NCBI RefSeq assembly: GCF_003053725.1 | Contig: NZ_QAYC01000001.1 | Coordinates: forward strand, 310,001 to 374,000 | Source: Rhodovulum kholense | Lineage (GTDB): Bacteria; Pseudomonadota; Alphaproteobacteria; Rhodobacterales; Rhodobacteraceae | Reading direction: 5' to 3' | DNA length: 64,000 nucleotides | Part shown: piece by piece, positions 1 to 64,000 of the stretch | How positions within the stretch are numbered: the stretch's first letter is position 1 | How the letters are laid out: each line of letters opens with the position of its first letter | Made by a program: the position numbers and the translations under genes | The notes under the pieces: generated by a model | Databases searched by the model: none | What the model was told of the DNA's origin: nothing | Seen by the model: the letters and a program-made list of their open reading frames with translations, nothing else

Positions 1-325
1 GCAGGCGGGCGGCGGCCTCGATCAGATAAAGCGTACCCATCCCCGCCAGAATCGCTGCCACAACCGAGATTCTGAGCCCCGCGACCAGCGCCGCCAGCGC
101 CGCGATCAGCCGGGCGGGGTCGGGGGTGCCGCCCGTTGCCTCGGGCCAGAGCACGAGCGGCGCGACCAGCGCCGGAAACACCGCGACGCCCACATATTTC
201 AGGTGCAACAGCGCCCAGGGCGGCAGCGTCCGGCGGCCGAAGATCCCCAGAAAGGAAAACCGGATCAGGAAGGTCCCGACGGCAAGGGCCGCGGTCAGGC
301 TCCAGAAGGCCGCGTCGGAGATCAT
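1..325 (-). CDS. azlD: AzlD-family branched-chain amino acid exporter subunit (partial)
   Basis: Small hydrophobic partner of AzlC in the inner membrane; AzlCD pairs export branched-chain amino acids or related compounds. Translating from the ATG at 325 gives at least 108 residues beginning MISDAAFWSLTAALAVGTFL, with several membrane segments and the basic loop GIFGRRTLPPWALLHLKYVG typical of AzlD. The start overlaps the azlC stop by four bases (ATGA), the usual arrangement for this pair. The frame is still open at the window edge, so the stop is not seen; family members are about 100-110 residues, so little is missing. Confidence 0.85.
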   Translation of the reverse strand, partial: MISDAAFWSLTAALAVGTFLIRFSFLGIFGRRTLPPWALLHLKYVGVAVFPALVAPLVLWPEATGGTPDPARLIAALAALVAGLRISVVAAILAGMGTLYLIEAAARL

Positions 326-1026
326 GCCCGGCCCCTGCGTTGCAGAAGGCGTTCGGTCTGCGCGCCGGTGATCATCGCGACAAGTGCTGCGACCGGCAGG
401 CCGAGGCTCCAGGGCAGCCAGGCCAGCGCCAGCGCCGCCAGCGCCGACACGAGCGCCGCGACCGCATGGGGCAGGGACCGGATCAGCGGCGCGGTCAGGG
501 CGATGAAGCAGACCGGCACCGCGAAATCGAGCGAGAATTCCGCGGGGATCGCCTGTCCGACCAGCGCGCCGGTCAGCGTGCCGCCATACCAGAACGGGCA
601 GATCAGGACCATGCAACCGAAGTAATAGGCCACGCGCGCCGCAGGCGTCATGGCGGGATGGGCCTCGTAGGTGCGGACCGCGACGGCGAAGGCCTGGTCG
701 ACCATCAGATAGGCCATCAGCGCCCGTACCCCCAGCCGCGCATGGCCGAGATAGGGCACGAGTGCGGCTGAATACATCGCCATCCGCAGATTGACCGCCA
801 GGGCCGCCAGAAGTGCCACGAAGACCGGCGCGTGATCTTCCAGAAGCGCCAGCGCGGTGAATTGCGAGGCGCCCGCGATCACCAGCACCGACATCGCCAT
901 GGCCTGCAAGAGGTCCAACCCGGCATCCCGCGCCACCACCCCGAAGAGAAGCGAGAAGGGCACCACGATCAGGATGAACGGCGCGCAGTCGAGCGCCCCC
1001 TTCCGAAAGGCTTGTGCCTCGGTCAC
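322..1026 (-). CDS. azlC: AzlC-family branched-chain amino acid exporter
   Basis: Large subunit of the AzlCD inner-membrane exporter. From the GTG at 1026 it encodes 234 residues (VTEAQAFRKGALDCAPFILI), the normal length; the frame is open further upstream but that stretch is rich in Pro/Arg and not AzlC-like. The family motif GASQFTALALL lies near residues 48-58, and hydrophobic segments run through to the C-terminus. It overlaps azlD by four bases. The upstream spacer also holds an operator-like palindrome at 1165-1174 that more likely serves the oppositely oriented dehydratase gene. Confidence 0.88.
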   Translation of the reverse strand: MTEAQAFRKGALDCAPFILIVVPFSLLFGVVARDAGLDLLQAMAMSVLVIAGASQFTALALLEDHAPVFVALLAALAVNLRMAMYSAALVPYLGHARLGVRALMAYLMVDQAFAVAVRTYEAHPAMTPAARVAYYFGCMVLICPFWYGGTLTGALVGQAIPAEFSLDFAVPVCFIALTAPLIRSLPHAVAALVSALAALALAWLPWSLGLPVAALVAMITGAQTERLLQRRGRA

Positions 1027-1164
1027 GGGCGCGCTCCGGGGACTGGTCGGGCACAAGATTTCGGGACCGGCCCCGGCGGTGGGGCCGACACGATGGCGCG
1101 GCGCTCGGTCACGACAAGGTCCTCCCTGAGCCATGGGGCATTCGGTGCGGATTGCCCTTGCATT

Positions 1165-1174
1165 TGGTATACCA
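1165..1174. promoter_or_regulatory. Putative GntR operator (TGGTATACCA) upstream of the dehydratase gene
   Basis: Perfect 10-bp palindrome TGGTATACCA, 134 bases before the ATG at 1309 and about 140 bases from the azlC start. The same core occurs twice in the divergent promoter of the GntR regulator at 12745-12758 and 12857-12868. FCD-type GntR proteins bind short palindromes of this kind. The inference is that the regulator at 12935 also controls this promoter. Confidence 0.65.
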
Positions 1175-1308
1175 GATCGGAATGCTGTGCCAAGGGCCGC
1201 CCGGGGTCTGGCCGCGCGGGACGCTGCGGCACCGCCCCGAAGCGGCGCAGGCCAGACGCCTCAGCGGTCGCAGACAGACGGCTGCCCGGCGGCAAGCGGA
1301 GGAAAGGC

Positions 1309-3090
1309 ATGAGCGACACGCGCGCGAACAAGCGGTTCCGGTCTCAGGAATGGTTCGACAATCCCAACAACCCCGGCATGACCGCGCTGTATGTCGAGCG
1401 CTATCAGAACCAGACCTTCACCCGGGGCGAGCTGCAATCGGGCCGCCCGGTGATCGGCATCGCCAATAGCGGGTCGGATCTGGTGCCCTGCAACAAGATC
1501 CACGTCTTCCTGATGGACCGGATCAAGGCGGGCATCCGCGAGGCGGGCGGCGTGCCGATGGAATTTCCGGTCCATCCGCTGCAGGAGACCGGCAAGCGGC
1601 CGACGGCGGCGCTCGACCGCAACCTCGCCTATCTGGGGCTGGTCGAGATCCTGCATGGCTATCCGCTGGACGGGGTGGTGCTGACCACCGGCTGCGACAA
1701 GACCACGCCCGCGCTGCTGATGGGGGCGGCGACGGTCGACATTCCGGCGATTGCGCTCAATGGCGGACCGATGCTCGACGGCTGGTGGAAGGGCAAGCGC
1801 GCGGGTTCGGGCACCATCGTCTGGGAAAGCCGGCGCCTGCTGGCCGAGGGCAAGATCGACTATGACGAGTTCATGGATCGGGTCTGTTCCTCGGCGCCCT
1901 CGCTGGGGCATTGCAACACCATGGGTACGGCCTCGACGATGAACGCGATGGCCGAGGCGCTGGGCATGAGCCTGACCGGCAATGCCGCGATCCCCGCGCC
2001 CTTCCGCGAGCGGATGGCAATGGCCTACGAGACCGGCAAGCGGATCGTGCAGATGGTGCTGGACGATCTGAAACCCTCCGACATCCTGACCCGCGCGGCC
2101 TTCGAGAATGCCATCGTCGTCAACAGCGCCATCGGCGGCTCGACCAATGCGCCGCCGCATCTGCAGGCGATCGCGCGGCATGCGGGGGTCGAGCTGGACG
2201 TGACCGACTGGGAGACCATCGGCCATGACGTGCCGCTTCTGGTCAACATGCAGCCCGCGGGCGAATACCTGGGCGAGAGCTTCTTCCGGGCGGGCGGCGT
2301 GCCCGCGGTGATGGCCGAGCTGGCCCGGGCCGGAAGGCTGCACGTGGGCGCGATGACCGCGACCGGCAGGACCCTGGCCGAGAACCTCGAGGGGGTCCGG
2401 TCCGCCGACCCGGACGTGATCGCGCCCTATGACGCGCCCTTGCGGACGCAGGCCGGGTTCAAGGTGCTTTCGGGCAATCTGTTCGCTTCGGCGCTGATGA
2501 AGACCTCGGTGATTTCCGACGAGTTCCGCGCGCGCTTCCTGTCCGAGCCCGGCCGCGAGGGGGTGCATGAGGCCCGCGCCGTGGTCTTCGAGGGCCCCGA
2601 GGATTACCACGCCCGGATCAACGACCCCGAACTTGAGATCGACGAAAGCGCGATGCTTTTCATCCGCAATGTGGGCTGCGTCGGGTATCCGGGCTCGGCC
2701 GAGGTGGTGAACATGCAGCCGCCGGACGCGCTGGTGAAGAAGGGCGTCCGGCATCTGCCGACGGTCGGGGACGGGCGGCAGTCGGGGACCTCGGAAAGTC
2801 CCTCGATCCTGAACGCCTCGCCCGAGGCGGTGGTGGGGGGCGGGCTGGCTTTCCTGAAGACGGGCGACCGGGTGCGGCTGGACCTGAACGCCTCGCGGCT
2901 AGATGCGCTGGTCGATGAGGCGGAGTGGGAGCTGAGGCGCGAGGCCTGGGAGCCGCCCGAGATCGTGAGCCAGACCCCCTGGGAAGAGATCTACCGTGCC
3001 AATGTCGGCCAGCTGGCCGATGGCGGCTGTCTGGAACTGGCCACGGCCTATCGGCGGATCGCCCGCGATCTGCCGCGCGACAACCACTGA
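1309..3090 (+). CDS. xylD: IlvD/Edd-family sugar-acid dehydratase, D-xylonate dehydratase type
   Basis: Cytoplasmic Fe-S dehydratase that removes water from a sugar acid to give a 2-keto-3-deoxy acid. The 593-residue product follows the Caulobacter xylonate dehydratase pattern closely, as recalled: start RFRSQEWFDNPNNPGMTALY, similar length, and end near the motif LGDGRQSGT-type (here VGDGRQSGTSESPSILNASP). The three cluster-ligand cysteines are Cys61 (VPCNK), Cys129 (TTGCDKTTP) and Cys202 (GHCNTMGTAST). The ATG at 1309 has a good GGAGGAAAGG ribosome site; the longer upstream frame is not credible. It is followed seven bases later by an SDR gene. Exact substrate (xylonate, arabinonate, fuconate or galactonate) cannot be read from the sequence. 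Confidence 0.88.
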   Translation: MSDTRANKRFRSQEWFDNPNNPGMTALYVERYQNQTFTRGELQSGRPVIGIANSGSDLVPCNKIHVFLMDRIKAGIREAGGVPMEFPVHPLQETGKRPTAALDRNLAYLGLVEILHGYPLDGVVLTTGCDKTTPALLMGAATVDIPAIALNGGPMLDGWWKGKRAGSGTIVWESRRLLAEGKIDYDEFMDRVCSSAPSLGHCNTMGTASTMNAMAEALGMSLTGNAAIPAPFRERMAMAYETGKRIVQMVLDDLKPSDILTRAAFENAIVVNSAIGGSTNAPPHLQAIARHAGVELDVTDWETIGHDVPLLVNMQPAGEYLGESFFRAGGVPAVMAELARAGRLHVGAMTATGRTLAENLEGVRSADPDVIAPYDAPLRTQAGFKVLSGNLFASALMKTSVISDEFRARFLSEPGREGVHEARAVVFEGPEDYHARINDPELEIDESAMLFIRNVGCVGYPGSAEVVNMQPPDALVKKGVRHLPTVGDGRQSGTSESPSILNASPEAVVGGGLAFLKTGDRVRLDLNASRLDALVDEAEWELRREAWEPPEIVSQTPWEEIYRANVGQLADGGCLELATAYRRIARDLPRDNH

Positions 3091-3097
3091 GGCAGGC

Positions 3098-3835
3098 ATG
3101 GCGCGCAGCATCATCATCACCGGGGCCGGGCGGGGCATCGGCCGGGCGACCGCGCTGGCCTTTCTGGAGGCGGGCTGGCGGGTTGGACTGGCCGGGCGCG
3201 GGATTGCGGCGCTGGAGGCCGTGGCCGAGGGGCGGCCGGGCGCGCTGGTGCTGACCTGCGACGTGACCGACGAGGCTTCGGTCGAGGTTGCCTTCGACCG
3301 GGCGATGGCGGCCTGGGGGCGGATCGACGTTCTGTTCAACAATGCAGGCGTTTCGGTGCCGGGGGCGCCGGTTGACGAGATCGCGGTCGAGGACTGGCGG
3401 CGCTGCATCGAGGTGAACCTGACCGGCAGTTTTCTTTGCGCCCGGGCGGCCTTCGCCCGGATGCGGCGACAGGACCCGCCGGGCGGTCGGATCATCAATA
3501 ACGGGTCGGTCTCGGCCCATGTGCCACGCTGGGGCTCGGTGCCCTATACCGCCTCGAAACACGCGATCACCGGGCTGACACGGTCGCTGGCGCTGGACGG
3601 GCGGGCCCATGGCATCGCCTGTGGGCAGATCGATATCGGCAATGCCCGGACCGACATGGCCGAGACCATGACCCGGGGCGTGCCGCAGGCCGACGGGAGC
3701 ATTGCGGTCGAGCCGGTGATGGATGTGGCCCATGTGGCCGCGACGGTGCTGTTCATGGCAGGGCTGCCGCTTGAGGCCAATGTGCCCTTCCTGACGGTGA
3801 TGGCGACGACGATGCCTTATATCGGCCGGGGCTGA
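3098..3835 (+). CDS. Short-chain dehydrogenase/reductase
   Basis: NAD(P)-dependent oxidoreductase of 245 residues, second gene after the sugar-acid dehydratase and probably cotranscribed (seven-base gap). The Rossmann motif TGAGRGIG is at residues 8-15, NNAG near 83, and the catalytic Ser followed by YTASK near residue 150. The ending lacks the usual GG-x-x loop and reads FLTVMATTMPYIGRG. Presumably oxidises or reduces an alcohol or keto group in the sugar-acid pathway; the substrate is unknown. Confidence 0.8.
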   Translation: MARSIIITGAGRGIGRATALAFLEAGWRVGLAGRGIAALEAVAEGRPGALVLTCDVTDEASVEVAFDRAMAAWGRIDVLFNNAGVSVPGAPVDEIAVEDWRRCIEVNLTGSFLCARAAFARMRRQDPPGGRIINNGSVSAHVPRWGSVPYTASKHAITGLTRSLALDGRAHGIACGQIDIGNARTDMAETMTRGVPQADGSIAVEPVMDVAHVAATVLFMAGLPLEANVPFLTVMATTMPYIGRG

Positions 3836-3837
3836 GG

Positions 3838-5030
3838 TTATCCCGGTTTCGTCCCGCTGGCGCGGGCCGACCCGCCGGGGGCTTTGCCCCCGGACCCCCA
3901 GGGTATTTCTGCCAAGAAGAAGGCTTGGCCCAGGTCGCGCGGGGCCCAGGCGGCCAGCGCATCGCGGTCGATCTCGATCCCGAGACCGGGGCCGGTGGGA
4001 TGGCGACGCGGCCCGCCTCGAGCAGGACAGGCGTCTTCACGATCTCGGCGAGGAACGGATTTCCGGTGCGGTCGAGGTCGAGCCAGGGATCGTTCGGCGC
4101 ATGGCGCCGGGGCACCGGTGGCAGCAGCGCCAGCATTCGCAGCGAAGCGGCCAGGTGGACGCCGGGTCCCCAGACATGGGCGACGACGCGGATGCCTTCG
4201 GTTTCGGCGCAGGCCGCGATCCTGCGCATTTCGGTCAGCCCGCCGCAGCCGGTCACGTCGGGTTGCAGGATGTCGATGGCACCGGCGCGGATCGCCTGCG
4301 GATGGGCGTGGCGGGTGTGCCAGGTCTCGCCGCCCGCGACCGGGATCGGCTGGCCGCGCCGGACCTCGGCATAGGCACCGAGATGTTCGGGCAGGACCGG
4401 TTCCTCGAACCAGGCGATGTCGTATCGGGCGGCGGCGCGCCCGAGCCGGATCGCTTCGATCGCGTCATGGCCGTGATTGGTGTCGATCATCAGCGGGCGC
4501 GTTCCGAGGATCTGGCGCGCGGTGCGGATCGCGTCGAGATCGGCGTCATGGCCGAAGACGGTCTTGATCGTGGCGGCAGTGAAGCCCTCGGCCCGTGCGC
4601 GGTGGAGGTCTGCGCCAGGCGCGTCGATCCGGTCGCAGAGGCCGGGACGGAGGTCCGGTGGGCGCCGCCCGCCAGCGCGTGGACCGGCACCCCGTAATGC
4701 CGCCCGGCAATGTCCCCGAGCGCGATGTCGAGGGCCGATTGCGCGGTGACGCTCGGCCGCGCTGGCCCTGGTCGCGGAACTGGGTCGCGAGCCGCGTCCA
4801 GAGCGGCTCGATCGCCAGGGGGGCGCGGCCGCTCAGCCAGGGCGCCATCTCGGCGATCACGGCGGCATCGGTGCGGGCGGGGCCGAGCGCCTCGCCCCAG
4901 CCGGGGGGCCGTCCTCGCAGACGATCTCGACGAGGCAGGCCCAGCGGTCGCGGAAGGTCGAGAAGGCGCTTTCGAAGCCGGAATCGAGCCTCTGGTGCAG
5001 AAGATGCGGGCGGATCTCGGCGATCTTCAC
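3838..5030 (-). pseudogene. Frameshifted D-galactarolactone cycloisomerase-like (enolase superfamily) gene
   Basis: Reading through the frames rebuilds a mandelate racemase/muconate lactonizing enzyme like Agrobacterium Gci: N-terminus KIAEIRPHLLHQRLDSGFES, then RDQGQRG, LMIDTNHGHDAIEA-type barrel strand, DIAWFEEPVLPEHLGAYAEV, PIPVAGGETWH, DILQPDVTGCGG, HVWGPGV and GPGLGIEIDRDAL. At least four frame changes are needed, near 4905 (in a run of six G), 4755, 4598 and 3995. About nine residues also seem to be missing after the SVPASATG segment, and the first Lys of the K-x-K catalytic motif reads Thr (TIK). The GTG start at 5030 overlaps the upstream transporter stop (GTGA). Most likely a decaying gene; clustered sequencing errors are the alternative. 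The end runs into a palindromic repeat. Confidence 0.8.
3875..3893. repeat. Palindromic GC repeat (CCGGGGGC-TTT-GCCCCCGG)
   Basis: Perfect 8-bp stem with a three-base loop, followed by GGACCCCCAGGGTATTTCTG and CCAAGAAGAAGG. From memory this hairpin plus tail is a common intergenic repeat in Rhodobacteraceae chromosomes. It sits where the SDR gene (ends 3835) meets the 3' end of the broken cycloisomerase gene, whose last codons are made of repeat sequence. It may act as a two-way terminator. Confidence 0.6.
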
Positions 5031-5932
5031 GGTCCCGATCGCTTCGCACCGCGCAGCTGCGCCCGTTCGCGGCGCCAGATGTAAAGTCCCGAGGCGATGA
5101 TGATGGCGCCGCCGCAAAGCGTCCAGACCGTGGGCCAGGTGTCGAAGACGAGGATGCCCGCCAGCGCCGCGAGGAAAACCTGAAGATAGACGACAGGCGC
5201 CAGCAGCGAGGCATCGGCCAGCCGGTGGGCCTCGGTCGCGGCGATATGGCCGGCGGCGCCGAAGGCCCCGATCAGCAGGAAGACCGTCCAGTCGGTGCCG
5301 CCCTCGGGCCAGACCCAGCCGCCCGGAACGAAGGGCAGGATCGCCAGGGCCGCAAGCCCCGCCGACCAGATCTGCTGGGTCGAGATCGCCTCGATCCCGG
5401 CCAGTATCCGGGTCAGCACGAAGTAAAGCGAGGCCAGGGTCAGCGCCCCGAGGCTCAGCAGCATCGCCGGGTGGAAGGCCGCGCCCCAGGGCTGCATCAC
5501 CACCGCGACGCCCAGAAAGCCCGTGCAGACCGCCGCGATCCGGCGCAGCCCGACCCGTTCGCCCAGCATCGGGATCGCCAGCAGCGTCACCGCGATGGGG
5601 CCCGCGAACATGATCGTGGTCGTCACCGTGATCGGCAGGTATTTCAGCGCCGCGAAATTGCAGACCGTGCTGCCCAGCAGGAAGACCGACCGCAGCACCT
5701 GACGCACCGGGCTGTTCGACCGCAGCGCCGCCAGCCCCTCGCGCGGCAGGAAGACCACCAGCGCCAGCAGGAAATGGATCAGATAGCGCGCGAAGACCAC
5801 CTGCAGCGCGGGCAGCCCGGCGAGGATCAGCCATTTCGCCGAGCTGTCGATGCAGGTGAAGAAGGCGACCGCCAGTGCCATGGCCAGCACCCCGGTCAGC
5901 CTGCGATCCTCGCGCGGACGTCCGATCCCCAT
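5027..5932 (-). CDS. DMT-superfamily (EamA) membrane transporter
   Basis: 301-residue inner-membrane protein with about ten hydrophobic segments forming two EamA repeats; the first begins GVLAMALAVAFFTCIDSSAK and the second near MLLSLGALTLASLYFVLTRI. Such proteins export or import small metabolites; the substrate is not predictable. It lies six bases after the SDR gene at 5939 and overlaps the broken cycloisomerase start, so it belongs to the long minus-strand sugar-acid operon. Confidence 0.82.
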   Translation of the reverse strand: MGIGRPREDRRLTGVLAMALAVAFFTCIDSSAKWLILAGLPALQVVFARYLIHFLLALVVFLPREGLAALRSNSPVRQVLRSVFLLGSTVCNFAALKYLPITVTTTIMFAGPIAVTLLAIPMLGERVGLRRIAAVCTGFLGVAVVMQPWGAAFHPAMLLSLGALTLASLYFVLTRILAGIEAISTQQIWSAGLAALAILPFVPGGWVWPEGGTDWTVFLLIGAFGAAGHIAATEAHRLADASLLAPVVYLQVFLAALAGILVFDTWPTVWTLCGGAIIIASGLYIWRRERAQLRGAKRSGP

Positions 5933-5938
5933 CGGGGC

Positions 5939-6661
5939 TCAGCCCACCGCCCAGCCGCCGTCGATCACATGGGTCTGGCCGGTGGTGAAGGCGCTTTCGT
6001 CCGACGCGAGATAGACCGCGAGATGGGCGATTTCGGCCGGGGTGCCGATCCGGCCCATCGGCTGGCGGGCGACGAAGGCGCGGTGGGCGGCCTCGTAATC
6101 GCCCATGGCGCGCAGGCGGTCGTGCAGCGAGGGGCTGTCGACCGTGCCCGGGCAGATCGCGTTCACCCGGATGCCGCGCGTGACATAGTCAAGCGCGACC
6201 GATTTCGTCATGCCGATCACCGCCGCCTTGGTCGCGCCGTAGACAAAGCGGTTGGGGGCCGCGACCAGCGACGAGACGACCGAGGCGATATTGACGATCG
6301 AGCCATGGCCGCGCTTGAGCATGCCCGGCAGTGCGGCCTGCATCGCATGGAACTGCGCGCGGACATTCAGCGCGACGGCGAAGTCGAACTCGTCGTCGGT
6401 GGCCTCGAGCAGCGTGCCCGCATGCACGATGCCCGCGCAATTGACCAGCACCTCGGGATCGGCCGCGCGGATCGCCTCGGTCAGGGCCGCCTTGTCGGTC
6501 ACGTCCAGCCCGAAGGTTTCGGCCGTGAGACCCGTCAGCAGCGTCGGGTCGAGATCGGTCGCGACCACGATTGCGCCTTCCGCCGCGAAGGCCTCGGCGA
6601 TGGCCCGGCCGATGCCCTGACCCGCGGCCGTCACGAAGGCGCGTTTTCCGTCCAGTCTCAT
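5939..6661 (-). CDS. SDR oxidoreductase, 2-keto-3-deoxy-L-fuconate dehydrogenase-like
   Basis: 240 residues with cofactor motif TAAGQGIG (11-18), NCAG (74-77), Ser127, Tyr141 and Lys145 (YGATK), and the C-terminal DGGW. The pattern YGATKAAVIGMTKSVALDY and NAICPGTVDSPSLHDR matches the DHRS6/KDF-dehydrogenase branch, which oxidises 2-keto-3-deoxy-L-fuconate to the 2,4-diketo acid in non-phosphorylative L-fucose breakdown. That product is the substrate of an FAH-family hydrolase, and one is encoded at 13660. The start overlaps the upstream dehydrogenase stop (ATGA). Activity on fuconate rather than a related deoxy acid is inference. Confidence 0.82.
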   Translation of the reverse strand: MRLDGKRAFVTAAGQGIGRAIAEAFAAEGAIVVATDLDPTLLTGLTAETFGLDVTDKAALTEAIRAADPEVLVNCAGIVHAGTLLEATDDEFDFAVALNVRAQFHAMQAALPGMLKRGHGSIVNIASVVSSLVAAPNRFVYGATKAAVIGMTKSVALDYVTRGIRVNAICPGTVDSPSLHDRLRAMGDYEAAHRAFVARQPMGRIGTPAEIAHLAVYLASDESAFTTGQTHVIDGGWAVG

Positions 6662-7551
6662 GTCTGTCCCTTTTTTGAATGGGTTGCGATCCAGTCGGTC
6701 ATCTGCGGCACCATCAGATCGCCCGCGCCCCCGTCGCGGGCGGCACGCAGGGCGGCATCGGTCGCGCCCGAGATCGGGCTTTCGCGTCCGAGATCCTCGG
6801 TCATGCGCCGGTAATAACCCACATCCTTGGCGGCATTCGCGACCGAGAAGGCCAGGTCGATCCGGCCTTCGACGGCATAGGCGCGGATGAAATCCATCAT
6901 CCCCGATTTCAGCGGCCCGGCCGACATCACCGAATAAAGCGCCTCGCGCTCGATCCCGGCGGCATCGGCCATGGCGAAGGCCTCGGACATGGCGCAGGCG
7001 GTGGTCATGGCAAAGAAGTTGTTGATCAGCTTGATCGTGTGCCCGTTGCCGAGCTTGCCCAGATGAAAGACGTTCTCGCCGAGGATGTCGAGCACCGGCC
7101 TGACCCGGTCATAGGCGGCGCGCTCGCCCGCGCACATGATGTTCAGCAGCCCCTCGCGCGCCTGGGCGGGGGTGCGCCCCAGCGGCGCATCCAGATAGAC
7201 GGCGCCCTTTTCGGCCAGATCGGCGCCGATCTTCAGCGTCGAGGCGGGCAGCGAGGTGCCGAAGTCGATCACCACCTGGCCCTCGCGCGCGCCTGCAAGG
7301 ATGCCGTCGGGGCCGTAGATCCGGGCCTCGACCTGATCCGAGGTCCCCATGCACAGCATCACGATGTCGCTTTCCTCGGCCAGCGCCCGGCCCGAGGCGG
7401 CCTCGGTCGCGCCCTGCGCCAGCGCCTCGTCGATCCCCGAGCGGTCGCGATGGCCCAGCACCGTCAGTTCCATCCCGTTCTTCTGCAGGCATTCGACCAT
7501 GGCCCGGCCCATGAGGCCGAGCCCGACGAAGCCGATCCTCGGATCATCCAT
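6658..7551 (-). CDS. NAD(P)-dependent beta-hydroxyacid dehydrogenase (GarR/3-hydroxyisobutyrate dehydrogenase family)
   Basis: 297 residues: N-terminal Rossmann fold with GLGLMG at 10-15 and the all-helical C-terminal domain with the catalytic Lys174 in GHTIKLINNFF. Family members include tartronate semialdehyde reductase GarR and 3-hydroxyisobutyrate dehydrogenase. Placed between the UxaA-like dehydratase (24-base gap) and the SDR (four-base overlap), it most likely reduces a semialdehyde or oxidises a hydroxy acid made by this pathway. Substrate not assigned. Confidence 0.83.
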   Translation of the reverse strand: MDDPRIGFVGLGLMGRAMVECLQKNGMELTVLGHRDRSGIDEALAQGATEAASGRALAEESDIVMLCMGTSDQVEARIYGPDGILAGAREGQVVIDFGTSLPASTLKIGADLAEKGAVYLDAPLGRTPAQAREGLLNIMCAGERAAYDRVRPVLDILGENVFHLGKLGNGHTIKLINNFFAMTTACAMSEAFAMADAAGIEREALYSVMSAGPLKSGMMDFIRAYAVEGRIDLAFSVANAAKDVGYYRRMTEDLGRESPISGATDAALRAARDGGAGDLMVPQMTDWIATHSKKGQT

Positions 7552-7575
7552 ATCCCTCTCCCGTTCCGGTCCCGT

Positions 7576-9066
7576 TCACATCACTGCGCCGATCTGCCAG
7601 GGCACGAATTCATGATCTCCGAGCCCCTGCGCCTCGGATTTCGTTCTCTCGCCGCTCGCGACCCGCAACCAAAGATCGTAGATCTCGCGCCCGACCTCCT
7701 CGACTGTGGCGCTGCCCTCAAGGATGCGGCCCGCATTCACGTCCATGTCCTCGGTCATCCGGGTGAACATCGCGCTGTTGGTGGCGATCTTGACGGTGGG
7801 GGCGGGTTTCGAGCCGAAGGCCGAGCCGCGGCCAGTGGTGAAGGCGACAAGGGTGCATCCCGAGGCGATCTGGCCTGTCACCGAGGCCGGGTCATAGCCG
7901 GGGCTGTCCATGAAGACGAAGCCCGTCTCGGCGATGGGCTCGGCATAGAGCAGCACGGCGGTCAGGGGCGTCGTGCCGCCCTTGGCGGCCGCGCCCAGCG
8001 ATTTTTCAAGGATGGTGGTCAGCCCGCCGCGCTTGTTGCCGGGGCTCGGGTTGTTGTCCATCGAGCCGCGGTTGCGCGCGGTATAGTCCTCCCACCAGCG
8101 GATCAGGCCGATCAGCTTTTCGCCGGTGGCGCGGTCCTTGGCGCGGGCGGTCAGCAGATGTTCGGCGCCGTAGATTTCAGGCGTTTCCGCCAGAACGCCG
8201 GTGCCGCCCTGGGCGACCAGCAGGTCGCAGGCATGGCCCAAGGCCGGGTTCGCGGTGATCCCCGACCAAGCATCCGAGCCGCCGCATTGCAGCGCGACGG
8301 TCAGATCCGAGGTCGGGCAGGGCGTCCGGCGCGCGGCATCGACCAGCGGCAGCATCGCCTCGATCCGCGCGATGCCCTCCTCGACGGTGCGGCGCAGCCC
8401 GCCCGTGTCCTGGATCGTCATGTGCTGGAACAAGGGCCCCGGGGTCAGGCCGAAAGCCTCGATCAGCCAGTCGATCTGCATCGTCTCGCAGCCCAGCCCG
8501 GCCATCAGCACGCCGCCGACATTGGGGTTGCGGGCATAGCCCCAGATCACCCGTTGCAGCGCCTCGAAGCCCTCGCCCGATCCGGCCATGCCGCAGCCGG
8601 TGCCATGAACGAAGGCCGCGACGCCGTCGACATTCGGGTAGGGCGCCAGCCTTTCTGGGGTGAAATGCGCGGCGATCCGGTGCGCGGCGGTGGCCGAGCA
8701 GTTGACCGAGGTCAGCACCGCGATGAAGTTCCGCGTGCCGACCCGGCCGGTCGGGCGGCGATAGCCCATGAAGCGGTCCGCCGCCGGTGCGGGCGCGGCC
8801 GGGCGCAGGTTGGTCGCGAAGGCATAGTCGGCCCCGACCGCGCGGAAGGCCAGATTGTGGCTATGGACATGGGCGCCGGGCGCGATGTCTTCGGCGGCAT
8901 AGCCGATCACCTGGGCGTATTTCAGGACCGGCGCGCCCTTGGCGATCGCCTCGGTCGCCATCTTGTGGCCCATCGGGATGACCTCTGTCGCGCCCGCCTC
9001 GCCCGGGGAAAGCGCCGTGGCGGCGGTGACCACATTGTCGGCCTCGGACAGTCTGACGGTCTTCAT
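7576..9066 (-). CDS. UxaA/GarD-family sugar-acid dehydratase (altronate dehydratase-like)
   Basis: 496-residue cytoplasmic dehydratase with the N-terminal SAF domain carrying HVHSHN (66-71) and the large C-terminal UxaA domain with SVNCSATAAHRIAAHF, GLGCETMQ and QCGGSDAWSGITANPALG. Family enzymes dehydrate altronate or galactarate; a split UxaA in the Campylobacter jejuni fucose locus is reported to act on L-fuconate. Its neighbours here (KDF dehydrogenase-like SDR and FAH hydrolase) fit that third option. It starts 43 bases after the TRAP permease stop and is probably cotranscribed. Confidence 0.85.
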   Translation of the reverse strand: MKTVRLSEADNVVTAATALSPGEAGATEVIPMGHKMATEAIAKGAPVLKYAQVIGYAAEDIAPGAHVHSHNLAFRAVGADYAFATNLRPAAPAPAADRFMGYRRPTGRVGTRNFIAVLTSVNCSATAAHRIAAHFTPERLAPYPNVDGVAAFVHGTGCGMAGSGEGFEALQRVIWGYARNPNVGGVLMAGLGCETMQIDWLIEAFGLTPGPLFQHMTIQDTGGLRRTVEEGIARIEAMLPLVDAARRTPCPTSDLTVALQCGGSDAWSGITANPALGHACDLLVAQGGTGVLAETPEIYGAEHLLTARAKDRATGEKLIGLIRWWEDYTARNRGSMDNNPSPGNKRGGLTTILEKSLGAAAKGGTTPLTAVLLYAEPIAETGFVFMDSPGYDPASVTGQIASGCTLVAFTTGRGSAFGSKPAPTVKIATNSAMFTRMTEDMDVNAGRILEGSATVEEVGREIYDLWLRVASGERTKSEAQGLGDHEFVPWQIGAVM

Positions 9067-9109
9067 GGCGTCTCCTCCGGGCCGGTCCCGCAGATGTGCG
9101 GCGCCCCCC

Positions 9110-10738
9110 TCACAGGAACAGCGTCACGATGGGCGGCCAGATCAGCAGGACCGACAAAGCGAGGATCTGCAAGCCGATGAAGGGCAGGAAGCCGCTGAAG
9201 ATGTCGGTCAGCGAAATCTCGGGCGGGGCCACCGATTTCAGATAGAAGGCGGCGGGGCCGAAGGGCGGCGAGAGAAAGCTCACCTGCATGTTCATGCAGA
9301 AGACGACGCCGAACCAGATCGCCACATGCCGGGGGTCGAGCTGGCCAAGCACGCCGATCTCGGCCGGGGGCAGCTTCAGCACGATGGGCAGGAAGACCGG
9401 CATGATCAGCAGCACGATGCCGACCCAGTCCATGAACATGCCCATGACGAGGAAGATCAGCATCATGACGAGGATGATGCCCATGGTCGGCATGTCCGCC
9501 CCGACGATCAGGTTCGCGACATAGTTCGGCCCGCCCGCCAGCGTATAGGCCGCGGCCAGCGCGGCCGCGCCGATGGTCACCCAGATGATGGTGCCGGTCG
9601 AGCGCAGCGTGCGCATCAGGCTGTCCCAGACGATCTCGAAGGTCATCTCGCGCCGGATCAGCCCGATCGCGAAGACCGCGACGACGCCCATGCCCGCGGC
9701 CTCGGTGATGCCGGTGATGCCGCCATAGATCGAGCCCAGAACCACCCCGATCACCACTGTCGGCGCGACCAGTCCCTTGCCCATCTGCCAGCCCGCGCGG
9801 GTCCGCTCTGGCCCGACGGCCAGATGGATCGCGGCCAGCGCCAGCGCCAGCGCGCCCACCAGCCAGGGAATGTCCGACACCATGCCAAGGAAAATGGGCG
9901 CGACACCCTCTTGCACGCGATTGGCGCCGGTCGCCGTCAGGAAGGCCACCCGCACCAGCAGCGCGCCCGCGATCCACAGCGTCATGCGGGCAAGGAAGCC
10001 CAGAAACATCAGCGCCTTCTCGCGCCCGGCCGGGTCGCCCGGATCGGCCGGTGGCAGGGGGGCGAGGCCGGGGTTCAGCCGCGTCCGCACCAGAATGTAG
10101 ATCAGGAAGAACGAGGCCAGCATGAAGCCCGGCAGGAAGGACGCGGTGAACAGCGCCTTGATCGAGGTCTCGGTCACGAGCCCGTAGAAGATCAGCACGA
10201 TCGAGGGCGGGATCATGGTGCCCAGCGAGCCCGAGGCGCAGATCGTGCCGATGGCGAGGTTCCGGTCATAGCCCAGCCGCAGCATCTGCGGGAGTGCGAT
10301 CAGGCCCAGCAGCACGACCTCGCCGCCGATGATCCCCGACATGGCCGCCATGATCACCGCCATGATCGAGGTCACGACCGCGATGCCGCCCCGGGTCCGC
10401 GACAGCCACATGTTCAGCGAGGAATACATGTCGCGCGCGATGCCGGAGCGTTCCAGCAGCGCCGCCATGAAGATGAAAAGCGGGATCGAGATCAGCACGT
10501 AATTCGTCATCTGCCGGTAGATCGCCTGACCCAGCACCGCGAAAGGGCCGCGCCCGAAATCGCGAAACAGCAGATCGGGGCCGAATTTCATCACCAGCGT
10601 CGCGACCGCCAGAAAGGCCGAGGCAAAGCCCAGCGGCATTCCAATGGCCAGCAGAGCGAACATTCCCAGCAGCAGGATCAGGCTGATCGTCCCGATATCC
10701 GAGACCTTCATCCAGCCGAAGTCGAGGATCAGCTCCAT
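9110..10738 (-). CDS. dctM: TRAP transporter large permease (DctM)
   Basis: 542-residue membrane protein of the DctM family, the ion-driven transport subunit of a tripartite TRAP carrier. It has many hydrophobic helices with the family blocks LISIPLFIFMAALLERSGIA, GEVVLLGLIALPQML, GSLGTMIPPSIVLIFYGLVT and FMDWVGIVLLIMPVFLPI. It is longer than the usual 425-430 residues because of an insert near residues 230-310 containing two extra hydrophobic segments. It starts one base after the dctQ stop. Imports the acid degraded by the downstream enzymes. Confidence 0.9.
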   Translation of the reverse strand: MELILDFGWMKVSDIGTISLILLLGMFALLAIGMPLGFASAFLAVATLVMKFGPDLLFRDFGRGPFAVLGQAIYRQMTNYVLISIPLFIFMAALLERSGIARDMYSSLNMWLSRTRGGIAVVTSIMAVIMAAMSGIIGGEVVLLGLIALPQMLRLGYDRNLAIGTICASGSLGTMIPPSIVLIFYGLVTETSIKALFTASFLPGFMLASFFLIYILVRTRLNPGLAPLPPADPGDPAGREKALMFLGFLARMTLWIAGALLVRVAFLTATGANRVQEGVAPIFLGMVSDIPWLVGALALALAAIHLAVGPERTRAGWQMGKGLVAPTVVIGVVLGSIYGGITGITEAAGMGVVAVFAIGLIRREMTFEIVWDSLMRTLRSTGTIIWVTIGAAALAAAYTLAGGPNYVANLIVGADMPTMGIILVMMLIFLVMGMFMDWVGIVLLIMPVFLPIVLKLPPAEIGVLGQLDPRHVAIWFGVVFCMNMQVSFLSPPFGPAAFYLKSVAPPEISLTDIFSGFLPFIGLQILALSVLLIWPPIVTLFL

Positions 10739-10739
10739 C

Positions 10740-11549
10740 TCAGTCCTCCAGCGTCCGGCGGATATTGGCGATCTCGGTCTCGTCGATATCGTCGAGCGCG
10801 GAATGGTATTCGGGCGGGCGGTTCCAGTCGGCGATCAGGTTCGACAACGCCTGCAGCGCGACCAGCCCGATGACGATCAGGATGGCGGGCTTGATGGTGG
10901 CCGGAAGCGGCGGGTCCCAGGCGGTGCCGAAGGTTTCCATCCGGGCGAATTTGGTGACCGCCTCGCCATAGCCGCCCCAGAGAAGGCAGAGGAAGAAGCC
11001 CCAGATCAGCCCGACCGAGACCACGTCGGCCGCCTTCTGCAACGGCCGGGGCAGCAGGTCGTAGATCACATAGATGCGGATATGGCTGCGCTGCTGCATG
11101 GCATAGAGCCCGGCCAGCAGGAAGATGAACCCGGCGATCCACAGCGACAGTTCATTGGCCCAGAGCGTCGGTTTTTCAAAGACATAGCGCGCAACGACCT
11201 CGTAGATCATCACCACGACGACGCAGATGATGCCGATCATCGCCAGCCGGGACATCACGAGTGCCACGATGTCCATCGGCCCGGTCGGCGGGCGTTCGAT
11301 GGCGCCTTTCCGGTCCGACAGGTGCAGTGCCGCGAACAGCATCGCGGCCGCGAGGCTGCCCAGCATCAGCGGCACCTCGGGCCGACCCTCGGGGCGCAGC
11401 ATCTCGAACATGCCGACCGGTTCGGCGCGCCAGACCTGGCCCGCGATCAGCCAGAGCGCCATCGCGGCGGCAGCCGCGCCCGAGACGATCATCGCTGCTT
11501 TCACCGCCGGGCCAAGAGGCCCCAGCCAGACGCCGTCCTTTTCCTGCAT
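10740..11549 (-). CDS. dctQ: TRAP transporter small permease (DctQ)
   Basis: 269 residues from the ATG at 11549, which has a GGAGGGAG ribosome site; the frame is open 39 bases further but without a better start. The C-terminal 170 residues are the DctQ four-helix unit (LSLWIAGFIFLLAGLYAMQQ and RSHIRIYVIYDLLPRPLQK). The extra N-terminal part adds two hydrophobic helices (around residues 12-34 and 54-70), making this a long DctQ. It follows a strong intergenic hairpin after dctP. Confidence 0.85.
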   Translation of the reverse strand: MQEKDGVWLGPLGPAVKAAMIVSGAAAAAMALWLIAGQVWRAEPVGMFEMLRPEGRPEVPLMLGSLAAAMLFAALHLSDRKGAIERPPTGPMDIVALVMSRLAMIGIICVVVVMIYEVVARYVFEKPTLWANELSLWIAGFIFLLAGLYAMQQRSHIRIYVIYDLLPRPLQKAADVVSVGLIWGFFLCLLWGGYGEAVTKFARMETFGTAWDPPLPATIKPAILIVIGLVALQALSNLIADWNRPPEYHSALDDIDETEIANIRRTLED

Positions 11550-11573
11550 GCCGTTCCGTCTCCCTCCGGATCG

Positions 11574-11602
11574 GCGCGCCCCGGCCATGGCCCGGGGCGC
11601 GC
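11574..11602. terminator. Intergenic stem-loop between dctP and dctQ
   Basis: An 11-bp perfect inverted repeat GCGCGCCCCGG / CCGGGGCGCGC (11574-11584 and 11592-11602) with a seven-base loop, right after the dctP stop at 11615. There is no T-run on the minus strand, so it is more likely an mRNA-stabilising or partial-attenuation hairpin, giving more binding protein than permease, than a full terminator. Confidence 0.65.
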
Positions 11603-11614
11603 GGAATGGCGGAC

Positions 11615-12631
11615 CTAGTCGGCGATCAGGCCAAGCTGGGTCAGATAGGCCTTGTGGCTGTCGACCAGCGCCTTGGCCTCGGGCGATTTGTCGGCCCAGA
11701 CGTCCCAGGCGGCCTGAGCTGCCTTGCGGAAGGTGGCGCGGTCCTCGGCCGACCAGTCATGCAGCGTCACGCCCTTTTCGGTCAGCCGCGCCGCGGCCTC
11801 GGCATTGGCCTTCTCGAAATACAGCGCAGACCGCAGCGCGAGCTTTTCCATCGCCACTTCGACGATCCGCCGCTGCTGCTCGGTCAGCCCGTCCCAGACT
11901 GCCTTGTTGCAGGCCAGATGGTCGGACGGCATCGAATGGAAGCCCGGATAGGTGGCGTGGTTCGCCAGATCGAACAGCCCGATCGACTCGTCGTTCGAAA
12001 GCCCCGAATAGTCGGTGCCCTCGATGATGCCGGTCTCCATCGCGGTGAAGACCTCGGTGAAGTCCATCACGATGGGCGAGGCGCCGAGATTGGCGAAGAT
12101 CTCGGTTTCCATCCCCGGGGGCGAGCGGAATTTCCAGTCCTTCAGATCGTCCGGCCCGGCAATGGGCGTCGAGGAGACCAGCGATTCCTGGCCATAGACC
12201 CACCAGCCGATCAGCTGCATGCCGAATTCGTTGTAAAGCGTCTGTGCCTGTTCCAGCCCGCCGCCGTAGTAAAGCCAGGACAGCTGCTGATAGGGCGTGT
12301 CATAGCCGCCCATGATGTCGCCCACGAACTGGAATCCCGGGTTCTTGCCGGTCTGGTAGGCGCCGCCGGTCATGTCGCAGTCGAGAATGCCGTTGGCGGC
12401 GGCGTCGAAGGTCTCGACCGTCGCGACCACCGACGAGGCATAGAACATCTCGATGTCGATGGACCCGCCCGACATCGTCTCGACATCCTCGACGAACTGG
12501 GCGGCCAGTTTGCCCGAGGTCTGTTCGGGGTTGTAATGGGTCTGGATGCGCAGCGTCACGTCCTGGGCCGCCGCAGGCAGAGCTGCCCCAGCGGCAAGCG
12601 CCACCGCGGCCAGCATCGGTCTCGGATTCAT
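11615..12631 (-). CDS. dctP: TRAP transporter periplasmic solute-binding protein (DctP)
   Basis: 338 residues with a Sec signal peptide (cleavage after ALPAAAQ, about residue 22) and the DctP fold: KDWKFRSPPGMETEIFANLG, FTEVFTAMETGIIEGTDYSG and the C-terminal WADKSPEAKALVDSHKAYL. The conserved Arg (KFRSPPG), which in this family binds the substrate carboxylate, is present, fitting an acidic sugar ligand. First gene of the minus-strand operon, divergent from the GntR gene, with an operator-like palindrome 114 bases upstream. Confidence 0.9.
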   Translation of the reverse strand: MNPRPMLAAVALAAGAALPAAAQDVTLRIQTHYNPEQTSGKLAAQFVEDVETMSGGSIDIEMFYASSVVATVETFDAAANGILDCDMTGGAYQTGKNPGFQFVGDIMGGYDTPYQQLSWLYYGGGLEQAQTLYNEFGMQLIGWWVYGQESLVSSTPIAGPDDLKDWKFRSPPGMETEIFANLGASPIVMDFTEVFTAMETGIIEGTDYSGLSNDESIGLFDLANHATYPGFHSMPSDHLACNKAVWDGLTEQQRRIVEVAMEKLALRSALYFEKANAEAAARLTEKGVTLHDWSAEDRATFRKAAQAAWDVWADKSPEAKALVDSHKAYLTQLGLIAD

Positions 12632-12744
12632 GGTGTCTCCTCCCTGGATGGGGCTCCCCCCGGTTTGCGGGCCGTCTCTCCCCCGGCTCGCGATGGTGCC
12701 TTGTGAGGTGAGGCTAGCCGAAGCGCCACGGCCCGATCAACCAT

Positions 12745-12758
12745 TTTGGTATACCAAA
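12745..12758. promoter_or_regulatory. GntR operator 1 (TTTGGTATACCAAA)
   Basis: Perfect 14-bp palindrome located 114 bases before the dctP ATG and 177 bases before the gntR ATG. Shares the 12-bp core TTGGTATACCAA with operator 2. Confidence 0.7.
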
Positions 12759-12856
12759 TGGGCGAAAGGTGCTTCTGGCAAGGTCCGCAGCGGCCGGCAG
12801 GGGGGCAGGGGCGCGACACGGCGTCGGACCTGGTGGCCTCGACAAGTCCGGTTTCG

Positions 12857-12868
12857 TTGGTATACCAA
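12857..12868. promoter_or_regulatory. GntR operator 2 (TTGGTATACCAA)
   Basis: Perfect 12-bp palindrome 66 bases before the gntR ATG. Its centre lies about 111 bases from operator 1, which would permit looping by a dimeric or tetrameric regulator across the divergent promoter. Confidence 0.7.
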
Positions 12869-12934
12869 ATGGAAAGACAGGGGCCACGCGCCCGCTCCCG
12901 GCCGGACGGCCGGGGCCGAAGGAGCAGTCGCGAC

Positions 12935-13618
12935 ATGGCGGAACAGACCCGCGCCGAGGACATCGCGAACCGGTTGCGCCGCAGCATCCTGCACGGGACG
13001 CTGCCCCCCGGCGCGCCGATCAAGGAGCGCGACACCGCCGCCGAGATGGGGGTCAGCCGCACGCCGATGCGCGAGGCGATCCGGATCATCGCCAATGAGG
13101 GGCTGGTGCTCCTGCGTCCGGCGCGCAGCCCCGTCGTCGCCAGCCCGACGCTGGCCGAGGTCCGGGACGCCATCGAGGTCCTGTCGGCGCTCGAGATGCT
13201 GTCGGTCCGGCTGGCCTGCGACCGGGCGAGCGAGGCCGATCTGGACGAGATCCGGCGGCTGGAACGCGAGCTTTCGGACAATTTCACGACGCTTGACGAC
13301 ATCGACCGGTTCGAGGTGGACATGGCCTTTCACCTCGCGATCGTCCGGGCCGCACATAATCCGGCGCTGGCCGAGACGCACCAATCCTATCTGGGGCGGC
13401 TTTGGCGGGCGCGGTTCCTGTCGGCGCGCCGCAAAAGCTCGCGCGACAGCGTGGTCAGCCAGCACCGGGCCATCGTCGCGGGGCTCGAGGCCCGCGACAG
13501 CGCGGCGGCGCAGGCCAGCCTGCAGGCGCATCTGGACCGGCTTCTGGCCAATGTGCGCGCCTTTTTCGAAACCGGGACCGAGACTGAAATCGGGCCGGAC
13601 CCCTCCGACGCGGACTGA
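12935..13618 (+). CDS. GntR-family (FCD subfamily) transcriptional regulator
   Basis: 227-residue DNA-binding regulator. The winged helix-turn-helix is at about residues 5-65 (LRRSILHGTLPPGAPIKERD, VSRTPMREAIRIIANEGLV) and the all-helical FCD ligand domain follows, with the metal/ligand residues in DRFEVDMAFHLAIVRAAHN and SQHRAIVAGLEARD. The ATG at 12935 has an AAGGAG ribosome site; the open frame upstream crosses operator 2 and is not coding. Divergent from dctP and followed 41 bases later by the FAH hydrolase. Probably represses the local operons until a sugar acid binds. Confidence 0.88.
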   Translation: MAEQTRAEDIANRLRRSILHGTLPPGAPIKERDTAAEMGVSRTPMREAIRIIANEGLVLLRPARSPVVASPTLAEVRDAIEVLSALEMLSVRLACDRASEADLDEIRRLERELSDNFTTLDDIDRFEVDMAFHLAIVRAAHNPALAETHQSYLGRLWRARFLSARRKSSRDSVVSQHRAIVAGLEARDSAAAQASLQAHLDRLLANVRAFFETGTETEIGPDPSDAD

Positions 13619-13659
13619 CGGCGGGCGGGTCCGGGGCAATCCACAACAGGGAGACGCGA

Positions 13660-14505
13660 ATGAAACTCTTGCGCTATGGCGAGGCGGGGTCGGAAAAGAC
13701 CGGGCTTCTGGATGCGGCGGGCCGGGTCCGGGACCTGTCGGCCCATGTGCCCGACCTGTCGGGGGCGGCGGTCGCCATCGCGGCGCTCGACCGGCTGAGG
13801 GGACTCGACCCCGAGACGCTGCCGCTGGTCGAGGCGCCGGGCCGCATCGGCGCCTGCCTGTCGCGGGTGCCGAACTTCTTCTGCGTCGGGCTCAACTACG
13901 CGCGCCACGCCGCCGAAACCGGGGCCGAGCCGCCGAAAGAGCCGATCCTCTTCTCGAAGGCCAGTTCGGCGCTGTCGGGGCCCTATGACCCGGTGGTGAT
14001 CCCGCGCGACTCGGTCAAGAGCGACTGGGAGGTCGAGCTGGGCGTGGTGATCGGGCGCGACACGCTTTACGTGTCCGAGGCCGAGGCGCTGGACCATGTG
14101 GCGGGCTATTGCGTCATCAACGACGTGTCGGAACGCGCCTTCCAGATCGAGCGCGGCGGCCAGTGGGTCAAGGGCAAGTCGGCGCCGACCTTTGGCCCGA
14201 CCGGCCCCTGGCTGGTGACCGCCGACGAGGTGGCCGACCCGCAGGCGCTGGGGCTGAGCCTCGCGCTGAACGGCCAGACCGTGCAGGACAGCCGCACCGA
14301 CGACATGATCTTCTCGGTGGCCGAGATCGTGTCCTACATGAGCCGCTTCATGGCTTTGCAGCCCGGCGACATCATCGCGACCGGCACGCCGTCTGGCGTC
14401 GGCATGGGCATGAAGCCGCAACGCTTCCTGCGCCCCGGCGACGTGATGGAGCTGACGGTCGAGGGGCTCGGGACCCAGAGGCAGGACGTGGTGGCGGCGG
14501 ACTGA
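13660..14505 (+). CDS. Fumarylacetoacetate hydrolase-family protein, 2,4-diketo-3-deoxy-sugar acid hydrolase-like
   Basis: 281 residues of the FAH fold: CVGLNYARHAAETGAEPPKE, metal-binding Glu residues in KSDWEVELGVVIG, GYCVINDVSERAFQ, KGKSAPTFGPTGPWLVT and the ending MALQPGDIIATGTPSGVGMG. This branch includes the hydrolases that split 2,4-diketo-3-deoxy-L-fuconate or -rhamnonate into pyruvate and a hydroxy acid. With the KDF-dehydrogenase-like SDR (5939) and UxaA-like dehydratase (7576), it would complete a non-phosphorylative deoxy-hexose-acid route. Cotranscribed with the regulator; ribosome site GGGAG precedes the ATG. Confidence 0.85.
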   Translation: MKLLRYGEAGSEKTGLLDAAGRVRDLSAHVPDLSGAAVAIAALDRLRGLDPETLPLVEAPGRIGACLSRVPNFFCVGLNYARHAAETGAEPPKEPILFSKASSALSGPYDPVVIPRDSVKSDWEVELGVVIGRDTLYVSEAEALDHVAGYCVINDVSERAFQIERGGQWVKGKSAPTFGPTGPWLVTADEVADPQALGLSLALNGQTVQDSRTDDMIFSVAEIVSYMSRFMALQPGDIIATGTPSGVGMGMKPQRFLRPGDVMELTVEGLGTQRQDVVAAD

Positions 14506-14686
14506 GCAGCCGACACCCCGCCGGACGGGCGCTTCGGGTCGGGGCCGAGCCTCGGGCCGATGTCCGCCCGGACGACGGGGCCGAAGAGGGGGGCAAATAC
14601 AGATCCGCGCGGCTCGGCGACGCCCCGGCGGACGGGGGAAACGCCCGCAGGCATGGCGGCCCCGTCGGGCGGTGCAGGCCTGGGCT

Positions 14687-15607
14687 TCAGGTATGCGCGG
14701 CCTCGCTCGGCTCCAGGCGGCCGGTCCGCTCATGGGCCGCGATCAGCCCCGCCAGGGTCAGCCGGTCGCCCGCCAGCGCCTCGACATCGGCGCCCTGGGA
14801 TGCCAGCGCGCTGGCATAAAGCTCCGAGACCCGCTCGGTGCCCAGCACCGCGACCGGCCGGTTGTGCCACCAGGTGCGCATGGCGCCGATATCGCAGCCG
14901 ACCATCAGCCCCGACAGTCGCGCCCGGGCAAGGCCCGGGGTCGGGTTGCTCAGCAGCGCCGAGGCACGGATCCCGAAGATCGAACTGACGATGGTTTCGG
15001 GGTGGCGCGTGCTTTCGTCGACCGCGTTGCGGAAGGCGGCCTCGTCCCAGCTGTCGTCCATCATGTGGCGCAGGACCGATTGCCGGGCGATCAGCCCGTA
15101 GATCTCGCCGGTCATCATGGTGCGGAAGCCCTGCACGATGCCGTGGCGCAGCCGCACCCATTTGCCATGCAGGCCGGGCATGCACAGCACCCCGTCGAAG
15201 GACGCGCGATCCAGCAGGAAGCCCGCGATCCGGGTCTCCTCGCCGCGCATGACATCGGGCGGATCGATCTGGCCAAGCCCCGGCAGGATGCCGACCGAGA
15301 TCCGCGAATCGAGGCTTGGGGCGGGCATCGGGGGCGCGGCATGCGGGGCGCAGGGCACCATCTCGTGCGGCACCTCGACCCAGCCCTTGCGGGCGCCCGC
15401 CTGACCGCAGATCAGGACCGGCGTCACCTCGTCGGGCGGCAGCATCCCGCTTGCGAGGGTCAGCAGCGCGGGTTCGAAGTCGCGTGGTCCAAGCCGCGAG
15501 ACCCCCTGATCCGAGGCGCCTTCGGTCAGGACCTTGCGTCCCGCCATCGCCCAGATCCTCAGCGAGGACGGGCCCCAGGCGGCGGCGATCCAGCGCGGCG
15601 CGGTCAT
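14687..15607 (-). CDS. dgoK: 2-dehydro-3-deoxygalactonokinase
   Basis: 306-residue kinase of the DgoK family, which phosphorylates 2-keto-3-deoxy-galactonate before aldol cleavage. Recognised by LICGQAGARKGWVEVPHEMV, DVMRGEETRIAGFL, VLCMPGLHGKWVRL and GLMVGCDIGAMRTWW. The start reads MTAPRWIAAAWGPSSLRIWA, where the usual phosphate-loop D-x-G-T-S is altered to AWGPSS. No DgoA aldolase is encoded nearby, so the aldolase must be elsewhere. It is 124 bases after galM and probably the last gene of the second sugar-acid operon. Confidence 0.87.
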   Translation of the reverse strand: MTAPRWIAAAWGPSSLRIWAMAGRKVLTEGASDQGVSRLGPRDFEPALLTLASGMLPPDEVTPVLICGQAGARKGWVEVPHEMVPCAPHAAPPMPAPSLDSRISVGILPGLGQIDPPDVMRGEETRIAGFLLDRASFDGVLCMPGLHGKWVRLRHGIVQGFRTMMTGEIYGLIARQSVLRHMMDDSWDEAAFRNAVDESTRHPETIVSSIFGIRASALLSNPTPGLARARLSGLMVGCDIGAMRTWWHNRPVAVLGTERVSELYASALASQGADVEALAGDRLTLAGLIAAHERTGRLEPSEAAHT

Positions 15608-15731
15608 CTTGGCCCCGCCGGATGTCGCGCGCGGCGGGGCCGCTGCGGCGGGGGTCCGGACGCTGGCCTGCCGGGCGGCGCTCCGTTATGCGCGGAGGAC
15701 GGGCACGGATCGCGCCGGGGTCCGCGCGGTG

Positions 15732-16784
15732 TCATGGCGGATCTCCTGGGCCGGTGCGGCGGACGTGAAAGCGCGACACCTGCCGATAGACCTCTCCCGG
15801 TCGCAGAAGCACGGACGGGAAATCGGGCCGGTTCGGCGCATCGGGCCAGCCCTGGGGTTCCAGCGCGATCCCGGCATGGGCGTCATAGGGCCGCCCCTCG
15901 TGCCCCGGCACCGGGGCCGTGGCCAGGCCGCCGCCATCGTAGACCTGCAGCCCGGGGGCGGTCGTCGTCACCTCCAGCTCGACGCCCGGGACCGAGAGAC
16001 GGCAGGCCGGGCGCAGCGCTGCGGCGCTGTCCCCGAGGCAGAAGTTGTGATCGAGCGGCGGCGCCTCGCGCGCCAGCACGGCATCGAGAACCGGGCGCGG
16101 CGTGCAAAAGTCGAACCGGGTGCCCGCGACCGGCGCAGGCGGCCCTTGCGGGATCAATGCGTCATCGACGGGCAGATAGCGCGCCGCCGCGACCTGAAGC
16201 CGGTGGCGGTCGAGGCTGCCGCTGCCATCGAGGCACCAGTAGCTGTGATGGGCGAGGTTGCAGAAGGTGGGCGCGCCGCTGCGGCCTTCCAGCCGGATTT
16301 CCAGCGCCCCCGCCGCATCGACCAGATAGCTTGCCCGAAGATCGAGCGGGCCGGGCAGGCCGCCGGTGCCTTCGGGCAGGGACAGGCTGAGCGTGCAGGC
16401 GGCGGGGCTGTCGGCCTCGAGCCGCCAGTTGCGGCTGGCGGTTCCCGCGGTTCCGCCATGCAGCATTCTGCGCCCGGCCTCGTTGCGCTCAAGCGTCAGG
16501 ATCCGCCCGTCCAGGGGCGCGCGGCCTCCGGCGATCCGGTTCGCGACCGGACCGACGATGGCCCCGAAATAGCGCATCGGTCCCAGATAGGGGGCGAAGG
16601 CCTCCGAGCCCAGCACCAGCGCATGGGGCAGGCCCTCGATCCTGAGGTCCATCAGCGAGGCGCCCCAGGTCATGATGCGGGCCCGGGTTCCGGCCTGTCC
16701 GATCCAGATCGCGCGCACCGGGCTGCCGTCCGGCGCGCTGGCCAGCCGGTCGATCCTGGGCAGGGTGGGCGTTGCTGTGAACAT
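15732..16784 (-). CDS. galM: Aldose 1-epimerase (mutarotase)
   Basis: 350 residues from the ATG at 16784; interconverts alpha and beta anomers of free sugars in the cytoplasm. Family marks: GPVANRIAGGRAPLDGR, MLHGGTAGTASRNW, the catalytic His in NLAHHSYWCLDGSG and the catalytic Glu in AGIALEPQGWPDAPN. The frame is open further upstream but that part is Arg-rich and not conserved; no strong ribosome site is visible at the chosen ATG, so the exact start is uncertain. Confidence 0.87.
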   Translation of the reverse strand: MFTATPTLPRIDRLASAPDGSPVRAIWIGQAGTRARIMTWGASLMDLRIEGLPHALVLGSEAFAPYLGPMRYFGAIVGPVANRIAGGRAPLDGRILTLERNEAGRRMLHGGTAGTASRNWRLEADSPAACTLSLSLPEGTGGLPGPLDLRASYLVDAAGALEIRLEGRSGAPTFCNLAHHSYWCLDGSGSLDRHRLQVAAARYLPVDDALIPQGPPAPVAGTRFDFCTPRPVLDAVLAREAPPLDHNFCLGDSAAALRPACRLSVPGVELEVTTTAPGLQVYDGGGLATAPVPGHEGRPYDAHAGIALEPQGWPDAPNRPDFPSVLLRPGEVYRQVSRFHVRRTGPGDPP

Positions 16785-17030
16785 GCGAAGGGTGCCCCGG
16801 ACTCGCTGTCGGAACCCCGCGCCGGTCGGTCGCACGCGTTGCGCGGGATTCGCCCCCAAGGGTCCGCGACAATTGCCCCTGACGCAAGAGACTTCTCGCA
16901 AAAGTTGCGCGTCGGGGCGCTCTGGGCGAATGAAATGTCCTTTCGAGCCGCCCGTCGGACGGCTCGGGGGCATCCGGCTCGGTCCGGCAAGGCCCGGCAA
17001 GGATCGTCCGGATGGCCCCGGCGGGTCGGG

Positions 17031-18077
17031 TCAGGCGGCCTCGAAGCTCAGATGCACCTTGACCGCGCGGCTGCGGTCGCCCGCGGCCTCGAAGGCCTCC
17101 TGCGCGTCTTCCAGCGGATAGGTGGCCGTCACCATCGGGCGGACGTCGATCCGGCCCGAGCCGATGGCCGCGACCGCATCGGCGAATTCGGGGTGGAAGC
17201 GGTGGGTGCCGCGCACCTGGATCTCCTTGCCGACGATCAGGTTCAGCGGCACCGGGGTCTCGCCCGCGACGCCGACCTGCACGAGGATGCCGCGCGGACG
17301 CAGCGTGGCGATGGCCTGACCGATGGCGGGGGCGGCGGCCGAGCATTCGAAGACCACGTCGAACTGGCCCTTGTCGGCGCCATAGGGCTCCATCGCGGCC
17401 GGGTCGCGGGCGATGTTGACGATGCGCGTCGCGCCCATCTGCAGCGCGACCTCAAGCGGCCGGTCCTGCAGGTCGGTCACCACCACCTCGGCGGCGCCGC
17501 CTTCGGCCGCCGCGGCCGCGCAAAGCGACCCGATGGGGCCTGCGCCCGTCACCAGCACCGACTTGCCTGTCAGATCGCCCGCGATCCGCCGGGCATGCAG
17601 GCAGACCGCCAGCGGCTCGGAACAGGCGGCCTGGGTCAGCGAGATCCCCTCGGCCACCGGCAGGCATTGCTGGGCACCGATCACGATCCGGTCGCGGAAC
17701 AACCCCTGTTCATGGGGGAAGCGCATGGCCGAGCCGCGAAAGCGCATCTCGAGGCAGTGGTTGAACATGCCTTGCTGGCAGTAAATGCAGCTGCCGCAGG
17801 GTTGCGAGGGGTTCAGCGCCACCATTTGCCCCTCGGCCAGCCCGGTCACGCCGGCGCCAAGCGCGATCACCGTGCCTGCCGCCTCGTGGCCCAGCACGAT
17901 CGGTTCGCGCACCCGGACCGGGCCGAAGCCGCCATCGTGGTAGTAATGCAGATCCGACCCGCAGATCCCGCCCGCGCCGACCGCGACCAGCACCTCGCCG
18001 GGGCCGGGACCCTCCAGCGGCAGGGTCTCGATGCGGATGTCGTGGGGGGCGTGCAGGCGGCAGACGCGGGTGTCCAT
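17031..18077 (-). CDS. Zinc-dependent alcohol dehydrogenase, L-idonate 5-dehydrogenase-like
   Basis: 348-residue medium-chain dehydrogenase. Catalytic zinc ligands Cys39 (GGICGSDLHYY) and His64-Glu65 (LGHEAAG); structural zinc cysteines 94, 97, 100 and 108 (PSQPCGSCIYCQQG). The segment MRFRGSAMRFPHEQGLFRD and the end closely follow E. coli IdnD (MRFFGSAMYFPHVDGG, from memory). Likely oxidises or reduces the C5 (or equivalent) hydroxyl of a hexonate. It starts nine bases after the TRAP large permease and shares its operon. The true substrate may be another aldonate. Confidence 0.85.
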   Translation of the reverse strand: MDTRVCRLHAPHDIRIETLPLEGPGPGEVLVAVGAGGICGSDLHYYHDGGFGPVRVREPIVLGHEAAGTVIALGAGVTGLAEGQMVALNPSQPCGSCIYCQQGMFNHCLEMRFRGSAMRFPHEQGLFRDRIVIGAQQCLPVAEGISLTQAACSEPLAVCLHARRIAGDLTGKSVLVTGAGPIGSLCAAAAAEGGAAEVVVTDLQDRPLEVALQMGATRIVNIARDPAAMEPYGADKGQFDVVFECSAAAPAIGQAIATLRPRGILVQVGVAGETPVPLNLIVGKEIQVRGTHRFHPEFADAVAAIGSGRIDVRPMVTATYPLEDAQEAFEAAGDRSRAVKVHLSFEAA

Positions 18078-18086
18078 GGAAAGCTC

Positions 18087-19364
18087 CTACGGGATCAGGA
18101 CGGAAGGCAGCCAGGTCGCGATGGCGGGCACGTAGGACACGAGCAGCAGCACCGCGATATTGGTTGCGAGGAAGGGCAGGATGGCGATCACCACCGGCGT
18201 CAGCGGCAGCCGGGCGATGCCCGCGCAGACGAAGAGGCAGACGCCGACCGGCGGAGTGGTCAACCCGATCATCAGGTTCAGGACCGCGAAGGTCGCGAAA
18301 TGCAGCGGGTCGATGCCGACCGCCTGCGCCAGCGACAGAAGCGGCACGAAGAGGATGATGAGGGCCGCGATGGTCTCCATGAACATGCCGACGAAAAGCA
18401 GCAGCAGGTTGATGATGAGGATGACCAGGAACTTGTTGTCGGTGATCGACAGCACGCCCTGGGCGATGGCCTGGGGAATGCGCTCCGACACCAGAATCCA
18501 GCCGAAGACATTGGCAAAACCCACCAGCGCCAGGATGCCGGCCGAGGCGACGGCGCTGTCGACGATCACCTTCGGCACCCGGGCGAGCGGCAGGTCGCGA
18601 TAGACAAAGCAGCCCACGATCACGGCATAGACGCTGGCCACCACGGCGGTCTCGGTGGGTGTCGCGAGGCCCGAGAGCAGGCCGTAGATGATCAGGAAGG
18701 TCATGGCGATGGCCCAGATCGCGCCGCCGAAGCTTCGGGCGACCTCGCCGAAGCCCTGCCAGGGCTGGCGCGGGAAGTTCTTGCGCCGGGCGATGACATA
18801 GGCCGTCACCATCATGGCAAGACCCATCAGGATGCCGGGCACGGCGCCCGCGAGGAACATCTTGCCGACCGAAATCCCCGACAGCGCGCCGACGATGATC
18901 ATCGGCACCGAAGGCGGGATGATCGGCCCGACGGTCGAGGAGGCGGCGGTGACCGCGGCCGAATAATCGGCCGGATAGCCCGCCTTCTTCATGCCGGGGA
19001 TCATCACGCCGCCGATCGAGGCGGCATCGGCGACCGCGGTGCCGGTGATGCCGCCGAACAGCATCGAGGCCGCGATATTGGTCAGGCCCAGCCCACCGCG
19101 GATCCAGCCGACGAGGGCATTGGCAAAGCGCACAATGCGGTTGGTGATGCCGCCCTGGTTCATCAGGTTGCCCGCCAGGATGAACCCCGGGATCGACAGC
19201 AGCACGAACACGTCCATGCCCGCATACATCTTCTGCGGCATGACGACGGGCGGGATCCCCGCCAGCAGCAGATAGCCCAGCGACGACAGCCCCAGCGTGA
19301 CCGCGACCGGAATGCCGACGACCAGACCGCCGACGAAGATACCGAAAAGAACCCAGACCTCCAT
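18087..19364 (-). CDS. dctM: TRAP transporter large permease (DctM), second system
   Basis: 425 residues, standard DctM length, with FVLLSIPGFILAGNLMNQGG, AAASSTVGPIIPPSVPMIIV, FVGMFMETIAALIILFVPLL and LNLMIGLTTPPVGVCLFVCA. The set resembles the DctM of sugar-acid TRAP systems (YiaN/UehC-like). The start overlaps the dctQ stop by one base (TGATG). Transport subunit in the inner membrane. Confidence 0.92.
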   Translation of the reverse strand: MEVWVLFGIFVGGLVVGIPVAVTLGLSSLGYLLLAGIPPVVMPQKMYAGMDVFVLLSIPGFILAGNLMNQGGITNRIVRFANALVGWIRGGLGLTNIAASMLFGGITGTAVADAASIGGVMIPGMKKAGYPADYSAAVTAASSTVGPIIPPSVPMIIVGALSGISVGKMFLAGAVPGILMGLAMMVTAYVIARRKNFPRQPWQGFGEVARSFGGAIWAIAMTFLIIYGLLSGLATPTETAVVASVYAVIVGCFVYRDLPLARVPKVIVDSAVASAGILALVGFANVFGWILVSERIPQAIAQGVLSITDNKFLVILIINLLLLFVGMFMETIAALIILFVPLLSLAQAVGIDPLHFATFAVLNLMIGLTTPPVGVCLFVCAGIARLPLTPVVIAILPFLATNIAVLLLVSYVPAIATWLPSVLIP

Positions 19365-19870
19365 CAGATCTCCTCGGCCTTCTCGGGCGTGCCATCCTCG
19401 GTGCCGGTCAGCATGCCCAGCACGCGCAGAGCGGCAAAAAGCGCCAGCAGCGCCAGCATCAGGAACACGGTGAGATGCACATAGCTCATGGTCAGCCCCA
19501 GCGCGGGCGAGCTTTGCATCCGCCCGATGCTGACGAAGCGCCAGGCATGGGGCAGCAGATAAAGCGCAAGCCCGCCGGTCGCGAGCGCCGAGACCAGCCG
19601 CAGCCGCCAGGGCCAGCGCCCGGGCAGAACCTCGCAGACGATGTCGACATTGACCATATCGCCGGTCCGCAGCGACAGTCCCGCGCCGAAGGCGATCAGG
19701 AACAACAGCGCGAAGCGGGTCAGTTCCTCGGTCCAGACGGGCGAGCTGCCTAAGCTGCGGCCGACCACCTGGATCAGCACGGCGCCGATCAGCACGGCGA
19801 AGGACAGCCCGACGCCGACCCGGGCAAGGGCGGTGACGGTCGAAATGAAGCGCTCTGTCTTGGTGGGCAT
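19364..19870 (-). CDS. dctQ: TRAP transporter small permease (DctQ), second system
   Basis: 168 residues with four hydrophobic helices; the conserved block SPVWTEELTRFALLFLIAFG followed by GLSLRTGDMVNVDIV is typical DctQ. A charged tail (TGTEDGTPEKAEEI) ends the protein. It overlaps dctM by one base and is separated from dctP by a 137-base spacer with a strong hairpin. Confidence 0.9.
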   Translation of the reverse strand: MPTKTERFISTVTALARVGVGLSFAVLIGAVLIQVVGRSLGSSPVWTEELTRFALLFLIAFGAGLSLRTGDMVNVDIVCEVLPGRWPWRLRLVSALATGGLALYLLPHAWRFVSIGRMQSSPALGLTMSYVHLTVFLMLALLALFAALRVLGMLTGTEDGTPEKAEEI

Positions 19871-19893
19871 GGGGCCTCTGGCTTTCGGGGAAG

Positions 19894-19924
19894 CCGGCCG
19901 GGCCCCTCGGGCGGGTCCGGCCGG
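19894..19924. terminator. Intergenic stem-loop between second dctP and dctQ
   Basis: Inverted repeat CCGGCCGGGCCC / GGGTCCGGCCGG (19894-19905 and 19913-19924), 12 pairs with one G-U, loop of seven bases. It mirrors the hairpin in the first TRAP operon at the same place. A 10-base direct repeat ACTCGTTACG lies just beside it (19929-19938 and 19944-19953). Probably an mRNA-stabilising hairpin downstream of dctP. Confidence 0.6.
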
Positions 19925-20007
19925 TCCAACTCGTTACGGGTCCACTCGTTACGAAACACGAGACCGCGCACGACGCGTGTCAGCGAAGGCGGGTCACAGG
20001 ACGCGGG

Positions 20008-20985
20008 TCATTGGCCGAAGATCTCTTCGGCGATGGGGCGGATCTCGTCGCTGACATTGGCCAGAACCGCTTCCTTGGCCTTGGCGGCGAAGGCCGCGTT
20101 GTCGACCTCGACGAAGGTCATGCCGTGCTCTTCCAGCCAGGCGCGGTCGTCGGCGAGGCTCTGCTCGAACAGCTCGCGCTCATAGGCCTGGGCGCGCTTG
20201 GCGGCTTCCATCACCGCGGCCTGATCCTCGGCCGAAAGCTTGGCCCAGGTCAGTTCCGAAATGGTCAGGTAGATCCAGGACCGCACATGGTCGGTGAGGT
20301 TGACGTATTTCTGCACCTCGTTGAAATTCGCCGACCGGATCAGCGCCAGCGGGTTTTCCTGCCCGTCGATGGTGCCGTTCTGCAGCGAGGTGAAAACCTC
20401 CGAGAAGGCCATCGGCGTCGGCTGGGCGCCGAGCGACTTCCAGACATCGACGAAAAGCGGCACGTTCGGCACCCGCATCTTCAGCCCGTTCAGATCGTCG
20501 GGGCTCTTGATCGGGCGGTTCGAGGTCAGCTCGCGCGCGCCGCGGGCGAAATAGGTGATCGGGCGGATCTGGGCGCGTTCGACGATCTGCGCCTCGATCT
20601 TCTTGCCGATCTCGCCCGAGGCAACCTCGTCCATGTGCTCGATCGAGCCATAGGCATAGGGCAGGGCCAGAAGGGCGGCCATCGGCGCCCAGTTCTGCAG
20701 GCTTTCGCCGGTGATCGTCATGTCGACGGTGCCCAGCTGCATGCCGTTGATCAGGTCGATTTCCTTGCCGAGGCTTTCGTTCGGATAGACCTCGACCGCA
20801 ATCCGCCCGTCGGTCAGCGCCGACAGCTCTTCACCGAATTTCAGCGAGGCCTTGTGCCAGGGATTGTCCTCGTTGGCGAGATGGCCGAGCTTCAGCGTGA
20901 TCTCCTGCGCCATGGCCGGTGCGGCGGCAAGCCCCGCGATCAGCGCGGCGGCCGCAAGGCCGGGCAGTTTCCAAGCGGTTGTCAT
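20008..20985 (-). CDS. dctP: TRAP transporter periplasmic solute-binding protein (DctP), second system
   Basis: 325 residues from the ATG at 20985 (ribosome site AGGAGGAG). A Sec signal peptide ends in APAMAQ near residue 25, followed by the DctP core: KLGHLANEDNPWHKASLKFG, NGLKMRVPNVPLFVDVWKSL, MAFSEVFTSLQNGTIDGQEN. The Arg in KMRVP and the Asn/Glu in DGQENPL are the family's ligand residues. The pattern resembles binding proteins for glucuronate, mannonate and related acids. The start overlaps the upstream regulator stop (ATGA), so regulator and transporter share a transcript. Confidence 0.9.
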   Translation of the reverse strand: MTTAWKLPGLAAAALIAGLAAAPAMAQEITLKLGHLANEDNPWHKASLKFGEELSALTDGRIAVEVYPNESLGKEIDLINGMQLGTVDMTITGESLQNWAPMAALLALPYAYGSIEHMDEVASGEIGKKIEAQIVERAQIRPITYFARGARELTSNRPIKSPDDLNGLKMRVPNVPLFVDVWKSLGAQPTPMAFSEVFTSLQNGTIDGQENPLALIRSANFNEVQKYVNLTDHVRSWIYLTISELTWAKLSAEDQAAVMEAAKRAQAYERELFEQSLADDRAWLEEHGMTFVEVDNAAFAAKAKEAVLANVSDEIRPIAEEIFGQ

Positions 20986-21740
20986 GTGGGATCTCCTCCT
21001 GTGACGTCGGTAAGGGGGTCTGGCTCGCTCGCGGCGCTTTCGAAGAGACCGTCGAAAAAGCCGGGATTCTCGGCCGCGATGGCGGGCAGGTCGTTCAGGA
21101 TCTCGCGCAGATGGGCCCGGGTCGCGGCCTCGGCGGCGGCCACGTCGCCTGCGGCGATGCCATCGACGATGGCGGTGTGCTGGGCGATGAGCTTGTCCAC
21201 CGGAAACCGCCCCAGCGCCAGGAACCGCACCCGGTCCATCTGCGACTTGAGCCCTTCCAGCAGCTTCCACGCGCCGGACTTGCCCGCGCCCTCGGCCAAG
21301 GTCCGGTGAAACACCTCGTCCAGCTGGATGAAGTCGCGGGGCGCGGTTTCGACCACGGCGGCCTGCCGGTCGATCTGGGCGCGGAGCCGCGCGATCAGCG
21401 CCGGGTCGGGGCGCCGCGCCAGCAGCCGGACGATGTCGGCCTCGATGGCCTCGCGCACGAAGCGCGCGTCCAGCACCGAGGAAATGGCGATGGTGGTCAC
21501 CAGGCTGCCGCGCTGCGGAAGGATCGACAGCAGCCCCTGTTCGGAAAGCTTGATGAAGGCCTCGCGCACCGGCTGGCGGCTGACCGCGCAGCTGCGCGCG
21601 ATCTCGGCCTCGGACAGCCGGTCGCCGGGCTTCAGGTCGTTGCGGATGATCCGGAGACGCAGGAAGCGGTGCAACTGCGGGGTGATCGGACGCGCCGGGT
21701 CAAGCACGCATCCCACCGCCCTCTCGATGTGCTCGTCCAT
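20982..21740 (-). CDS. GntR-family (FCD) transcriptional regulator, UxuR/ExuR-like
   Basis: 252 residues: winged helix at about 20-85 (IIRNDLKPGDRLSEAEIARS, VSRQPVREAFIKLSEQGLL) and an FCD ligand domain with FIQLDEVFHRTLAEGAGKSG and AQHTAIVDGIAAGD. Divergent from uxuA with a 103-base spacer, and first gene of the minus-strand TRAP operon. Family members of this type respond to hexuronate or hexonate acids; it likely controls both its own operon and uxuA. Confidence 0.88.
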   Translation of the reverse strand: MDEHIERAVGCVLDPARPITPQLHRFLRLRIIRNDLKPGDRLSEAEIARSCAVSRQPVREAFIKLSEQGLLSILPQRGSLVTTIAISSVLDARFVREAIEADIVRLLARRPDPALIARLRAQIDRQAAVVETAPRDFIQLDEVFHRTLAEGAGKSGAWKLLEGLKSQMDRVRFLALGRFPVDKLIAQHTAIVDGIAAGDVAAAEAATRAHLREILNDLPAIAAENPGFFDGLFESAASEPDPLTDVTGGDPT

Positions 21741-21768
21741 GATTCGCCTCCCCTCCGGCTCTGAGCTA

Positions 21769-21783
21769 CCATACTGCCATACT
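21769..21783. promoter_or_regulatory. Putative operator with CCATACT direct repeats
   Basis: CCATACT occurs twice (21769-21775 and 21777-21783), eight bases apart, in the 103-base spacer between the divergent GntR gene and uxuA. It differs from the TGGTATACCA sites of the first island, suggesting separate control of the two islands. Confidence 0.35.
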
Positions 21784-21843
21784 AGTCAGCAATCGTCCCG
21801 GCTGCTAAACGGAACCCGAAACGCGACTCGGAAAGGCGATGCG

Positions 21844-23052
21844 ATGCGGCAGACATGGCGGTGGTTCGGCCCCAGGGACCTGGTCTCGATCGACGACGTG
21901 CGGCAGGCGGGGGCCGTGGGTGTCGTCTCGGCCTTGCACCATGTGCCGACCGGCGCGGTCTGGACCCCCGACGAGATCGCCCGGCGCCAGGCCGAGATCG
22001 CCACCATGAAGGACGGCACGCCTTCGACCCTGACCTGGGACGTGGTCGAAAGCCTGCCCGTTTCCGAGGACATCAAGAAGCAGAAGGGCGACTGGCGCGC
22101 CCATATCGATGCCTATCGCGACAGCCTGCGCCACCTCGCCGCCGCGGGCATCGAGGTGATCTGCTACAACTTCATGCCGGTGCTGGACTGGACCCGCACC
22201 GATCTGGCCTGGAAGCGGCCCTCGGGCGCGACCTGCATGCGGTTCGATCTGACCGATTTCGCGGCCTTCGATCTGTTCATCCTCGCCCGTCCGGGGGCGA
22301 CCGACGACTATGAAGAGGCCCTGCAGGCGGCGGCCGAGGCGCGCTTCCGCGCCATGTCGGATGCCGACCGCGATCAACTGGCGGGCAATGTGGTCTTCGG
22401 CCTGCCCGGCGCGGCCGAACGCTTCACGCTGGACGATGTGCGGGCGCATCTGGCCGAATACAGCGGCATCTCCGAAGACCGGCTGCGCGGCCACATGATC
22501 GATTTCCTCTCGGAAGTCGTGCCGCTTGCCGAAGAGCTTGGGCTGAGGCTCTGCTGTCATCCCGACGACCCGCCGGTGCCGCTTCTGGGGCTGCCCCGGA
22601 TCATGTCGACCGAGGCGCAGTATGCGGCGGTGATGCGCGCCGTCGACAGCCCCGCGAACGGCATCACGCTCTGTTCGGGCTCGCTCGGGGCGCGGGCCGA
22701 CAACGATCTGCCCGGCATGATGGACCGGCTGGGCGACCGGGTGCATTTCCTGCACCTGCGCAACGTCACGCGCGAAACCGGCGCGGTGTTCGGGTCGTTC
22801 CACGAGGCCGAGCATCTGGGCGGCGACACCGACATGGTGGCGCTGGTCGAGGCGGCGCTGCGCGAAGAGGCCCGCCGCCGCGCGTCGGGCCGTGCGGACT
22901 GGTCGATCCCGTTCCGCCCCGATCACGGGCAGGACATCCTCGACGATCTCGGCCGCCGCGCCCAGCCGGGCTATCCCTCCATCGGCCGGTTGAAGGGCCT
23001 GGCAGAGCTGCGCGGGATCATCGCCGCACTGGAACCCCGGATCGCGGTCTGA
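21844..23052 (+). CDS. uxuA: Mannonate dehydratase
   Basis: 402-residue cytoplasmic enzyme of the UxuA family (TIM barrel), which dehydrates D-mannonate to 2-keto-3-deoxygluconate. Recognised from the start MRQTWRWFGPRDLVSIDDVR, then GIEVICYNFMPVLDWTRTDL, LRLCCHPDDPPVPLLGLPRI (metal ligands Cys/His), GDRVHFLHLRNV and RPDHGQDILDD near the C-terminus. Length and motifs are intact. It stands alone on the plus strand opposite the second TRAP operon, which likely brings in its substrate or a precursor. Confidence 0.93.
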   Translation: MRQTWRWFGPRDLVSIDDVRQAGAVGVVSALHHVPTGAVWTPDEIARRQAEIATMKDGTPSTLTWDVVESLPVSEDIKKQKGDWRAHIDAYRDSLRHLAAAGIEVICYNFMPVLDWTRTDLAWKRPSGATCMRFDLTDFAAFDLFILARPGATDDYEEALQAAAEARFRAMSDADRDQLAGNVVFGLPGAAERFTLDDVRAHLAEYSGISEDRLRGHMIDFLSEVVPLAEELGLRLCCHPDDPPVPLLGLPRIMSTEAQYAAVMRAVDSPANGITLCSGSLGARADNDLPGMMDRLGDRVHFLHLRNVTRETGAVFGSFHEAEHLGGDTDMVALVEAALREEARRRASGRADWSIPFRPDHGQDILDDLGRRAQPGYPSIGRLKGLAELRGIIAALEPRIAV

Positions 23053-23166
23053 CCGCGCCGGGGGCTCCACAGTTGCCAAACCGGCCGGGTTCGGGCAGTC
23101 TTGACCCAAGGGCGCGCGACGGCGCGCCCGCGACCTGGAATGTCCCGAACCCGGAAAGGGGCAGCG

Positions 23167-23391
23167 GTGGCACGCGAGGACACCGGAGAGGCGGCCCGCC
23201 GGTCGGCGCTGAAACGCGGGCAGGCGGTCGAGGCGCGGCCCGGGCATGACCCCGCAGCCGTAATCCTCGCGGACCCGGCCGGGGCCGATCCCGAACCGGC
23301 GCTCGAGTTGCTGACCGAGGCCGATCTGCCCGAGATCGAGACCCTGGGGCCGATGTCGGCCTTGATGGGGGGTCGCAAGAACGACACCTAA
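23167..23391 (+). pseudogene. Truncated DUF3306-like remnant of a formate dehydrogenase operon
   Basis: Short frame of 74 residues from a GTG, ending LLTEADLPEIETLGPMSALM then GGRKNDT. The block LTEADLP-x-IE-x-L is the hallmark of DUF3306 proteins, which are found in formate dehydrogenase operons, but the conserved C-terminal half after it is missing. The next recognisable sequence is a piece of fdhA, so this fits a deleted locus. A short unrelated protein cannot be excluded. Confidence 0.5.
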
Positions 23392-23397
23392 CTCCTT

Positions 23398-23890
23398 CCC
23401 GCATTGCCACAATTTGAAACCGAAGGGTCGATCAGCGCGTCCAACCGGTCGATCCAGTGGCGCGAGAAGGTGGTCGAGCCGCTCTTCGAGAGCAGGCCTG
23501 ATCACGTGATCAGGCACATGTTCGCCGAGCCGATGTTCAAGCATATCGCGGTCGAGAACGGCGCGCCGAGGATCGAGGACATCACCCGCGGCACCTGAAC
23601 GATAGGCTATACAGTGACCTATCCTAGACAGTTGAAGTTTCACATGAAGGGGGCATGGTGCTGGCCGGATCCCGGGGCGGGCAGATCGCCGTCAAGGCGC
23701 GGGTGCCCTGCCACTTCCAGGGGCGGTTCGAGGGCGCCGACATCGCGGCCGGGCTGCCCGAAGGCACCGGCCCGTTCGTGGTCGGCGAGTCCGGCAGCAT
23801 CGCCTTCAGCTAGGGCTACGACATCGGGACCAACATCCAGGAGAACAAGGTGTCGGTCTGCCGGATCTCGGCGGTGCAAGAGAGGACCAC
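23398..23890 (+). pseudogene. fdhA: Formate dehydrogenase alpha subunit, C-terminal fragments
   Basis: Two pieces of a molybdopterin formate dehydrogenase large subunit. Piece one reads FETEGSISASNRSIQWREKV then EPLFESRPDHVI and IEDITRGT, followed by an in-frame TGA (23596-23598) where relatives have Trp, and TIGYTV with RQLKFHMKG after it. About 300 or more residues are then missing. Piece two, in another frame, reads GGQIAVKARVPCHFQGRFEG then LPEGTGPFVVGESGS, a TAG stop (23811-23813), and GYDIGTNIQENKVSVCRI, the normal C-terminus. The whole N-terminal part with the active site is absent. Clearly non-functional. Confidence 0.85.
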
Positions 23891-23892
23891 GG

Positions 23893-24222
23893 ATGGCAAG
23901 CGCGAAATTCCTGTGCGACGCGGAACGCTGCATCGAATGCAACGCCTGCGGACCGCTTGCAAGAACGCGCACGAAGTGCCCTCGGGCATCAACCACTGCC
24001 GGGTCATCACCCTGCAGGACGGCGAGCCGGGCCAGCGGTCGATCCCGGTCGCCTGCATGCATTGTTCCGACGCGCCCTGCATGGCGGTCTGTCCGGTCGA
24101 CTGCTTCTGCCAGACCGAGGACGGCGTGGTGCTGCAGTCCAAGGAACTGTGCATCGGCTGCGGCAGCTGCTTCTACGCCTGTCCCTTCGGCGCGCCCCAA
24201 TCCCCGCAGGCGGGCAATTTCA
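23893..24222 (+). pseudogene. fdhB: Formate dehydrogenase beta (iron-sulfur) subunit, broken
   Basis: Begins at the ATG at 23893 with KFLCDAERCIECNAC, then loses one base near 23950 (a GTG-type codon reduced to GG) and continues in the next frame as TACKNAHEVPSGIN, VACMHCSDAPCMAVCPVDCF and KELCIGCGSCFYACPFGAPQ. These are the 4Fe-4S ligand clusters of FdhB. The reading stops resembling FdhB after QAGNFN (about 24222), so the C-terminal third is gone and sequence from a different protein follows. Decayed together with fdhA. Confidence 0.87.
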
Positions 24223-24229
24223 ATCGCGA

Positions 24230-25075
24230 TGGCGGCCCGGTTCGGCCGCGGCCTGCCCGCGCCGGGGCTTTTCGGCCAAGCCGAGGCGCTGCTCGCGCTG
24301 GTCGCGGGCCTCGTCGGCAGCGATCTTCTGCTGGCGCGGGGCACCGAGCGTGCCCCCCCGAAGCGCTGGCGGCGCTGACCGCGGCGGTCTGCGAGGGGCT
24401 GGGGCTCGGCCCTCGGATGCGGCTTGTCGATCTTGCCGACCCCGACGCGCTGTCGGAGACGCTTGATGCCCATCGCCCGCCGCCCCGCGCCCCCGCGCCG
24501 GTGCGGTCGCTTGGCGGGCGGCGCGGCTGGCGGCGCGGGTGCTGGCCGGGCCAGAGCGCCGCGCGGGTCCGCCGATCCCGCTGCCGAAGGGCGCGCCCCA
24601 TGGCGCGGTGCGGCTCGACCCCGAGGCCTGGACGCTCTGCCTGTCCCGCGCCGGGCTCTGCACCTCGGGCGCGCTTGGCGACAACCCCGACCGGTTCGAG
24701 CTGCGGGTCCGCGAAGAGGCCTGCCTGCACTGCGGGATCTGCGCGACGGTCTGCCCCGAGGAGGCCATCGCGCTGGTGCCGCAACTCGACCGGCCGGACG
24801 CGGCGCTGAGCCTGCGCGTGCTGAAGGCCGAAGACCCTTATGCCTGCATCGAATGCGGCGCGCCCTTCGGGGTGAAGTCGACGGTCGGGCGCATCGCCGC
24901 CCAGCCGGCCGACCGCCAGCCGATGTTCAGCGGGTCGGACAGGGCCCGGCCGATCCGAATGGGCGACCGTTGCCGGGTCCGGGTGCAGTTCGACGGGCCC
25001 TGCGCGCCCTTCCGCATGGGCGCGCGGCCGCGCCCGCGCACCGCCGCCGACTATCCGCGCGACCCCGAGGACTGA
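24230..25075 (+). pseudogene. Degenerate 4Fe-4S ferredoxin-type protein of a formate dehydrogenase operon
   Basis: The middle part reads LAALTAAVCEGLGLGPRMRL then VDLADPDALSETL in one frame; after a shift near 24510-24535 it continues as LPKGAPHGAVRLDPEAW, GALGDNPDRFELRVREEACL, HCGICATVCPEEAIALVPQL and CIECGAPFGVKSTVGRIA to the stop at 25075. This is the C-terminal half of the ferredoxin-like protein found with formate dehydrogenases. The first cluster motif is damaged (TLCLSRAGLCTSGAL has only two cysteines). The second cluster is intact. No start is evident, and its place after fdhB suggests a rearrangement. Confidence 0.7.
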
Positions 25076-25162
25076 ACCCGCCCCGCGACGCCGCACTTGC
25101 CTCGCCGTGCGGGCTGTTTGAGAACTTCGGCAAGGGGACGTGTTCGGGGAAGGAACGCGGCC

Positions 25163-25399
25163 ATGGCGAAGGGTCTGACCCGCGCGGCGGCGCTGGAGGT
25201 TCTGAAGGCCATCGCCCCGGGCGAGGCCGGGATCGATCTGGTGGCCTGGCATGGCAGCCCCGACCAGATGCGCCGCGCTGGAAAGGCGGGCCGCGGGCCG
25301 CTAGGCTGCGCCCGGGACAGGACGCGGCAACGGGGAGGCACGGCATGGGTGGGGCGCTGGGACTGGATCTGGGAACCTCGGGGCTGCGCGCCCTGCTGA
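25163..25399 (+). CDS. Short uncharacterised frame upstream of xylB
   Basis: ATG at 25163 with a GGGGAAGGAA ribosome site opens a 78-codon frame. The first 40 residues (MAKGLTRAAALEVLKAIAPG and EAGIDLVAWHGSPDQMRRAG) look protein-like; the rest is basic and out of character and overlaps the xylB start in another frame. It may be the front end of a gene truncated with the neighbouring formate dehydrogenase remnants. I do not recognise the family. Confidence 0.3.
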   Translation: MAKGLTRAAALEVLKAIAPGEAGIDLVAWHGSPDQMRRAGKAGRGPLGCARDRTRQRGGTAWVGRWDWIWEPRGCAPC

Positions 25400-26802
25400 T
25401 CGACGAAGCCGGGCAACCGGTCGGCGCGGCCGAGCGCGCCTATGGGGTCGCGCATCCCCATCCGGGCTGGTCCGAACAGGACCCGGCCGACTGGATCGCG
25501 GCGCTCGAGGCCGTGATGGCCGATCTGGCGGCCCGCTTTCCCGAAGCGATGGCGGGGGTGCGCGGCATCGGCGTCTCGGGGCACATGCACGGGGCCACGC
25601 TGCTGGATGCGGCGATGACCCCGATCCGGCCCTGCATCCTCTGGAACGACACCCGCAGCCATGCCGAGGCGGCACGGCTCGACGCGCTGCCGGGGCTTCG
25701 CGAAACCTCGGGCAATATCGTCTTTCCGGGCTTTACCGCGCCCAAGCTCGACTGGGTGCGCCGCCATGAACCCGAAGCCTTCGCGCGGGTGGCCAAGGTG
25801 CTGCTGCCCGCGGCCTTCCTGAACCTTTATCTGACCGGCCGGGCGGTCGCCGACATGTCGGACAGCGCCGGAACCTCGTGGTTCGACACCGGGCGGCGCG
25901 ACTGGTCGGACGCGCTGCTGGAGGCCGGGCACATGCGCCGCGGCCAGATGCCCGATCTGGTCGAGGGCTCGGACCCGGCGGGCACGCTGCGCCCCGAGCT
26001 GGCCGCGCGCTGGGGCATCGGCCCCGGCGCCGTCGTGGCAGGCGGTGCGGGCGACAACGCGGCCGCGGCCTGCGGCACCGGCGCGCTGGCCGAAGGGCAG
26101 GGCTTCGTGTCGCTCGGGACCTCGGGCGTGCTGCTGGCGGCGCGGGACGGCTACCGGCCCGACCCTGGCAACGCGCTGCATACCTTCTGCCATGCGGTGC
26201 CGGGGCGGTGGTACCAGATGGGGGTGATCCTGTCGGCGACCGACAGCCTGAACTGGCTGGCGCGGATCTCGGGCCAGAGCCCGGCCGACCTGACCCGCGC
26301 CCTGGGCGAAGATCTGCAGGCGCCGGGGCGGGTCCGGTTTCTGCCGTATCTCTCGGGCGAGCGCACGCCCCATAACGATGCGACGATCCGGGGCGCCTTC
26401 ACCGGGCTCGGGGCCGAGACCGGGCTGCCCGACCTGACGCGCGCGGTTCTGGAGGGCGTGGCCTTCGCGCTGCGCGACTGCGCCGAGGCGCTGCGCGGCG
26501 CGGGGGCGGATCTGGGCCATCTGCTGGCCATCGGCGGCGGGGCGCGGTCGGACTACTGGCTGCGGCTGATCGCGACGGTCCTGGGCGTGCCCTTGCAGGT
26601 GCCCGCCGGGGGCGAGCTTGGCGCAGCCCTTGGCGCCGCGCGTCTGGGCCGGGTGGCGGCCAGCGGCGCCGCGCCCGAAACCGAGATGACCCCGCCCGCC
26701 ATTGCCCGCACCGTGGCCCCCGAGCCCGCGCTGGCCGACGCCTTCGAGGAGGCCTATCGGGGGTTCCGCGCGGCCTATCCCGGGCTGAAGGCGATCCAGT
26801 AA
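25345..26802 (+). CDS. xylB: Xylulokinase
   Basis: 485-residue FGGY-family kinase that phosphorylates D-xylulose in the cytoplasm. The N-terminal ATPase motif LGLDLGTSGLRALLIDEAG is followed by GVSGHMHGATLLD, PCILWNDTRSHAEA, LSATDSLNWLAR, FLPYLSGERTPHNDATIRG and the second-domain motif AIGGGARSDYWLRLIA, all XylB-type. The ATG at 25345 has a GGGGAGG ribosome site. No xylose isomerase lies nearby, so xylulose may come from a polyol or pentose dehydrogenase. Convergent with the deacetylase gene (14-base gap). Confidence 0.9.
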   Translation: MGGALGLDLGTSGLRALLIDEAGQPVGAAERAYGVAHPHPGWSEQDPADWIAALEAVMADLAARFPEAMAGVRGIGVSGHMHGATLLDAAMTPIRPCILWNDTRSHAEAARLDALPGLRETSGNIVFPGFTAPKLDWVRRHEPEAFARVAKVLLPAAFLNLYLTGRAVADMSDSAGTSWFDTGRRDWSDALLEAGHMRRGQMPDLVEGSDPAGTLRPELAARWGIGPGAVVAGGAGDNAAAACGTGALAEGQGFVSLGTSGVLLAARDGYRPDPGNALHTFCHAVPGRWYQMGVILSATDSLNWLARISGQSPADLTRALGEDLQAPGRVRFLPYLSGERTPHNDATIRGAFTGLGAETGLPDLTRAVLEGVAFALRDCAEALRGAGADLGHLLAIGGGARSDYWLRLIATVLGVPLQVPAGGELGAALGAARLGRVAASGAAPETEMTPPAIARTVAPEPALADAFEEAYRGFRAAYPGLKAIQ

Positions 26803-26816
26803 GGCCGGGCTTGGTG

Positions 26817-27977
26817 TCAGGCGGTCAGCACGCCCGCAAGACCTTCCAGCATCGCCAGGCACTGGGCCAGCTGCTTGCGGCTGACATATTCGTCGGGCTT
26901 GTGGGCCTGGGCGATGGACCCCGGGCCGCAGACCGCGGCGGCGCAGCCGAGGCTCTGGAAAAGCCCCGCCTCGGTCGAGAAGGGCACCGCCTCGGTCCGG
27001 CTCTGGCCGGTCAGCCCGGCCAGAAGCGCGCGCGCCGCGCTGTGGGGCATCGGCTCGAGCCCGACCACCTCGCCCACCACATGGGTCCGGATATCGGCCT
27101 CGGGGGCGACGGCGCGCATCGCGGGCAGAAGCGACGCCACCTCGCGCGCCATGGCGGCCTTGGCATGGGCGATGTCGTCGGCCTGCACGGGCCGCATCTC
27201 CCAGGCGATCTCGGCCCGGCCGGGGATCACGTTATGCACATGCCCGCCCGAGATCCGGCCCAGATTGATCGTGGTCCAGGGCGGCTCGAACGGGCTGTCC
27301 TCGGGGGCGCGGGCCTTCATCTCGTCGGCCAGCGCCAGCAGCCGCGCGGCATAGCGCACCGCCGCCTCGGCCGCGTTGACGCCCGCAGGCGGGTTCGACC
27401 CGTGGCCCTCGCGGCCGTGAAACTCGACCGTGTACTCGCAGCATCCCTTGTGCGCGTCGACGATGCGCATCTCGGTCGGCTCGCCGACGATGGCGATCCC
27501 GGGGCGCAGCTCGCGCGCGGCCAACTCGGCCACCAGCGCCTGGCCGCCCAGACAGCCGACCTCCTCGTCATGGGTAAAGGCGAAATGCAGCGGCCGTTTC
27601 AGGTCGAGCCCGGCATAGACCGGCGCCATGGCCAGGCAGGCGGCGATGAACCCCTTCATGTCGCAGGTGCCGCGCCCGTAAAGCCGCCCGTCGGCCTCGT
27701 GCAGGGTGAACGGGTCGGTCGACCAGTCCTGATCGGCGACCGGCACCACGTCGGTATGGCCCGACAGCACGATCCCGCCATCGGTATTGCGCGGCCCCAG
27801 CGTCGCGAAGAGGTTCGCCTTGTGCCCGGTCGCGTCGTGGAAAAGGTCCACCCGTGCGCCCAGATCGCCCAGAAGCGCGGCCATGTGCACGATCATTTCA
27901 AGGTTCGAGTCCGACGAGACGGTGGGAAAGGCCACCAGATCGGCGAGGATCGCGCAGGTGTCGTCAAGCCGGGTCAT
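26817..27977 (-). CDS. M20-family deacetylase, acetylornithine deacetylase (ArgE)-like
   Basis: 386-residue zinc amidohydrolase: metal residues in VLSGHTDVVPVAD, GRGTCDMKGFIAA, FTHDEEVGCLGG and IVGEPTEMRIVDAHKG; dimerisation domain near 180-290; C-terminal His in IAQAHKPDEYVS. ArgE enzymes remove acetyl groups from N-acetylornithine. Its start overlaps the stop of the DoeA-type hydrolase (TGATG), so here it more likely deacetylates N-acetyl-2,4-diaminobutyrate made by ectoine ring opening. The amino acid deacetylated is inference from context. Confidence 0.85.
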   Translation of the reverse strand: MTRLDDTCAILADLVAFPTVSSDSNLEMIVHMAALLGDLGARVDLFHDATGHKANLFATLGPRNTDGGIVLSGHTDVVPVADQDWSTDPFTLHEADGRLYGRGTCDMKGFIAACLAMAPVYAGLDLKRPLHFAFTHDEEVGCLGGQALVAELAARELRPGIAIVGEPTEMRIVDAHKGCCEYTVEFHGREGHGSNPPAGVNAAEAAVRYAARLLALADEMKARAPEDSPFEPPWTTINLGRISGGHVHNVIPGRAEIAWEMRPVQADDIAHAKAAMAREVASLLPAMRAVAPEADIRTHVVGEVVGLEPMPHSAARALLAGLTGQSRTEAVPFSTEAGLFQSLGCAAAVCGPGSIAQAHKPDEYVSRKQLAQCLAMLEGLAGVLTA

Positions 27978-29188
27978 CACGGTTTCACATAAAGCTTGCG
28001 CGGGCGGTTGCACAGGGTCTCGGCCGGGCCATCCTCGCGGATCAGGATCGATTCGGTGATCTCGAGCCCCCAGTTCTCCATCCAGAGGCCCGGCATGAAA
28101 TGGAAGGTCATGCCCGGCTCCAGCAGGGTGTCGTCCTCCTCGCGCAGCGAGATCGTCCGCTCGCCCCAGTCGGGCGGATAGCTGAGCCCGACCGGATAGC
28201 CGCAGCGCGCGCCGCGCCGGATGCCCGCGCGCTCCAGCGGCGCGGCCAGCGCATTGGCGATGTCGCAGGCGCGGTTGCCGGCCTTCGCGGCCCAAAGCCC
28301 GGCCTCGATCCCCTCGATCAGCGCGGCTTCGGCGGCGCGCATGTAGTCGGGCGGCTCGCCCAGGAAGATCGTCCGGCAGAAGGGCGCGTGATAGCGGCGG
28401 TAACAGCCCGAGATCTCGAAGAAGGTGGCCTCGCCGCTCTCGAAGGGCCGCCCGTCCCAGGTCAGATGCGAGGCCGAGGCATCCTTTCCCGAGGGCAGAA
28501 GCGGCACGATCGCCGGGTAATCGCCCCAGTCGCCATTGCCCGCCAGCGCGTCGCGGTAAAGATCGGCCACCAGCTCGTTCTTGGGCAGGCCCGGCTCGAT
28601 CCGCTCGAGCACCCCGTCGATCATCCGTTCCGAGATCGAGGCGGCACGGCGCATGAAGTCGAGTTCCTCGCCCGATTTGACCGTGCGCTGCCAGTTCACC
28701 AGCGCGGTCGCGTCGACCAGATGCGCCTCGGGCAGGGCATCGCGCAGCGTCACATAGGCCTTGGCCGAGAAATAGTAATTCTCCATCTCGACCCCGATCC
28801 GCCGGGCGCCATAGCCCAGATCGCGCAGAAGCTCGGCCAGGTTCTGCATCGGGTGGCGTTCGGTCGATTGCACATAGGCGTCGGAATAATGGGTGATATG
28901 CGCACCCGCCATCCAGACCGTGCGCACCGCGCCGTTCGCGTCCATCTGGCGGCCCCACCACATCGGGTCGGCATCGTGAAAGACCAGCACGCCCTGATGC
29001 ACATAGAACGACCAGCCATCATAGCCCGTCAGCCAGGCCATGTTCGAGGGGTCCTCGACAAAGAGGATGTCGATGCCCTTTTCCGCCATCGCCCGGCGCA
29101 CCAGCCCCAGCCGCCGCCCGTATTCGGGCAGAGAGAAGGGCGCGCGGCCCTCGGCGGCATAGCCGAACTGGACGATTTCTTCGGTCAT
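27977..29188 (-). CDS. doeA: Ectoine hydrolase-like M24 peptidase-fold protein
   Basis: 403-residue creatinase/aminopeptidase-P fold protein. Strong match, as recalled, to Halomonas DoeA: DPSNMAWLTGYDGWSFYVHQ, YVQSTERHPM, VDATALVNWQRTVKS, GDYPAIVPLLPSGKDASASH, FFEISGCYRRYHAPFCRTIF and GLWMENWGLEITESILI. DoeA opens the ectoine ring to N-acetyl-diaminobutyrate. Divergent from the aminotransferase at 29481 and followed by the overlapping deacetylase; together these supply the first steps of ectoine use as a nutrient. Confidence 0.87.
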   Translation of the reverse strand: MTEEIVQFGYAAEGRAPFSLPEYGRRLGLVRRAMAEKGIDILFVEDPSNMAWLTGYDGWSFYVHQGVLVFHDADPMWWGRQMDANGAVRTVWMAGAHITHYSDAYVQSTERHPMQNLAELLRDLGYGARRIGVEMENYYFSAKAYVTLRDALPEAHLVDATALVNWQRTVKSGEELDFMRRAASISERMIDGVLERIEPGLPKNELVADLYRDALAGNGDWGDYPAIVPLLPSGKDASASHLTWDGRPFESGEATFFEISGCYRRYHAPFCRTIFLGEPPDYMRAAEAALIEGIEAGLWAAKAGNRACDIANALAAPLERAGIRRGARCGYPVGLSYPPDWGERTISLREEDDTLLEPGMTFHFMPGLWMENWGLEITESILIREDGPAETLCNRPRKLYVKP

Positions 29189-29480
29189 GGGCGGATGGCT
29201 CCTCGCGGCAGGCCGCCGCCGGACGGGCCGGGGCGGAGAGGGGAAGGGGGGCGATGCGCCCGATCAGACAGAAGCCGGTTTTCCCCGTCAAGGGCCGAGC
29301 CTTGGCGACCCCCGACAACACCTGACCGACGGCGCGTTCTGCCCCCTTTCCGGGCGGCGGGGTAGAGACCCGGTCCCGCATGGGCTAGGTATGGGGCGAG
29401 TGGGGCCGCGCATGCCCCGGACCGAAACGCATCGGCCGGCCGCTTCGGCGGCGCCGGTGCCGGAAGAAAGGACACCGCGT
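29189..29480. promoter_or_regulatory. Divergent intergenic region between doeA-like and aminotransferase genes
   Basis: 292 bases between two starts facing away from each other; must hold promoters for both arms of the putative ectoine locus. No regulator gene (AsnC/EnuR type) is encoded here, and I did not find a convincing operator palindrome by eye. Confidence 0.45.
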
Positions 29481-30851
29481 ATGCTGAAGAACGACATGCT
29501 GGAACAGTGGGACCGGGAGAGCTTTTTCCATCCCTCCACCCATCTGGCGCAGTTCGCGCGCGGCGAGGCCCCGGAACGGGTGATCGCGGGCGGGCAGGGC
29601 GTCTTCATCGAGGATCGCGACGGCACCCGGCTCCTGGACGCCTTCGCGGGGCTTTACTGCGTGAATGTGGGCTACGGGCGAACCGAGATCGCCGAGGCCA
29701 TCGCCGAACAGGCGCGCCAGCTGTCCTACTACCACGCCTATGTGGGGCATGGCACCGAGGCCTCGATCACGCTGGCCAAGATGGTCATGGACCGCGCGCC
29801 CGATCACATGTCCAAGGTCTATTTCGGGCTGGGCGGATCGGACGCGAACGAGACCAACATCAAGCTTGTCTGGTATTACAACAACGTGCGCGGCCGGTCC
29901 GAAAAGAAGAAGATCATCAGCCGCTGGCGCGGCTATCACGGCTCGGGGCTGATGACGGGCTCGCTGACCGGGCTTGCGGGGTTCCACAACAAGTTCGATC
30001 TGCCGCTGGCGCCGATCCTGCATACCGAGGCGCCCTATTACTACCGCCGCCCCGATCTGGACATGACCGAGGCCGATTTCGTCGCCCATTGCGCGGCCGA
30101 GCTCGAGGCGCTGATCGAACGTGAAGGCGCTGACACCATCGCGGCCTTCATCGGCGAGCCGGTGCTGGGCACGGGCGGCATCGTGCCGCCGCCCAAGGGC
30201 TATTGGGATGCGATCCAGCCGATCCTGCAAAAGCACGACATCCTGCTGATCGTCGATGAGGTGGTCACCGGCTTCGGCCGTCTGGGCGAGATGTTCGGGT
30301 CGCTGAAATACGGGCTGAAACCGGATCTCATCACCATCGCCAAGGGCCTGACCTCGGCCTATGCGCCGCTGTCGGGGTCGATCGTGTCGGACCGGATGTG
30401 GACGGTTCTGGAACAGGGCACCGACGAATTCGGCCCCATCGGCCATGGCTGGACCTATTCCGCCCATCCCATCGGCGCGGCCGCCGGTGTCGCCAACCTC
30501 AAGCTCATTGACGATCTGGGGCTGGTGAAGAACGCGGCCGAAACCGGCGGCTATTTCGTCGCCGCGATGAAGACGGCGCTGAGCGAGCACGCCCATGTCG
30601 GCGACATTCGCGGCGAGGGCATGCTGTGCGCGGTCGAGCTGGTCGAGGACAAGGGCTCGCGGACCTTCTACGACCCGCCGGGCAAGGTCGCGGGCGCCGT
30701 GGTGGCCGCGATGCTGAAAGAGGGCGTGATCGCCCGGGCCATGCCGCAGGGCGACATCGTCGGCTTTGCCCCGCCGCTGTGCCTGACCCGCGACGAGGCC
30801 GACCGGGTGGTCGACGTGACCGCGCGCGCCGTCGCCTCGGTCCTGGGCTAG
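29481..30851 (+). CDS. Class III PLP aminotransferase, possibly diaminobutyrate transaminase (DoeD-like)
   Basis: 456 residues, fold type I class III. PLP-binding Lys288 is in ITIAKGLTSAY and Asp259 in LLIVDEVVTGFGR; substrate-side features FHPSTHLAQFARGE and YHAYVGHGTEASI are typical of omega-amino acid:pyruvate/oxoglutarate enzymes. The ATG at 29481 follows an AAAGGA ribosome site. Divergent from doeA, it would convert 2,4-diaminobutyrate to aspartate semialdehyde. A polyamine or beta-alanine transaminase role is the alternative; sequence alone does not decide. Confidence 0.82.
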   Translation: MLKNDMLEQWDRESFFHPSTHLAQFARGEAPERVIAGGQGVFIEDRDGTRLLDAFAGLYCVNVGYGRTEIAEAIAEQARQLSYYHAYVGHGTEASITLAKMVMDRAPDHMSKVYFGLGGSDANETNIKLVWYYNNVRGRSEKKKIISRWRGYHGSGLMTGSLTGLAGFHNKFDLPLAPILHTEAPYYYRRPDLDMTEADFVAHCAAELEALIEREGADTIAAFIGEPVLGTGGIVPPPKGYWDAIQPILQKHDILLIVDEVVTGFGRLGEMFGSLKYGLKPDLITIAKGLTSAYAPLSGSIVSDRMWTVLEQGTDEFGPIGHGWTYSAHPIGAAAGVANLKLIDDLGLVKNAAETGGYFVAAMKTALSEHAHVGDIRGEGMLCAVELVEDKGSRTFYDPPGKVAGAVVAAMLKEGVIARAMPQGDIVGFAPPLCLTRDEADRVVDVTARAVASVLG

Positions 30852-30905
30852 TCCACTTTGGATGCCCGCATCCGGTCCCGCCAAGGGGGCCGGGCGCGGG
30901 CCGGT

Positions 30906-32129
30906 TCAGGCTTGGTCCTTCGGGCGCAGGGTCAGCCAGATCAGCGCGCCGCCCGCAAGCGCCAGGAACGGCACCATGGCCATGTTGACGGCCGTCCAGC
31001 CCTCTTGCGCCGAGCTGGCCGAGCAGTTCATCAGCCCGCCCGAGGCCAGCGAGGCCAGGGTGACGCCGCCGAAGACGAGGATGTCGTTCATCCCCTGCAC
31101 GGCACCACGCTCTTCGGGCCCATGGGACTGCGCCAGCATCGCGGTCGCGCCGATAAAGCCGAAATTCCAGCCGATCCCCAGAAGGATGAGGGTCACCAGA
31201 AACCGCTCGATCTCGACGCCGGTCAGCGCCACCGCGCCCGCGGCGGCGAGGATCGCAAGCCCCAGCGCCACGATGGGCCGGGCGCCGAAGCGGGCGATCA
31301 GATGGCCGGTGAAGAAGCTTGGCACATACATCGCCAGCACATGGGCGGTGACGATGTCGGCGGCGGTGCCGGTGTCGAAGCCGCAGCCCACGACCGCCAG
31401 CGGGGTCGAGGTCATCACCAGGTTCATCAGCGCATAGGACACCATCCCGCAGATGATGGCGACGGCGATGGCGGGATCGCGCAGCAGGTCGGCCCGGCTC
31501 CGGCCCCGGTGATGCGCCGGATCGCGCGGCGGCGGGCGCGGGATGTCGAGAAAGGCAAACAGCAGGACGCCCGACAGGTTGATGCCGATGGCGACCAGAT
31601 AGGACCCGAGAAACGGGATCACCATCGCCTCGGCCGTCACCTTCACCAGCTGCGGCCCGAGGATCGCGGCCACCAGCCCGCCCGCCAGCACGTAGGAAAT
31701 CGCCTTGGGCTGGAACGCGCCCTCGGCGGTGTCGGCGGCGGCGAAGCGGTAGAAGCCCTGGGCCGACATATAAAGCCCGGTCAGCAACGATCCGGCGAGG
31801 AAAAGCCCGAAGGACCCCTGATACAGCCCCAGTGCCGCGATGGCTGCCCCCGCCGCCCCACCGGCGATGCCCAGAAGAAACCCAGCCCGCCGCCCGGCGC
31901 GCTGCATGAAGCCCGACAGCGGCCCCGCCGACAGCATCGAACCCAGCACGATCAGCGAAATCGGCAGCGTCGCGAAGCAGGGATTGGGCGCAAGCGTCTG
32001 CCCCGCCAGCCCGCCCATGGTGAAGATCATCGACATCTGCGCCCCCAGAAACGCCTGAGCCAGCACCAGGACGGTCACGTTGCGCCGGGCGCGCGCGGTT
32101 TCGCGGGAGGGGGCGGTATCCGATGTCAT
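30906..32129 (-). CDS. Major facilitator superfamily transporter
   Basis: 407 residues from the ATG at 32129, with twelve hydrophobic segments; the A-loop motif lies at GFMQRAGRRAGFLLG and again at HLIARFGARPIVALG. Probably a drug or metabolite exporter of the inner membrane; no specific substrate. Convergent with the aminotransferase (54-base spacer). Divergent from the glycosylase gene, whose start is 115 bases away. Confidence 0.83.
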   Translation of the reverse strand: MTSDTAPSRETARARRNVTVLVLAQAFLGAQMSMIFTMGGLAGQTLAPNPCFATLPISLIVLGSMLSAGPLSGFMQRAGRRAGFLLGIAGGAAGAAIAALGLYQGSFGLFLAGSLLTGLYMSAQGFYRFAAADTAEGAFQPKAISYVLAGGLVAAILGPQLVKVTAEAMVIPFLGSYLVAIGINLSGVLLFAFLDIPRPPPRDPAHHRGRSRADLLRDPAIAVAIICGMVSYALMNLVMTSTPLAVVGCGFDTGTAADIVTAHVLAMYVPSFFTGHLIARFGARPIVALGLAILAAAGAVALTGVEIERFLVTLILLGIGWNFGFIGATAMLAQSHGPEERGAVQGMNDILVFGGVTLASLASGGLMNCSASSAQEGWTAVNMAMVPFLALAGGALIWLTLRPKDQA

Positions 32130-32244
32130 GGCGCCTGACCTAGCGCGGCGGTGCGAGGGGGGGAAGCCGCTATTTCGGGTCCGGCCCGGGGCCCGGACGG
32201 GATGGCCCTTGGCGGGCGCGGCGCGCGGGCCTATCGTCCGGTCC

Positions 32245-32874
32245 ATGGTGGGACGGATCATCGAAACAGAGGCCTGCGTGGCCGAAGGCGCGGCGCATCT
32301 GGTGGCGGTCGAGCCGCGCTTCGGCCATGCGCTGGCGCTGACCGGGCCGCTGCCGCTGCGCCGCCGCAAGGACGGGTTCGAGGCGCTGTTGTCGGCCATC
32401 GTCAGCCAGCAGGTCTCGGTCGCGGCGGCCGATGCGATCTGGACCCGGATGAAGACCGCGCGGCTGACCGGCCCGCGCAAGATCCTCTGGGCCAGCGACG
32501 ACGACCTGCGCGCCTGCGGGCTGTCGCGCCAGAAGATCCGCTATGCGCGCGCGCTGGCGGGGGCGGGCATCGACTTCGCCGCGCTGCGCGGGCAACCAAC
32601 CGAAGAGGTCATCGCCACGCTGGTCGCGGTGCCCGGCATCGGCCGCTGGACGGCCGAGATCTACGCGATGTTCTCGCTCGGCCGGGCCGATGTCTTCGCG
32701 CCCGCCGACCTCGCACTGCAGGAATCCGCGCGGCTTCTGTTCGAGCTGCCCGACCGCCCCGGCGAACGCGCCCTGCGTCAGTTGGCCGAGCCCTGGGCGC
32801 CATGGCGGGCCGTTGCGGCGCGGGCGCTTTGGGCCTACTACCGGGTGGCCAAGGACAGGGAGGGCATCAGGTGA
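32245..32874 (+). CDS. alkA: DNA-3-methyladenine glycosylase II (AlkA-type HhH-GPD)
   Basis: 209-residue base-excision repair enzyme that removes alkylated purines. The helix-hairpin-helix is at residues 129-140 (VPGIGRWTAEIY) and the catalytic Asp155 lies in VFAPADLALQ; SAIVSQQVSVAAADAIWTR is the typical N-terminal helix. It is shorter than E. coli AlkA (282), lacking the N-terminal domain, which is common in alphaproteobacteria. The frame is open upstream, but the conserved domain starts after this ATG. Overlaps the esterase gene by four bases. Confidence 0.87.
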   Translation: MVGRIIETEACVAEGAAHLVAVEPRFGHALALTGPLPLRRRKDGFEALLSAIVSQQVSVAAADAIWTRMKTARLTGPRKILWASDDDLRACGLSRQKIRYARALAGAGIDFAALRGQPTEEVIATLVAVPGIGRWTAEIYAMFSLGRADVFAPADLALQESARLLFELPDRPGERALRQLAEPWAPWRAVAARALWAYYRVAKDREGIR

Positions 32875-33545
32875 CACGGGTTCTGGAATCGGGACGCGCG
32901 GGCGCGGCCAGGGGCAAGGCGGACCATCTGGTGATCTTCCTGCACGGCTATGGCGCGAACGGGGCCGATCTGCTGGGGCTCGCGCAGCCGCTGGGGCCGC
33001 ACATGCCGGGCACGGCCTTTCTGGCCCCCGATGCGCCCGAGCGTTGCGAAGGCGTGCCCTTCGGCTTTCAGTGGTTCCCGATCCCCTGGATCGACGGCTC
33101 GTCCGAGGAACAAAGCGAAGCGGGGATGCGGCGCGCGGTCGATGACCTCAATGCCTGGCTCGACGCGGTGCTGGCCGAAGAAGGGGTCGCGCCCGAGAAC
33201 GTCATTCTCTTCGGCTTTTCCCAGGGCACGATGATGGCGCTGCATGTCGCCCCGCGCCGTCCCGCGCCCGTCGCGGGCGTGGTCGGTTTCTCGGGCCGGT
33301 TGCTGGCGCCCGAGACGCTGGAGGACGAAGCCGTCTCGCGCCCGCCGGTTCTGCTGGTCCATGGCGATGCCGACGACGTGGTGCCGGTCGAATCCCTGCC
33401 CGAGGCCGGCAACGCGCTCAGTGGCGCGGGCTTCGAGGTCTATGCCCATGTGATGAAGGGCACGGGCCACGGCATCGCCCCCGACGGGCTGTCGGTCGCG
33501 CTGGCCTTCATGCGCGAGCGGCTGGGGATCGACGGGCTCGACTAG
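32871..33545 (+). CDS. Alpha/beta hydrolase, phospholipase/carboxylesterase family
   Basis: 224 residues starting at a GTG that overlaps the alkA stop (GTGA). Catalytic triad visible: Ser117 in GFSQGTMM, Asp168 region in VHGDADDVVP, His200 in GTGHGI; the early loop LVIFLHGYGANGADLL is the oxyanion segment. Members hydrolyse short-chain carboxyl esters (YpfH/EstB type). Physiological substrate unknown. Confidence 0.87.
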   Translation: MTRVLESGRAGAARGKADHLVIFLHGYGANGADLLGLAQPLGPHMPGTAFLAPDAPERCEGVPFGFQWFPIPWIDGSSEEQSEAGMRRAVDDLNAWLDAVLAEEGVAPENVILFGFSQGTMMALHVAPRRPAPVAGVVGFSGRLLAPETLEDEAVSRPPVLLVHGDADDVVPVESLPEAGNALSGAGFEVYAHVMKGTGHGIAPDGLSVALAFMRERLGIDGLD

Positions 33546-33771
33546 CCCGCCGGTTCCACAGACCGGTCCCTCACCGCAGGCGCAGCCCGGCGGGGTATCC
33601 GGACCGATAAGGCGACCGGGCCTTGGCCAAGGCCGAGTGACTGCCCGGGGACAGTCCAGGTCAAGGCGGGTTCTGCCAGTGTCTGGTCGGCCTTCGTGGC
33701 CGAGGTCGAGACCGCCGATCTCTTCCAGATCCACGATTGCGATTGAGCCGCGATCCGGCCCGGCGCCGCGA

Positions 33772-34944
33772 TCAGCTTCGGCCCCGGGCGGCGATGGCCT
33801 CGCCTGCGGCCCGGGCCGAGGACCAGGCCCACTGGAAATTGTAGCCGCCCAGCCAGCCCGTGACATCGACCGCCTCGCCGATGGCGTAAAGCCCGGGAAC
33901 TCCCGTGGCCTCCATGGTGCGCGAGGACAGCCCGGCGGTCGAAATGCCGCCCGCGGTCACCTCGGCCTTGGCATAGCCCTCGGTGCCGGTCGGGAAGAGC
34001 GTAAGACCGCCCAGCGCGGCGGCGGCGCGGTCGATCTCGGCATCGGAGGTGTTTCCAAGCTCGGTCCCGAACCCGATCCGGGCGGCCATCGCCTCGGCCA
34101 GCCGGTTCGGAAGCATCTCGCTCAGCGCGGCGCGGAGCCGGGCGCGGGGGGCCTTGCGCCGTGCCGCGCGCAGACGCTCGGCCGCGTTCTCGACCAGCGT
34201 CAGCGTCACCGGCGCGCCGGGTGTCCAGTAGGACGAGACCTGCAGGATGGCCGGGCCGGACAGGCCGCGATGGGTGAAAAGCGCAGCCTCGGTAAAACTG
34301 GCCGTGCCGACCCGCGCCGTCACGGGACAGGACAGCCCCGAAATGCCCGTCAGGTCCTGCGCGTCGGGGCCCAGCGTCAGCGGCACCAGCGCCGGTCTTG
34401 GCGGCACGATCCCGAGCCCGAAGCGCCGGGCGATGTCATAGGCGATGCCGGTCGCACCCATCTTGGGGATCGAGGGGCCGCCGGTGGCCAGCACCAGCTG
34501 CGGCGCCGTGGCGCCCGCCACGCGGAACATCCCGTCGCCATGGACGATCTCGCCGATCGGGGTCGAGAGCCGGATCTCGACCCCGCCGCGGGCGCATTCG
34601 TCCAGCAGCATGGTCACGATCTGCCGCGCCGAGCCGTCGCAGAACAGCTGCCCCAGGGTCTTTTCGTGCCAGGCGATCCTGTGACGCTCGACCAGCGCGA
34701 GGAAATCCCATTGGGTATAGCGGGCCAGGGCGGATTTGGCGAAATGCGGGTTCTCGGACAGGTAATTCCCGGGGCCCGCGCCGGTATTGGTGAAATTGCA
34801 GCGCCCGCCGCCCGAAATCAGGATCTTCTTCCCGGCCGCCTCGGCGTGATCGAGCAGAAGCACGCGCGCCCCGGCCTGTCCGGCGGTGGCCGCCGCCAGA
34901 AGGCCGGCAGCCCCGGCTCCGAGTATGATCGCATCGTAATTCAT
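33772..34944 (-). CDS. HI0933-family NAD(P)/FAD-dependent oxidoreductase
   Basis: 390-residue flavoprotein of the HI0933/BaiN type (TIGR03862-like subgroup). FAD-binding motif AIILGAGAAGLLAAATAGQA at residues 5-24, then KKILISGGGRCNFTN, and the C-terminal GLYAIGEAVDVTGWLGGYNF with WAWSSARAAGEAIA. Reaction unknown; some relatives reduce bile-acid intermediates, which is unlikely here. Single gene with a strong hairpin upstream. Confidence 0.85.
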   Translation of the reverse strand: MNYDAIILGAGAAGLLAAATAGQAGARVLLLDHAEAAGKKILISGGGRCNFTNTGAGPGNYLSENPHFAKSALARYTQWDFLALVERHRIAWHEKTLGQLFCDGSARQIVTMLLDECARGGVEIRLSTPIGEIVHGDGMFRVAGATAPQLVLATGGPSIPKMGATGIAYDIARRFGLGIVPPRPALVPLTLGPDAQDLTGISGLSCPVTARVGTASFTEAALFTHRGLSGPAILQVSSYWTPGAPVTLTLVENAAERLRAARRKAPRARLRAALSEMLPNRLAEAMAARIGFGTELGNTSDAEIDRAAAALGGLTLFPTGTEGYAKAEVTAGGISTAGLSSRTMEATGVPGLYAIGEAVDVTGWLGGYNFQWAWSSARAAGEAIAARGRS

Positions 34945-35067
34945 GCCGGTGCTCTAAGCCGCCCGGCCGGAGGGGAAAAGGACGAAATGAAGGGGGAGGG
35001 GGCGGCCTTGGGGCGGATGCCGGGCTTGCGGGACGGTCGGTCCGGAGGCGGCCGAAAGCGCGCCGCT

Positions 35068-35090
35068 CCGGGGCCTCGGCGAGGCCCCGG
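35068..35090. terminator. Hairpin terminator downstream of the cytochrome b561 gene
   Basis: Perfect 10-bp stem CCGGGGCCTC / GAGGCCCCGG with a three-base loop, 15 bases after the b561 stop on the minus strand. No T-run follows, as is common in GC-rich alphaproteobacteria. Confidence 0.6.
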
Positions 35091-35105
35091 GCGCGTAGCT
35101 GTCGT

Positions 35106-35717
35106 TCAGAGATCCTTGCGGACGGTCTTCTTGCCGGTGATCATGGGCGTCACCAGGTTTTCGCCCTTCCACTTGGAATAGAAGGCGATGGCCGCGACGT
35201 GCAGCGCCACGAGACCCAGCACCACCCAGCCCATCTGGACGTGGAATTTCAGCGCGGCTCGGGTGGTTTCGGAACCGACGTATTTCGCCAGCGGCCCGAC
35301 ATTGATGTAGTCGTCGGGGTCGACGAAAAGGCCCGATCCGGCCTGCAGCAGCAGCGCGCCCAGCAGGATGAAGACGAAGAGCCCGCCCACCGGGTTGTGC
35401 CCCGGCCAGTAGGAGGGTTTCCGGCGGAACATCCCGAAGACGTATTTCAGGATGGAGAAGGGACCGTAGGCGAAGCTAGAGAACCGGGCATGCTCGGGGC
35501 CCCAGAGGCCCCAGAGCAGCCGGAAGGCCAGAAGGCCAAGCACCGCATAGCCGAACCAGAAATGCAGGGTCATCTGGTCGGGGCCGAAATGCCCCAGGCC
35601 CCAGGCCGCGACGACCGAAATCGTCAAGGCCCATTTGAAGAGGCGCAGGAGCGGATCCCAGATCCGGACGGTTTGCAGGGTTTCGGTGTCGCCAGGGGCG
35701 GGGCTTGTATCCTTCAT
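35106..35717 (-). CDS. Cytochrome b561-family membrane protein
   Basis: 203 residues with four hydrophobic helices of the di-haem cytochrome b (Ni-Fe hydrogenase b-type/b561) family: RLFKWALTISVVAAWGLGHF, MTLHFWFGYAVLGLLAFRLL with GLWGPEHARF, HNPVGGLFVFILLGALLLQA and KFHVQMGWVVLGLVALHVAA. Histidines in helices 2, 3 and 4 would bind haem. It passes electrons between quinone pool and periplasmic proteins; the gene 21 bases upstream is cytochrome c', a probable partner. Confidence 0.87.
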   Translation of the reverse strand: MKDTSPAPGDTETLQTVRIWDPLLRLFKWALTISVVAAWGLGHFGPDQMTLHFWFGYAVLGLLAFRLLWGLWGPEHARFSSFAYGPFSILKYVFGMFRRKPSYWPGHNPVGGLFVFILLGALLLQAGSGLFVDPDDYINVGPLAKYVGSETTRAALKFHVQMGWVVLGLVALHVAAIAFYSKWKGENLVTPMITGKKTVRKDL

Positions 35718-35738
35718 GGTGCGATCCTCAGGTCAGTC

Positions 35739-36194
35739 TCAGTGCTTGGCGCGGTACGTGTCGTGGCAGCCCTTGCAGGTGCCGCCGACCTGCTGGACGC
35801 CCTTGGCCAGCTCACCCTTGTCGAGACCGGCAACCTCGTTGAGGTTTTCGACCGCCTTCACGAAGGCCATGCCTTTTTCCTGAACGCCGGCCATGTCTTC
35901 CCAGATCTTCGGCAGCGCATCGGTGCGGCCGGGCATGTCGGCATTCGAGGTGCCGGGCATGTAGAGATGGCCGACATTGTAGCGGGTGAGGGTCAGCATG
36001 TTGTCGGCCGCGGTCTGCGCCTTGGCCCCGTCATAGTCGGTCTCGCCTTTGACCATCGACACGAGGGTGCCCATGTTGGCGCCGAGCAGACTGTAATAGC
36101 CTTGGCGGGCCTCGACGACGTCGTCCTTCACGTCGGCAGCCGAGGCCGCCAGCGGCAGCGCGGCCAGAGCAGCGGTCAGAAGAATCTTGTGCAT
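35739..36194 (-). CDS. cycP: Cytochrome c'
   Basis: 151 residues with a Sec signal peptide (LAALPLAASA, cut near residue 20) and a single haem site at the C-terminus: Cys140-Lys-Gly-Cys143-His144. Four-helix periplasmic cytochrome c' proteins bind NO and CO and are thought to relieve nitrosative stress. The ATG at 36194 has a GGAGACC ribosome site. Likely cotranscribed with the b561 gene. Confidence 0.9.
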   Translation of the reverse strand: MHKILLTAALAALPLAASAADVKDDVVEARQGYYSLLGANMGTLVSMVKGETDYDGAKAQTAADNMLTLTRYNVGHLYMPGTSNADMPGRTDALPKIWEDMAGVQEKGMAFVKAVENLNEVAGLDKGELAKGVQQVGGTCKGCHDTYRAKH

Positions 36195-36295
36195 TGCAGG
36201 TCTCCGTCCTGGGTTGCGGGTTTGGCTCATGTTCGCGCGCCGGTCTCTATAACGTGGACCGGCGGAATTTCCGTTGCCAAAACCACGTCATTTTT

Positions 36296-36310
36296 CACAG
36301 AGGATCTGTG
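36296..36310. promoter_or_regulatory. Inverted repeat upstream of cytochrome c'
   Basis: CACAGA-GGA-TCTGTG, six-base arms with a three-base spacer, 102 bases before the cycP start. It lies just inside the 3'-flanking sequence of the amidotransferase gene. Possible operator; no family assigned. Confidence 0.3.
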
Positions 36311-36344
36311 CCCGAATGCGGTATTGCGGTGTCCGTCCCAGAAC

Positions 36345-37190
36345 CTATATCTTCAAGTTGTCTTTATCCGCGCGAGGCCTGTCCCGCGATGCCCGGTCGG
36401 GGGTGCCCTGCCCATCGCCGTCCTGCCCATCGCCGCCCGGACCGGCCCGGTCGAGCCTTGCCTGTTCCAGAAACCTGTCGACGGCCTTCCATTGGCCGCG
36501 GGCGTTGCGCATCGCCGACGCGGCCGCGACCAGGGCCGCGAAGATCGCGCGCTGGCGGCGGGCATAGAACAGATGTTCGGGATGCCACTGGACCCCCAGG
36601 GCAAAGGGATCGCGGCGCCGCTCGACCGCCTGGATCATGCCGCCCCGGTCGCGCGCCGCGACCTCGAGATGTTCGCCGAGCCGCGCCACGGCCTGGGAAT
36701 GCAGCGCATTGACCCGCATCGGGCGGGGGCCTGCGATCTCGGCCAGCCGGGTTCCGGGCGTCACCGTGACCGCCTTGCGCGGCAGGATGGTCCAGACCCG
36801 TTTCGAGGCGGTATAGGTGCCGTAGGCGTCCTGATCGAGCGTGCCCCCCAGCGCCACGTTCAGCATCTGCGCGCCCCGGCAGATCCCCAGAACCGGCTTG
36901 CCACGGGCGATGGCGGCCTCGACCAGACGCCGTTCCAGCGCGTCCCGCTCCGGGTCGAGCCGGGCCGAGGCCACCAGCTGCATGCCGTAAAGATCGGGCG
37001 AGATGTCGTCGCCCCCGCCGATGATCAGCCCGTCGACCCCGTCGATATCGGCACTGCGCCCGGTGCCCCAGCGGACCCCGCGCCCGCCCGCAAGCCAGAG
37101 GTTGAAGGCCACCAGCGGGAACACGCGCCATCCCGAGCGGGACGAGGTGGTCACCGCGATCAGCGGCCGGTCGTGGCGTCCGAACCGCAT
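36345..37190 (-). CDS. Class I glutamine amidotransferase-like gamma-glutamyl hydrolase (peptidase C26/PuuD-like)
   Basis: 281 residues from the ATG at 37190. Catalytic Cys104 in VLGICRGAQMLNVALGG, and His203 with Glu205 in GVQWHPEHLF; the N-terminal IGGGDDISPDLYG is typical of PuuD-type hydrolases that split gamma-glutamyl amides. The C-terminal 30 residues are a charged, low-complexity tail. It overlaps the amidoligase gene by 31 bases; the pair likely makes and breaks the same kind of gamma-glutamyl bond. Confidence 0.85.
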   Translation of the reverse strand: MRFGRHDRPLIAVTTSSRSGWRVFPLVAFNLWLAGGRGVRWGTGRSADIDGVDGLIIGGGDDISPDLYGMQLVASARLDPERDALERRLVEAAIARGKPVLGICRGAQMLNVALGGTLDQDAYGTYTASKRVWTILPRKAVTVTPGTRLAEIAGPRPMRVNALHSQAVARLGEHLEVAARDRGGMIQAVERRRDPFALGVQWHPEHLFYARRQRAIFAALVAAASAMRNARGQWKAVDRFLEQARLDRAGPGGDGQDGDGQGTPDRASRDRPRADKDNLKI

Positions 37191-38179
37191 GTGCCGTCCC
37201 AAAGCTCCAGCCCGCAGAGAACCCGGTCGAGATGGTCGAACCAGTCCGACCGGGTGGTGGTCAGCGCCGCCCGGTAGTCAAGCCAGTCGGCAGCGAGCCC
37301 CTCCAGCGCGGCGGTGTCGGCGGCCAGCCGCTCGACCATCACCCAGCGGTTCCATTCATAGGCCAGCCGCCAGCCGGGCTCGTCGATCCGGCAATCGGGC
37401 AGGCGGTAATGGAAGGTGGGCCGCGCCCCGACCGCGTCGGCGGAGGGGCCAAGCGCCTGGGCCACCCGGTCGCCCGCGAGATGGGCAAGGCAGGGCAGCA
37501 TGTCGAGCCCGCGGTTGCGGGTGGGCGTTTCGGCCAGATAGGCCTCGACGAAGTCGTCCCGCGACCAGCCGCGCCCGGCCGCGGCCAGCCGGTCGACGAA
37601 GCTGCGCGGATAGGGGTCGACAAAGGGCAGAAGCCGCCGCGACGGGTCGATCGGGTCGGCCTTGCGCAGCCAGTCCTCGATCAGCGCGAAGGCGCGCACG
37701 ACGGGCACCAGATCGGCGGCCTCGGGGCCGGCGATCTCGGGGTTCAGATGCAGCCCGAACCCGAGAAACATCCCCTCGCGGCTGCCCTGCGCCCCCGCCG
37801 CCCGCAAGGCCCCGCGCAGCCGGTCCGCCTCGGGCAGCTGGTCGGGGGACAAAGGCGGGGTCACCACCTCGACGGGCACGACGGCGCGGCCGAGCTGCAG
37901 TCCCAGATCGGCCAGCGCGCTGCCGGCCTTGTCGCGGAAGGCGGTATCGAGGCAGATCGAGACGACGCCAAGCTCGGGCGTCTCGACCTCCAGATCGAAG
38001 GCGGCGATCTCGCGCACCGTGCCGCCCAGCGTCCGCGCCACCACCTCGGCGGCCTCGGCCTCGGTCAGACCGCCGAACTCGATCTCGATGCCGGCCCGCC
38101 GCATCTGCCCGGCACGGGTCTCGCGCGGGCAGAGCGGCAGGAACCTGTCGCGTGGCAAAAGCTGGGTAATACCGTCCAT
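37160..38179 (-). CDS. Putative amidoligase (COOH-NH2 ligase) family protein
   Basis: 339 residues matching the amidoligase_2 family: MRRAGIEIEFGGLTEAEAAE (the conserved G-x-E-x-E-F strand), VPVEVVTPPLSPDQL, FGLHLNPEI and a late FHYRLPDCRIDEPGW with RLAYEWNRWVMVERLA. Such ATP-dependent ligases form amide bonds between a carboxylate and an amine; paired with a gamma-glutamyl hydrolase gene, as here, they are predicted to handle small peptides or polyamine conjugates. The real substrate is unknown. Confidence 0.8.
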   Translation of the reverse strand: MDGITQLLPRDRFLPLCPRETRAGQMRRAGIEIEFGGLTEAEAAEVVARTLGGTVREIAAFDLEVETPELGVVSICLDTAFRDKAGSALADLGLQLGRAVVPVEVVTPPLSPDQLPEADRLRGALRAAGAQGSREGMFLGFGLHLNPEIAGPEAADLVPVVRAFALIEDWLRKADPIDPSRRLLPFVDPYPRSFVDRLAAAGRGWSRDDFVEAYLAETPTRNRGLDMLPCLAHLAGDRVAQALGPSADAVGARPTFHYRLPDCRIDEPGWRLAYEWNRWVMVERLAADTAALEGLAADWLDYRAALTTTRSDWFDHLDRVLCGLELWDGTCGSDATTGR

Positions 38180-38220
38180 AACTGCCTTTCGGTGTCGGCC
38201 GACGTGCCGGGCACCCCGGA

Positions 38221-38338
38221 TCGAGCCCCCGACGCGCAGGTCGCGTCAGATCAAGCCCCGACGCGCAGGTCGCGTCAGATCAAGCCCCGACGCGCCCGGC
38301 GTGTCACACAAAGCCTGGACGCGCCCGGTGGGTCACAT
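38221..38338. repeat. Four degenerate 29-30-bp tandem repeats with internal hairpins
   Basis: Units of the form TCAAGCCCCGACGCGCAGG then TCGCGTCAGA begin near 38221, 38251, 38280 and 38310. The first two are almost identical; the last two diverge. Each good copy carries the inverted repeat GACGCG-CAGGT-CGCGTC. They lie between the 3' end of erpA and the amidoligase start, so they may act as multiple terminators or as a slippage product. Confidence 0.7.
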
Positions 38339-38662
38339 CGAGAACGAGGTGCCGCAGCCGCAGGAGCTGGTTGCGTTCGGATTGTCGATCACGAACTTGG
38401 CGCCGATCAGCTCGCGGGTAAAGTCGATTGTCGCATTCTGCAGGAAGGGCAGCGATACCGAATCGACCACGACCTTCTCGCCCGCGCCCTCCAGCACCAG
38501 GTCGTCCTCGGCGGGCGCATCCAGCGTGATTGAATATTGGAAACCCGAACAGCCGCCCCCCTCGACGGCGATCCGGAGCGCCTTGCCCTGTCTGGCGGCG
38601 CCGATTTCGGACAGGCGCGCATAGGCGCGCTCGGTAACCGTGGGCGGAAGCGTCAGGTCCAT
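38333..38662 (-). CDS. erpA: Iron-sulfur cluster insertion protein ErpA (A-type carrier)
   Basis: 109 residues, standard HesB/IscA length. The three cluster cysteines are Cys38 (GGGCSGFQY), Cys101 and Cys103 (SSCGCGTSFSM). Transfers Fe-S clusters to apoproteins in the cytoplasm. Divergent from dgt with an 81-base spacer, an arrangement common in alphaproteobacteria. Confidence 0.92.
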   Translation of the reverse strand: MDLTLPPTVTERAYARLSEIGAARQGKALRIAVEGGGCSGFQYSITLDAPAEDDLVLEGAGEKVVVDSVSLPFLQNATIDFTRELIGAKFVIDNPNATSSCGCGTSFSM

Positions 38663-38743
38663 CTTGCGCGAATTCCCTCATGTCAATTCCGGTCCCCAGT
38701 GAATATATGACCCCACCTGACGGGAACAAGCGACGGAGCAGAC

Positions 38744-39931
38744 ATGCTGGCGCCTTTTGCATGCAGACCTTCCGAAAGCCGCGGCCGGCTTTCCCCCGAG
38801 GAGGAAAGCGCCTTCCGGTCCTGCTTTCAGCGCGACCGCGACCGGATCATCCATTGTTCCGCCTTCCGGCGGCTGATGCACAAGACCCAGGTTTTCGTGG
38901 TCCATGAGGGCGACAGCTTCCGCACCCGGCTGACCCATACGATCGAGGTCGGGCAGGTGGCGCGGACCATGGCGAACGCGCTGGGGCTGAACGTGGAACT
39001 GGCCGAGGCGGTGGCGCTGGCCCACGATCTGGGCCACCCCCCCTTCGGCCATACCGGAGAGGACGCGCTGGCCGCGCTGATGGCGCCCTATGGCGGCTTC
39101 GATCACAATGCGCAGGCGATCCGGATCGTGACCCGGCTGGAACGGCATTACGCCGATTTCGACGGGCTGAACCTGACCTGGGAGACGCTGGAAGGCATCG
39201 CCAAGCATAACGGGCCGGTGCCGCGCCCGCTGCCCTATGCGCTGGCCGAGTACGACGCGCGCCACGATCTGGAGCTTTACACCCATGCCGGCGCCGAGGC
39301 CCAGGTCGCGGCCATTGCCGACGATGTGGCCTATAACAACCACGACCTGCATGACGGGTTGCGGGCGGGGCTGTTCACCGAGGAGGAACTGGCCGGGCTG
39401 CCGATCCTCGAAGACTGCTTCGCCGAGGTCGACGCGGCCTATCCCGCGCTCGACCCCAAGCGGCGGCGGCACGAGGCGTTGCGCCGCTTCTTCGGGGTGC
39501 TGGTGACCGATGTGATCGAGGGCGCGCGGGCGACGCTGGCCGAGGCCCGGCCCGGCTCGGCCGCCGAGGTGCGCGCGCTGGGGCGTCCGGTGATCGGCTT
39601 CTCGCCCGCGCTTTTCGCCGCGCTGCGCGAGATCCGCACCTTCCTGTTCCACCGCATGTACCGCGCGCCCTCGGTGGTGAAGATGCGGGCCGATGTCACG
39701 AAGATCGTGCAGGACCTCTTTCCGCTCTATCTGGGCGATCCGGCGCTCCTGCCCGCCAAATGGCGCGAGGATGTGGCCGCCGCGCCCGACGAGACCGCGC
39801 TTGCCCGGATCGTGGCCGATTACATCGCGGGCATGACCGACCGTTTCGCGATCGGGGAACATGCGCGGCTGATCGGCCCGAACGGCCTCACCCCTTCGGC
39901 GCAGGGCGGCCCGGGCGGCTCGGCCCGTTGA
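38744..39931 (+). CDS. dgt: Deoxyguanosinetriphosphate triphosphohydrolase-like protein
   Basis: 395-residue HD-domain enzyme that removes triphosphate from dNTPs. Metal residues His65 ([10 protein letters not shown]), His94-Asp95 ([17 protein letters not shown]) and the later Asp in [17 protein letters not shown]. The start [20 protein letters not shown] and [12 protein letters not shown] are the usual bacterial form. Followed 50 bases later by argS. Confidence 0.92.
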
Positions 39932-39981
39932 CCCCGCGCGCGTCCGTGATAAACCGCTCGCCAGCCGGAAAGGGACCGACC

Positions 39982-41727
39982 ATGAACCTCTTCAACGATC
40001 TGCGCGCGCTGGTGATCGACTGTCTGGACGCGATGGCCGCCGCGGGCGAGCTGCCTGCGGGGCTCGACACCTCCAACGTCGCGGTCGAACCGCCGCGCGA
40101 TGCCGCCCATGGCGACATGGCCACCAATGCCGCGATGGTGCTGGCCAAGCCCGCCGGACAGAAGCCGCGCGACATCGCCGAGAAACTGGCCGCGCGGCTG
40201 GCCGCCGATCCGCGCATCGCCACCGCCGAGGTGGCGGGCCCGGGGTTCCTGAACCTGCGGCTTGCGCCCGCGGTCTGGCAGGGGCTGGTCGCGACGGTGC
40301 TGGGGCAGGGGGCCGATTTCGGCCGTTCGGACATCGGTCAGCGCCAGAAGGTCAATGTCGAATTCGTCTCGGCCAACCCCACCGGCCCGATGCATGTGGG
40401 CCATGTCCGGGGCGCCGTGGTGGGCGATGCGCTGGCGAGCCTGCTCGACTTTGCCGGCTGGGACGTGACCCGCGAATACTACATCAACGACGGCGGCGCG
40501 CAGGTCGACGTGCTGGCCCGCTCGGCCTATGAGCGGTACCGCGAGGCCAACGGGCTGGAACCCGAGATCCGCGAGGGGCTGTATCCGGGCGACTACCTGA
40601 TCCCGGTCGGCGCGGCGCTGAAGGAAAAATACGGGGCGAGCCTTCTCGACAAGGGCGAAGAGCACTGGCTGGCCGAGATCCGCGAGTTTGCCACCGACAT
40701 GATGATGGACATGATCCGCGAGGATCTGGCGGCCCTCGGCGTCACGATGGATGTCTTCTCGTCGGAAAAGGCGCTTTACGGCACCGGCAAGATCGAGGCG
40801 GCGCTGGACCGGCTGAAAGGCATGGGCCTGATCTACGAGGGCGTTCTGGAACCGCCGAAGGGCAAGACCCCCGAAGACTGGGAACCGCGCGAACAGACGC
40901 TGTTCCGCTCGACCGCCCATGGCGACGACGTCGACCGTCCGGTGATGAAATCGGACGGGTCTTGGACCTATTTCGCCCCCGACATCGCCTATCACTTCGA
41001 CAAGGTCGAGCGCGGCTTCGACCAGCTGATCGACATCTTCGGCGCCGATCATGGCGGCTATGTCAAGCGGATGAAGGCCGCCGTCGCGGCGCTGTCCGGG
41101 GGCCGGGTGCCGCTCGACATCAAGCTGATCCAGCTGGTCAAGCTCTGGAAGAACGGCGAGCCCTTCAAGATGTCCAAGCGCGCGGGCACCTATGTGACGC
41201 TGCGCGATGTGGTCGAGCAGGTGGGCCGCGACGTGACCCGCTTCGTCATGCTGACCCGCAAGAACGACGCGCCGCTGGATTTCGATTTCGACAAGGTGCT
41301 GGAACAGTCCAAGGACAACCCGGTCTTCTATGTGCAATACGCCCATGCCCGGGTGTGTTCGGTGCTGCGCAAGGCCGCCGAGGCGGGCATCGCCGCCGAT
41401 GACGCGACGCTGGCTGCGGCTGACCTCACGAAGCTCGACCACGAGGCCGAGATCGCGGTGGCGAAGAAACTTGCGGAATGGCCGCGCCTGATCGAGATCG
41501 CCGCGCGCACCAACGAACCGCACCGGGTCGCCTTTTATCTGTACGAACTGGCCTCGGATCTGCACGCGCTCTGGAACCGGGGCAACGAACTGCCCGAATT
41601 GCGCTTCCTGCAGGAGGGCGACGCGGCCACAAGTCAAGCCAAAATCGCGCTGGCCCGATCCGTGGCCGTTGTCATTTCCGCCGGTCTTGGTATTCTTGGC
41701 GTTACTCCGGTCGAGGAAATGCGCTGA
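39982..41727 (+). CDS. argS: Arginyl-tRNA synthetase
   Basis: 581-residue class I synthetase charging tRNA-Arg. HIGH-type motif HVGH (residues 138-141, in [20 protein letters not shown]) and the [13 protein letters not shown] loop; N-terminal Add1 domain and the C-terminal helical anticodon-binding domain ending GVTPVEEM. The ATG at 39982 follows GGAAAGGGA. Genes downstream (SPOR, nagZ, scpA, scpB) form a tight operon. Confidence 0.95.
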
Positions 41728-41808
41728 AAAACAAGGCGCAATCCGTCCGGAGCGGCACAGGCAAGAACACCAACCGGGCAGCCAAGCGCGCCTGGAAACG
41801 AGGCGGCA

Positions 41809-42759
41809 ATGGCGGAAATCGATTTCAACGCAATGCGCGGGTCGGGGGGGCATGATGTCCCGCCCTCTCCGAAAACGATGCTGAACTGGGCCGGCGGTCT
41901 CGTCTCGCTGACCCTGATGGCGGGGCTTGTGACCTGGGGCTACCAGGTCGTCATGCGCGATGTCAGCGGGGTGCCGGTGATCCGCGCCCTCGAAGGGCCG
42001 ATGCGGATCGCGCCCGACGATCCGGGCGGGCGCCAGGCCGAACATCAGGGCCTTGCGGTCAACCGCGTCGCGGCCCTGGGCGAGGCCGGGCCTCCGGCCG
42101 ACATGCTGCAACTGGCCCCGGCGCCGGTCGATCTGGCGGGCGACGACCGCCCGGTGATCGCGCCGCCCCCCGCCGAGGCGGCCGCCTATGGCGCAGCGGA
42201 CGAGACCGCGCCGATCCTGGCTGCGGTCGGGGGGGCTGCGATGCCGGTGCCCGATGCCGATGGCGGCGCGCTCTTCGAGGGCGACGACCTGTCCGCCGCG
42301 GCCGACCCCGAAGCTCTGGCCGGGGACGATGTCGAGGGCGCCACCGAGGCCGCGCTGCCGCTGCCCGCGGGGGCGCTGCGCCAGTCGCCGCGCCCGAGAA
42401 TCCGCCCGCAGGAGGACTTCGCCGCCCGTGCCGCCATTGCCGCCGCCCGGGCCGCGATGACCGCACCGGTCGCGACCGAGGTCGCCGCCGACAGCGTCGC
42501 CGTCGGGACCGCCCTGGTCCAGCTGGGCGCCTTTGACAGCGGCGACGAGGCGCGCGCGGTCTGGGACAGCCTTGCGAGCCAGCGCCGGTTCGCGGGCTTC
42601 TTCACCGACAAGACCCGGGTGATCCAGACCGTCGACCGCGGCGGCAAGACCTTCTTCCGGCTGCGCGCCTCGGGCTTTGCCGACATGGCGGCCGCCCGGC
42701 GGTTCTGCGCGGCGGTCTCGGCCGAGGGGGCGGATTGCATCCCGGTGGTGGCCCGGTGA
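41809..42759 (+). CDS. SPOR domain-containing membrane protein
   Basis: 316 residues: a cytoplasmic start, one membrane helix around residues 25-45 (LNWAGGLVSLTLMAGLVTWG), a long Ala/Pro/acidic linker, and a C-terminal SPOR domain from about residue 240 (ALVQLGAFDSGDEARAVWDS and VDRGGKTFFRLRASGFADM). SPOR domains bind denuded peptidoglycan at division sites. Overlaps nagZ by three bases and belongs to a conserved argS-SPOR-nagZ-scpAB block. Confidence 0.88.
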   Translation: MAEIDFNAMRGSGGHDVPPSPKTMLNWAGGLVSLTLMAGLVTWGYQVVMRDVSGVPVIRALEGPMRIAPDDPGGRQAEHQGLAVNRVAALGEAGPPADMLQLAPAPVDLAGDDRPVIAPPPAEAAAYGAADETAPILAAVGGAAMPVPDADGGALFEGDDLSAAADPEALAGDDVEGATEAALPLPAGALRQSPRPRIRPQEDFAARAAIAAARAAMTAPVATEVAADSVAVGTALVQLGAFDSGDEARAVWDSLASQRRFAGFFTDKTRVIQTVDRGGKTFFRLRASGFADMAAARRFCAAVSAEGADCIPVVAR

Positions 42760-43772
42760 GCAACGGCGTCGGGGCCTTCATCGCCGGATGTTCCGGACCC
42801 GTCCTGACGCCGACCGAACGGGCGTTCTTTGCCCGGACCCGGCCCTTCGGGTTCATCCTCTTTGCCCGCAATATCGAAGAGCCCGAGCAGGTCCGCAGCC
42901 TGACCCGCGACCTGCGGCAGGCGGTGGGCCGCAAGGCGCCGATCCTGATCGACCAGGAAGGCGGCCGGGTGCAGCGCCTGCGCCCGCCCCATTGGCGCCC
43001 CTGGGCGCCCGCGCTTGATCAGATCACTGTCGCGGGTCCGGCCCATGCGGCGCGGTCGATGTATCTGCGCGCGCGGTTGATCGCCTTCGAGCTGTCGATG
43101 CTGGGCATCGACGTCGACTGCGCCCCGGTCGCCGACATCGCCCGGCCCGAAACCCATGAGATCCTGAAGAACCGCTGTTACGGGACCGAGCCCAAAGCGG
43201 TGATCGCCTGCGCCAAGGCGACGGCAGAGGGGCTGCTGGAAGGCGGCGTGCTGCCCGTGATCAAGCATATCCCCGGCCATGGCCGCGCCACCGCCGACAG
43301 CCATCTGCACCTGCCGCGGGTGAAGGCCAACTGGACCGCGCTGGAAGTGACCGATTTCGCCGTCTTCCAGGCGCTCGCGGGGATGCCGATGGCAATGACC
43401 GCCCATGTGGTCTATGACGCCATCGACCCCGATCTGCCCGCCACGATCTCGCCCAAGGCCATCGCGATGATCCGGCGCGGCATCGGCTTCGGCGGCTTCC
43501 TGATGTCGGACGACGTGTCGATGAAGGCGCTGAGTGGCACCATCGCCGAACGGTCCCGCGCTTCGATCCAGGCGGGCTGCGATGCGGTTCTGCACTGCAA
43601 TGGCGACATGGCCGAGATGGAAGAGGTGGCCGAAGCCAGCGGCACGCTGACGGGCGCCGCCGCCGACCGCGCAGCCCGCGCGCTGGCCCGCCGCCGCCCG
43701 CCCCAGCCGATCGACGTGACGGCCGTCGCGAGCGAGCTTTACGGACTTCTGGAGAAGGCCGCCCATGGCTGA
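42756..43772 (+). CDS. nagZ: Beta-N-acetylhexosaminidase NagZ
   Basis: 338 residues of glycoside hydrolase family 3 that remove GlcNAc from peptidoglycan fragments during wall recycling. Start is a GTG overlapping the SPOR stop (GTGA). Motifs: PILIDQEGGRVQRLRPPHW, IKHIPGHGRATADSHLHLPR with the catalytic His-Asp dyad elements, and the nucleophile Asp in GFLMSDDVSMKALSG. Cytoplasmic, no signal peptide. Overlaps scpA by eight bases. Confidence 0.93.
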   Translation: MSNGVGAFIAGCSGPVLTPTERAFFARTRPFGFILFARNIEEPEQVRSLTRDLRQAVGRKAPILIDQEGGRVQRLRPPHWRPWAPALDQITVAGPAHAARSMYLRARLIAFELSMLGIDVDCAPVADIARPETHEILKNRCYGTEPKAVIACAKATAEGLLEGGVLPVIKHIPGHGRATADSHLHLPRVKANWTALEVTDFAVFQALAGMPMAMTAHVVYDAIDPDLPATISPKAIAMIRRGIGFGGFLMSDDVSMKALSGTIAERSRASIQAGCDAVLHCNGDMAEMEEVAEASGTLTGAAADRAARALARRRPPQPIDVTAVASELYGLLEKAAHG

Positions 43773-44559
43773 GGGCCATGATCGCGAAACCGCCGACACG
43801 CCCGACGCCATCGCCGCGCGGCAGGCCGCCGAGGCGCTGATCGTCGATGTCGACGGCTTCGAGGGGCCGCTCGACATGCTGCTGATGCTGGCCCGGACGC
43901 AGAAGGTGGATCTGCGAAAGATTTCCGTCCTGCATCTGGCCGAACAGTATCTGGCCTTTGTCGAGACCGCCAAGAGCCTGAGGATCGAACTCGCCGCCGA
44001 TTATCTGGTGATGGCGGCCTGGCTGGCCTTCCTGAAATCCCGGCTGCTGCTGCCGCCCGACCCGACCGAGGACGGCCCCTCGGCCGAGGATCTGGCCGCC
44101 CACCTGGCCTTCCAGCTGGAACGGCTCGAGGCGATGCGGGGCGTCGCCGCCCGGCTGATGGCGCGCGACCGGAAGGGGCGCGACTTCTTCGGGCGCGGCA
44201 TTCCCGAAGGGGTGGAACGGGTGCGGCGGGTGCAATACACTGCGACGCTGCTGGATCTGATGCAGGCCTATGCCCGGATCCGCACCAAGGACGACTTCCG
44301 GCCCTATGTGATGGACCGGGACGCGATCTACACCATGGAAGAGGCGCTGGAACGGATGCGGGGGCTGATCGGCTATGCGGGCGACTGGGTGGACCTTGTC
44401 ACCTGGCTGCCGGAAGGCTGGCACGCCGATCCCGCCCGCCGCCGGTCGGCCACCGCCGCGCATTTCGCGGCCTCGCTCGAACTGGTCAAGCAGGGCCAGC
44501 TGGAACTGCGCCAGTCGGGCACCTTCGAGCCGATCCAGATCCGCCGGAAACCGCACTGA
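43765..44559 (+). CDS. scpA: Segregation and condensation protein A
   Basis: 264-residue kleisin of the Smc-ScpAB chromosome condensation complex. N-terminal Smc-binding motif VDGFEGPLDMLLMLARTQKV, KSRLLLPPD region, and a C-terminal winged helix (ATAAHFAASLELVKQGQLEL). It overlaps nagZ upstream and scpB by one base downstream, so the partners are translationally coupled. Confidence 0.93.
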   Translation: MAEGHDRETADTPDAIAARQAAEALIVDVDGFEGPLDMLLMLARTQKVDLRKISVLHLAEQYLAFVETAKSLRIELAADYLVMAAWLAFLKSRLLLPPDPTEDGPSAEDLAAHLAFQLERLEAMRGVAARLMARDRKGRDFFGRGIPEGVERVRRVQYTATLLDLMQAYARIRTKDDFRPYVMDRDAIYTMEEALERMRGLIGYAGDWVDLVTWLPEGWHADPARRRSATAAHFAASLELVKQGQLELRQSGTFEPIQIRRKPH

Positions 44560-45206
44560 TGTCCCAGCCAGACGGCCCGGAAGACGACGAAGAGGGCAGC
44601 CTCTTCGAGGCGCCGCCGCTGGGCGAGCAGGAACGCATGGTCGAGGCGATCCTGTTTGCCTCGGCCGAGCCGGTGCGGGTTGCCGACATGAATGCCCGCA
44701 TGCCGCATGGCTGCGACGCCGCCCGGGCGCTCGAGGCGCTGCGCCGCCGCTATGAGGGGCGGGGGGTGCATCTGGTGCGGGTGGGCGAGTCCTGGGCCTT
44801 TCGCACCGCGCCGGATCTGGGCTTCCTGATGCAGAAGGAAACCGTCGAGCTGCGCAAGCTGTCGCGCGCGGCCATCGAGACGCTGGCGATCATCGCCTAT
44901 CATCAGCCCGTCACCCGCGCCGAGATCGAAGAGATCCGGGGCGTCTCGGTCAGCCGGGGCACGGTCGATCAGCTGCTGGAGCTGGAATGGATCCGCTTCG
45001 GCCGCCGCCGGATGTCGCCCGGCCGCCCGGTGACCTATGTGGTGACCGAAACCTTCCTCGACCATTTCGGGCTGGAAAGTGCGCGCGACCTGCCGGGGCT
45101 GCGCGATCTGCGCGCCGCGGGCCTTCTGGACAGCCGCCCGATGCCCGGCACCGACGAAGACGACACCGACGACGCGCAGGGCGACATGTTCGAGGACGAA
45201 AGCTGA
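44559..45206 (+). CDS. scpB: Segregation and condensation protein B
   Basis: 215 residues with two winged-helix domains that bind ScpA: MVEAILFASAEPVRVADMNA then LSRAAIETLAIIAYHQPVTR and IEEIRGVSVSRGTVDQLLEL. An acidic tail (DEDDTDDAQGDMFEDES) ends the protein. Last gene of the argS-to-scpB group. Confidence 0.93.
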   Translation: MSQPDGPEDDEEGSLFEAPPLGEQERMVEAILFASAEPVRVADMNARMPHGCDAARALEALRRRYEGRGVHLVRVGESWAFRTAPDLGFLMQKETVELRKLSRAAIETLAIIAYHQPVTRAEIEEIRGVSVSRGTVDQLLELEWIRFGRRRMSPGRPVTYVVTETFLDHFGLESARDLPGLRDLRAAGLLDSRPMPGTDEDDTDDAQGDMFEDES

Positions 45207-45220
45207 GCCGCAGGTCGGCG

Positions 45221-45251
45221 CCCGGCGCCGGGCCGGGCCCGGTCCCCGGGC
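45221..45251. terminator. GC-rich palindromes between converging scpB and RHH genes
   Basis: CCCGGCGCCGGG (45221-45232) followed by CCGGGCCCGG and CCCCGGG in the 79-base convergent gap. Could fold into a terminator for both directions, but there is no T-run. Confidence 0.35.
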
Positions 45252-45285
45252 CTGCTTGCGCCAGAGACGTGCCGCGCCGGCTGCC

Positions 45286-45531
45286 CTAGCGGTCCCGATC
45301 CCGATCCCGGTCCAGAGCGCGGCGGAAATGGGTCAGCACATGTACGCGCAGCGCCGAGGCCAGCCCTACGTCGAGCCCCCGGCTTTCGTCGATCTCGGCG
45401 GCCAGCGCATTGACCGCGATCCCGCGTTCGGCCGCGATCTCGCGCAGCGCGCGCCAGAATTCATCCTCCAGCGACACCGAGGTCCGGTGCCCCTTCAGCG
45501 TCAGCGACCGCTTGACCGGCCGCCCGCTCAT
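45286..45531 (-). CDS. Ribbon-helix-helix domain protein
   Basis: 81 residues of the RHH_4 family: RSLTLKGHRTSVSLEDEFWR, then ALREIAAERGIAVNALAAEI and ALRVHVLTHFRRAL. Probably a small DNA-binding regulator. The start overlaps the DUF4169 stop (ATGA). The tail ends in an Asp-Arg repeat (DRDRDRDR). This trio with fumC is commonly seen in Rhodobacteraceae; target genes unknown. Confidence 0.82.
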   Translation of the reverse strand: MSGRPVKRSLTLKGHRTSVSLEDEFWRALREIAAERGIAVNALAAEIDESRGLDVGLASALRVHVLTHFRRALDRDRDRDR

Positions 45532-45719
45532 GCCTCGTCGTCCGGGGTCCGCTTGTGGCCGTCAAGGGCGGCGCGGGCGCGGGCGGCATCAACCTCTTCC
45601 CGCGCCTTCTGCCCCTTGGTCCGGCCGAACCGGGCGGCGTTCTCGTCGGCCTCTGCCTTCTTCGCCGCCCGCTCGCGGGCCTTGCGCGCCTGACGCAGGT
45701 TGACGACGCCGCCCGTCAT
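45528..45719 (-). CDS. DUF4169 family protein
   Basis: 63 residues, highly basic and helical: VNLRQARKARERAAKKAEAD then FGRTKGQKAREEVDAARARA, the DUF4169 pattern. Function unknown. Placed four bases after fumC and overlapping the RHH gene, so all three are likely one transcript. Confidence 0.82.
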   Translation of the reverse strand: MTGGVVNLRQARKARERAAKKAEADENAARFGRTKGQKAREEVDAARARAALDGHKRTPDDEA

Positions 45720-45723
45720 CGGG

Positions 45724-47118
45724 TCAGTCCTTCGGACCGATCATGTCTTCGGGCCGGACGATCCGGTCGAAGGTCTCGCCATCGACAAAGCCCAGAGCGA
45801 TGGCCTCTTCGCGCAGCGTCGTGCCGTTCTTGTGCGCGGTCTTGGCGACCTTGGTGGCGTTGTCATAGCCGATGGTCGGTGCCAGCGCCGTCACCAGCAT
45901 CAGGCTTTCCTTCATCAGCTTCTCGATCCGCGCGGTGTTGGCCTTGGTGCCCACCACCATGTTGTCGGTGAAGGACCCCGCCGCGTCGCCCAGCAACTGC
46001 ATCGACTGCAACACGTTGTAGGACATCATCGGGTTGTAGACGTTCAGCTCGAAATGGCCCTGGCTGCCGGCAAAGCCCACCGCCGCGTCATTGCCCATGA
46101 CATGGGCGCAGACCATGGTCAGCGCCTCGGCCTGGGTCGGGTTGACCTTGCCGGGCATGATCGAGGACCCGGGCTCGTTTTCCGGCAGGATCAGCTCGCC
46201 CAGACCCGAACGGGGGCCAGAGCCCAGAAGCCGCATGTCGTTGGCGATCTTGAACAGCGACGCCGCCACCGTCTTCAGCGCGCCCGAGAACATCACCATG
46301 GCGTCATGCGCCGCCAGCGCCTCGAACTTGTTCCCGGCGGTGACGAAGGGCAGGCCGGTGATCTCGGCGATCTCGGCCGCGACCCGGGTGTCCCAGCCCT
46401 TCTTGGTGTTCAGCCCGGTGCCGACGGCGGTGCCGCCCTGGGCGAGCTCGTAGATGTCGGGCAGGCAGGCCTTGATCCGGGCGATGCCCTTTTCGACCTG
46501 GCGGGCATAGCCCGAGAATTCCTGGCCCAGCGTCAGCGGCGTCGCGTCCTGGGTATGGGTGCGGCCGATCTTGATGATCGAGGCGAATTCGTCCGACTTG
46601 GCGGTCAGCGCCTCATGCAGCTTTTCCAGCCCTGGCAGCAGCACGTCGCGGGCCATCATGCCGATGGCCACATGCATCGCGGTCGGGAAGGTGTCGTTAG
46701 AGGACTGCCCCATGTTGCAGTGATCGTTCGGGTGCACCGGGTCTTTCGAGCCCTTGACGCCGCCCAGCATCTCGATCGCGCGGTTCGAGATCACCTCGTT
46801 GGCGTTCATGTTCGACTGGGTGCCCGACCCGGTCTGCCAGACGACCAGCGGGAAGTTGTCGTCGAACTTGCCCTCGATCACCTCCTGCGCGGCGGCGACG
46901 ATGGCCTCGCCCAGCTGGGGGTCCAGCCCGCCCTGGGCCATGTTGACCCGTGCGCAGGCCTTCTTGATGACGCCGAGCGCGCGGATGATCGCGACCGGCT
47001 GGCGTTCCCAGCCGATCGGGAAATTCTGGATCGAACGCTGGGTCTGGGCGCCCCAGTACTTGTCGGCGGGCACGTCGAGGGGGCCGAAGCTGTCGGTCTC
47101 GGTGCGGGTTTCGGTCAT
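45724..47118 (-). CDS. fumC: Fumarate hydratase, class II
   Basis: 464-residue oxygen-stable fumarase of the citric acid cycle. Contains [60 protein letters not shown] and the superfamily signature [17 protein letters not shown] near residue 320. The ATG at 47118 has a CGGAGGA ribosome site; the open frame upstream is not conserved. Confidence 0.96.
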
Positions 47119-47208
47119 CGCAATCCTCCGGTCGAGTTCGGTCCAGCTAATAGGCCGGGCCGGGCTCCGGAGCAATGCCCCCGACCTGCCGCGATCGGCC
47201 GGGCGGGC

Positions 47209-47682
47209 CTATTTGCGGAACTTGTCGAGGCTGACCACCTGCGCCTCGCCCGGACCGGCGCTGCCGCCATTGGCGTCGGGGCCCGGCTGTTCGGGGCCGT
47301 CGTCGTCCTCGTCCTCCTCCTCGTCGCTGTCCTGCGTCTCGAACCTCAGCCCGAACTCGACCGAGGGGTCGACGAAGGTGCGGATCGCATCGAAGGGGAT
47401 ATACAGCGGCTCGGGGCTGTCGCCGAAATTCAGGGTGACCGAGAATCCGTCCTCGTCGACCGAGAGATGGTCGTACCAGTGTTGCAGCACGACGGTAATC
47501 TCGGTGGGGTAGCGCTGGCGCAGCCAGTCCGCCATCTGCGCCTCGGGATGGGTCGTGTCGAAGGTGATGAAGAAATGGTGGTCTCCGGGCAGTCCGTCGG
47601 CAGCGACATCCGACAGCACCGTGCGGATCAGACCCCGCATGGCGGCATGCATCAGATTGCCATACTCGATCCGGTCGGACAT
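47209..47682 (-). CDS. sspB: ClpXP adaptor protein SspB (alpha-type)
   Basis: 157 residues from the ATG at 47682. Substrate-binding domain IEYGNLMHAAMRGLIRTVLS, FFITFDTTHPEAQMADWLRQ and YIPFDAIRTFVDPSVEFGLR, then an acidic linker (DSDEEEDEDDDGPE) and a C-terminal ClpX-binding tail AQVVSLDKFRK. Delivers ssrA-tagged and specific substrates to ClpXP. Confidence 0.92.
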   Translation of the reverse strand: MSDRIEYGNLMHAAMRGLIRTVLSDVAADGLPGDHHFFITFDTTHPEAQMADWLRQRYPTEITVVLQHWYDHLSVDEDGFSVTLNFGDSPEPLYIPFDAIRTFVDPSVEFGLRFETQDSDEEEDEDDDGPEQPGPDANGGSAGPGEAQVVSLDKFRK

Positions 47683-47906
47683 CGCGGTGATACCTCTGGG
47701 TTGTGTTGCGCCCAGCATAGGGGATTCGACGGGCAGGGGAAGGGGGCGGATGCAATTGCCCCCGAGCCCGCGCCCCCGAAAGCCGCGGCGCGGGCGCGGG
47801 GCTGTCGGGCCGCGGGACGTGCGGGGAAGACCGTCCGGGCGCGGGCCGGGCAGCGGCCGGGCGGGGCGGGCCCCAGACCCAGCCCCAGACCAGCCCCAGA
47901 CCAGCC

Positions 47907-48332
47907 TCAGACCAGCCGCTGGCCGGTCATGCCCAGTTCCAGCGCATCCTTCGGCAAAAGCCCGAGCTGGAGGAAAAGCCCGAGGAAATCCAAAGAGTTG
48001 TAGGCCTCGGCCACCTTGTCTCCCTCAAAGCGCAGCATGACCTGGCCGATCAGCCTGATCGGCTGCCCGTCACCCGGGCGCCGGGCCTCGAGCTCGATCA
48101 GCGCGGACAGCCAGTCGCCCGATTCGATCACCTTGGCCAGGCGGAAGGACGGCTCGTCGACCAGATGCATCATCGCCTGGGCGAAGACGCTGAGATCGCC
48201 CGGGGTCACGGCGAGGCCCGGGAGCAGGCCCTGTTCCTGAAGATCGGGGGTGAAGAGCGTGTCGACGGCGTCGAGGTCGCCTTCGAGATAGACCCTGCGA
48301 TACCACTGTTCCAGACGTGCAGCCCGGTCCAT
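47907..48332 (-). CDS. NTF2-like/SnoaL-like domain protein
   Basis: 141 residues from the ATG at 48332 with a GGAGGC ribosome site. The start LEQWYRRVYLEGDLDAVDTL and the later LIGQVMLRFEGDKVAEAYNS fit the SnoaL/ester-cyclase branch of the NTF2-like fold. Function unknown; in this family a cone-shaped pocket binds small hydrophobic ligands. Stands alone between sspB and the tct operon. Confidence 0.7.
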   Translation of the reverse strand: MDRAARLEQWYRRVYLEGDLDAVDTLFTPDLQEQGLLPGLAVTPGDLSVFAQAMMHLVDEPSFRLAKVIESGDWLSALIELEARRPGDGQPIRLIGQVMLRFEGDKVAEAYNSLDFLGLFLQLGLLPKDALELGMTGQRLV

Positions 48333-48490
48333 GTCGCCTCCTTCTGATGGCTCTTCGGGCCGGTCGGGGGGGGGCAACAGCCCGGCCTCGTGCCCCGATT
48401 TCTGCGCCTGAAACCTTATCATGCCGTTAAAAGCGGCAGGCGGCGCGGGCAAGGGTTTGAAAAGGAGCGGTTTCGCGGCGCGGGTCGGGC

Positions 48491-49981
48491 TCAGCGGGCG
48501 CGCCGTCGCCGCCAGACCTGCACCAGCGACAGCGCCAGCAGCCCGACCGTCGCAAGAACGAATCCCGCCGCGATGGGGCGGTCGAGAAACACCATCGGAT
48601 CGCCCCGCCCGATCAGCAGGGCGCGGCGCAGGTTGGTCTCGATCAGCGGACCCAGCACGAAGCCCAGCAACAAAAGCGCCGGGCTGAAGCGCGCCAGCGC
48701 CAGCAGATAGCCCGCAAGCCCGATGGCCGCGACCGCCAGGATGTCGAACGAGAGGCCCCGCACCGAATAGACCCCGAGGCAGAGAAAGATCAGGATCGCG
48801 GGGTAAAGCCAGCGGAACGGGATGCGCAGCATCGCCACCCAGATGCCGATCAGCGGCAGGTTCAGCACCAGCAGCAACAGGTTGCCGATACCGAAGCTCG
48901 CGACCAGCCCCCAGAACATCTCGGGCCGGGCCTCCAGCATCAGGGGTCCCGGCTGAACGCCGTGAATGACCAGCGCGCCCAGCATCAGCGCCATGATCGG
49001 ATCGCCCGGTATCCCCAGGGTCAGCGTCGGCACGAAGGCCGAGATCGCGGCGGCGTTATTGGCCGACTCGGGCGCCGAGACGCCCTCGATGGCGCCTTCG
49101 CCAAAACGTTCCGGGGTGCGCGATACCCGGCGTTCCAGCGCATAGGCCAGAAAGGACGACAGCGTCGAGCCGGTCCCGGGCAGGGCGCCGAAGAAGCTGC
49201 CAAGCGCGCTGCCCCGCAGCATCGGCCCCGGCAGCCGTTTCAGGTCGTCGCGGCGGGGCAGAAGCTGGCGGCCGCCGATCCTTTCGGTCACGCCCTGACG
49301 GTCGGGATCGCGCACATTCGCGATCACCTCGGCCACGCCGAAAAGACCCATCGCCAGCGCCACCAGATTGATGCCGTCCAGAAGCTCGGTCCGGCCGAAT
49401 GTGAACCTCTGCACCCCCGAATTGACATCGGTGCCGACACAGCCCAGCAGCAGGCCCAGTACCACCATGGCAAAGCCCTTGGCCGGGCTGGACGACCCGA
49501 TGGTCGAGGCGGCGACCAGCCCGAGGATCATCATCGCGGCGTAATCGGCGGCCCCGAAGGCGGTCGCCGCGTGCGACAGCCACCCCGCAAGCGTCACCAG
49601 CACCGCGATGCCGATCATGGACCCCGCAAAGGACGAGGCCATGGCCGTGAACAGCGCGACCCCCGCCCGGCCCTGCCGGGCCAGCGGATAGCCGTCAAGC
49701 GAGGTCACCGCCGATTGCGGCGTGCCCGGAAGCCGCATCAGGATCGAGGCGACCGACCCGCCATATTGCGCGCCGTAATAGACCCCCGCCAGCATGATCA
49801 GCGCCGCTTCGGGGGTGATGTAATAGGTGATCGGCAGCAGCAGCGAAATCGCCGCCATCGCGCCGATGCCGGGCAGCACGCCGACGAAGGTGCCCAGCAC
49901 CACGCCCAGCACGCAATAGATCAGCACCGCAGGCTGCAGCGCGAACCCGATGCCGTAAAGCAGCCCCTCCCAGGTCGTCAT
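48491..49981 (-). CDS. tctA: Tripartite tricarboxylate transporter permease (TctA)
   Basis: 496-residue large membrane subunit: VLGTFVGVLPGIGAMAAISL, YGAQYGGSVASILMRLPGTP, MRLPGTPQSAVTSLDGYPLA and GALPGTGSTLSSFLAYALER are TctA hallmarks. With TctB and TctC it imports carboxylates such as citrate or other acids. Overlaps tctB by four bases. Confidence 0.92.
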   Translation of the reverse strand: MTTWEGLLYGIGFALQPAVLIYCVLGVVLGTFVGVLPGIGAMAAISLLLPITYYITPEAALIMLAGVYYGAQYGGSVASILMRLPGTPQSAVTSLDGYPLARQGRAGVALFTAMASSFAGSMIGIAVLVTLAGWLSHAATAFGAADYAAMMILGLVAASTIGSSSPAKGFAMVVLGLLLGCVGTDVNSGVQRFTFGRTELLDGINLVALAMGLFGVAEVIANVRDPDRQGVTERIGGRQLLPRRDDLKRLPGPMLRGSALGSFFGALPGTGSTLSSFLAYALERRVSRTPERFGEGAIEGVSAPESANNAAAISAFVPTLTLGIPGDPIMALMLGALVIHGVQPGPLMLEARPEMFWGLVASFGIGNLLLLVLNLPLIGIWVAMLRIPFRWLYPAILIFLCLGVYSVRGLSFDILAVAAIGLAGYLLALARFSPALLLLGFVLGPLIETNLRRALLIGRGDPMVFLDRPIAAGFVLATVGLLALSLVQVWRRRRAR

Positions 49982-50439
49982 GGCAGGCGCGGCCAGAGGG
50001 GCAGGCTCATCCGAAGCCCGAGCCCGAAAACCACCACCGTCAGCAGCGCGATGGCCGCCGCCAGCGCCAGCCGCCAGCCCCAGCCCGGACGCGGCGCCGG
50101 AAGCGAGGCGACCAGCACCGCCGCCGCCGTCGCGGCCACAAGGCCGATCCGGAAAAGCCCGAGCCCGAACACGAGGATCGCGGCCAGCACCGCAAGGGCC
50201 GCCAGCGGCTCGATGCCGGGCGCGTCCGACCGGCGGCGCAGCGCGGGCAGGGCCACGACGAGGCCAAGCACGGTCAGAAGCCCGCCCAGAATGGCGGGAA
50301 AGAAGCCGGGGCCCATCCGGCGCAGGGTGCCGATGTCATACTGCGCTAGCGCCCAGCCCGCCGCCGCCGCACCAATCGCGGCGAGGGCGAGCCCGCCCAG
50401 GATATCGGGCCAGTCTCTGTGCATCGGGTCCCGTTGCAT
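49978..50439 (-). CDS. tctB: Tripartite tricarboxylate transporter small subunit (TctB)
   Basis: 153 residues with four hydrophobic helices; WPDILGGLALAAIGAAAAGW at the start and MGPGFFPAILGGLLTVLGLV are the TctB signature. Lies 13 bases after tctC. Confidence 0.88.
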   Translation of the reverse strand: MQRDPMHRDWPDILGGLALAAIGAAAAGWALAQYDIGTLRRMGPGFFPAILGGLLTVLGLVVALPALRRRSDAPGIEPLAALAVLAAILVFGLGLFRIGLVAATAAAVLVASLPAPRPGWGWRLALAAAIALLTVVVFGLGLRMSLPLWPRLP

Positions 50440-50452
50440 CGGCGCGGGTGCC

Positions 50453-51439
50453 TCAGGGCTTGGCCGCGACCCGGTCGATCACCGCGCCCCACATGGCGGT
50501 GTCGGCCGCGATCCGGTCGGCCAGTTCCCCGGGCGTGCCGGGCGCGGCCTGCCAGCCGATGGCCAGCAGCTTCTGTTGCACCTCGGGATCGGCAAGGATC
50601 GCGCCAATCTCGGTGTTCAGCCGCGCGATGATGGCCGGGTCGGTCCCGGCGGGGGCGATGAAGGCGTTCCAGAGCTCGGCCCGGAAATCTGCGGGCAGCC
50701 CGGCCCGACCGGCCAGCACCGGCACGTCGGGGGCCTGCGGGAAGGGTTCGGCCGAGGTGATGCCCAGCATCCGCATCCGCCCCGCCTCGACCTGCGGCAG
50801 CGCGGCCGAGGGCGCCATGAAGCCCGCATCGATCTCGCCCCCGACGATCGAGGTGGTGACCTCGGCATAGCTGGTGAAGGGGATGTGAAGCAGGCTGACG
50901 CCCGCGGCATCGGCGAACAGCTCGGCCGTCAGATGCGCGCCCGACCCCTGGCCGACCGACCCGTAGCTGAGAAACTCGGGCTCGGTCCCGGCCGCCGCGA
51001 TGAAGCTTTCCAGATCAGTGAAGTCGGAACTTGCCGAAACCGCCAGCACCAGCGGCGAGGTCGCGATCAGCGTGACCGGGGCGATGTCGGTGGCCACGTC
51101 ATAGCCCGTCGATTTCATCAGCCGGGCGGCGGTGGTCAGCGGGCCGTTGATGGTGGTGGCAAAGCTGAGACCGTCGCCCGCATTGGCCAGCATCTGCTGG
51201 ACGCCGATCACCCCGCCCGCGCCGGGCTTGTTCTCGACCACGACGGGCTGGCCCAGCCGCTGGGCCAGGGGCTCGGTCACGATCCGGGTCAGCGTGTCGG
51301 GCGAAGACCCGGCGGGGAAGCCCACATAGACATGCAGCGGCGCGGTGGGCCAGGCGTCCTCGGCGGTGGCAGCGGTGGGAAGGGCGGTCAGAGCCACGGC
51401 GCAGGCAAGCGCGGAACGGCGCGTCATCCGAAGGGTCAC
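50453..51439 (-). CDS. tctC: Tripartite tricarboxylate transporter binding protein (TctC)
   Basis: 328-residue periplasmic binding protein with an RR-containing signal peptide (TRRSALACAVALTALPTAAT, cut near residue 26). Core motifs PLHVYVGFPAGSSPDTLTRI, VVENKPGAGGVIGVQQML and YGSVGQGSGAHLTAELFADA match the Bug/TctC family. First gene of tctCBA, divergent from metN; ligand unknown. Confidence 0.9.
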   Translation of the reverse strand: MTLRMTRRSALACAVALTALPTAATAEDAWPTAPLHVYVGFPAGSSPDTLTRIVTEPLAQRLGQPVVVENKPGAGGVIGVQQMLANAGDGLSFATTINGPLTTAARLMKSTGYDVATDIAPVTLIATSPLVLAVSASSDFTDLESFIAAAGTEPEFLSYGSVGQGSGAHLTAELFADAAGVSLLHIPFTSYAEVTTSIVGGEIDAGFMAPSAALPQVEAGRMRMLGITSAEPFPQAPDVPVLAGRAGLPADFRAELWNAFIAPAGTDPAIIARLNTEIGAILADPEVQQKLLAIGWQAAPGTPGELADRIAADTAMWGAVIDRVAAKP

Positions 51440-51803
51440 GGGGTCTCTCCTTTAAGGTCGGCGCCAAAGGACACGATCCGGCGGCGCATTTCAACCGCGT
51501 TCCTACCGCGTTCCTTGGGGGCGAAGCGAGGGTCGCAACCGGACGACTGACGCGGCGGCAGGACCCGCGCCCGACCGGGGGCCGGGGCCGTTTGTCCGGG
51601 GCGGGGCGGGCAGGGCGGAACGGATCGTCCTGTGGCCCCGGGGCGGGCGGAATGGTCTTGGCCCGGGCCACGGTGCGTCGGGAGGCGGTTCTTATTCGGC
51701 CTTTCGGGGCCGCTTTCTCGCGCGCCCGGGGCTCTGTGGGGTTGCGTCCGCTGCGGCTTTGGGGCACCCGACAGCCCGGACAGCGACAGCGGAACGGGAC
51801 GGC
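51440..51803. other. Divergent spacer between tctC and metN
   Basis: 364 bases without a supported gene. It must contain promoters for tctCBA and metNIQ. I looked for a SAM-type riboswitch ahead of metN and did not recognise one. GC-rich stretches give several short inverted repeats of low meaning. Confidence 0.5.
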
Positions 51804-52850
51804 ATGACCGGGGCGACGATCAGCTTTGAAGGCGTGGGCAAATCCTATGCCGGCGGTGGGAAGGGGCAGGTCACGGCCCTGAGCGATGTCACGCTGAGCG
51901 TGGCGCCGGGCGAGATCTGCGGCATCATCGGCCGCTCGGGCGCCGGCAAGTCGACGCTTCTGCGCATGGTCAACGGGCTCGAACGCCCCAGCACGGGCAC
52001 CGTCACCGTGGGCGGGCGCGATGTCGGCCGGGCGCGCGGCGCGGCCCTGCGGGCGATCCGCCGCGATGTCGGCATGATCTTCCAGCATTTCAACCTGCTG
52101 TCCTCGCGCACGGTGCATGGCAACATCGCCCTGCCGCTGGAAATCGCGGGCTTGCCCTCGGCCGAGATCGGCCCCAGGGTGCGCGACCTGATCGCCCGGG
52201 TCGGGCTCGAGGCGCAGGCCGAGCGTTATCCGGCCGAGCTGTCGGGCGGGCAGAAACAGCGGGTTGGCATCGCCCGGGCGCTGGCCACAAGGCCCAAGGT
52301 GCTGCTGTCGGACGAGGCGACCTCGGCGCTCGACCCCGAAACCACGCGGACGGTGCTGGAGCTTCTGCGCGACATCAACCGCGATCTGGGGCTGACCATC
52401 CTGCTGATCACCCATGAGATGGCCGTCGTCCGCGACATCGCCAGCCATATGGCGGTGATCGACCAGGGCCGGATCGTCGAGGCGGGCGCGACCTATGACA
52501 TCTTCGTCACGCCCCGGCATCCGACGACGCGGTCCTTCCTGTCGGGCGTGACCGGGATCACCCTGCCGGGCTTCATCGCGGGCCGCATGACCGAGGCCCG
52601 GCCCCATGGCCCGGCCGAAGAGATCGTCCGCATCACCTTTGCCGGGGCGCACGCGACCGATCCGATGCTGGCGCGAATGACGGCCGAGCGGGGCATCGCC
52701 GTCAACATCCTGGCCGGTGCCATCGAAGAGATCGGCCCCCGGCCCTTCGGCAACCTGCTGGTCGCCATCGACGCGGCGCGTGGCCCCGAGGCCCGCGACT
52801 ATCTCAACCGCCACGGGCTTTCGACGGAGGTGCTGGGCTATGTCGGCTAA
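51804..52850 (+). CDS. metN: Methionine ABC transporter ATP-binding protein
   Basis: 348 residues: Walker A GRSGAGKST (43-51), Q-loop IFQHFNLLSSRTV, ABC signature ELSGGQKQRVGIARAL, Walker B VLLSDEATSALD, and a C-terminal NIL regulatory domain from about 265 (VRITFAGAHATDPMLARMTA). Powers uptake of methionine through MetI. The frame is open earlier but the domain begins at this ATG. Overlaps metI by 11 bases. Confidence 0.93.
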   Translation: MTGATISFEGVGKSYAGGGKGQVTALSDVTLSVAPGEICGIIGRSGAGKSTLLRMVNGLERPSTGTVTVGGRDVGRARGAALRAIRRDVGMIFQHFNLLSSRTVHGNIALPLEIAGLPSAEIGPRVRDLIARVGLEAQAERYPAELSGGQKQRVGIARALATRPKVLLSDEATSALDPETTRTVLELLRDINRDLGLTILLITHEMAVVRDIASHMAVIDQGRIVEAGATYDIFVTPRHPTTRSFLSGVTGITLPGFIAGRMTEARPHGPAEEIVRITFAGAHATDPMLARMTAERGIAVNILAGAIEEIGPRPFGNLLVAIDAARGPEARDYLNRHGLSTEVLGYVG

Positions 52851-53514
52851 CCTGATCGGGCTGTTGATCGAGGCGACGCTGCAGACGCTTTACATGGTGT
52901 CGGTGTCGGCGGTGCTGGGCACGGTCTTCGGGCTGCCGCTGGGCGTGTTCCTGGCCACCTCGCAACGCGGCGAGTTGTTGTCGGCGCCGCTCGTCAACAA
53001 GGCGCTGGGGCTTGTCGTCAATGCCGCGCGCTCGGTGCCCTTCATCATTCTGGTGGTGGCCATCATCCCCTTCACCCGGGCGCTGGTCGGCACCTCGATC
53101 GGCACCGATGCCGCCATCGTGCCCTTGACCATCGCGGCGACGCCCTTCATCGCCCGGCTGGTCGAGAACGCGATCCGCGAGGTCGATGCGGGCCTGATCG
53201 AGGCCGCCCGCGCGATGGGGGCGACGCCCCTGCAGATCATCCGCAAGGTGCTTTTGCGCGAGGCGCTGCCCGGCATCGCGCTTGGGCTCACGCTCGCCGT
53301 GGTCAGCCTGATCGGCTATTCGGCCATGGTCGGCGCGGTCGGCGGCGAGGGGCTGGGCGATCTCGGCATCCGCTACGGCTATCAGCGCTTCATGCCCGAC
53401 GTGATGCTGGCCGTCGTCGTGATCCTGATCGTGCTGGTGCAGATCGTGCAATCGGCCGGCGAATGGATCGCCGCCCGTGTCGACCGCCGCGCGCCGCGCA
53501 ACCGCGGCCACTGA
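52840..53514 (+). CDS. metI: Methionine ABC transporter permease
   Basis: 224-residue inner-membrane permease with about five helices; the ABC-coupling loop is IREVDAGLIEAARAMGATPL followed by VLLREALPGIALG. The start reads MSANLIGLLIEATLQTLYMV. Sits between metN and metQ in one operon. Confidence 0.92.
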   Translation: MSANLIGLLIEATLQTLYMVSVSAVLGTVFGLPLGVFLATSQRGELLSAPLVNKALGLVVNAARSVPFIILVVAIIPFTRALVGTSIGTDAAIVPLTIAATPFIARLVENAIREVDAGLIEAARAMGATPLQIIRKVLLREALPGIALGLTLAVVSLIGYSAMVGAVGGEGLGDLGIRYGYQRFMPDVMLAVVVILIVLVQIVQSAGEWIAARVDRRAPRNRGH

Positions 53515-53543
53515 ATGTTCGCAGACAAGAAAGGAACCGTCCG

Positions 53544-54320
53544 ATGCTGCGTCTGATCCCTCTCGTTTCCGCCCTCGCCCTGTCGGCCGCCGCCGCGATG
53601 GCCGACGACATCCGTGTCGGCGTCTCGCCCGGCGAACATGCCGAGATCATGGAAGAGGTGGCCAAGGTCGCCGCCGGTGCCGGGCTGAATATCGACGTGG
53701 TCGAGTTCTCCGACTATGTCGTGCCGAACCAGGCTCTGGCTGATGGCGATCTCGACGCCAACAGCTTCCAGCACCGCCCCTATCTGGAAAACCAGATCAA
53801 GGATCGCGGCTTCGATCTGGTCGAGATCGCGACCACCATCACCACACCGATGGGGGTCTATTCCGACAAGATCGAGGATCTGGCCGCGCTGCCCGAAAAG
53901 GCCAAGGTCGCGATCCCGAACGATCCGACCAATGGCGGCCGCGCGCTTCTGCTGCTGCAGGATCTGGGGCTGATCACCCTGGCCGAAGGGACCGGGCTGG
54001 TGCCCAGCCCGCTTGACGTTCAGGACAACCCCAAGGGGTTGAAATTCCTCGAACTGGACGCCGCCCAGCTGCCCCGCGCGCTGGCCGATGCCGATATCGC
54101 GGTCATCAACACCAACTACGCCATTGCCGCGGGGCTCAGCCCCAAGGACGATTCCATCGCGATGGAAAAGGCCGAAAGCCCCTACGTGAACATCATCGTG
54201 GCGCGCAACGGCGATCAGGACCAGCCCTGGGTCAAGACCCTGGTCGAGGCCTATCACAGCCCCGAGGTGAAGGCCTTCATCGACGAGAAATATCACGGCG
54301 CGGTGCTGACCAGCTGGTGA
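53544..54320 (+). CDS. metQ: Methionine-binding protein (NlpA/MetQ family)
   Basis: 258 residues with a Sec signal peptide (VSALALSAAAAMA, cut near residue 20). MetQ features: IRVGVSPGEHAEIMEEVAKV, DGDLDANSFQHRPYLENQIK, PNDPTNGGRALLLLQDLGLI and AVINTNYAIAAGL. No lipobox cysteine is seen at the cleavage site, so it is likely a soluble periplasmic form rather than a lipoprotein. Confidence 0.92.
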   Translation: MLRLIPLVSALALSAAAAMADDIRVGVSPGEHAEIMEEVAKVAAGAGLNIDVVEFSDYVVPNQALADGDLDANSFQHRPYLENQIKDRGFDLVEIATTITTPMGVYSDKIEDLAALPEKAKVAIPNDPTNGGRALLLLQDLGLITLAEGTGLVPSPLDVQDNPKGLKFLELDAAQLPRALADADIAVINTNYAIAAGLSPKDDSIAMEKAESPYVNIIVARNGDQDQPWVKTLVEAYHSPEVKAFIDEKYHGAVLTSW

Positions 54321-54731
54321 TCGGCCCCGGCAGGACTGCCGCGCGGGCGTCTTGAGGCAAGCCAAAGACGGAATGGCGGCCCTGCCGGATCGCGGGGCAG
54401 CCGTTCCTGTCTTCGGTCACAGCGCTGTCGGGCGGATCGGCTTTGGCGCGCGGAAGAGGCCGGTGGGCTCTGGCGGCGGACCGCGTCGCTCATGCCGGGA
54501 TTTCGGCGCTCTCTTGGATGTCCTCCGACGCGAGACTGACGAGGGCCGTTCAGGACGTCGCCGCTGGCCCGAGGCGAGGTCCGCGCCGTTTCGCGGGCGC
54601 AGGGCCTGCGAACGGTTCTCCCGAAGCGCGGCGGGATGCGATTGCGGCCGACGCTTGCCGGGCCGGGCGCTCCGACCGGCGCGGAGGACGTCACCGTCCC
54701 GATCCAGGCCGACAGGGCGCGGCGCGACAAA

Positions 54732-54760
54732 AAGGCCGCCCGTGCGGGGGGGGCGGCCTT
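54732..54760. terminator. Hairpin AAGGCCGCC / GGCGGCCTT
   Basis: Nine-base perfect arms with an 11-base loop, preceded on the plus strand by a run of A (AAAAAGG). On the minus strand this becomes a stem followed by a T-run, the form of a rho-independent terminator for leftward transcription. Confidence 0.6.
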
Positions 54761-54847
54761 CGATCCTGTCGGATCTTCCGGGCAACCGGATCGTCCCGGT
54801 CAGGGTCGGGCGGTTGCCGGACCCGGTCGGGATGATCTCTGGAGGAT

Positions 54848-54890
54848 CAAGACCCCACCCGCCCGTTTGTCGGGTCGGTGCGGGGTCTTG
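54848..54890. terminator. Hairpin CAAGACCCC / GGGGTCTTG downstream of bactofilin
   Basis: Nine-base perfect arms enclosing a smaller CCCG/CGGG stem, about 30 bases after the bactofilin stop on the minus strand. Probable terminator of the M23-bactofilin transcript. Confidence 0.6.
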
Positions 54891-54920
54891 TGGCCTCCCC
54901 CCCGGAGCTCGTGGTTCGTC

Positions 54921-55475
54921 TCAGGCCTTGGGTGCGCCCTCGCCGGGCTTGCCGGGGGCAGTCCCCTGCGGGCGGGCCTGCGGTTGCGCGGCTTGTCCGG
55001 CCGGGGCGGATTGCACCCGCTTGCCGGTGTTCAGCGGATCGTCCTGGCGCTGCACCGAGCCTTCGAAATGCGCGCCGCTCTCGATCGCGATGGTCTTGTG
55101 GATGATGTCGCCCTCGACCCGGGCGGTCGAGGTCAGGCGAACCTTCAGCCCGCGCACGCGCCCGATCACCCGGCCGTTGATCACGACGTCATCGGCGACG
55201 ACCTCGCCGCGCACGGTGGCGTTCTCGCCGACGGTCAGCAGATGGGCCGAGATGTCGCCGTCGATGGTGCCCTCGATCTGAATATCGCCGGTGGTCTTGA
55301 GATTGCCGGTAACGACGAGGTCGGAGGACAGCATCGAGGCGGGCGGCTTGGCGCGGGGCGGCGTGGGGAGAGGGCTGTCGCCGGGGCGGGGAGCGGCGGG
55401 CGTCTCGAATGCCTTCGCCTTCTCGGCCTCGCCGGCCTTGGGCCCGGGCTCGTTGATCCTGCTCTTAGAAAACAT
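54921..55475 (-). CDS. bacM: Bactofilin
   Basis: 184 residues: a Pro-rich N-terminal tail, the beta-helical bactofilin core at about 48-140 (LVVTGNLKTTGDIQIEGTID, ADDVVINGRVIGRVRGLKVR, VEGDIIHKTIAIESGAHFEG) and a disordered Ala/Pro/Gln C-terminus. Bactofilins self-assemble into cytoskeletal filaments that guide wall growth. It overlaps the M23 peptidase gene by 11 bases, the classic bactofilin-peptidase pair. Confidence 0.92.
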   Translation of the reverse strand: MFSKSRINEPGPKAGEAEKAKAFETPAAPRPGDSPLPTPPRAKPPASMLSSDLVVTGNLKTTGDIQIEGTIDGDISAHLLTVGENATVRGEVVADDVVINGRVIGRVRGLKVRLTSTARVEGDIIHKTIAIESGAHFEGSVQRQDDPLNTGKRVQSAPAGQAAQPQARPQGTAPGKPGEGAPKA

Positions 55476-56817
55476 TTCTGGCTGCCTTGATATAGGTCAT
55501 CGGGTTCACGGGTTTCCCGTCGACGCGCACCTCATAGTGAAGATGGGTGCCGGTCGACCGTCCGGAACTTCCCATATCACCGATCCGGTCCCCGCGCGAG
55601 ACCCTTTGGCCGGCCTCGACGCGGATCTTCGACATGTGACCGTAGCGGGTGACGATCCCGAATTCGTGCCGGATCTCGACCATGCGGCCATAGCCCGACA
55701 CCCATTGCGCCTTGACTACCACCCCGTCGGCGGTGGCGTAGATCGGCGTGCCATAGGCCGAGGCCATGTCGGTGCCTTCATGCATCCGCTGCCCGCCCAG
55801 CGTCGGATGCTCGCGCACGCCGAAAGGGCTGGTCAGCCGGTAGCCCGCCTTGACGGGCTGGGCAAAGGGCAGCTTCTCGGCCGCGATCCGGTACATGTTG
55901 ATTTCGTCGAGACGGCCCATGATCGCGCGGGCGCGGATCTCGTCGGGGGTCAGGTCGGCCGCGGCGCCCTTGGTCGAGACCGACAGCGGCGTCAGCGGGC
56001 CGCCGACGCCGGAATAGCCCTGGCGCACGCGGTTGATGATGGACTTGGTGTTCAGCCCCGCCGCCTTGAACATCTTGTCGAGCGGCGCCATCGAGACCGT
56101 CAGCGCCTCCTCGAGCGAGGTGAAGATCTGGTCGTTGCGTTCGGCGTCAAGCTCGCGCTCGTAGGAAATGGTGCGGACCATGTCATAGGCCGAGGCCGCG
56201 TCGGCGGCGATCCGGTCGCGTTCCTCGGCGGTCTGGTCGAGCGCGCCGGTCAGGAAGGCGAGGGTCTGCTGGACATCGGCCGGGCGCGGCCCTTCGGCGG
56301 GCGCCGTCTCGCCCGCCAGCTGCGCGGCCAGCTCCTGGCTGTGGCCTTGGGCGGCGTCGCGTTCCGCCAGCGTGCGGCGCAGCGTCTTCTGGATCACGGC
56401 CATCCCGGTTTCCAGCTCGCGGCGGCGCTCTTCCGAGGCCAGCAGCGCGGATTGCATCTTCGAGACCTCGTCGAGCGCGAGGTTGAACCGGTCCTGCGCC
56501 TCGCGCACATCCTGGGCGCGGCGGTCGCGCTCGGCGGCGATGGCATTCAGGCGGCTGTCGTAAAGCGCCTGTTCGCGGCGGGCCTGATCGCGCAGATTGC
56601 CCGAACCGACCTGGTCGATCAGCAGGATCGAGCTAGCTACCATGGTCCAGGCGACAAGCGCCGTCGTGCCCGAGAGGGCCGCCGCCTGGGTCAAAGGCGA
56701 CAACCGGACGAAACGCGTGCTGTCGTCGGACCGGAGGAATAGTCGTTTTTCGGGAAGGTAGCGCCCGAGCGCCACATCGATGCGGTGAAGGAATCGCGCC
56801 GTCAATGTCTGCCTCAT
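55465..56817 (-). CDS. M23-family peptidoglycan endopeptidase with DUF5930-type N-terminus
   Basis: 450 residues. A membrane helix lies near residues 44-70 (AAALSGTTALVAWTMVASSI), then a coiled-coil region to about 200, and a C-terminal LytM domain with zinc ligands in GGQRMHEGTDMAS and THLHYEVRVDGKPVNPM. Anchored in the inner membrane with the peptidase in the periplasm, cutting cross-links during growth. Coupling to bactofilin suggests spatial control of this activity. Confidence 0.9.
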   Translation of the reverse strand: MRQTLTARFLHRIDVALGRYLPEKRLFLRSDDSTRFVRLSPLTQAAALSGTTALVAWTMVASSILLIDQVGSGNLRDQARREQALYDSRLNAIAAERDRRAQDVREAQDRFNLALDEVSKMQSALLASEERRRELETGMAVIQKTLRRTLAERDAAQGHSQELAAQLAGETAPAEGPRPADVQQTLAFLTGALDQTAEERDRIAADAASAYDMVRTISYERELDAERNDQIFTSLEEALTVSMAPLDKMFKAAGLNTKSIINRVRQGYSGVGGPLTPLSVSTKGAAADLTPDEIRARAIMGRLDEINMYRIAAEKLPFAQPVKAGYRLTSPFGVREHPTLGGQRMHEGTDMASAYGTPIYATADGVVVKAQWVSGYGRMVEIRHEFGIVTRYGHMSKIRVEAGQRVSRGDRIGDMGSSGRSTGTHLHYEVRVDGKPVNPMTYIKAARNVF

Positions 56818-57189
56818 CTGCCCGTTTCAGGTCCGGTTCAGACGCTCCGCAGCCGGGACGCCTTTGTCCCGTGACTACTCAGAGCCCTGTCCCATCGCAA
56901 GGTTCTTAAGCCCTTTTCAGGCATTTGGGTGAAACTTAGGCGGAAGGCGGCGAAATTCTGCCGATTTACACGCGGGAGTTGCATTAACCTCACAGGTTCG
57001 ATCCGGATAATCCGGACCTGTCGCGACCGGGCCACAGGGTCTGACACGGTCGAGCCGAAAGGCCGAGAGGCACGGGGCGCGGTCCGCCCCGCCCGTGTTC
57101 GCAAGGGCCCGTGTTCGCAAGGGGCAGGGGGCGTCGGGCAGGGGGCGTCGGCGTCACCGGGCGGGGCCTCCGACGCTCCGAGGACCCGG
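56818..57189. promoter_or_regulatory. Spacer upstream of the M23 gene, with tandem repeats
   Basis: 372 bases without a gene; the part near 56900-57000 is AT-richer (GGGTGAAACTTAGG, TTTACACGCGGGAGTTGC) and should carry the promoter of the M23-bactofilin operon. Beyond it, GCCCGTGTTCGCAAGG is repeated exactly in tandem at 57091-57106 and 57107-57122, followed by two copies of GGGCAGGGGGCGTCGG-like sequence. Confidence 0.55.
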
Positions 57190-57651
57190 TCACAACGCGC
57201 GGACCGCCTCCAGCACCTCTTCGGCATGGCCCGGCACTTTCACCTTGCGCCAGATCCGGGCGATGCGGCCCTCGCCGTCGATCAGGAAGGTCGCGCGCTC
57301 GATGCCCATGTAGGTCTTGCCGTACATCGACTTTTCGACCCAGACGCCGTAACGCTCGCAGACATCCCCGGCCTCGTCCGACAGAAGCGGCACGCTGAGC
57401 TCGTGCTTGCAGCGGAACTTGCCATGCTTGACGACGCTGTCCTTCGAGATGCCGAAGACGCGCGCGCCCGCCGCCTCGAAATCGGCCAGCAGGCCGGAAA
57501 AGGCGATGGCTTCCTTCGTGCATCCCGACGTGTCATCCTTGGGATAGAAATACAGCACCACGGGCGCCGGACGCTGCGCCGACAGGGTCACGGGGTCGCC
57601 CGCATCCTGAGGCAGGGTGAAATCGGGGGCGGTCTGGCCGGTCTCGGTCAT
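57190..57651 (-). CDS. bcp: Thioredoxin-dependent peroxiredoxin (Bcp/PrxQ)
   Basis: 153 residues from the ATG at 57651. Peroxidatic Cys44 sits in FYPKDDTSGCTKEA; the usual resolving cysteine five residues later is Ile (CTKEAIAFSG), so this is the variant that resolves elsewhere or as a one-Cys enzyme. Cysteines at about 81 (FRCKHE) and 97 (DVCERYG) are also present. Reduces peroxides in the cytoplasm. Confidence 0.9.
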   Translation of the reverse strand: MTETGQTAPDFTLPQDAGDPVTLSAQRPAPVVLYFYPKDDTSGCTKEAIAFSGLLADFEAAGARVFGISKDSVVKHGKFRCKHELSVPLLSDEAGDVCERYGVWVEKSMYGKTYMGIERATFLIDGEGRIARIWRKVKVPGHAEEVLEAVRAL

Positions 57652-57713
57652 GGTCAACTCTTTCCTCGGGGCCCGGATAGGACGGGCGGGACGGGTTGGC
57701 AGATGGGCGCCAT

Positions 57714-57739
57714 CGGTGTAGCGCGACGGTGTAGCGCGA
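57714..57739. repeat. 13-bp exact tandem duplication
   Basis: CGGTGTAGCGCGA occurs twice head to tail (57714-57726 and 57727-57739) in the 167-base spacer between the divergent bcp and AsmA-like genes. Likely a recent slippage duplication within the promoter region. Confidence 0.7.
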
Positions 57740-57818
57740 CGGGGCAAAGAATAGCCGCCGCGGGCAGGCGGGCAAGACGGGAGCGGGCGGGCCGCGCTGC
57801 GGCGGGGCGCCCGGAGGC

Positions 57819-60800
57819 ATGAGCGACACAGACACCCCCTCGGATCCTTCCGGGCTGCATCCGCATCAGCGCTTCGGGCTCTGGGTGCTGATCGGCCTTG
57901 GCATGCTGGCGGGCGCGCTGGGGCTGCTGGCGCTGGTGCTGAGCGAACGCACGGTGACGCTGCCCGACTGGGCGACCGCGCGGATCGAGGCGCAGGTCAA
58001 TGCCGGTCTGTCGCCGCTGGTGCTGCGGCTCGACCGGGTGGGCGTGAGCCTCTCGCGCAACGAGTCCCCGCAGGTGCATCTGGGCGGCGTGACGCTGACC
58101 GATGCCGCCGGGCGCCAGGTGCTGCGCCTGCCCCGGGCCGATGCGCGGCTCGACGGGCGCGCGCTGCTGCAGCGGCGGCTCGAGGTCTCAAATCTGGCGC
58201 TGACGGGCGCCGATCTCACCCTGCGCCGCGGCGCCGACGGGGTCATAGACCTTGCGCTTGGCGGCACCGGGGCGCCGTTCAGCCTTGGCGGCAGCGTGGC
58301 CGAGGTGCTTGACGAGATCGACCGCGCCTTCGACACGCCCGCGCTCGCGCCGTTGCGCGCGGTCAGCGTCGAGGGGCTGGCGCTGACCTATGTCGATGCC
58401 CGGGCGGGCCGCACCTGGCGGGTCGAGAACGGGCTGATGACGCTGGATCAGACCGCCGAGACGGTCGCGGTGCAGGCCTTCTTCTCGCTGCGGGGCTCGG
58501 CCCCTGTCGCCTCGGAATTCGCCTTCGGCTTCACCTCGTCGAAGGGCAGCCCGGCGGCGCGGTTCTCGGCCAGCTTCTCGGACGTGCCCTCGGCCGACAT
58601 CGCCACCCAGTCGCCCGCGCTGGCCCCGCTCAGGCTGATCGAGGCACCGATCTCGGGGGCGATCCGCAGCCAGATCGACGCCGCCGGGAAGATCGGCGAT
58701 CTGAGCGCCTCGCTGGAAATCGGGCAGGGCGCGCTGACCCCGCCGGGCGGCGCGGTACCGATCCGGTTCGATTCGGCGCAAAGCTATTTCACCTACAACA
58801 CGCAAAGTGGCCGGATCGAGCTTGGGCGGCTGTCGCTCGACACCTCGGCCCTGCGGCTTTCGGGCGAAGGCCATGCCGATCTGGTTGCGCCCGAGGGCGG
58901 CTGGCCCGAGGCGGTGGTGGCGCAGGTCCGCTTCAGCGAGGTCGGGCTCGACCCCGATGGCGTGTTCGAGCGTCCGGCGGCGTTTACGGGCGGCGCGCTC
59001 GACATCAAGTTTCAGCTCGATCCGTTCGAGGCGCGGATCGGGCAGCTGGTGTTGATGGATGGCGATGCCGCCTATCGCGCCTCGGGGCGCGTGCGGGCGC
59101 TGCCCGAGGGCTGGGACGTGGCGATGAGCGCCGATCTCGACCGGGTCGACTACCGGCGCCTGCTGGCGCTCTGGCCGGTGACGGTGGCGAAGGGCGCGCG
59201 GCACTGGCTGGACCGCGCGCTGTCGGCGGGCGAGCTTTACGACGCCCATCTGGGTCTGCGGCGGCCGCCCGACGGAACGGTGCGGGCGGCGCTCGGGGCG
59301 CGCATCCGCGGCGCCGAGGTCAAATTCCTGCCCGAGATGCCGCCGCTGCAGGGCGGGCGCGGCTATCTGGCGATCGACGACCGGACGCTGACCGTGTCTG
59401 TCGAGGGCGGCACGGTCGAGGCACCCGAAGGCGGGACGGTGGACGTTGCGGGCTCGACCCTGCAGGTGCCCGACGTCACCGAAGATCCGGCCCGCGCCGT
59501 GTTCCGGCTGAAAACCGACGGCACGATCCCGGCGGCTTTGGCGCTGACCGACTTGCCGCCGGTGCGGCTGGGCGCCCGCGTCACCCTGCCCGAGGACCCG
59601 GCCGAGGGGCGCGCGCGCCTGTCGGCGGAGCTGCGGCTGCCGCTGATCCGCGACCTTCCGCTGACCGAGATCGGCTATCGGGTCGAGGGGGTTCTGAGCG
59701 ACGTGGTCTCGGACACGCTGGTCCCGGGCCGACGTCTGGAGGCCGCGGCGCTCGAGTTTCGGGCCGATGAGGACGCGGTGTCGATCGCGGGCGAGGCGGC
59801 GCTTGACGGCGTGCCGCTGCGCGCGGCCTGGACCCGGCCGACCGGCGCCGGGGCCGCGTCGCAGGTCACCGGTTCGGTCGAGCTTTCGCAACGCGCCAAC
59901 GCGGCCTTCGGCCTTGGCCTGCCCGATGACAGCCTGAGCGGCGCCGCGCGCGGGGCCTTCGCGCTGACGCTTGCCCCGGATGCGCCGCCCGCGCTGACTC
60001 TGACCTCGGATCTGGCGGGGCTGGGGCTGCGGCTCGACGCGCTTCGTTGGTCGAAGGCGCCGGACCGGACCGGGCGGCTGGAGCTTGCGGCGGTGCTTGG
60101 CGAGACGCCCTCTGTCGAGAGCCTGAGCTTCGAGGCGCCGGGTCTCTCTGCGGAGGGCGACATTACGCTCAAGCCCGGCGGCGGGCTCGACGTGGCGCGG
60201 TTCTCGCGGGTGCGGCTGGGCGGCTGGCTCGACGCTTCGGTAACGCTGACCGGCCAGGGCGCGGGCAAGGCCCCGGCGGTGGCGATCACCGGGGGCACCG
60301 CCGATCTGGCCGGGGCGCCGATCGGCGGCGGCGCGGGGGTGGGCTCGGGCGCGATCGCGGTGGCGCTCGACCGGGTGCGGGTCGGCGACGGGATCGAACT
60401 GACCCGGGTGCGCGGCCAGGTGAACGGCGCCTCGGGCCAGGTGACCGGCCTGGTGGCAGGGGCGGCGCCCATCGAGGCCACGCTGGTTCCGGCGCGCGCG
60501 GGCATGGCGGTGCGGGTACGGGCCTCGGATGCGGGCGCGGTGCTTGGCGCGGCCGGGATCTACCGGCGCGCCAGCGGCGGCACGCTCGATCTGGTGCTGA
60601 ACCCGGCCGGCAAGCCCGGCCATTACGATGGCACCGCCCATATCGAGAATCTCCGGGTCGGCGGCACGCCGGTGACGGTCGAACTGCTCAGCGCGATTTC
60701 GGTGGTGGGGCTGCTGGAACTGCTCGACGGCGACGGGCTCGCTTTCACCAATGTCGAGGCGCAGTTCCGTCTGGTGCCGGGCGCGGTCGAGATCCGCGAG

Positions 60801-61078
60801 GGCAGCGCCGTCGGGCCGTCGCTGGGGGTCTCGCTGCAGGGGGTCTACCTGACCGGCTCGAAGCGGATGGATTTCCGGGGCGTGCTGTCGCCGGTCTACA
60901 TGTTCAACGGCATCGGGTCGGTCCTGACCCGGAAGGGCGAGGGGCTTCTGGGGTTCAACTTCTCGCTCAAGGGCAATCCCGCCGATCCCGAGGTCGGGGT
61001 GAACCCGCTGTCGATCCTGACGCCCGGCATGTTCCGCGAGCTCTTCCGTCGCCCGGCGCCGACCCTTAAAGAGACGCC

Positions 61079-61082
<4 letters not shown>
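57819..61082 (+). CDS. Large AsmA-like/DUF3971 (YhdP-type) envelope protein
   Basis: 1087 residues with one N-terminal membrane helix ([20 protein letters not shown], about 23-42) and the rest a repetitive beta-rich periplasmic domain, the architecture of TamB/YhdP/AsmA-type lipid-bridge proteins. The C-terminal part ([60 protein letters not shown]) is the AsmA-like end. Probably moves phospholipid to the outer membrane. The GGAGG site is only one base from the chosen ATG, so the real start may differ slightly. Overlaps queA by four bases. Confidence 0.85.
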
Positions 61083-62188
<1,106 letters not shown>

Positions 62189-62224
62189 GACCGCAAGACT
62201 GCAAGATCTCGAAAGGACGTTTCC

Positions 62225-63511
62225 GTGTTGAAGGTGTTGGCCAGCTCCTGGGCCCTGCTGCTGGGCATTCTTTTGCTTATGGTGGGCAACGGCATCCAGG
62301 GTACGCTGCTGGGGATCCGCGGCGGGATCGAGGGCTTCTCGACCTACGAGATGTCCATCGTCATGTCGGCCTATTTCGTGGGCTTCCTCGGGGGCTCGCG
62401 GCTGGCGCCGGAAATGATCCGCCGGGTCGGGCATATCCGTGTCTTCGCGGCGCTCGGCTCGTTCATATCGGCCGTCCTGATCCTCTACCCGGCCTGGACC
62501 GATCCCGTCGCCTGGACCATCGGGCGCGTCCTGATCGGATTCTGTTTCTCGGGCGTCTATGTCACCGCCGAAAGCTGGCTGAACAACTCCGCCTCGAACG
62601 AGACGCGGGGGCAGGCGCTGTCGCTTTACATGATCACCCAGATGGCGGGCATCGTCGCGGCGCAGGGGCTGTTGCTGACCGCCGATCCGGGCGGGTTCAT
62701 CCTGTTCATCATCCCCTCGGTGCTGGTGTCGATCTCGTTTGCGCCGATCCTGCTGTCGGTCAGCCCGACGCCGCCCTTCGAAACCGCGAAACCCATGAAG
62801 CTGCGCGACCTGATCCGCACCTCGCCCACGGGGACGGTCGGGGTGTTCCTGATGGGGGGCGTGTTCTCGGCGCTGTTCGGGATGGCCTCGGTCTTCGGGT
62901 CCGAGGCCGGGCTGTCGGTGGCCGAGATCTCGGCCTTCGTCGCCGCGATCTATCTGGGCGGGCTGCTCTTTCAATACCCGATCGGCTGGCTCTCGGACCG
63001 GATCGACCGGCGCACCCTGATCCTTGCGGCCGCCGCCACCGGCGCCGCCGCCGCGGGTGCCGCGATGCTGGTCGGCGGCAGCTACAGCGCCCTGCTGGCC
63101 GCGGCCTTCGTGATCGGCGGCATGTCGAACCCGCTCTATTCGCTGCTGATCGCCTATACCAACGACTACCTTCAACCCGAGGACATGGCCGCGGCCTCGG
63201 GGGGCATGCTGTTTCTCAACGGCGTCGGAGCGATCGTCGGGCCGCTGGTGACCGGCTGGGCGATGGGCACCATGGGGCCTTTGGGCTTCTTTCTCTTCAT
63301 CGCGGTGCTGATGGCCTCGCTGGCGGTCTTCACCGCCTTCCGGATGACCCAGCGCGCCCCGGTGCCCGTGGACGAGACCGGCAGCTACGCGCCGGTCCTG
63401 CCCTCGGCCACGCCTGTCGCGGTCGAAGTGGCCCAGGAAGTCGCCATCGAGGCCGCCCAGGAAGACCAGGGACCGACGCCGCCCGGCGGCCCGACGCAAT
63501 CGCCGGGCTGA
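62225..63511 (+). CDS. MFS transporter (YcaD-like)
   Basis: 428 residues from a GTG with an AAAGGAC ribosome site; twelve hydrophobic segments beginning VLKVLASSWALLLGILLLMV. The block YVTAESWLNNSASNETRGQA and QYPIGWLSDRIDRRTLILAA is typical of the YcaD/UMF group. The C-terminal 40 residues are an Ala/Glu/Pro-rich cytoplasmic tail. Substrate unknown. Confidence 0.85.
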   Translation: MLKVLASSWALLLGILLLMVGNGIQGTLLGIRGGIEGFSTYEMSIVMSAYFVGFLGGSRLAPEMIRRVGHIRVFAALGSFISAVLILYPAWTDPVAWTIGRVLIGFCFSGVYVTAESWLNNSASNETRGQALSLYMITQMAGIVAAQGLLLTADPGGFILFIIPSVLVSISFAPILLSVSPTPPFETAKPMKLRDLIRTSPTGTVGVFLMGGVFSALFGMASVFGSEAGLSVAEISAFVAAIYLGGLLFQYPIGWLSDRIDRRTLILAAAATGAAAAGAAMLVGGSYSALLAAAFVIGGMSNPLYSLLIAYTNDYLQPEDMAAASGGMLFLNGVGAIVGPLVTGWAMGTMGPLGFFLFIAVLMASLAVFTAFRMTQRAPVPVDETGSYAPVLPSATPVAVEVAQEVAIEAAQEDQGPTPPGGPTQSPG

Positions 63512-63596
63512 CCGGTTCGACGGCTTGAACCGCCCGGCCAAATCTGAAACGATCCGGGCCAGCACGAACAGGCACCCTACGCGCGAGGAGGATCAG

Positions 63597-64000
63597 ATGC
63601 CGCGACGCGAACAGATCATCAGGTTCTGGATGGAAGAGGTCGGCCCCGAGGGCTGGTACAAGGCCGACCCCGAGGTCGATGCCGCCATCACCGAGCGTTT
63701 CAAGAGCGACTGGGAAGCGGCCCATTCCGGCGAGTTCCACGACTGGTCCACCAACCCCGTGGGCGCCTTCGCCTTCCTGATCCTGACCGATCAGTTCCCG
63801 CGCAACATGTTCCGCGGCGACTGGCGATCCTTCGCGACCGACGTGCTGGCGCGCGCCGCCGCCAAGCAGGCGATCGAGCATAATTTCGACATGCGCTACC
63901 CCGAGCCCGAGCGGCAGTTCTTCTACATGCCGCTGATGCATTCGGAATGCCTGATGGATCAGGACCGCTGCGTGCGCCTGATGCTGACCCGCATGCCCGA
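63597..64000 (+). CDS. DUF924 family protein (partial, runs off the window)
   Basis: First 134 residues of a DUF924 protein: IIRFWMEEVGPEGWYKADPE, AFAFLILTDQFPRNMFRGDW, YMPLMHSECLMDQDRCVRLM. All-helical family of unknown function, normally about 180-200 residues. The ATG at 63597 has a GAGGAGGA ribosome site. Confidence 0.88.
   Translation, partial: MPRREQIIRFWMEEVGPEGWYKADPEVDAAITERFKSDWEAAHSGEFHDWSTNPVGAFAFLILTDQFPRNMFRGDWRSFATDVLARAAAKQAIEHNFDMRYPEPERQFFYMPLMHSECLMDQDRCVRLMLTRMP

Follow-up and report, generated by a model that had tools for sequence, protein, structure and literature searches.

A palindromic candidate operator and its predicted GntR/FCD regulator in a sugar-acid gene cluster of Rhodovulum kholense

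The stretch analysed here, called the window, comprises 64 kb of the Rhodovulum kholense genome (C1 310001-374000). It carries two arms of sugar-acid genes, a GntR-family regulator gene and three short palindromes in front of them:

1165-1174: putative operator, TGGTATACCA, between azlC and ilvD, 134 bp before the IlvD start (IlvD-SDR_B operon)
1309-3090, plus strand: IlvD/Edd-family sugar-acid dehydratase (NF009560, 1006 bits, cut-off 684)
3098-3835, plus strand: short-chain dehydrogenase SDR_B
3753-4490, minus strand: mandelate-racemase/enolase-family dehydratase, largest open fragment of a gene disrupted in several frames
5027-5932, minus strand: EamA-family permease
5939-6661, minus strand: short-chain dehydrogenase SDR_C
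6658-7551, minus strand: NAD_binding_2/3-hydroxyisobutyrate-dehydrogenase-like reductase (HIBADH; under every NCBIfam cut-off)
7576-9066, minus strand: dehydratase of the UxaA/GarD family (altronate/galactarate type; 372 bits with the galactarate model, cut-off 731)
9110-10738, minus strand: TRAP large permease DctM (238 bits, cut-off 268)
10740-11588, minus strand: TRAP small permease DctQ (by operon position and a weak YiaM match)
11615-12631, minus strand: TRAP solute-binding protein DctP
12694-12703: candidate decayed dctP-side operator, TGGTGCCTTG, proposed from its position, 53 bp before operator A, with 4 of 10 letters kept
12745-12758: putative operator A in the dctP-gntR intergenic region, perfectly palindromic over 14 bp and centred about 120 bp from the start of DctP
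12857-12868: putative operator B in the dctP-gntR intergenic region, perfectly palindromic over 12 bp and centred about 72 bp from the start of GntR
12935-13618, plus strand: GntR-family regulator carrying an FCD effector domain, the predicted binder of TGGTATACCA
13660-14505, plus strand: FAH-family hydrolase, like 2,4-diketo-3-deoxy-L-rhamnonate hydrolase (393 bits, cut-off 500; 8gsr, 3.4e-86)

The two arms were originally described as converging at 3838. The plus arm does stop at 3835, but in the minus arm intact genes reach only as far as 5027. The TRAP arm has one broken enzyme gene, the enolase-family gene between these two positions. The IlvD protein had been called a xylonate dehydratase; its place in the IlvD/Edd family holds, but xylonate is merely the label of the nearest structure, 5oyn (865 bits), which is named IlvD/Edd dehydratase and which we take to be a xylonate dehydratase, and 7m3k, named galactonate dehydratase, matches about equally well (836 bits). 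The protein also stays under the cut-offs of the L-arabinonate equivalog (539 of 882 bits) and of the YjhG/YagF xylonate model (154 of 808). Judging from these families, the TRAP transporter would import an aldonate or keto acid, the dehydratases would yield a 2-keto-3-deoxy acid, an SDR could oxidise it, and the FAH hydrolase may split the oxidised product into pyruvate and a hydroxy acid.

Exact matches to TGGTATACCA occur three times in the window (1165-1174, 12747-12756 and 12858-12867), and 100 dinucleotide shuffles of the window gave no copy at all. Our recount of perfect palindromes (10, 14 and 12 bp, respectively) reproduces the coordinates 1165-1174, 12745-12758 and 12857-12868 of the original prediction. 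Its statement that the window holds no further copies is borne out for TTGGTATACCAA at up to two mismatches, which finds the same three sites only, and the site it had placed ahead of the dehydratase operon is indeed there. We then scanned the whole genome (4,458,411 bases, 51 contigs), where TTGGTATACCAA at zero or one mismatch has five sites, all of them in the 17.3 kb around gntR (C1 305592-322868), and two of these lie just to the left of the window (C1 305592 and 309909). Many unrelated copies were not found at this threshold. The genes behind the five sites are SDR_A, an aminotransferase/hydroxyacid-dehydrogenase pair (AT/HADH), the IlvD-SDR_B operon and, diverging from each other, the TRAP and gntR-FAH operons. 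The cluster of sites that had been proposed is present, with five putative operators in 17.3 kb instead of three in 13 kb. The number of sites is not striking by itself, since the reversed pattern gives similar counts across the genome (3 against 5 at up to one mismatch, 27 against 17 at up to two), and we rejected site count alone as evidence. Sites with two mismatches (12) are scattered. The striking part is the clustering: five random sites would fall into one such stretch with a probability of about 1e-9. Chance as the origin of the sites was rejected on the basis of the shuffles, the genome-wide clustering and a comparison of palindromes across loci, given below.

The product of 12935-13618 has the N-terminal winged helix (PF00392, 51.3 bits, cut-off 27) and the C-terminal FCD domain (PF07729, 93.7 bits, cut-off 24.3) that define the FadR/FCD subfamily of GntR proteins. 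Nine residues are unchanged across all nine orthologs compared, namely E31, R32, R42, T43, R46, D129, H133, H177 and H199. The base-contacting arginines of FadR (Arg35 and Arg45, with Arg49) have counterparts in R32, R42 and R46, a match that we presume from alignment by eye with Table 1 of PMC4494728 and the FadR sequence. D129, H133, H177 and H199 form the Asp/Asn plus three His signature, which would place the protein in the metal-binding FCD subgroup. Its scores remain under the cut-offs of the named NCBIfam groups PhnR, NanR, GlcC, LldR, UxuR and ExuR, the best being PhnR (88 of 271.5 bits). The operator consensus of the FadR subfamily is TKGT/ACMA with a centre of 2 or 3 nt between GT and AC, according to PMC4494728. 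TGGT-AT-ACCA fits this consensus with a 2-nt centre, which is consistent with binding by this protein.

Comparison with relatives connects the palindrome to the regulator. In our set of nine genomes (the genome itself and eight relatives with GntR proteins 53-95% identical), a site precedes IlvD in 9 of 9 (8 of 8 relatives) and another separates dctP from gntR in all nine; sites also stand before SDR_A (8 of 9) and before AT/HADH or HADH (7 of 9), and in the others the gene was not seen in the fetched stretch. Among GTDB loci on named contigs, taken as the best 80 of 586 confirmed GntR matches, TGGTATACCA is held by 44 of the 49 loci with GntRs of 42-69% identity (91 copies) and by 0 of the 31 lower-ranked ones with 34-44%; this split was made by rank, and the identity ranges overlap. 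The next palindrome of the same GC content reaches 8 copies in these 80 loci, and the five ortholog loci in which the core has no match are L102, L105, L133, L135 and L139. Across 149 family genomes, the median number of core copies is 5 where a GntR of at least 47% is present (22 genomes, every one with two or more copies), 1.5 in the 6 genomes with a GntR of 40-46% and 1 in the 121 without a match at 1e-40. The difference between the 22 and the 121 genomes (p ~1e-13) is not a strict probability, because the samples partly overlap and the genomes are phylogenetically related. No more than 19 candidates were scored in each genome, so that some orthologs may have been missed. In G003, 4 of 8 one-mismatch sites lie outside the locus. 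The sites, their clustering, their conservation and their co-occurrence with the regulator are computed results.

We are highly confident in the prediction that the GntR/FCD protein has TGGTATACCA as its operator and that the five operators form one sugar-acid regulon. Most likely this protein binds all five sites, because the 10-mer and its copy number track the regulator in relatives. Another GntR paralog or a global factor could instead bind the palindrome, the local GntR being merely adjacent. The genome does hold 15 more GntR-like matches (0.001 or better), and genomes that have no ortholog contain the core as well; 9 of the 121 hold at least three copies (e.g. 5 in G102 and 7 in G175), which is why the word may serve other proteins too, or chance may supply copies. 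Nonetheless, core copy number goes with the ortholog across the family genomes, none of the 31 loci of the lower-ranked GntR relatives among those best 80 matches has a copy, and distant one-mismatch copies are missing from the genome itself, which makes a different binder very improbable. A single regulator for both arms, as first suggested, is therefore backed by the comparative evidence and by the clustered genome sites. Turning to mechanism, a GntR dimer would sit on each palindrome with one winged helix per TGGTA half and, without substrate, block the promoters of SDR_A, aminotransferase-hydroxyacid dehydrogenase, IlvD-SDR_B, TRAP-UxaA-HIBADH-SDR_C-EamA and gntR-FAH (the last by autoregulation). 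A sugar acid or 2-keto-3-deoxy acid at the D129/H133/H177/H199 metal site might then release it. The regulator is probably a repressor lifted by a sugar acid; its binding, repression, metal and effector are what we infer.

Food for further thought is the operator pair that separates dctP from gntR. Of 31 two-site loci, 28 have their operators spaced by 54-58 bp, with a conserved 46-bp element in the middle, and the DNA between them carries on average 0.90 bits against 0.24-0.25 in the flanks (14 rows). Operators A and B of the window are 111 bp apart, as is the pair in G005, a near relative of the same genus. This wider pair is apparently derived, a transporter-side operator having decayed and another having been gained. 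To see whether operator A could be the ortholog of the gntR-side operator in relatives, we compared the upstream flanks of A and B with the inter-operator DNA of 28 relatives. The flank of A is the closer one in 22 of them and the flank of B in 5, including G003, which is the nearest relative that has the usual spacing; they tie in 1. Mean scores are 19.9 for A (0 of 500 shuffles as good) and 15.6 for B. The flank of B keeps some of the conserved element too, since just 1 of 500 shuffles is as good. A smaller test with six relatives is less clear (120, 23, 0, 1, 2 and 14 of 500 shuffles as good for A; 25, 7, 40, 13, 27 and 61 for B). Tandem duplication found no support as the source of the 111-bp pair (shuffles as good in 736 of 1000 for the upstream halves and 270 of 1000 for the downstream ones).

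How two operators work together may be read in several ways. The original prediction raised possible looping between operators 1 and 2. In one such reading a GntR tetramer would bridge A and B, or both plus the 1165 site. The analogy is Atu1419, an FCD regulator that forms tetramers and for which PMC7797058 proposes looping, a single promoter region holding two 10-bp palindromes. In addition, the nearly fixed spacing is independent of intergenic length in the 28 loci (r = -0.14), a pattern that PMC4494728 reads as cooperative pairs. Over all 31 loci, however, spacing grows as the intergenic region gets longer (r = 0.77, a trend due to the two 111-bp loci), neither 56 nor 111 bp is a whole number of helical turns (5.3 and 10.6 at 10.5 bp), other operator pairs in the set stand 23, 38, 54 and 85 bp apart, and the conservation between the sites would be explained by interlocked promoters. 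We consider looping unlikely, and it is not supported for the window because the usual pair is spaced 54-58 bp and the 111-bp pair appears derived.

On balance we lean towards each operator acting alone on its own promoter, with the 56-bp spacing set by two overlapping divergent promoters. The blocks AcgctA.CgAaagC and tCGACAATCAAC are conserved between the operators (14 rows) and can be read, interpretively, as -10/-35-like hexamers on both strands with spacers of about 17 bp; single sites precede other operons, and TCGACA-16-TATACC, one of four weak candidates in a loose scan of the window's dctP/gntR region, overlaps operator B. Against this, the hexamers are weak, a standard sigma-70 scan of 12620-12945 found no promoter, and the window's own pair has lost the 56-bp geometry. 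A more tentative idea, which we hold to be possible but rather doubtful, is that the region is a fixed module across many Rhodobacterales genera, with two TGGTATACCA copies at 56 +/- 1-2 bp around the conserved 46-bp core serving as one transporter-versus-regulator switch (through interlocked promoters and/or a higher-order GntR complex), and that the window's genome and G005 rebuilt it as a 111-bp pair.

Such a regulator-operator arrangement is of a known type, unusually clear-cut and common to many related bacteria. Atu1419 of Agrobacterium fabrum, an FCD/VanR GntR protein (PDB 6z74, 6za0, 6za3, 6za7 and 6zab), likewise repeats the same 10-bp palindrome at several promoters belonging to a single pathway, with two copies in one promoter region, and its zinc ligands N137/H141/H192/H214 align with D129/H133/H177/H199; it differs in its operator ATGTATACAT, the 190 bp between its pair, its effector methylene-tetrahydrofolate and its role in hydroxycinnamate degradation (PMC7797058). 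FadR groups with a 2-nt centre (GntR, HypR, HpxS, MdcY, PrpR and UxuR) have common TKGT/ACMA boxes with GT-NN-AC spacing and, as in the window, a divergent regulator gene with one or two sites (PMC4494728). Matches to UxuR and ExuR (3-nt group) are weak, at 32 of 442 and 28 of 396 bits. DgoR of E. coli is also a GntR/FadR sugar-acid repressor with two inverted repeats, and its C-terminal domain has a Zn ion and a D-galactonate pocket (PMC12288454), but it is listed with the groups that have a 3-nt operator centre (PMC4494728) and is described as repressing the dgo operon; no DgoR-named model is among the 11 NCBIfam matches of our protein. NanR of E. coli, the second-best NCBIfam match (67 bits, cut-off 260), has the same half-site (TGGTATAW) but binds direct repeats rather than a palindrome (PMC4494728) and acts in sialic acid metabolism (PMC8012715). 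Finally, the Rhodobacteraceae UxuR reconstruction of PMC5507952 predicts a GntR-controlled sugar-acid locus in the same family; it differs in that this UxuR adjoins UxaC and an ABC transporter, and the two motifs may be identical.

Among the papers listed in literature searches for TGGTATACCA, no title points to a bacterial regulon, no title in the other listings describes the present one, and GGTATACC with GntR gave no match; RegPrecise or the supplements of PMC4494728 or PMC5507952 may contain an earlier account. Within these searches we found no earlier description of this regulator-operator pair, whose comparative support is very strong. The regulon would tie catabolic genes otherwise known by family alone to one pathway, with about 14-18 predicted co-regulated sugar-acid genes in this genome and similar sets in relatives. 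The conserved 56-bp pair, lost in the lineage of the window, makes operator spacing, cooperativity and turnover directly testable and, if the module reading is true, this genome and G005 would be a natural experiment in operator turnover.

The palindromes on which the original prediction was built are real: TGGTATACCA occurs as three exact palindromes in the 64-kb window, and a scan of the window with TTGGTATACCAA, allowing up to two mismatches, gave no match beyond those three sites. Genome-wide (4.46 Mb in 51 contigs), five sites show one mismatch or none, every one inside C1:305592-322868, while the 12 sites with two mismatches are scattered. The window misses two of the five, at C1:305592 and C1:309909 just beyond its left edge, which makes the regulon larger than the three sites initially proposed. 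The genes around these operators are listed below.

Left of the window (L016, a fetched stretch): SDR_A, a short-chain dehydrogenase; an operator precedes its start by 41 bp
Left of the window (L016), divergent from SDR_A: a KdgK-like kinase, NCBIfam score below cut-off
Left of the window (L016), after this kinase and likewise divergent from SDR_A: a D-erythronate-dehydrogenase-like gene, above cut-off
Left of the window (L016), minus strand: an aminotransferase, then a 2-hydroxyacid dehydrogenase (AT/HADH); an operator precedes the aminotransferase by 43 bp
Left of the window (L016), after AT/HADH: an AzlD-like ORF, so called by position, without NCBIfam match
Left of the window (L016), beside the AzlD-like ORF: AzlC
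1165: operator preceding IlvD-SDR_B
12745-12758 and 12857-12868: operators A and B, between dctP and gntR
TRAP operon, gene order: DctP-DctQ-DctM-UxaA/GarD-HIBADH-like-SDR_C-EamA
12935-13618, plus strand: gntR
Directly after gntR: an FAH-family hydrolase gene

Beyond EamA, the TRAP operon ends in an enolase-superfamily sugar-acid dehydratase gene (about 3750-5020, minus strand) that is broken over several frames. Relative G003 has a homolog (64%); in the EamA-SDR_B interval of the near relative G005, the longest piece of the broken gene found no match. The FAH gene is followed on the other strand by a DgoK-like ORF (14687-15607, minus), which has no NCBIfam match and no TGGTATACCA close by.

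The palindrome accompanies the regulator. Among 61 genomes (R. kholense and 60 relatives), eight relatives carry GntR orthologs of 53-95% identity, the next best GntR reaching 40%. Allowing up to one mismatch, the site counts are 5, 8, 2, 5, 2 and 4 in the six same-genus genomes with an ortholog, R. kholense included, and 0, 2, 0, 0, 0, 0, 1, 0, 0 and 1 in the ten that lack it. Taking R. kholense together with the stretches fetched from those eight relatives, the palindrome stands before IlvD and between dctP and gntR in 9/9, before SDR_A in 8/9 and before AT/HADH (or HADH) in 7/9, the missing cases being genes unseen in the stretch. Four of the eight one-mismatch sites of G003 lie outside the locus, which counts against this reading. 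The same genome has a second DctP homolog (76%, L079:10764-11717) with its own adjoining operator at L079:10486.

We also searched GTDB contigs with the nine-protein GntR alignment and used the best 80 of 586 confirmed matches. TGGTATACCA was present in 44 of the 49 highest-ranked loci versus 0 of the 31 others, and it was the most widespread palindromic 10-mer in those 49 (91 copies, against 8 for the best other palindromic 10-mer of equal GC). Their labels include Paracoccus, Salipiger, Roseivivax, Stappia, Donghicola, Pacificibacter and Pseudorhodobacter, as well as metagenome bins labelled Oceanospirillaceae and Granulosicoccaceae. In 149 family genomes, a sample that partly overlaps the others and in which up to 19 GntR candidates were scored per genome, the median core count was 5 with a GntR of at least 47% (22 genomes, each with at least 2), 1.5 at 40-46% (6 genomes) and 1 where no GntR matched at 1e-40 (121 genomes; 57 with zero, 9 with at least 3). 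The main inference originally drawn, that a single regulator is at work, is very likely correct; the looping between operators proposed along with it is unproven.

Other factors may read similar words. G102 and G175, in which no GntR matched at 1e-40, contain 5 and 7 core palindromes, and some other regulator may use the identical word there. A CTGGTATACCAA site lies a short distance ahead of a conserved ORF whose product begins MTDTP, which we take to be COQ9-like, in three genomes (L094:2849, L096:3260, L009:1501); the R. kholense copy is TTGGTGTACCAG, in the other-strand reading. Two of the three genomes lack a GntR ortholog, and this site perhaps belongs to another factor.

The geometry between dctP and gntR is conserved. 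When a single core mismatch is tolerated, 31 of the 36 divergent loci compared have exactly two sites and the other five only one. The two sites lie 54-58 bp apart in 28 of the 31, 38 bp in L126 and 111 bp in the window and G005. Among the 28, spacing shows no dependence on intergenic length (r = -0.14, sd 0.86 bp); r becomes -0.40 with L126 added, and 0.77 over all 31 owing to the two 111-bp loci. Fourteen rows spaced at exactly 56 bp were compared (three of 17 were dropped as sharing a genus with a kept row; two are of the window's genus): their 46-bp inter-operator DNA carries 0.90 bits per column versus 0.24-0.25 in the flanks, and from this sequence conservation we infer putative interlocked divergent promoters. 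A standard scan of the window's dctP/gntR region returned no promoter, and a loose one gave TCGACA-16-TATACC overlapping operator B. Elsewhere, too, cores are paired: two Paracoccus loci have a pair before IlvD spaced by 54 bp, another has one at 85 bp (L104, L118, L132), and L106 has one of 23 bp at AT/HADH.

The inter-operator DNA of 28 relatives is nearer to the DNA upstream of A than of B in 22, farther in 5 and equal in 1, and 53 bp from A, at 12694, a candidate site keeping 4/10 letters may be a decayed operator. If so, A would be the former gntR-side operator and B a later addition. Tandem duplication as the source of the 111-bp pair is not supported.

The gntR product has Pfam GntR and FCD domains, with none of 11 NCBIfam matches at or above cut-off. 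E31, R32, R42, T43, R46, D129, H133, H177 and H199 are invariant in nine orthologs. Aligned to 6z74 (Atu1419), D129/H133 stand opposite N137/H141 and H177/H199 opposite H192/H214, the four zinc ligands of Atu1419 according to PMC7797058. The palindrome agrees with the TKGT/ACMA boxes and 2-nt centre that PMC4494728 gives for part of the FadR subfamily.

Operators mostly lie 40-140 bp before the start codons of DctP, GntR, IlvD, AT and SDR_A, counting both sites of a pair for DctP and GntR. At 22 scanned core sites none of the window's proteins (at least 47%, aligned near the start) lay within 260 bp. Twelve ORFs next to these sites were searched for family: an L-threonate dehydrogenase (above cut-off), a HIBADH-like reductase, two hydroxyacid dehydrogenases, an aldehyde dehydrogenase, two enolase-family dehydratases, a DHDPS-family protein, a DRL-type oxidoreductase, an FAH-family hydrolase, a TctC receptor and one LysR-type regulator. 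The majority fit sugar-acid use, the LysR gene being neutral.

Among PDB entries, the FAH protein best matches L-2,4-diketo-3-deoxyrhamnonate hydrolase (8gsr), UxaA galactarate dehydratase (6u7l), IlvD 5oyn and 7m3k, and DctP 4pe3, followed by chains of which some are named ketoacid-, lactate- or sorbitol/mannitol-binding. These matches suggest that some aldonate or keto acid is taken up, and point to a non-phosphorylative 2-keto-3-deoxy route that would yield pyruvate and a hydroxy acid. The system is of an already known kind; its interest lies in an unusually clean regulon and in the conserved geometry of the operator pair.
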